From Candidatus Rifleibacteriota bacterium (GTDB taxonomy: Bacteria > Riflebacteria > Ozemobacteria > Ozemobacterales > Ozemobacteraceae): DNA of 19,873 nt. The notes under the pieces were generated by a model. It searched no databases and was not told where the DNA came from. It was given only the letters and a program-made list of their open reading frames with translations. The translations under genes were made by a program, and so were the position numbers. The stretch lies in assembly GCA_029560455.1 (NCBI GenBank), contig JAKQKW010000241.1:1-19873 (forward strand), in the 5' to 3' direction. Position 1 is the first letter of the stretch; each line of letters begins with the position of its first letter. Shown here piece after piece: positions 1 to 19,873 of the stretch.

Positions 1-656
1 AGCACGCGAGCGACTGAATAGCGCCTGACCTTGCCAGGCCAGAGTTTTGGTGAGGCACAATAGGTGCAACGGCAGGCGCATCCACGCGAAGTCGTCATAA
101 ATACCGAACGCGGCACTTTTAACTGATCTTGCAAAGCGAAGTAGTCAGGCATTGCAACAAGCTGATAATCAAGAAACGGTAATATATCGAGATCGGCAAT
201 TTCGCTGCCGCTAATTGTCACTGTCGCTTCTTCAGCCGGGCGATCAGATCTGATCAGGTTTTCAAGGGCCGCTTCACCCTCGCCGACAATCGCAAAATCA
301 ACGAGATGCGCATCGATTATTCTGCCCGGCATTGCCGTCAGCAGGGGCCCGCCGCCAATCGTTCTGACTGCGGGCATCTCAGTTTTAAGAGTCCGGCACA
401 ATTTTGCCGCAGTGCCCTCCGTACCCTGATAAAACGGAATTCCCACCCATTTCGGTGCGGCAACCCTTATTTCTGAAAGGGTTTGCGGCAAGTCGAGCTG
501 CCGCTGTGAGGCATCGAGAATTCTGGTGCTGATTCCCTTTGATTTCAGCCATGAAGCGAGATAAATCAGGTTGACCGGTGGCTTCAGATCGACCATTGCG
601 CGCGTATCCCAGCTAAGCGGGAACGAAACGAGGATGACTTCACTCTGACTGTTCAT
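1..656 (-). CDS. B12-binding-type radical SAM protein (C-terminus beyond window edge)
   Basis: The first 218 codons of a gene read leftwards off the window. Seen: an N-terminal Rossmann-like region of the cobalamin-binding type (PPVNLIYLASWLKSKG around residues 26-41, GGGPLLTAMP at 101-110, DFAIVGEGEAALENL at 120-134), then the radical SAM cluster motif SRGCACRCTYCASP at 190-203. The CxxxCxxC ligands are C193, C197 and C200, and an extra cysteine sits at 195. The family cleaves S-adenosylmethionine at a [4Fe-4S] cluster to start radical chemistry, often methylation or ring rearrangement. The B12 domain lacks an obvious DxHxxG motif, as in many relatives, so cobalamin binding is inferred. The ATG at 654-656 follows AAGG with 6 bases between, and overlaps the end of the dehydrogenase gene by 17 bases, so the two are probably co-transcribed. 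Substrate unknown; the family call is firm. Confidence 0.88.
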   Translation of the reverse strand, partial: MNSQSEVILVSFPLSWDTRAMVDLKPPVNLIYLASWLKSKGISTRILDASQRQLDLPQTLSEIRVAAPKWVGIPFYQGTEGTAAKLCRTLKTEMPAVRTIGGGPLLTAMPGRIIDAHLVDFAIVGEGEAALENLIRSDRPAEEATVTISGSEIADLDILPFLDYQLVAMPDYFALQDQLKVPRSVFMTTSRGCACRCTYCASPKLWPGKVRRYSVARV

Positions 657-1672
657 CAAAAACCTTTCTGACAAAAGACTCTGGCGAAATTTCGCGGGCG
701 GTGACCGCCAGAAGACTGCCGGAGCCATCTATCTTCTTCAGACCGTCGACCATATTGGCACAGCTTAAGCCAATCTGTTCGAGCCCGGCAAGGTCAACCG
801 GCAGCCCAAGACGCGCACACATGGCGCGAAATTTACCAAGCAGATCGTATGAACCGGTTTGCCGGGCAAATGCCCAGACATTCATAAGAGAACCGGCTGC
901 AACCAGTTCGCCATGAAATGGCTTCAGTGAACCGTTATAGAGATGACTTTCCATTATCGCATAATAGAGTTTGTGTTCACCACCGGCGCTCAGTTCGGTA
1001 TTGCCGCGCTTGATCACCATCAGTGAGCTGGCGTGCGAGTAACGGGCAAGACGGCGCATGGCTATGCGGTTGAAACCATCAAAGCGTTTCAACACCCAGT
1101 CGACCGCATTGAAGTAGAAAGTGGCTAGCTCTTCAACCTCTGCCCGGCTGCAGTTGCCACGCTGAAAGCTGTAGTCGACAGCAGCACTGATACCGGCAAA
1201 AAAATCACCAAAACCGGCATGGGCAGCCCGCAGAACCGTAGGATTATCTGCAGTTTCAAGAAATTCGTCGAGAATAAAAACTGTTTCGGGTGCCCTGGTT
1301 TTGCTGGCCCTGAATTTTCCTTCGTATTTGAGTACGCTCCGGTCAACACTGATACACGAGGTCGACAAAAATGTCGGAATCAGCAACAGCGTTCGTTCAG
1401 CAGCATGAGCGCAGGCCCGCGCCACATCGAGAGCGGCACAGCCCCCCCACCCCGACGTATCTGACAGCTTTGCCGCTTACAGCAAGTATAGCTTCGATGT
1501 TGCGGGCACAGTTCGAGTCGATGACATGCAGCAGCTGCAGATTCTGCAATCTTTCACGCTGTGAATCATCGGTAATGAAAAATGTCTGATCGTCGTCGAG
1601 CACTGCGGTCAGCTCGAGCAGCGACGATGCCGTAAAAACCAGCTCAGGCCTTTTCCATAGCGAATTCTGCAT
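640..1672 (-). pseudogene. Iron-containing alcohol dehydrogenase / glycerol-1-phosphate dehydrogenase-like gene, frameshifted
   Basis: Two overlapping frames together make one protein of about 344 residues, the normal length for this family. The first frame (ATG at 1670-1672, beginning MQNSLWKRPELVF) runs to VRYVGVGG, the start of the NAD-binding glycine loop. It then breaks at a run of seven G on the coding strand (1442-1448). The second frame continues as CAALDVARACAHAAERTLLL down to 640. Removing one G would restore VGVGGCAALDVAR, which fits the family pattern GxGGGxxxDxAK. The metal-site residues look intact in the second part: GFGD, GGEH and PFHGE. The family makes NAD(P)H-dependent reductions such as dihydroxyacetone phosphate to glycerol-1-phosphate, or reactions of the dehydroquinate-synthase type; the substrate cannot be told here. 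The break may be a sequencing error, a real mutation or phase variation. The gene is followed by, and overlaps, the radical SAM gene. Confidence 0.8.
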
Positions 1673-1709
1673 TGAAAATCCAGATAACCGAACTTGATGA
1701 GCCGCCACA

Positions 1710-1738
1710 ATTATACCCGTACAACCACAAAAACCTAA
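1710..1738 (-). promoter_or_regulatory. Candidate sigma-70 promoter for the dehydrogenase/radical SAM pair
   Basis: On the minus strand a perfect -10 box TATAAT lies at 1710-1715. A weak -35 (TTAGGT, 1733-1738) is 17 bases upstream. Transcription would begin near 1703, about 30 bases before the ATG at 1672. This supports that start over the longer open frame reaching to 1774, which the promoter would interrupt. Confidence 0.45.
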
Positions 1739-1826
1739 GCCCCATCTGCAGATTTTTAATGTTTTCAAATGCAATCTTCTGCAGCAGTTTATCGAGATTG
1801 TCGAATAACCTGTTTATACCGTAAAT

Positions 1827-2567
1827 TCAGGCCTGCAGACTCGAATTCGCGGCAAGCACTCTGCCAAGCGCATTTACAATGTCACCAGAATAAATACCGC
1901 CGTGGTAATTGATAATGCTGTTGATTTTAAGGCTCTGAATTCTTCGGATCGAGTCGAGAGCCATGCTCATATCGAGCGTGAACTGCGGGTTCGGTAATAT
2001 CAGCCGGCCGTTTTCAACCGCGGTAGCGTCACCGGCGATGAAGATGCCCTGTTCTTCGATATAAAGTGAGATATGGCCCGGAGTATGACCCGGCGTCGAA
2101 ATAACCCTGACACCTTCGCTGAGATGCTCGCCATCATCGACCAGCCGGTCGACCGGGCAGATGTCGATGGTCTTCAGATAGGCGGCAAAACGTTCGCCAA
2201 ACTCAAGTTCGCTGCCGCCAAGCGTCTTATTGTGTTCTTCAGCCTGCTGCAACCGCAGCGATATCTTTTTTCCGGCGATATAATCCGCTTCTGAACGACC
2301 GGCAACGATTCTGACCGCCGGGTGCATAATTTTCAGAGCCAGCAGAGAGCCAATATGGTCATGGTCGTGGTGCGAAACGACAATCATTGTCAGATCTTTA
2401 ACCTTCAGACCATGTCTGGCCAGTTCTCTGGCAATATCCTCTGCCTGCCCCGGATAACCGGCATCGAAAAGAATCCGCTCGTCATTGTCAATTAACAGAA
2501 CCGGGTGAATCTCTGACTTGAAAGTGCCAAAATCCTTAACAAGATGCAGAATATGATGTGTAAACAT
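1827..2567 (-). CDS. Metallo-beta-lactamase-fold hydrolase
   Basis: Protein of 246 residues. Seen: the metal-binding motif SHHDHDHIG (residues 65-73), then GHTPGH (H161), GD (D180) and NYHGG (H222), which together supply the dinuclear metal ligands of the fold. The first motif reads HxDxDH rather than HxHxDH; the Asp form is common in part of the superfamily. There is no signal peptide, so a cytoplasmic thioesterase, lactonase or glyoxalase-II-like hydrolase is likely, with unknown substrate. I chose the ATG at 2565-2567 (MFTHHILHLVKDFG) because AAAGGGA lies just upstream and the sequence begins like the family. An in-frame ATG at 2600 would add 11 residues with no ribosome site and would lie inside a large inverted repeat. 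The gene is divergent from the UPF0314 gene. Confidence 0.87.
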   Translation of the reverse strand: MFTHHILHLVKDFGTFKSEIHPVLLIDNDERILFDAGYPGQAEDIARELARHGLKVKDLTMIVVSHHDHDHIGSLLALKIMHPAVRIVAGRSEADYIAGKKISLRLQQAEEHNKTLGGSELEFGERFAAYLKTIDICPVDRLVDDGEHLSEGVRVISTPGHTPGHISLYIEEQGIFIAGDATAVENGRLILPNPQFTLDMSMALDSIRRIQSLKINSIINYHGGIYSGDIVNALGRVLAANSSLQA

Positions 2568-2580
2568 GCCGATTCCCTTT

Positions 2581-2620
2581 CTTTGCCATGATTTTCTCAT
2601 AAAATAATGTCATGGCAAAG
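2581..2620. repeat. 11-bp perfect inverted repeat in the divergent leader region
   Basis: CTTTGCCATGA (2581-2591) and TCATGGCAAAG (2610-2620) are perfect reverse complements around an 18-base AT-rich spacer. The repeat lies between the divergent MBL-fold and UPF0314 genes. On the MBL transcript its 3' arm ends about 13 bases before the ATG, right beside the AAAGGGA ribosome site. It could be a protein operator or an RNA hairpin limiting translation. There is no T-run, so it is not a classical terminator. Confidence 0.6.
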
Positions 2621-2699
2621 AGAAAGATGATAAAAATATGGGTCGCTTAAACCAAATCGCGGTAAAATGCCCCGATGCAATTTCGACAGGTTGCTGAAT

Positions 2700-3269
2700 A
2701 TGACAAGCACAAAAAAAATAACCACGCCGGTTCTGCTGATTGCGATACTGCCGCTGTTCACTGCCCTCTGGCTCAAATACAGCGGTAGAAACTGGCTTGC
2801 CCCTGACGGCAGCCTGCATCTCTGGTATGGTCTGGCAAACGGTTCCGGCACCTCGCAGCACCTTCTCGACCCCTACAGTTTCACGCACTTTCTGCACGGT
2901 TTCGTTTTCTGCTGGCTCATAATGCTGGCAGGGAAAAGCCTGCCGTATCTCTGGCAGCTGACCCTGGCCATCGCTGCCGAATCTGCCTGGGAAATCGCTG
3001 AAAATTCAGAAACAATAATCAACCGTTACCGCGAAGCCACAATCGCGCTCGGCTACTTTGGCGACAGCATCATCAACTCGATGTCAGATATTCTCGTCTG
3101 TGCACTCGGGTTCGTTGTCGCCGCCAGACTTGGTTTTAAAAAGAGCCTGGCAGTCTTCTTCATCATCGAACTGCTGCTTCTACTATGGGTAAGAGACAAC
3201 CTGACGCTGAACATCATAATGCTCATAAAACCGGTCGCAGCCATAAAACTCTGGCAGAGCGCTATCTAA
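2700..3269 (+). CDS. UPF0314/DUF2585 family membrane protein
   Basis: Protein of 189 residues from the ATG at 2700. Diagnostic family motifs are all present: SQHLLDPYSFTHFLHGF, then ESAWEIAENSETIINRYREA, then GYFGDSIINSMSDI, and near the end RDNLTLNIIMLIKP. Hydrophobic segments occur near residues 9-25, 65-82, 125-145 and 150-168, so it is an inner-membrane protein with about four helices. The family's function is not known; the conserved H, E, N, R and D residues at the helix ends suggest an enzyme or a polar membrane site, which is inference. An earlier in-frame ATG at 2667 gives 11 more residues without a ribosome site; the ATG at 2700 has a weak ACAGG upstream. The family is best known from Alphaproteobacteria, while nothing else here looks alphaproteobacterial. 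Confidence 0.85.
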   Translation: MTSTKKITTPVLLIAILPLFTALWLKYSGRNWLAPDGSLHLWYGLANGSGTSQHLLDPYSFTHFLHGFVFCWLIMLAGKSLPYLWQLTLAIAAESAWEIAENSETIINRYREATIALGYFGDSIINSMSDILVCALGFVVAARLGFKKSLAVFFIIELLLLLWVRDNLTLNIIMLIKPVAAIKLWQSAI

Positions 3270-3363
3270 GACAGAGTTTCCGGCAAAAGTCGATCACAAA
3301 GATCCGACATGGGCGCTTCCGTTAGCGCCGTGATTGCTGTATATTTGTTCTGAAAAACCGCAC

Positions 3364-3378
3364 AGGAGATTGCATATT
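3364..3378 (+). promoter_or_regulatory. Shine-Dalgarno site that places the start at an ATT codon
   Basis: AGGAG at 3364-3368 is the only strong ribosome site ahead of the PhnD-like gene. Seven bases further on, the in-frame codon is ATT (3376-3378). The nearest standard start, TTG at 3370, is one base from the site, which is too close. Another TTG at 3334 has no ribosome site. ATT starts are rare but known, for example in infC. Confidence 0.45.
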
Positions 3379-4506
3379 AACAGCTCAATTAAAACCGGTC
3401 TGTTGCTTGTTTCGTTTCTGGCATCAACCCTGCTGACTCCGGCCGTTTGCCATGCCCAGCGTGCCAGCAACCCGGATTTCCCGCATCAGGAAAGCTCCGG
3501 GTATTCAGATTACCCCGAATATGGCGGAGATGAATCGACAAATGTCTATGACTACCTCGACCAGGAAGGCGAATCAGGCTACGAAGACTCAGAGAACTAT
3601 TATGGTGAGCCCAATTATGAATCTGCCGACACCGGCGGATATGACGACGAATACGACGAAGCCGCAGATGTCAGCGAAGCGGTTGAACCAGCCCCGCCAC
3701 CGGCACGCCAGATGCTCAAACCCGGTGACCCGATCAATATCGCCGAAAAAACCATTCGTGTCGGCAGAATCCCATATCTCAGCGTTAAACAGCTGATGGC
3801 TCAGGCGGTACCGCTGCTGCGCAGTCTTCAGAAACGCACCGGCGCCAAAGAAGTCAGACTGGTTTCGAGCGGCTCCTACTCAGATATCATCAGCGCCCTG
3901 GCCCGCGGCAAAATCGACTTTGCCTGGGTGGGTCCGACCGCTTATCTCAAACACCGCGACAAAGAGAACCTGATGGCGGTTGCCAAAGCAAAATTCGGCG
4001 ACGAAACCGCCTACCGTGGCGTTTTCATCGCACCGGCAAAGGGCAAGGTTCAGGGGCTCGAAGATCTCAGCGGCAACATCATCGGCTTCGTTGACCCCGA
4101 ATCGGCAAGCGGTTACATTTACCCCAACTACCTGCTCAAAACCCTTAAAATCCGGTTGAGCAAAAAAACCCGCGTCGCTTTTCTCAAAAACCACGACAAT
4201 GTTCTGCTGGCGGTTTTAAAAGGCAGGATCGACGCCGGCGCCTGCCTCGAAAAGACTGTCAGTGCCTCGAAGATCAAAGATCTCGACAAAAGAATCATCG
4301 TTCTCGCAAAAACCGAAGAAATACCCTCTGATGTCATTGTCTGCCGCCAGGACTGCGCATTGAACCTGCGCGAAAAATTTCAGGAAGCCCTGACCAGCAT
4401 CAAGCCAGGCGAATTGCCCGGCAGCCCGCTGACCTTTCTGGCAGCCACTGATGATGAGTTTGCACCTGTAGAAGCGGTGATGCGCTATCTCAAGCTTCTG
4501 CCCTGA
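3376..4506 (+). CDS. PhnD-like periplasmic phosphate/phosphonate-type binding protein with acidic linker
   Basis: About 376 residues if translation begins at the ATT at 3376 (see the ribosome site entry); TTG at 3334 is the alternative. Seen: a signal peptide (TGLLLVSFLASTLLTPAVCHA, cleaved before QRAS), then about 80 residues rich in Tyr, Asp, Glu and Gly (DNA about 3463-3709) ending in a proline run. The PhnD/PF12974-type binding domain fills the rest, marked by RVGRIPYLSVKQLM, SSGSYSDIISALARGKIDFA, WVGPTAYL and GFVDPESASGY. Family members bind phosphite, phosphonates or other small oxyanions, either for ABC import or as sensor domains. No ATPase or permease gene is nearby, so its partner is elsewhere or its role is sensing. 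The long disordered acidic spacer is unusual and may tether the domain or bind metal; that is inference. Followed by a terminator. Confidence 0.82.
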   Translation: MNSSIKTGLLLVSFLASTLLTPAVCHAQRASNPDFPHQESSGYSDYPEYGGDESTNVYDYLDQEGESGYEDSENYYGEPNYESADTGGYDDEYDEAADVSEAVEPAPPPARQMLKPGDPINIAEKTIRVGRIPYLSVKQLMAQAVPLLRSLQKRTGAKEVRLVSSGSYSDIISALARGKIDFAWVGPTAYLKHRDKENLMAVAKAKFGDETAYRGVFIAPAKGKVQGLEDLSGNIIGFVDPESASGYIYPNYLLKTLKIRLSKKTRVAFLKNHDNVLLAVLKGRIDAGACLEKTVSASKIKDLDKRIIVLAKTEEIPSDVIVCRQDCALNLREKFQEALTSIKPGELPGSPLTFLAATDDEFAPVEAVMRYLKLLP

Positions 4507-4536
4507 AAAGAGCCGACAGCAATTCAGATTTTCTGC

Positions 4537-4571
4537 GAATAGCCCTGCCCGTTCAGGGCTATTCTGTTTTT
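4537..4571 (+). terminator. Intrinsic terminator of the PhnD-like gene
   Basis: GAATAGCCCTG (4537-4547) pairs perfectly with CAGGGCTATTC (4554-4564) around a 6-base loop and is followed by TGTTTTTT. It is oriented for plus-strand transcripts. Its right arm lies inside the last codons and stop of the convergent minus-strand gene ending at 4559. On the minus strand no T-run follows, so it acts in one direction only. Confidence 0.85.
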
Positions 4572-5533
4572 TCGGCCTGCAACAGCAGTAACCAGAATGA
4601 TACAAGCCCGATAAGCCCGGTAACTATATTACTGAAGAGTATTCCCGGCATGGTGGCAAAAACCATGGCAACTACCGGCCCAACCGGCCGCTGATATTTG
4701 CGGAATTTAAAAACCATGACAATAAAAAATATGAACAGAACAAAACATGCAAGTTCCTGTATGGCAAAAATTCCCCTGAACATACGCTGAGTCATTGTAG
4801 CCTGAACGCCAGGACTGAGGGCCACTGCCAGATAAACAGTCTGCAGACCGGCCCACAGAGTTGCCCCGGCTGTAACTCCGGCCCAGAAACTGCTTTTCCA
4901 GTCGCCGCTGCGCTTGAGAAAAAGGGCGGCACCAGCCATAGCGACCAACAATTGAAACACCAGAACCGGCACCTGGCCATACGCAATGGTAAAACCTGCA
5001 AATGCCCGTTGGATAAGATTCATTCTGCTCAGGTTATGGGGGTCAGGATTGAACCCGTCAATGGTTTTCTGCCAGAGCTTGTGATCTATGCCATGCTTCT
5101 GGCACTTATCAATAAAATAGGCCCGCACCGATTCTGCTGTTACCTTATCTTCATCGTCTTCGATAAAGCCGTGCTTCACACAATATATGTCATACATATG
5201 GCTGTTCTGGTGCGTGGCACCGTTTAAAACCCAGGGCACAAAAGCATACCTGCAGCCCGGCAAAAGAAGCTTGTGGTACTCAATATCCTTGATCAGTGCC
5301 TGCTCCATCAATGCCTCTAGCGGAATTTCGCCGGTCGATGGATCAGCGCGCATTTCCGGCGGCGGGAAACCGCTTCCAGCGTTTTTCAGTTTTTCCGCGT
5401 ATCTGGTCAGTTCCTCGAGAATTCCCTGACAGCGCTGATATTCGGTCTTTCCGCGCCTTGAAGCATCAGCTGCTACCGGCAGCAGAATCACCATACAACA
5501 CAATAAAGCTGTTAAAAATCTTACCCTGTTCAT
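4559..5533 (-). CDS. Unknown protein: signal peptide, extracytoplasmic domain, C-terminal membrane helices
   Basis: Protein of 324 residues that I do not recognise. Seen: a signal peptide (RFLTALLCCMVILLPVAADA), then about 160 extracytoplasmic residues with four cysteines (C35, C94, C118, C144) that could form two disulfides. The motif NGATHQNSHMYDIYC lies near residues 104-118. Four hydrophobic segments follow, near 186-206, 215-238, 255-277 and 285-318, and the protein ends with KTE. It is the last gene of the four-gene operon: its ATG overlaps the TGA of the ankyrin gene by four bases (ATGA). Tight coupling suggests it works with the ankyrin membrane protein, perhaps as a partner in one membrane complex. 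No catalytic motif is evident. The 3' end overlaps the terminator of the convergent PhnD-like gene. Confidence 0.75.
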   Translation of the reverse strand: MNRVRFLTALLCCMVILLPVAADASRRGKTEYQRCQGILEELTRYAEKLKNAGSGFPPPEMRADPSTGEIPLEALMEQALIKDIEYHKLLLPGCRYAFVPWVLNGATHQNSHMYDIYCVKHGFIEDDEDKVTAESVRAYFIDKCQKHGIDHKLWQKTIDGFNPDPHNLSRMNLIQRAFAGFTIAYGQVPVLVFQLLVAMAGAALFLKRSGDWKSSFWAGVTAGATLWAGLQTVYLAVALSPGVQATMTQRMFRGIFAIQELACFVLFIFFIVMVFKFRKYQRPVGPVVAMVFATMPGILFSNIVTGLIGLVSFWLLLLQAEKTE

Positions 5534-6978
5534 TTTTTACTCCCGTCGGTCTCTGTTTTTTCAACAGCAGAATTTTCAATGATCTTCAAAAGACGCAGAT
5601 AACGCATTTTTTCAGCAAAACTGCGCGGTGAATCGCCGGCTTTGTCTTTTATATCAGGATCGGCATGCCATCTGATCAGGGTCTCGACCAGCCCGGGTTC
5701 ATTGCGTTCGACTGCGTAATGCAGAGGCGTTTTTCCATCATTGTCAGGCTGGTTGATCACCTGCTCCACAAATTCTGAATAATTGTTATAGCGTGCCGAA
5801 CTGTCGCTGACAGAATTTCGTTCGACCATCAGATGCAGAAAAGTTTTGCCGTTTTTATCAACCGCCGTACACTCGACGCCGTTGGCCTGAAGAATTTTAA
5901 AAACTGCCGGATCACGGGCAAACAAAGACAGATAAAAGAGGTTTTCGCCGCTGTTTTCAGGAATTCGCGCGCCAAGACTGATCAACTCCTGTATCAACTC
6001 TGAAACCGGCTCATACCTGCTGAGCAGTGCCGCCGCAATTAAAGATTTTCCGTCTGCCTTAACCGGCTGATTCAGATCTGCACCGTAACTCGCAAGTAAA
6101 CGCGCATAGGCCAGCGACTCCTTTTTGTTGAAATGAAGCCATAGAGCCAGGCCGAGAGCCGTTTCATCAGGATTCTCAGACAGCCACAGGTTCGGATTGG
6201 CCCCGGCCCTGAGCAGCATTTCAGTAATCTGCAGGCTGCCATCGCCGCGGATTGCCCACCACAGTGGCCGGTAACCAGGTCTGACACCTTTTCCTCCGGC
6301 CGCTTTATTCAAATCTGGCTTCTGGGTCAGCAGCCATTCCACCAGCCCGGTCTGACGTTCGTCGATCGCCCGGCACAGAGCATTTTCAACCGGATTTGCC
6401 GGAATCTCCCGCTTTACGCCATCGAGCAGAGCGGTAAAACGGTCATTTCTGCCATTTTTAGCGGCTCTGATCAGCGCATCCATGTAACTGCCCGTCGTGA
6501 ATGGCAATGTGAGGGTGAGTATGACACCGATACAGATGGTCAAAAAAGCACTGCGGCCCGGCCATGGCACGGAGTTTTCAATCTTACCCGGTTTTGCCGC
6601 GATACGATTTGCCCAGTAAGAAAACCACAACCCGAAAAGCAGCCAGTATGGCCCCAGAAAGGGCAGATTCCAGACGTATTCTCTTACCATGCCCCTGACC
6701 AGAATGAGGCCAAAGAGCGAAAAAACCATGCCAAAAACCCAGAGAGTATAAGCCCATGGCAGCCATTCAACCTGTTCCTGTTTTGCCCTTGCAATATTCA
6801 GCAGGGCAACCGGAACCCAGAACAAAGCCAGCAGAACGCCGGTAAAACGAACCACGGATACAGCAATCTGAGAAAATTCCAGACAGGCGAATACTGCTAT
6901 TATAATGCCGACAACCCTTGCCTGATATGGAAAACGCCAGCTGCTCATCGATATAAACGCGTCTGAATGATCATTCAT
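5530..6978 (-). CDS. Five-helix membrane protein with C-terminal ankyrin repeats
   Basis: Protein of 482 residues. Hydrophobic helices lie near residues 22-36, 40-62, 74-95, 107-123 and 143-161. From about 165 to 470 there are ankyrin-type repeats of roughly 33 residues. The clearest repeat has DGKTPLHYAVERNEPGLVE (414-432) followed by WHADPDIKDKAGDSP; others contain RPLWWAIR, NGKTFLHLMVERN and LLRAGANPN. Ankyrin repeats bind proteins and are probably cytoplasmic here. The start at 6976-6978 overlaps the end of the TAXI gene by 8 bases and the stop overlaps the next gene by 4, so translational coupling is likely. I infer a scaffold or signalling adaptor in the inner membrane; the helical domain belongs to no family I recognise. 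The ankyrin call is firm, the role is not. Confidence 0.85.
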   Translation of the reverse strand: MNDHSDAFISMSSWRFPYQARVVGIIIAVFACLEFSQIAVSVVRFTGVLLALFWVPVALLNIARAKQEQVEWLPWAYTLWVFGMVFSLFGLILVRGMVREYVWNLPFLGPYWLLFGLWFSYWANRIAAKPGKIENSVPWPGRSAFLTICIGVILTLTLPFTTGSYMDALIRAAKNGRNDRFTALLDGVKREIPANPVENALCRAIDERQTGLVEWLLTQKPDLNKAAGGKGVRPGYRPLWWAIRGDGSLQITEMLLRAGANPNLWLSENPDETALGLALWLHFNKKESLAYARLLASYGADLNQPVKADGKSLIAAALLSRYEPVSELIQELISLGARIPENSGENLFYLSLFARDPAVFKILQANGVECTAVDKNGKTFLHLMVERNSVSDSSARYNNYSEFVEQVINQPDNDGKTPLHYAVERNEPGLVETLIRWHADPDIKDKAGDSPRSFAEKMRYLRLLKIIENSAVEKTETDGSKK

Positions 6979-7972
6979 TTTTCTTTTTACCTGCTTTCAA
7001 CCCTGATTCTCTTATAAAACGCGCGGTGCCTGCATGCAGATAACCTTCAGGAATGCCGTTCAACATCGTTTCAGGTTTGATATCATGCGCCCGCTCGTGT
7101 ATGGTCTTGAGATAGTCGAGTTCTGCGAACAGCGTGCTGACGAGGCGATTACCGAGTTCTTCAGAAAGTCTGGTAGTGGCAACAAGCATCGCCATCAAAG
7201 CAGGTGCTTTGACTTCATCCTTGACGCCACCGTAAGTAAGTGCCGGAATCTTAACACCTGAAAGATACGGCAAAGTCTCAGAAATGCTTGCCAGGTCAGT
7301 ATCTGAAAAATCCATGATGTGCACCGGCATGCGCCTGGTCAGCTCGTCAACCATTTTTGTCGGAATACCCGCAATGATGATCGCGGCATCACACTCACCA
7401 CGCTCCATGGCCTGAATCGACTCATCATAGCCCAGATAAAGCGGCTGATAGTGACCTTCTCTGACGCCAAGCGCCGAAAGCAGCTCAACCGACGTCATCG
7501 CATTACCGCTGCCGCGAGCCCCTACTACAATACGTTTGCCACGCAACTGGCTGACGTTTGTGATAGCGGCTGAGGCAGGAGTCAGCACCTGCACGACTTC
7601 AGGGTAGAGAGCCAGCAGCACCCGCAGACCGTTTACCGGCGAACCGGTAAACTGGCCGGTGCCGTTGATCGCGGCAAGAACCATGTCGCTCTGGGCAACC
7701 GCCAGATCGAGCTCGAGGTTCTGCAACAGATTGATGTTGTCGAGCGAACCGCGCGTCGAATGTGCCAGCACACTCAGTTTTTCTGACCGCGTTGTCCAGA
7801 CATTCGCAAAGGCGTTGCCAAGCGGGAAATAGGTGCCGGTCATCGAACCGGTGCCAAGGGCAAGAAAGTCGACGAGTCTGCTGACCTGCAAGGCGTCATT
7901 CTGGCCGGCGGCAGAAACGCAGATGCTGACCAGAAGTAAAAAGACTGCAATAATGCGGTTTCTGGCATTCAT
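6971..7972 (-). CDS. TAXI-family TRAP-type solute-binding protein
   Basis: Protein of 333 residues, typical for the family. Seen: a signal peptide (NRIIAVFLLLVSICVSAAGQ), then LALGTGSMTGTYFPLGNAF, the TAXI signature near the N-terminus. AVAQSDM, LRGKRIVVGARGSGN and CDAAIIIAGIPTKMV match the hinge and ligand-contact blocks of the fold. Members bind small carboxylates or amino acids such as glutamate in the periplasm and usually feed a TRAP permease. No DctQ/DctM genes are present here. I chose the ATG at 7970-7972 because it overlaps the stop of the diguanylate cyclase gene as ATGA and begins the signal peptide directly; a longer open frame to 8038 lies wholly inside that gene. The position directly after a Cache-type cyclase suggests it is a ligand-binding co-receptor rather than a transporter part. 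Confidence 0.87.
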   Translation of the reverse strand: MNARNRIIAVFLLLVSICVSAAGQNDALQVSRLVDFLALGTGSMTGTYFPLGNAFANVWTTRSEKLSVLAHSTRGSLDNINLLQNLELDLAVAQSDMVLAAINGTGQFTGSPVNGLRVLLALYPEVVQVLTPASAAITNVSQLRGKRIVVGARGSGNAMTSVELLSALGVREGHYQPLYLGYDESIQAMERGECDAAIIIAGIPTKMVDELTRRMPVHIMDFSDTDLASISETLPYLSGVKIPALTYGGVKDEVKAPALMAMLVATTRLSEELGNRLVSTLFAELDYLKTIHERAHDIKPETMLNGIPEGYLHAGTARFIRESGLKAGKKKNE

Positions 7973-10164
7973 TTTTCTGATACCACTCCCATCTGCTCTG
8001 AATAAATCGAAGACTGGTTGCGACCCCTCTTCTTGCACTCATAAAGGGCGGTGTCGGCCTTTCGGATCAGTTCGAGCGCTTCGGTCGAATGCAGCGGGTA
8101 TTCAGCCAGGCCAATGCTGATCGTAACTTTGAGTGGGCTGGTATGGCCGGTAAATTCATGTGCTTCAATCGCTTTTCGCAGGCGTTCGGCAACTACCATG
8201 CCGCCACTGGCATCAGTCTCCGGCAGCAGGGCAATCATTTCTTCGCCGCCATAGCGGGCCGCCATGTCGATATCTTCACGCAGATTGCCGCGAAATATCG
8301 TTGCAACCTGTTTGAGCACCTCATCGCCGATCTGATGACCGTAGGTATCGTTGAATTTCTTGAAATGGTCGATATCGAAGAACAAAATTGAAAAGATCTT
8401 GCCGTAACGACGAGCACGCTTGATTTCTTCGTTGAGACGGTTTCTGAAATGCCTTACCAGATTTAGCCCGGTCAGGCCATCGGTGATCGCCAGCTTGAAA
8501 AGCTTGGTGTTGTCGAGCACCAGAGCCGCCTGATTCGCCATTGTCTGCAGCAGATCGGTATCGGCGCGATTGAAGCCCTGACCATCCTTGCGATTGACAA
8601 TATTGATGACACCAAAGGTCACATTCTTAACCTTCAGCGGCACGCATACCAGCTGATTTACCCGGTTTTTCTCATTGTCATACTGTTTAAAATCCTGATG
8701 CGAATCCGGATCATTGATTATCGCCATTTCGCCGCTCTGCAGAACTTTTCCGGCAATGCCCTCACCGACTCTTATGTTGATATTGCGGGCAAAATTATGC
8801 ACAGCAACCGTCTGGCCGGCTTCGGCATCCCAGATGCGCACGCGCTGCAGCTCAAGAACTTCCTGGTTTTCATCGATCAGCATCAGTGAGCCGCGGGTGG
8901 CACAGGCAGCCTCGATAGCCTTGTCGATAATGACATCAAGCAGTTTTTCGAGATCGAGCCCGACTTCGACCATGGTGCGGCCAATTTTGTAAAGAACCCC
9001 GACTTCGAAAACCTTGCGATCAAGCTCGATATTTTTCTGTTCAATGGTATCTGCCCGCAGTTTCAGCTCTTCATAAGCAGCTTTCAGTTCACGCATCTTG
9101 TCTGCCAGACTGTCGGCCATGAAGTTAAAATTGTTCGCCAGCTGCCCGACCTCATCGGTGTTGTTAACGCTGATACGCACATCGTAACGCCCTGCAGCCA
9201 GTTCGTTCGTACCCCTCGTAACCTGCAGAATCGGCAGGGCAATGTTCTGAGAAATCATCAAAGCAATGATTACCGCCACAAGAATCGTAAAAAGAAGAAT
9301 CCAGTAGAGATTGCGCTGAAAAGCTTCGACCAGGGCATAGACTTCCTGCTGATCCTGCAGCAGCACCACCCGCCAGCCCAGACCAACCACCGGCAGCATC
9401 GAGGCAAGAACCGGCTTTTTCAGACTTTTTGCGCTGGCCGAAAAAACACCACTCGAAAAACTTCTTATCTGCTCGCCAAACAAACTCAAGTCTTCGGCAT
9501 TGGAAGACTCCGGCACCGAAACAACCGGGGTACCGCCAGCATCAACAAGAAAAGCCCGAGTGCTGTTGCCCACAAGGTTTTCGCTGATGATACTGGTCAC
9601 CAGAAAACGGTTCAGTTCAATCACCAGCAAACCATAAGAGTTGCTGCCACGGTCGTTGAGGCTCATGGCAAGCATTGGCCCGCTGCCGGCCTTAAAATCG
9701 AGCAGAACGTATTCACGACTTTTCGTTTCTGCCAGAATCCTTTCCGCATGGGGCAATTCAGTGAAAATAGTATCAACAGAGGCGCAGAGGCGCCTGCCCG
9801 CAGTATCATACACTCCGATCTTTTCTATGGCAAAGTATCGCCGGTCGTGCTCCTGCGCCAGCAACGTCAGTTTTTCAATATCCTGGTCAAGCGCCGGGTC
9901 ACTGTTTACAAGAAGCTGCGCGACTTCCTGCTGATGGCTGATGAACCGCCGCAGATCGATCGCTGTCTTGCGCGCGTGCGCAAGCGAGTTGCTGACGATT
10001 ACATTGAGCAGCCCATTTGAAGCATTCTGCAACATCACATAGCTGATATAAATCAGCGGCGTCAGTGTGATAATGAGAAAACTCACGACAAGCTTGGTTT
10101 TGATACTGTTGATATAGGCGTGTACCCTGTTTAAAAGTTTTTTTTCGCCATTCTGGTGCGGCAT
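7969..10164 (-). CDS. Membrane diguanylate cyclase (Cache-HAMP-GAF-GGDEF)
   Basis: Protein of 731 residues. In order: cytoplasmic start, membrane helix near 23-45, a periplasmic Cache-like sensor (46-283), second helix (285-305), HAMP (306-358), a coiled coil to about 390, GAF (405-555, with GSLMLID and CVPLKVKNVTFGVINIVNR), and a GGDEF domain (558-720, starting ITDGLTGLNLVRHF). FFDIDHFKKFND supplies metal ligands and RYGGEEM (637-643) is the active loop, so c-di-GMP synthesis from two GTP is expected. Phe of GGEEF is replaced by Met. The inhibitory-site position expected as RxxD reads EDID, with the Arg one residue early, so product inhibition may be weak. The ATG at 10162-10164 follows AGGA at a 10-base distance. 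It is the first gene of a four-gene overlapping operon and probably the signalling output of that module. Confidence 0.93.
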   Translation of the reverse strand: MPHQNGEKKLLNRVHAYINSIKTKLVVSFLIITLTPLIYISYVMLQNASNGLLNVIVSNSLAHARKTAIDLRRFISHQQEVAQLLVNSDPALDQDIEKLTLLAQEHDRRYFAIEKIGVYDTAGRRLCASVDTIFTELPHAERILAETKSREYVLLDFKAGSGPMLAMSLNDRGSNSYGLLVIELNRFLVTSIISENLVGNSTRAFLVDAGGTPVVSVPESSNAEDLSLFGEQIRSFSSGVFSASAKSLKKPVLASMLPVVGLGWRVVLLQDQQEVYALVEAFQRNLYWILLFTILVAVIIALMISQNIALPILQVTRGTNELAAGRYDVRISVNNTDEVGQLANNFNFMADSLADKMRELKAAYEELKLRADTIEQKNIELDRKVFEVGVLYKIGRTMVEVGLDLEKLLDVIIDKAIEAACATRGSLMLIDENQEVLELQRVRIWDAEAGQTVAVHNFARNINIRVGEGIAGKVLQSGEMAIINDPDSHQDFKQYDNEKNRVNQLVCVPLKVKNVTFGVINIVNRKDGQGFNRADTDLLQTMANQAALVLDNTKLFKLAITDGLTGLNLVRHFRNRLNEEIKRARRYGKIFSILFFDIDHFKKFNDTYGHQIGDEVLKQVATIFRGNLREDIDMAARYGGEEMIALLPETDASGGMVVAERLRKAIEAHEFTGHTSPLKVTISIGLAEYPLHSTEALELIRKADTALYECKKRGRNQSSIYSEQMGVVSEK

Positions 10165-10288
10165 ATGGGTTTGTTCCTGACTTGTGACTTTGCAAAAATT
10201 TTATCTGATTCAGGCAGTCTACATCATGAACAGACACCATGCAAAGCATAATCAGCCAGATCAGTTACAAAAAATGACCAAAAGTCTA

Positions 10289-10714
10289 TCAGTCCATGGA
10301 TTCGCGCAAAAGTCGAATACCAATCTCGGTAAGCTCAACCATTTTCAGCTCCGGAAGCGGCTCAAATAAGTGCCAGTCACATCTATCGGTCGAGCCAGAC
10401 AGTTCGTGCCGCAGTTCGCCCCCGATTATATCAGCATGATAAATAATTCTGATCCCCTGAAAGTCTTCGTAATCACGGTTAACGACAATAGAGTCAATAC
10501 CGGCAACATTTCTTACCTTAATTTTAAGGCCGGTCTCTTCTTCAACTTCTCGAACAACTGCCTCTTCAGGGCTCTCCCCGAACTCGAGCCCACCACCGGG
10601 CAAAGTCCAGCAGCCTTCCCATTCAGGCAGTTCCTTAGACAGGCGACAGAGCAGAATTCGCCCGTTGTCATGTAAAAGAGCATAAGCAGCGATTCTCAGT
10701 CTTTGCGCTTTCAT
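10289..10714 (-). CDS. Nudix hydrolase
   Basis: Protein of 141 residues. The complete Nudix box GGLEFGESPEEAVVREVEEE followed by TGL fits Gx5Ex7REUxEExGU, with the catalytic Glu residues present. LPGGG precedes it and WEGCWTLP marks the usual strand before the box. Members hydrolyse nucleoside diphosphates linked to another moiety, such as (d)NTPs, ADP-ribose or sugar nucleotides; the substrate cannot be told. There is no export signal, so it is cytoplasmic. The ATG at 10712-10714 has AAAGGGG about 13 bases upstream, which is rather far. The gene is co-directional with the diguanylate cyclase gene but 124 bases separate them, so co-transcription is possible but not shown. It is divergent from the large 1264-residue gene. 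Confidence 0.92.
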   Translation of the reverse strand: MKAQRLRIAAYALLHDNGRILLCRLSKELPEWEGCWTLPGGGLEFGESPEEAVVREVEEETGLKIKVRNVAGIDSIVVNRDYEDFQGIRIIYHADIIGGELRHELSGSTDRCDWHLFEPLPELKMVELTEIGIRLLRESMD

Positions 10715-10916
10715 TCAGCAAAGAGCCCCTTTCTGCAACCATTGTCTACATAAAAACACGGCACAACTCAGAACATACTGTCAGAATGATAACAGCCTGC
10801 AGCATGTATAACAACGGCTGAAAAACTGCCCGGCGGTTTATATCCCTTAAATAACCGCTGATTACGTGCATTGCCAGAGGCCAGCAGAAGCTGTTACAGA
10901 CACTGAATTTAAACCT

Positions 10917-10944
10917 TTTACATTTAAGTCGATTGTTGTAACAT
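10917..10944 (+). promoter_or_regulatory. Candidate promoter of the 1264-residue/zinc-ribbon gene pair
   Basis: TTTACA (10917-10922, five of six to the -35 consensus) is followed after 16 bases by TAACAT (10939-10944, four of six to the -10). Transcription would begin near 10951. A ribosome site AAGGA (10967-10971) lies 9 bases before the ATG at 10981. The rest of the 10715-10980 gap shows no other feature I can support. Confidence 0.4.
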
Positions 10945-10980
10945 ACTGCAAACAAAAAGGCCAGCGAAGGACACTTTCTG

Positions 10981-13900
10981 ATGTTTAACCTTTTAAAAGT
11001 CCTGCAGAGAGCAATTCTATATCTCATCATCATTATACTGCCAGCCCCGGCATTGTTTTCACAGAGTATTTCAGGTGCCAGATTCGATTATAATTTTCCA
11101 TACGCGGCAGACAGTCAGGAACGCGAAGCTCTGCAACGGGCATACGATCGTCTCAGCATAAAAAACCCCGATCTTACCGGTCTTAACGACGAAACCATAA
11201 AAAAGAGCGGCGAAGAAGGCGTGGCGAAGGTTTTCAAACAGCTTGAAAATGCAAAAAAACAATTTGAAACCGTAACCGATGAACGCGAAAAAATCTTTGC
11301 CCGCCAGGTGCTGAACAATTACACCCAGCTTTTTCGGGCATACCGGATTCTGGTTCCAACCGGCAACAATAGATCAGATGTCAAGCCCGGAACCGGAGCA
11401 ACCAATAATGACAGCACAGGTTCTTATGACAATAGCCGAACCCCATTCAGTTTCAGGCTGGTTCGCGCCGAACTCACCCCAGATGGGCCGTTGATAGAAG
11501 TCGAAGTGAATGTCGAAACAATTGAATTCTATGCCAGTATCAACAATTCGAAGCTCGGGCAGTTTGCCGAGCAGCGCTGGACAATCGGCAGCATCATAAT
11601 GCAGTTCATGGCAAACGGTGAAGAAATCAGGCCGTTCGGCAACCCCGAAAAACCGGCCAACGGCCGGGATCAGCTGAAACAGGATTATAAAAACCTTGGT
11701 GATTTTAAATTTACAGCTGGCAACCTGACTAACAGCTTCATGCTCGATCACGGCCGTGAATATGCCGCCCGGGTGAATTTTACGTGGCCGCTCGACCCGA
11801 AAACCGAAATGACGGCAAAAATAATCAAAGAAAGCTGGATATGGCGACCAAAAGCACAGAAAAATTTCTCGAATGAGTATCAGATAACCATTTTCAACGC
11901 ACTCAATCAGATCATCCACCAGGAAAAAATTACGATCAAAACCGGTTCTGACTTCGCCGGAGCCCAGATTGAACACAAATCACTGATAGACAGTTCGTCA
12001 CTTATCTGGGGCCTTGGCACCGCAATTCTGGGTCTGGGCCTTCTTGGCATGTTCAAACTTGGCCGCACCGGAACCCCGGATGCCGGCACCACCCCACCGT
12101 TGGTAAATGGCAACGACCATTCTCAGACCGAAAATGATGACGAACAGCAGGCAGACCAGGCCCGCATAATTTTCGACAACTCAGGTCGCAGCCTGGTTCT
12201 GGTGACCGGGTCAGGTCAGCCGGCCGACTTTTCGGCACGGGTCGTCGATTCACAAATCAGCGGCTGGCAGCTGCAGGCCCAGCTGCTCAGCGGTGAGCAG
12301 TGCCTCACAATCGAACAGAAGTCTGCCACTGCGGTTGATTCAGCCTCTTACATTCTAAAAGAAACCTCACCAGCCCTGCAGCAGGGTGAGCAGACGCGTG
12401 AATTCGCTCTGCACGTGGTCGCCCGCCACGAAACAAAAACCATCAGCAAAACCCTTGATATCGTCATTGGCCGCGAAGGCCTGTTCGTTCTCTCGCCCCG
12501 GCCGCTAATAATCGTCGCTGACGCTGAATCAGCAACCGAACTGAAAGTTACGGCAATCGAGTTCTATGACGGCCTGCTCGCCACTGACCACGATGCACTT
12601 ATCAACCTGAAGCTCACATTCGATGCCGATGACGACCTTTCGCGCAAAGCCTTCGAAACCAGCGAAGTCGATTTCAGAGCCGAATCAGAATGGGAAAATG
12701 TACGCGCCGCCATCGATGCTTATGAGCGTTCTAACACCTTCGCCGCTCTCGTTCTGCATGCAAAAACCGCCCGCGCCCTGCCCTCGAAAAAGAACGATGC
12801 CGGCACCGACAATGTTTTTTCTGGTCGTCTAAAGCTCACCACCAGCAGTCGCAAACAAAACTACGAATTGGTTCTGCCGGTCGAACTGCATGCCCCGGCT
12901 GAGCCAGCCAGAAGTGAGCGTCTGGCGACCGAACTCGAAAACTGCCGATTGATTATCGAACGCTATGTTCCTGATGAAGGCGGCCACAAAGAGAAATTTC
13001 GCGATATGCTCGACCGCTTCGGGCCAACTCTTGGGCCCGAGGGCCTTTACAAGCTGCGCCACGACATCTGGAAAATTTCCCAGAAGCTCTGGGAAGCAAA
13101 GGGCCTTCAGGGCTATGTTGAAATGGCCGAGCGCATCGAAACCTACGATAAGCTGCGCAACTGGGCAGAGTGGAGCGGCGACATTGCCCTTTCCATACTG
13201 CTTTACTGTAAATCCGGCGGCGGCATTGGCGGCACTCTCAAGCAGACAGCGGTCACTCTGCTGAAGCAGATACTGGTTTCGGCGATCAATCATTACAAAG
13301 ATACGGTCGAACTCAAAGGCCGTTTTACCAACGAAGATTACGAGACCTGGGTCGATGTGCAACTGCGCAACCAGCTGTTCTCGACGCCTGACTACATGTT
13401 GACGGCAGCATCGCTCAGCGGCATGATCAGCTCCGGCCGGGCAATGGTGCTGATGTTCGCCAGTATTTTTCTGAAGTCTCTTGTTTCTAACGTCGACTGG
13501 AAAAAGCTCGGCGCCAACTGGGATGAAAAGGGGCTGGATATCGAAGCCTGCAACGACATAGGCAAAGCCGCCTGGGCAGCATCTCAGGAATGCTTCAAGG
13601 CGGTCGGCACCATGGCGATAACCCAGTGGCTGACCGGTGTAACCGTCAGATCAGCGATTAAAAACAAGGTGCCGCTGCACGATGATGTCATGCGTGAATA
13701 TGCCAAATTCAGGCTGATTGAAGAAGAGATTCCGCTCAAAAAGACCGCAAATACTGACACACCCGACACCTCGCCAGAAGTGCTCAATCAGCGGGCAAAA
13801 GAAATATTGGACAGCAATGATATTCCGATCAAAACAGGCTCTGTCTACGACCAGAACAATACAACGCCTGTGGTTAACGAAATGGTCGCCAACATCAGAA

Positions 13901-14775
13901 ATGGTCGGGCCAGAAGCGAAGACGTGGTCAGGTGTCTTGCCGACAACAAAACGCAGGCAATGCGCACCATAAAGAACCTGCCTGAAAATGTGCAGAACGC
14001 CTTCATGAAGACTCTGCGTGAAGATTTCTACAACCCGCATGATACCTCATTGATCAAACATCTTGAGGCTCAGACCAATGTTCCGTGGGCTGCCAAAACT
14101 ATTGATGGTAAAACCGTCAAACCCGAAATCAGAATTTTTGAGACAAGCACCCCCGGGAAAAAGACCGCCTTCAGCCAGGACCGCGACTTCTGCCCGAAGT
14201 ATTTCGACCAGAAATCTCAACAGTGGCTCGAAATCACTCCGGTAAAAAAGTGGAAAGAAGCCTCTGACAAATGGTGGAAAAACAAAACCGGCTTCGATGC
14301 CGAAAACCTGCAGCAGGCAGCCATGACGCGTCTTGGCGATGAAGCCTGCCCCGATTATGCGACCCAGCAATGGAACGCCTCGACCAACCGGTTCGACGTC
14401 ATAGAGCCAAATATAGTCAAAGTTTATGCCGGTGAAGGTCGTCTTAAGAGCCCGGTTGAACTGGCAGCCATGTATAAAAACAAAATAGACGGCCCTCTGA
14501 AGCATGGCAACCAGGCTGAAAGTATCGCCCAGCTGAAAAAAGGCATTCAGGTTTACGACAAAGTCCTGAAAAGTTATAAAAAACAGGGGTTCAGAGTTAA
14601 TCAGCCGACCGATGAATTCAGACTCGGCATGGAAATCCTCAGCTGGGCGCCCGACGACTACCAGGCAAATCCTGAAGTAATAGTCAGGCTCAATAAAATT
14701 CTCGCCGAAAGCACCGGCATAAGCAGTTTCCAGGAATTTGGCCGGGAACTGGTAATAAAAATGGGGCAATTCTGA
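10981..14775 (+). CDS. Very large exported/membrane protein of unknown family (1264 residues)
   Basis: Not recognised. Seen: a signal peptide or anchor (residues 5-28, AILYLIIIILPAPALFSQ); a charged helical stretch (45-122); a polar linker (125-155); a beta-rich region (156-330); a clear membrane helix (339-359, LIWGLGTAILGLGLLGMF); an acidic Gln-rich linker (375-392); a second beta-rich, possibly Ig-like region (395-640); a helical part (650-900) with hydrophobic stretches near 733-745 and 805-836; and a lysine- and tryptophan-rich C-terminal part (930-1264). In the last part CPKYFDQKSQQWLEITP (from C1071) and CPDYATQQWNASTNRFDVIEP (from C1123; ending at P1143) look like a loose repeat. The basic residues after the 339-359 helix suggest that the later part is cytoplasmic, if residues 30-338 are exported. 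It is translationally coupled to the next gene by TGATG. Size and architecture suggest a secretion, surface or toxin-like role, but no domain proves it. Confidence 0.8.
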   Translation: MFNLLKVLQRAILYLIIIILPAPALFSQSISGARFDYNFPYAADSQEREALQRAYDRLSIKNPDLTGLNDETIKKSGEEGVAKVFKQLENAKKQFETVTDEREKIFARQVLNNYTQLFRAYRILVPTGNNRSDVKPGTGATNNDSTGSYDNSRTPFSFRLVRAELTPDGPLIEVEVNVETIEFYASINNSKLGQFAEQRWTIGSIIMQFMANGEEIRPFGNPEKPANGRDQLKQDYKNLGDFKFTAGNLTNSFMLDHGREYAARVNFTWPLDPKTEMTAKIIKESWIWRPKAQKNFSNEYQITIFNALNQIIHQEKITIKTGSDFAGAQIEHKSLIDSSSLIWGLGTAILGLGLLGMFKLGRTGTPDAGTTPPLVNGNDHSQTENDDEQQADQARIIFDNSGRSLVLVTGSGQPADFSARVVDSQISGWQLQAQLLSGEQCLTIEQKSATAVDSASYILKETSPALQQGEQTREFALHVVARHETKTISKTLDIVIGREGLFVLSPRPLIIVADAESATELKVTAIEFYDGLLATDHDALINLKLTFDADDDLSRKAFETSEVDFRAESEWENVRAAIDAYERSNTFAALVLHAKTARALPSKKNDAGTDNVFSGRLKLTTSSRKQNYELVLPVELHAPAEPARSERLATELENCRLIIERYVPDEGGHKEKFRDMLDRFGPTLGPEGLYKLRHDIWKISQKLWEAKGLQGYVEMAERIETYDKLRNWAEWSGDIALSILLYCKSGGGIGGTLKQTAVTLLKQILVSAINHYKDTVELKGRFTNEDYETWVDVQLRNQLFSTPDYMLTAASLSGMISSGRAMVLMFASIFLKSLVSNVDWKKLGANWDEKGLDIEACNDIGKAAWAASQECFKAVGTMAITQWLTGVTVRSAIKNKVPLHDDVMREYAKFRLIEEEIPLKKTANTDTPDTSPEVLNQRAKEILDSNDIPIKTGSVYDQNNTTPVVNEMVANIRNGRARSEDVVRCLADNKTQAMRTIKNLPENVQNAFMKTLREDFYNPHDTSLIKHLEAQTNVPWAAKTIDGKTVKPEIRIFETSTPGKKTAFSQDRDFCPKYFDQKSQQWLEITPVKKWKEASDKWWKNKTGFDAENLQQAAMTRLGDEACPDYATQQWNASTNRFDVIEPNIVKVYAGEGRLKSPVELAAMYKNKIDGPLKHGNQAESIAQLKKGIQVYDKVLKSYKKQGFRVNQPTDEFRLGMEILSWAPDDYQANPEVIVRLNKILAESTGISSFQEFGRELVIKMGQF

Positions 14776-16016
14776 TGAACGACAATATCAATAGCCTGTC
14801 AAACCCTCAAAACCCTGAGCCATGCGTAATCGTTGAATTCGTCGACCGTGATTTCGACGATTCTGCATATCGTCATCCCGAACTCCTTGGCGGCGAAATG
14901 CAGCAACTCAGGGGCGTTCAATCACCAGAAGGCCTGCGACCGGTCTCAATAGAGGGACAGCCAGACCGCGACCGGTTTTCGCCTGATAAGCCACAAACCT
15001 GGCGCCTGGCCTCTACTTCACCTGATCAGTATTTTAATGGTCTGCGCAGCTGTCTGGCCGATGACGACCCGCTGGCTTTTCCTGAAGTGCAGATCAGATC
15101 TACAACTCTACAGTTACCTTCTGGTCACGCCCTGCCCGGCCAAATATCGGGCACTCTGCCGAAACTGCCGCAAAAATCGGGGGGCGTTGCCGACCTGGCT
15201 TTCGCTGCCGCAGAAATTGCAGGAGTTGCAGCAAAAGACATCACAGTGAAAATTGCTGACCGAACTCACCATGCAGCTGATAAAAACAAATCGGGCACAA
15301 AACATTCTGAGAAGCAGCAGCCTGCAAAAGAAGATTCAGACAATACTGCAGCCAGCTCATCAACAATTGCTACAACAGATATGACTGCAGGTATCCACTC
15401 TGCCGGCACTGAATTGCTCAAAACGGTTCTTGGCTTTCGTTCCGGCTTTTCACCGACTCCCGAGCAGCAGTTTTACCGGGTTTTTCCCGCCGGCTTCAAC
15501 TGCTGCAGCTGTCAGCAGTCTCTTACCGAAATGGGCGAGACCTGCATAAAATGTGCAAAACCTTCGGGTCTGGCATTTGACACGGTCAAACAGGTCACTA
15601 TCGGCAATCAGCCAGCTCCCTGGCTCGATGCCGCCCTTGCATACACCAGACTGAAGTTCAACTTGTTATGGGTTCTTCTCTTCGCTTTGCCGGCATATCT
15701 GTTACACCAGAACCTGGTCAGCCCTGCCAGCCTGGTGATACCCTTTCTTGCCGGGGCAGTCACCCTGTTTTTCTGGCGTCTTATCGCAATCTTTTTCAGG
15801 CGCAGGTCTGCCATAAAATCCAGACGGGCCGAATACCTGCAGCAACACCCTGAAACCCTTAAAGAAATACGCGACTGCATCATGCAGGGAAAATATGATG
15901 CGCGTATGACCCCGGCAGAACTTGAGCTGGTGGCTGGCATGAACATATTTTCAGATATAAAAAATCGAACTCTGATCTTCTTCATCGGCGACAGGCGTCA
16001 ACGAACGAAAAAATAG
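14775..16016 (+). CDS. Zinc-ribbon membrane protein of unknown family, partner of the 1264-residue protein
   Basis: Protein of 413 residues, not recognised. Seen: a polar N-terminal half with Pro-, Ser- and Lys-rich low-complexity stretches (about 105-205); a zinc-ribbon-like block with C243xxC246 and C257xxC260 (NCCSCQQSLTEMGETCIKC); two membrane helices near 295-313 and 317-341; then a very basic patch (FFRRRSAIKSRR) and a charged tail ending TKK. The basic patch predicts that both termini and the zinc ribbon are in the cytoplasm. Its ATG shares the A of the preceding TGA, so translation probably restarts from the upstream gene at equal levels. It may anchor or regulate the large protein; immunity or chaperone roles are possible but unsupported. 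No terminator is visible in the gap to the kinase gene. Confidence 0.78.
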   Translation: MNDNINSLSNPQNPEPCVIVEFVDRDFDDSAYRHPELLGGEMQQLRGVQSPEGLRPVSIEGQPDRDRFSPDKPQTWRLASTSPDQYFNGLRSCLADDDPLAFPEVQIRSTTLQLPSGHALPGQISGTLPKLPQKSGGVADLAFAAAEIAGVAAKDITVKIADRTHHAADKNKSGTKHSEKQQPAKEDSDNTAASSSTIATTDMTAGIHSAGTELLKTVLGFRSGFSPTPEQQFYRVFPAGFNCCSCQQSLTEMGETCIKCAKPSGLAFDTVKQVTIGNQPAPWLDAALAYTRLKFNLLWVLLFALPAYLLHQNLVSPASLVIPFLAGAVTLFFWRLIAIFFRRRSAIKSRRAEYLQQHPETLKEIRDCIMQGKYDARMTPAELELVAGMNIFSDIKNRTLIFFIGDRRQRTKK

Positions 16017-16061
16017 TCTTTTAACGCAGAGGACGTGCAGCGACAAATTTTGATTGAATGG

Positions 16062-16092
16062 TTGATTATGTCCTGCTAGAATACAATAAAAT
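16062..16092 (+). promoter_or_regulatory. AT-rich promoter candidate for the hybrid kinase
   Basis: TTGATT (16062-16067) precedes TACAAT (16082-16087) by 14 bases and TAAAAT (16087-16092) by 19, so spacing is imperfect for either -10 box. The stretch is far more AT-rich than the genes around it. If it is used, translation cannot begin at the upstream ATG at 16058, which favours the ATG at 16127. Confidence 0.3.
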
Positions 16093-16126
16093 AATACTCT
16101 TAAAGCTCAGCACAGGATCAAGGGCG

Positions 16127-18802
16127 ATGCTTTCCCCCGTTACAATCAGCCGTCGGTGTCTACAGAAGTTTTTTTGCGCCTTCTTTCTCCTGTTACTTGC
16201 ATTTAACTGCCTTATAACCTCAGCAGCTGAGAATTCTTCCGGGCTGCCGGTAATAAATCTGCAGCTCAAGTGGAAACACCAGTTCCAGTTTGCCGGCTAT
16301 TATGCTGCAGTCGAAAAGGGCTTTTATCGAGAAGAAGGATTCGAAGTAAACCTCATCGAGGCACCCGAGACAGGCGAACCGGCCCTTGAAGTCATTAACG
16401 GCCGCGCTGAATTCGGTACAACCGGCCCTGACATATTGCTGCAACGTGCCAAGGGGCACCCGGTCGTCGCCCTGGCAGTCTTTTTTCAGCATTCACCAAT
16501 GGTTCTTCTCGCCCGCAAAGAGTCCGGTATCAACAGTATTCACGATCTGGCCGGCAAAAAAGTCATGGTCGAACATGCTTCGGCAGAACTTGAAGCTTAT
16601 TTTCAGGTTGAACGACTCACTCCTGATAAATACACACGCCTTGCCCACACCCACGCTCCTGACGATTTCATCTCAGGCAGGGTCGACGCAATCTCAGCAT
16701 ACAGCAGCGATGAGCCATTTCTTATCAGCGAAGCTGGCTGTGAGTATATAACGCTGAATCCGAGGTCAGCAGGCATAGACTTTTATGGCGACCTTCTTTT
16801 TACCACGCAGCAACAGATAGAAAATAACCCCGACCGGGTAAAAGCTTTCATCAGAGCTTCAAAACGCGGCTGGGAATACGCCCTGCAACACCCAGAAGAG
16901 GTTATCGACCTGATCCTGGCAAAGTATTCAACTCGACACAGCCGCGAACACCTGCTTTTCGAAGCTCGCGAAACCCAGCGCCTCGTTTTTGCCGAAATCG
17001 TCGAAGTCGGCTACATGAACCCGGGCCGCTGGCGCTTCATCGCCGACACATATGCCTCGCTCGGCATGATGCCCAAAGATTATTCTCTCGCCGGTTTTCT
17101 CTACGACCCCGACCCGACCATTGACCTGCGGCGGATCTACAATATCGCCATCACCATTTTTGTCATAATGATTCTAGGCTTCAATTTTGCCCTGTCACAT
17201 CTGGTCAAAAAACGCACCCAACAGCTTTCAATCGCCAAAGAAAATGCAGAAGCCGCCAACCGTGCCAAATCGCAATTTCTCGCCAATATGAGCCATGAGC
17301 TGCGCACGCCTTTGAACGGCGTCATAGGCTTTACTGAACTGCTTGTGAGTTCGCCGCTCGACACGGTACAGCGACAATACGCTCAGAATGCCAATATTTC
17401 GGCGCACGCCCTGCTTGGCATAATCAACAACATTCTCGACTTTTCGAAAATAGAGGCGGGCAGAATCGATCTTGAAACCATCAAAACTGATCTTATCAGA
17501 CTGATGGAACAGACCATTTCAATAATCAGATGCCAGGCCGAAAAAAAGGGCCTTGAACTTCTGCTCAATATCCCACCCGAAACCCCGAGATTCATTTTTT
17601 CTGATCCGGTCAGACTTGGTCAGGTTCTCATCAATCTGCTGGGCAATGCTGCCAAATTCACCGAAAATGGCGAAATCGAGCTACGAGTCGAGTTCAAGCC
17701 TGAGAATGACACTACCGGCTACTTTAACTTTTTCGTACGCGATACCGGCATCGGTATCGAAAAGCACGACCGCGAAAGCATCTTCAAGGAATTCACTCAG
17801 GTTGACAGTTCAGCCACCCGGAAATTCGGCGGCACCGGCCTTGGACTTGCTATTTCACGCACGCTCATCGAAAAAATGGGAGGTAAAATCGATTTTACCT
17901 CTGAGCCCGGCAAGGGAAGCATGTTCTTTTTCTCCCTCAAATGCCGCTTTGAGAACGGTGAGCCCCTCGCCGCAAAAGATATTGAGAGCATCAAAAAGAT
18001 CATGCTGGTCGACGACAATAAAGATAATCTGACAATATTGCGTCGCACCCTTGAGCACTGGCAGATCAGCGCTCACCCATGTCTCAGTGGCAAAGAAGCC
18101 GTCAAAAAGCTTGATGGCGGCGAAACCTTTGATGTCATCATAATCGACTATATGATGCCAGAAATGAACGGTATTGAAACCATCAGACATATACGGAAGA
18201 AATATGCCGAAACTGGCGGCAGGCAGCCATTTATCCTGCTTTACAGCTCCATCGACAACGCTACAGTTTCAGAAGAATGCAAGAGCCTCAACGTTCAACT
18301 CAAGCTCGTCAAACCGGTCAGAGCTGACGATCTGTTTGCCTGTCTCAGTCAGATTTCCCAAAAACCTGCCGAAGCAGCGCAGGTAGTTGCCCGACCCGAA
18401 TCTCTGACCAATGTCAAAGAATGTCCGCACGTTCTGATCGTTGAAGATGTGGCCATGAACCGTATTCTGGTCTGCGAGCTCGTAAAAAAACTTATCCCCG
18501 ACGCAGTGGTGATCGAAGCCACCAATGGTCGTGAAGCCATCGACCGCTTTCAGCACGACAAATTTGACCTTATCTTCATGGATATCCAGATGCCGGTTCT
18601 TGACGGTTATTCAGCAAGCCGCGAAATAAGAAGAATCGAAACAGCTTCTGCTGCAGCCAGAACTCCAATAGTTGCACTTACAGCCAGCGCCGTCAAAGGT
18701 GAATACGAGAAATGCATTGCCGCCGGCATGGATGAATTCATCACCAAACCCGTAGACCCGCACCATTTCACCAGAATCTTCCAGACCTATCTGAAGATGT
18801 AA
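16127..18802 (+). CDS. Hybrid histidine kinase with NMT1/THI5-type periplasmic sensor and two receiver domains
   Basis: Protein of 891 residues from the ATG at 16127, which has AGGA 9 bases upstream; the ATG at 16058 has no ribosome site. In order: signal/anchor helix (15-33); NMT1/THI5-like binding domain (about 44-320, beginning INLQLKWKHQFQFAGYYAA); membrane helix (about 338-357); HisKA with the phospho-acceptor His390 in NMSHELRTPLNG; HATPase with N507 (LLGNAAKFT), DTGIG (539-543) and GGTGLGL (568-574); receiver 1 (625-742, D674 in DYMMPEMNG); receiver 2 (768-887, D819 in MDIQMPVLDG, Lys in KPV). All key catalytic residues are present, so it should be active. The fused domain resembles binders of pyrimidine-like or sulfonate ligands, so it senses a small periplasmic solute directly. 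There is no Hpt domain or output regulator nearby, so phosphate must pass to a distant partner. Confidence 0.94.
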   Translation: MLSPVTISRRCLQKFFCAFFLLLLAFNCLITSAAENSSGLPVINLQLKWKHQFQFAGYYAAVEKGFYREEGFEVNLIEAPETGEPALEVINGRAEFGTTGPDILLQRAKGHPVVALAVFFQHSPMVLLARKESGINSIHDLAGKKVMVEHASAELEAYFQVERLTPDKYTRLAHTHAPDDFISGRVDAISAYSSDEPFLISEAGCEYITLNPRSAGIDFYGDLLFTTQQQIENNPDRVKAFIRASKRGWEYALQHPEEVIDLILAKYSTRHSREHLLFEARETQRLVFAEIVEVGYMNPGRWRFIADTYASLGMMPKDYSLAGFLYDPDPTIDLRRIYNIAITIFVIMILGFNFALSHLVKKRTQQLSIAKENAEAANRAKSQFLANMSHELRTPLNGVIGFTELLVSSPLDTVQRQYAQNANISAHALLGIINNILDFSKIEAGRIDLETIKTDLIRLMEQTISIIRCQAEKKGLELLLNIPPETPRFIFSDPVRLGQVLINLLGNAAKFTENGEIELRVEFKPENDTTGYFNFFVRDTGIGIEKHDRESIFKEFTQVDSSATRKFGGTGLGLAISRTLIEKMGGKIDFTSEPGKGSMFFFSLKCRFENGEPLAAKDIESIKKIMLVDDNKDNLTILRRTLEHWQISAHPCLSGKEAVKKLDGGETFDVIIIDYMMPEMNGIETIRHIRKKYAETGGRQPFILLYSSIDNATVSEECKSLNVQLKLVKPVRADDLFACLSQISQKPAEAAQVVARPESLTNVKECPHVLIVEDVAMNRILVCELVKKLIPDAVVIEATNGREAIDRFQHDKFDLIFMDIQMPVLDGYSASREIRRIETASAAARTPIVALTASAVKGEYEKCIAAGMDEFITKPVDPHHFTRIFQTYLKM

Positions 18803-18825
18803 TAACACCCAGGCTGATGACAAAA

Positions 18826-18867
18826 AAATCGCCCCGCAACATTGAGTTGCGGGGCGATTTCTATTTT
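18826..18867. terminator. Bidirectional intrinsic terminator between convergent genes
   Basis: A 15-bp perfect stem, AAATCGCCCCGCAAC (18826-18840) with GTTGCGGGGCGATTT (18846-18860), encloses a 5-base loop. CTATTTTT follows on the plus strand. On the minus strand the stem is followed by further T, because the plus strand has an A run (18822-18828). It can end both the kinase transcript and that of the small secreted protein. Confidence 0.92.
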
Positions 18868-18893
18868 TGTTTCAGATCTGGTTGCAACAAATA

Positions 18894-19277
18894 TCAGAGG
18901 CTGCCATGAACCTGCAGAAATTTAACTCTTTCGTTGAGAGAAATTTCTACCTGATAACCAAGGTCTCTGTAGGTGCCCTGGCTGGCTTTGTATGATTCAA
19001 CAACGGCGCGGGCCGCTTCAACTTCTTTGGCGGTTTCGATGCTGCTGATTTCGGTGGTGATGGTTTTCCAGGCTTCGCCAAGGCGCTTGTTCATTTCGCC
19101 GAACATCGGGTTGGTCCAGGGCTTGGGCATACCGGGGTGCATAAGATGATTGAGATATTCACCGGCATAAGCTGCAGTATCCATGGCTTTTGACAAATTG
19201 CCGGTATTCAGAGCAAAAGCCGGCAGGGTCATTACCACGAGCAGAGCCACAAGCACGAGACGCATAATTTTATTCAT
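18894..19277 (-). CDS. Small secreted protein of unknown family
   Basis: Protein of 127 residues. The start at 19275-19277 is well supported: AGGAG lies 7 bases upstream and the signal peptide (MRLVLVALLVVMTLPAFA) follows at once. An in-frame upstream codon at 19328 adds 17 residues without a ribosome site. The mature part is about 104 residues, mostly helical by composition, with MHPGMPKPWTNPMFGEMNKR in the middle and a charged helix (ISSIETAKEVEAARAVVESY). It has no cysteine, so it has no disulfides and no lipobox. I do not recognise the family; a periplasmic helical protein is the most that can be said. It is convergent with the kinase gene and divergent from the DUF2087 regulator, which may control it. 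Confidence 0.8.
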   Translation of the reverse strand: MNKIMRLVLVALLVVMTLPAFALNTGNLSKAMDTAAYAGEYLNHLMHPGMPKPWTNPMFGEMNKRLGEAWKTITTEISSIETAKEVEAARAVVESYKASQGTYRDLGYQVEISLNERVKFLQVHGSL

Positions 19278-19366
19278 TTTCTTTCTCCTGATGTTTTTAG
19301 TTGGTGACCGCAGTAAAGCAAAAGCCATGCCAACCGCACAACCAGCTTCAACAAAGGGATTTTCAG

Positions 19367-19399
19367 ATTGTACCCCGCAGCTATGTTAAAAATTTAACA
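19367..19399 (-). promoter_or_regulatory. Palindromic operator candidate with -10 box upstream of the small secreted protein
   Basis: TGTTAAAAATTTAACA (19384-19399) is an inverted repeat with 7-bp arms and a 2-base centre. On the minus strand a -10-like TACAAT lies at 19367-19372 with no good -35 at the proper distance; the palindrome covers the place where the -35 should be. This fits a regulator-controlled promoter for the gene at 18894-19277. Confidence 0.4.
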
Positions 19400-19446
19400 A
19401 ACCGGCCGCCGAAAACCCGGCAACCGCATTTGATTCGATTCTGCTT

Positions 19447-19545
19447 TGCAAAAATAAATAGATAATATTAAAACGAACTTGTATTTTAATAGATTTTATT
19501 TTACGATATCTATAAATAAGCCGATATTTTTATTGCAAATCTAAA
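19447..19545 (+). promoter_or_regulatory. AT-rich promoter region of the DUF2087 regulator with inverted repeat
   Basis: This stretch is strikingly AT-rich against its surroundings. It holds an 8-bp perfect inverted repeat, TATTAAAA (19466-19473) and TTTTAATA (19484-19491), with a 10-base spacer. A -10-like TATAAA is at 19511-19516, and TTGTAT (19479-19484) lies 17 bases before the weaker TACGAT at 19502-19507. No single promoter pair is convincing, but the region must start the regulator's transcript. Confidence 0.4.
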
Positions 19546-19558
19546 AGGAGCCAGAATT

Positions 19559-19873
19559 ATGAAAACCCGCGACGACCTGTTCGACCTGCCGGTCGAAATT
19601 CTCAAACAGGGCTTTAATGATCACACACACCACCTCGAATGCCTGGCCTGCGGTCGTGAGATCGAAAAAGGGCTGATCTATCGCGATGGCGAAACCCTCT
19701 ATGAAGCGCACCGTTTCATGCAGCTGCACATCAGCCGATCACATGGGTCGGTCTTCGAGTTTCTGCTGGGGCTCGACAAAAAAAGCACCGGCCTGTCAGA
19801 GCATCAGACCGAACTGCTGAAACGCTTCTACAAAGGTCTTTCCGACCAGCAGATTCAACAGGAAATGCAGATA
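19559..19873 (+). CDS. DUF2087-type DNA-binding regulator (C-terminus beyond window edge)
   Basis: The first 105 codons of a gene that runs off the right edge. The ATG at 19559-19561 has AAGGAG with an 8-base spacer. Seen: a C2H2-like zinc-binding block, with CLACGREIEKG (residues 32-42) and HISRSH later; then HGSVFEFLLGLDKKSTGLSE, and LLKRFYKGLSDQQIQQEM, which opens a helix-turn-helix of the LuxR type. From memory this matches small regulators with the order FMQxHIxxxHGSVFEYLLGLDKK-TGL-xxLLxLFYxGLSDxEI and a C-terminal DUF2087 domain. That domain would lie beyond the window. It probably binds DNA as a dimer, and the palindromes just upstream are its likely targets (inference). Targets may include its own gene and the divergent small secreted protein. 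Confidence 0.85.
   Translation, partial: MKTRDDLFDLPVEILKQGFNDHTHHLECLACGREIEKGLIYRDGETLYEAHRFMQLHISRSHGSVFEFLLGLDKKSTGLSEHQTELLKRFYKGLSDQQIQQEMQI

Follow-up and report, generated by a model that had tools for sequence, protein, structure and literature searches.

A two-gene membrane module of Riflebacteria with a candidate exchangeable C-terminal effector domain

Polymorphic toxin systems (PMC3482391) combine a large first gene, whose product has a conserved body and different C-termini, with an overlapping downstream partner gene. Polymorphic toxins with an ADP-ribosyl cyclase (ARC, CD38-like) domain include ARCtox (PMC12605009) and Tac1 (PMC12356396); PMC12605009 gives W273/E299/W323/E356 as the catalytic positions of ARCtox and reports ARC domains only in combination with domains that target for secretion or anchor at the surface. 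The TANFOR polymorphic toxins of Bacteroidetes, defined by a constant N-terminal domain, are large, confined to particular lineages and followed by an immunity gene (PMC7073777). The VARTIG modules of Thermococcales, whose organisation has been likened to that of polymorphic toxins, begin with a long protein with Ig domains and often a signal peptide, followed by genes for membrane proteins; hypervariability lies in the C-terminal Ig domain itself, and these modules yielded no toxin domain (PMC8416519). The gene pair described here shares features with these systems and lies in a 19,873-nucleotide stretch of a Candidatus Rifleibacteriota genome (the window).

The pair encodes P0001 and P0002 (Table 1). 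Both genes, recorded in the preliminary description at 1264 and 413 residues, are real, with exact open reading frames and conserved relatives. The TGATG junction noted there is also present, the stop TGA (14773–14775) and the start ATG (14775–14777) overlapping by one base, and gene 2 is probably translationally coupled to gene 1. In G001, the pair is found together with an overlap identical to that of the window; G027 has ATGA junctions instead. The proposed shared promoter (10917–10944, 9/12) carries no weight: with it, the region has eight promoter-like sites, and shuffled sequences have 4.2 ± 2.0.

Table 1. Features of the gene pair, in window coordinates
Feature	Position	Strand	Basis
Gene 1 (P0001), 1264-aa membrane protein with C-terminal candidate effector domain	10981..14775	+	ORF, relatives
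Signal peptide, residues 1-28	10981..11064	+	basic N-terminus, hydrophobic segment 12-30 (KD 2.05); cleavage site by eye
Exported N-terminal region, residues 29-338	11065..11994	+	hydropathy/charge, identity comparison
Membrane helix, residues 340-358	11998..12054	+	C-terminal side more positive
Two Ig-like beta sandwiches, residues 395-640	12163..12900	+	AlphaFold
Conserved helical block, residues 641-900, common to G027 relative	12901..13680	+	identity, hhalign
C-terminal candidate effector domain, residues 961-1264	13861..14772	+	identity, AF2 model
Candidate active-site stretch ETS...FSQDRD, residues 1054-1069	14140..14187	+	conservation
TGATG stop-start junction, genes 1/2	14773..14777	+	sequence
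Gene 2 (P0002), 413-aa partner, ribbon + membrane hairpin, candidate immunity/regulator	14775..16016	+	ORF, relatives, alignment
CxxC...CxxC zinc-ribbon-like motif, residues 243-260	15501..15554	+	invariant cysteines
Membrane hairpin of partner, residues ~293-339, then basic tail	15651..15791	+	hydropathy/charge

The domain order first read from P0001 was borne out in most parts. All ten family proteins examined begin with a signal-peptide-like sequence and have another hydrophobic segment, and the AlphaFold model gives a beta-rich, Ig-like region behind the helix (residues 395–640) and a long helical part (about 640–945), with the C-terminal part separate. P0001 has seven relatives at E ≤ 7.5e-173. 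Five are 1156–1264 aa long and 45–84% identical over 92–100% of the query; P0008 is a partial record, and P0009 is the most distant (39% identical over 63%). Of the relatives, three are named; all three are MAG proteins, and two carry the label Candidatus Riflebacteria. The exported region is the most variable large part (34–70% identity in six relatives, 17% in P0009), and the helical block, the model of which is of low confidence, has 40–95% identity in seven relatives. Presumably, Bacillota and Chloroflexota have a wider range of large membrane proteins in which the helical block and the C-terminal domain resemble these. The alignments left out P0010 (A2), P0008 and P0015 (A5), P0003, P0006 and P0008 (A6) and P0003, P0006, P0008 and P0015 (A7); P0006, P0008 and P0015 are incomplete at the C-terminus, and P0003 is close to P0001.

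Neither protein had been assigned to a family from its sequence, and neither has a name in Pfam, NCBIfam, PHROGs or PADLOC. P0001 matches nothing above cut-off in Pfam, NCBIfam or PADLOC, its best PHROG (E 0.067) is of unknown function, and PADLOC has no match for P0001 or P0002 at E ≤ 0.1. Neither Pfam nor NCBIfam finds one of the trafficking domains LXG/WXG, PAAR, RHS, TPS, MuF and PrsW in P0001 and its relatives, in P0009 or in P0016. Several matches were set aside: SLATT (NF033631, E 0.0031; only P0006 residues 12–125, far below cut-off), DUF5339 (4/8 members, best E 0.015, below cut-off), SR-25, LapA_dom, DUF5995, PrdC, ExoVII and cobA (one member each, below cut-off), PADLOC PDC-M09A (P0009, E 0.02; the protein upstream at L002, E 0.0022) and phage tape-measure proteins (E 3–5, chance). 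No relatives of P0001 were found in 50,697 phage records (E limit 0.01); 72,556 plasmid records gave none for P0009 (0.01), whole P0016 (0.001) or the C-terminal region of the window protein (0.01), and the ARC stretch of P0016 alone matched three plasmid records. In viral contigs, 46, 74 and 112 stretches fitted the patterns, and none was confirmed.

The relative in G027, P0016, has the Ig/helical core of P0001 and ends in an ARC domain. The core match was obtained by a profile search of the genome (E 4.1e-20) and by tblastn (1.8e-15); hhalign of P0001 against P0016 gives a probability of 99 and E 4.7e-18 for residues 426–892, with 23% identity over 403 columns. P0016 residues 1006–1063 match PF02267 (positions 128–188 of 241) with 27.6 bits (curated cut-off 25), residues 966–1064 align with 9ouf (deposited name 'Ribonuclease', E 4.8e-7) and residues 966–1059 with 9ro8 ('ADP-ribosylcyclase toxin', E 2.1e-6). 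None of the four ARC catalytic positions is lost: W969, E995, W1012 and E1045 align to the W/E/W/E positions, which in 9ro8 lie 26, 24 and 33 residues apart (counted by hand in its row), as in ARCtox. PF02267 occurs in one of the 39 phylum genomes, G027, and Pfam gives no match to it in P0001. The genes downstream in the window and in G027 have no similarity above chance; at the place of the partner, G027 has a different ribbon protein. This HEAT/ribbon gene could not be traced, as all 39 genomes have matches to its HEAT repeats. The core therefore carries different C-terminal effectors, as had been suspected, two kinds of C-terminus being found on it. The C-terminal domain of gene 1 is probably a swappable effector domain. 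The expectation that the C-terminus varies while the rest is conserved holds for the ARC C-terminus of G027 and not within the close family, where the domain is 61–93% identical (P0003, P0004, P0005, P0007; 45% in P0009).

For the C-terminal domain of P0001, the AF2 model of residues 955–1264 has a pLDDT of 78.5 and a pTM of 0.61, and fold comparison gave no confident match. The Glu and FSQDRD of the candidate active-site stretch are invariant in all five C-termini of A7 (P0003 and the cut P0006 left out), a weak hint that this could be a nucleotidyltransferase site. MNT-HEPN nucleotidyltransferases have a GS...DxD nucleotidyltransferase fold beside a HEPN bundle. The C-terminal domain may be built in a like way, with a HEPN-like helical bundle behind a nucleotidyltransferase, so that the module would modify nucleotides, RNA or proteins; we think this weak reading unlikely. 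It concerns chemistry and is compatible with each of the readings of the module given below. A link to AbiEii (E 6) was ruled out by hhalign. The loose CPxY repeat reported previously has two matches (1071, 1123); it was rejected as a functional repeat because the Cys is lost in P0009 (VPKY, FSGY) and the second copy is changed in P0005 (CSDY) and P0007 (APDY).

The topology was derived solely from hydropathy and charge. The main helix, rich in Gly, is of moderate hydrophobicity (KD 1.5–2.0), and in 10/10 family proteins its C-terminal side has a higher net charge than its N-terminal side, most strongly in P0009 (−4 before, +9 after). This points to the effector side of the gene 1 product facing the cytoplasm and argues against simple secretion. 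Within the helical block, a second stretch (about 821–844, KD 1.51–1.62) is of borderline hydrophobicity and passes the threshold applied to the main helix in 4/10 proteins (P0003–P0006), P0001 not among them; should it span the membrane, the C-terminal domain would be outside. Of the membrane complex for secretion, display or effector delivery originally envisaged, a conserved two-gene membrane module is supported, the C-terminal part of which behaves as a separable effector; secretion or surface display of the C-terminus is so far not supported, as the charge at the main helix places it on the cytoplasmic side, with the second stretch as a caveat in those four proteins.

The partner has five relatives (44–99% identical). 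Its CxxC-CxxC ribbon and its two membrane helices, both noticed at first reading, were found again: C243, C246, C257 and C260 are invariant in five aligned partners (A2; P0010, left out, is 99% identical), and hydropathy gives a hairpin with a tail of net +5 and a roughly neutral N-terminal flank. The partner may keep the large effector protein in check. The genes are adjacent in both genomes matched by the partner profile (G001, G016), the large gene of G016 being only a remnant. It is reduced there to two pieces in different frames (residues 1098–1147 and 1165–1264). Next to them, a partner frame of 250 aa runs without interruption, which would be expected of a partner able to persist after its effector is lost; no CxxC...CxxC motif is present in this frame. 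In G002, the contig end falls inside the large gene. The gene 1 family is patchy, with members in 4/39 phylum genomes of unstated completeness, one a remnant. At L001, L002 and L008 (three genomes), the locus is close to the same tldD/tldE-like genes, a neighbourhood more suggestive of vertical inheritance than of toxin exchange. In the same 39 genomes, completeness not stated, no standalone C-terminal cassettes were found; the C-terminal profile matches only the giant in G001, the remnant in G016 and, at E 0.033, a stretch of G005. The matches in G005 (E 0.033–0.092 in all), G015 (E 0.016) and G027 (C187, E 0.13) were judged chance. A non-significant match in G007 (L025; 46 residues, E 0.034) may belong to a large membrane protein of the same kind, truncated where the contig ends.

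Our preferred reading, to which we give a probability of roughly 0.37, is a two-gene conflict module in which gene 1 would encode a membrane effector with an inward, exchangeable C-terminus and gene 2 its regulator or immunity protein. The exported, variable head would lie outside the cytoplasmic membrane; the two Ig-like domains, the conserved helical block and the exchangeable effector would follow the helix on the cytoplasmic side. The gene 2 product would be embedded in that membrane too, with parts of it in the cytoplasm, and would keep the effector inactive as its cognate regulator or immunity protein. A trigger at the head would free the effector, and the nucleotide or cofactor pool of the cell would be damaged or reprogrammed; the model for effector action is the ARC domain of G027, which would destroy NAD. 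The common core with different C-termini, the inward charge of all ten giants, the conserved effector side behind a variable head and the open partner frame in G016 speak for this arrangement. Against it stand the two kinds of C-terminus only, the distance of P0016, the negative cassette search in the 39 genomes, the vertical-looking neighbourhood and the borderline second stretch. We think it improbable that the pair belongs to a bacterial family resembling transmembrane immune receptors, in which variable exported heads, joined by a membrane helix and a conserved Ig/helical cytoplasmic core to exchangeable intracellular effectors, each restrained by a membrane- or HEAT/ribbon-type partner, would fire on a surface signal; its effectors would be an NAD-destroying ARC domain in one species and an undescribed enzyme domain in the window protein.

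A contact-dependent or secreted polymorphic toxin is a possible, if doubtful, alternative. The C-terminal domain would be delivered to neighbours, the Gly-rich segment would translocate or anchor, and gene 2 would be the immunity protein of the producer. Such a toxin would suit the ARC C-terminus on the same core, the effector-then-partner order with overlapping genes, the Ig-like domains preceding the effector and the decayed giant of G016; the second stretch could place the C-terminus outside, and the otherwise reported joining of ARC domains to secretion-targeting or anchoring modules (PMC12605009) favours delivery over the conflict module. The signal peptide with a stop-transfer-like helix and positive C-side (10/10), the constant C-terminus of the close family and the negative results for trafficking domains and for cassettes in the 39 genomes argue against it.

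An ordinary envelope or housekeeping complex of Riflebacteria (scaffold, assembly, quality control), with the ARC domain of G027 an incidental fusion to a common core, would fit the well-conserved C-terminus and the similar neighbourhood in three genomes but is unlikely given the patchy distribution and the four catalytic positions kept in G027. A similarity to LapB (E 1.4e-4 with the C-terminal profile, residues 1060–1177; E 0.01 with the whole profile) would also favour it. LapB has TPR repeats and a rubredoxin-type metal site, and the stretch matched is helical TPR. The identity was not adopted, as the C-terminal profile has five rows and the AF2 model has strands across the same residues.

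The shared core connects an unannotated protein pair of uncultured bacteria to a fold with proven NAD-depleting toxicity, and the predicted arrangement, a variable head outside and the effector inside, is unusual. Should the conflict module prove right, conflict effectors would have a new kind of carrier; its C-terminus, in which SQDRD is invariant, would be a new candidate effector domain, and gene 2 would supply a candidate regulator. If the effector is delivered instead, the carrier lacks a known trafficking domain. P0016 resembles the ARC toxins (PMC12605009 and PMC12356396) in its ARC domain with four catalytic positions, whereas the window protein has no such domain, and P0001 and P0016 both combine a signal peptide with a membrane helix, LXG, PAAR, RHS and TPS modules giving no match in either. 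The layout is that of polymorphic toxin systems (PMC3482391), but close relatives keep one C-terminus while the N-terminal head varies, no cassettes were found in the 39 genomes, no known delivery domain was matched, and the predicted topology is inward. In contrast to VARTIG (PMC8416519), the Ig domains are internal and, in G027, followed by an enzyme domain; in contrast to TANFOR (PMC7073777), the N-terminal head is variable. We rate the gene pair as a new, membrane-tethered variant of polymorphic-toxin-like modules.

The two genes share a TGATG junction, and the sizes and positions in the preliminary description are borne out by coordinates and sequence (see table). That description had recognised no family in either gene, which held on searching: neither has a match above cut-off in Pfam, NCBIfam or PADLOC, and the sole PHROG match is of gene 1 to a family of unknown function (E 0.067). 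Among approximately 5.8 billion proteins searched, gene 1 gave eight entries, itself counted, and gene 2 gave five. A search seeded with P0009, the most distant relative, gave four entries (itself counted) and newly added P0015. Three relatives are named: P0008 and P0015 (Candidatus Riflebacteria) and P0004, from a MAG labelled Erysipelotrichia bacterium (contig L001, SABV01000019.1). The genome search puts this genome (G001) in one phylum, covered by 39 genomes, with the Candidatus Riflebacteria MAG G002 (locus L002), yet the contig is labelled Erysipelotrichia; the phylum is probably Riflebacteria and the label probably wrong. Going by these relatives, the window too would be placed there. 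P0009 lies on a 4.7-Mb contig. No description of the gene 1/gene 2 architecture was met in the literature consulted on such architectures and on the organism group, which included passages or abstracts of PMC12605009, PMC12356396, PMC3482391, PMC8416519 and PMC7073777.

Coordinates of the gene pair and of related features in two other genomes
Feature	Location	Description
Gene 1	window:10981-14775	1264 aa
Gene 2	window:14775-16016	413 aa
G016 giant remnant	L008:7376-7791	C-terminal part only, split into two pieces that differ in frame; open partner frame adjacent
G027 three-gene set	L009:6258-10767	ATGA junctions; Ig-core giant with ARC domain, HEAT-repeat protein with C-terminal ribbon, 192-aa likely membrane protein

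All ten giants examined start with a signal-like segment and have a second hydrophobic segment at about residue 340 (271–289 in P0009, approximately 240–268 in P0016, the G027 giant). Beyond this segment the charge is more positive than ahead of it in all ten (before/after −4/+9 in P0009 and +1/+2 in P0015). With an N-in signal, the hydropathy and charge would place the head (residues 29–338) outside and the remainder in the cytoplasm. Against this topology, a stretch of the helical block near 821–844 has KD 1.51–1.62 in four of the ten (P0003–P0006), not far from the 1.5–2.0 of the main helix; if it crosses the membrane, the C-terminal domain would be outside. P0008 has an extra borderline hydrophobic stretch (301–319). 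The AlphaFold model of residues 395–1264 (mean pLDDT 70) has Ig-like sandwiches at 395–640, then a helical block (confidence often <60) and an alpha/beta C-terminus. Foldseek and VIA rank mainly beta-sandwich proteins (pilins, cadherins, Ig domains) at the top. Modelled separately, residues 955–1264 reach pLDDT 78.5 and pTM 0.61. Of the features described earlier, a signal-like segment and the membrane helix are recovered by hydropathy (ten of ten), and the beta-rich region behind the helix and the long helical part by modelling.

Identity of the window protein to P0004/P0005/P0007/P0009 is 56/49/34/17% in the head, 73/69/55/40% in the helical block and 72/69/61/45% in the C-terminal domain; for P0003 it is 70%, 95% and 93%, respectively. 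P0006 ends inside the C-terminus (68% identity over 221 residues) and P0008 is without the C-terminal domain. Variation thus lies in the head; what follows the membrane helix is conserved.

The giant profile matches four of the 39 phylum genomes: G001, G002, G016 (the remnant) and G027. The 1081-aa G027 protein has a signal, a head and a membrane helix of its own, and shares its core with the window protein (hhalign probability 99, E 4.7e-18, 23% identity, 403 columns). Its C-terminus is different, and profile search of the phylum genomes gave no G027 match to the window-type C-terminal domain. Residues 1006–1063 match part of PF02267 (ADP-ribosyl cyclase, ARC) above the curated cut-off, a family present in one of the 39 genomes. 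Residues 966–1064 align with structure 9ouf (deposited as 'Ribonuclease', E 4.8e-7) and 966–1059 with 9ro8 ('ADP-ribosylcyclase toxin', E 2.1e-6); CD38 reaches only E 0.17–0.98. PMC12605009 gives the catalytic residues of ARCtox as W273, E299, W323 and E356 (spacings 26, 24 and 33); the word 'Riflebacteria' is absent from its main text. By hand count, the 9ro8 row has equal spacings, and G027 keeps all four positions (W969, E995, W1012, E1045). The toxicity of ARC domains through NAD(P) depletion is established (PMC12356396). At least two different C-terminal domains thus occur on a single core, and one of the two has a known toxin fold. A C-terminus that varies on a conserved core, one of the checks proposed beforehand, is seen in G027; in the close family the head varies instead.

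In gene 2, a tail of net charge +5 follows the hairpin, whose loop carries no charge and whose N-terminal flank is approximately neutral. Gene 2 matches in two of the 39 genomes (G001 and G016), each adjoining a giant or giant remnant. The L001 junction is TGATG, as in the window, and the partner frame in G016 (250 aa, open) is without the ribbon. The G002 contig stops within the giant gene. Adjacency of the pair therefore extends to G001 and, with only a remnant of the giant, to G016, but in G027 other genes stand in the partner's place: via ATGA overlaps follow the HEAT-repeat protein, with its C-terminal CxxC/CxxC ribbon, and the 192-aa protein, a likely membrane protein by eye. Ribbon and membrane parts thus recur in G027, in different genes, which have no similarity to gene 2 above chance. 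Position, overlap and survival in G016 suggest gene 2 as a candidate immunity or regulator protein.

Next to the pair in the window stand a NUDIX gene and a gene for a histidine kinase (eight neighbours scanned against Pfam). In L001, a helicase gene (6997–9927) with matches to models of type IV methyl-directed restriction enzymes (E 8.3e-86) lies on the same strand, 73 bases upstream of the giant; TldD/TldE-like genes, named by eye, are near the locus in L001, L002 and L008. Two similar proteins of ~230 aa, both showing a hydrophobic segment on visual inspection, are directly upstream of the giant in L002 (5330–6732); none was seen upstream of the giant in the window or L001. On the minus strand of the window (4559–8038), genes for an NMT1-type binding protein, an ankyrin-repeat protein and a 324-aa protein (no Pfam match above cut-off) have overlapping ends. 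In G007 the end of the contig truncates a large protein (L025:2-2893) whose N-terminal part is acidic and rich in repeats and in which several hydrophobic segments are visible by eye; it is possibly a distant relative (E 0.034 over 46 residues). An unannotated 789-aa frame on a Subdoligranulum variabile plasmid record (OY725847.1, L018:5826-8195) has a C-terminal stretch matching the G027 ARC domain (32.8%, E 3e-4).

The best reading, at a probability of roughly 0.37, is a membrane effector whose exchangeable C-terminus would be cytoplasmic and which gene 2 would restrain; the anatomy, the core in common and the different C-terminus of G027 are directly observed, and topology, trigger, inhibition and chemistry we infer. 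A delivered polymorphic toxin is an alternative rated only slightly lower, supported by the second hydrophobic stretch near 821–844, because of which the inward-effector and receptor-like readings are rated lower. A housekeeping envelope complex is unlikely, and a transmembrane immune-receptor-like family, with variable exported heads and exchangeable intracellular effectors, appears improbable. Within the close family of the window protein, the usual conservation pattern of polymorphic toxins is reversed.
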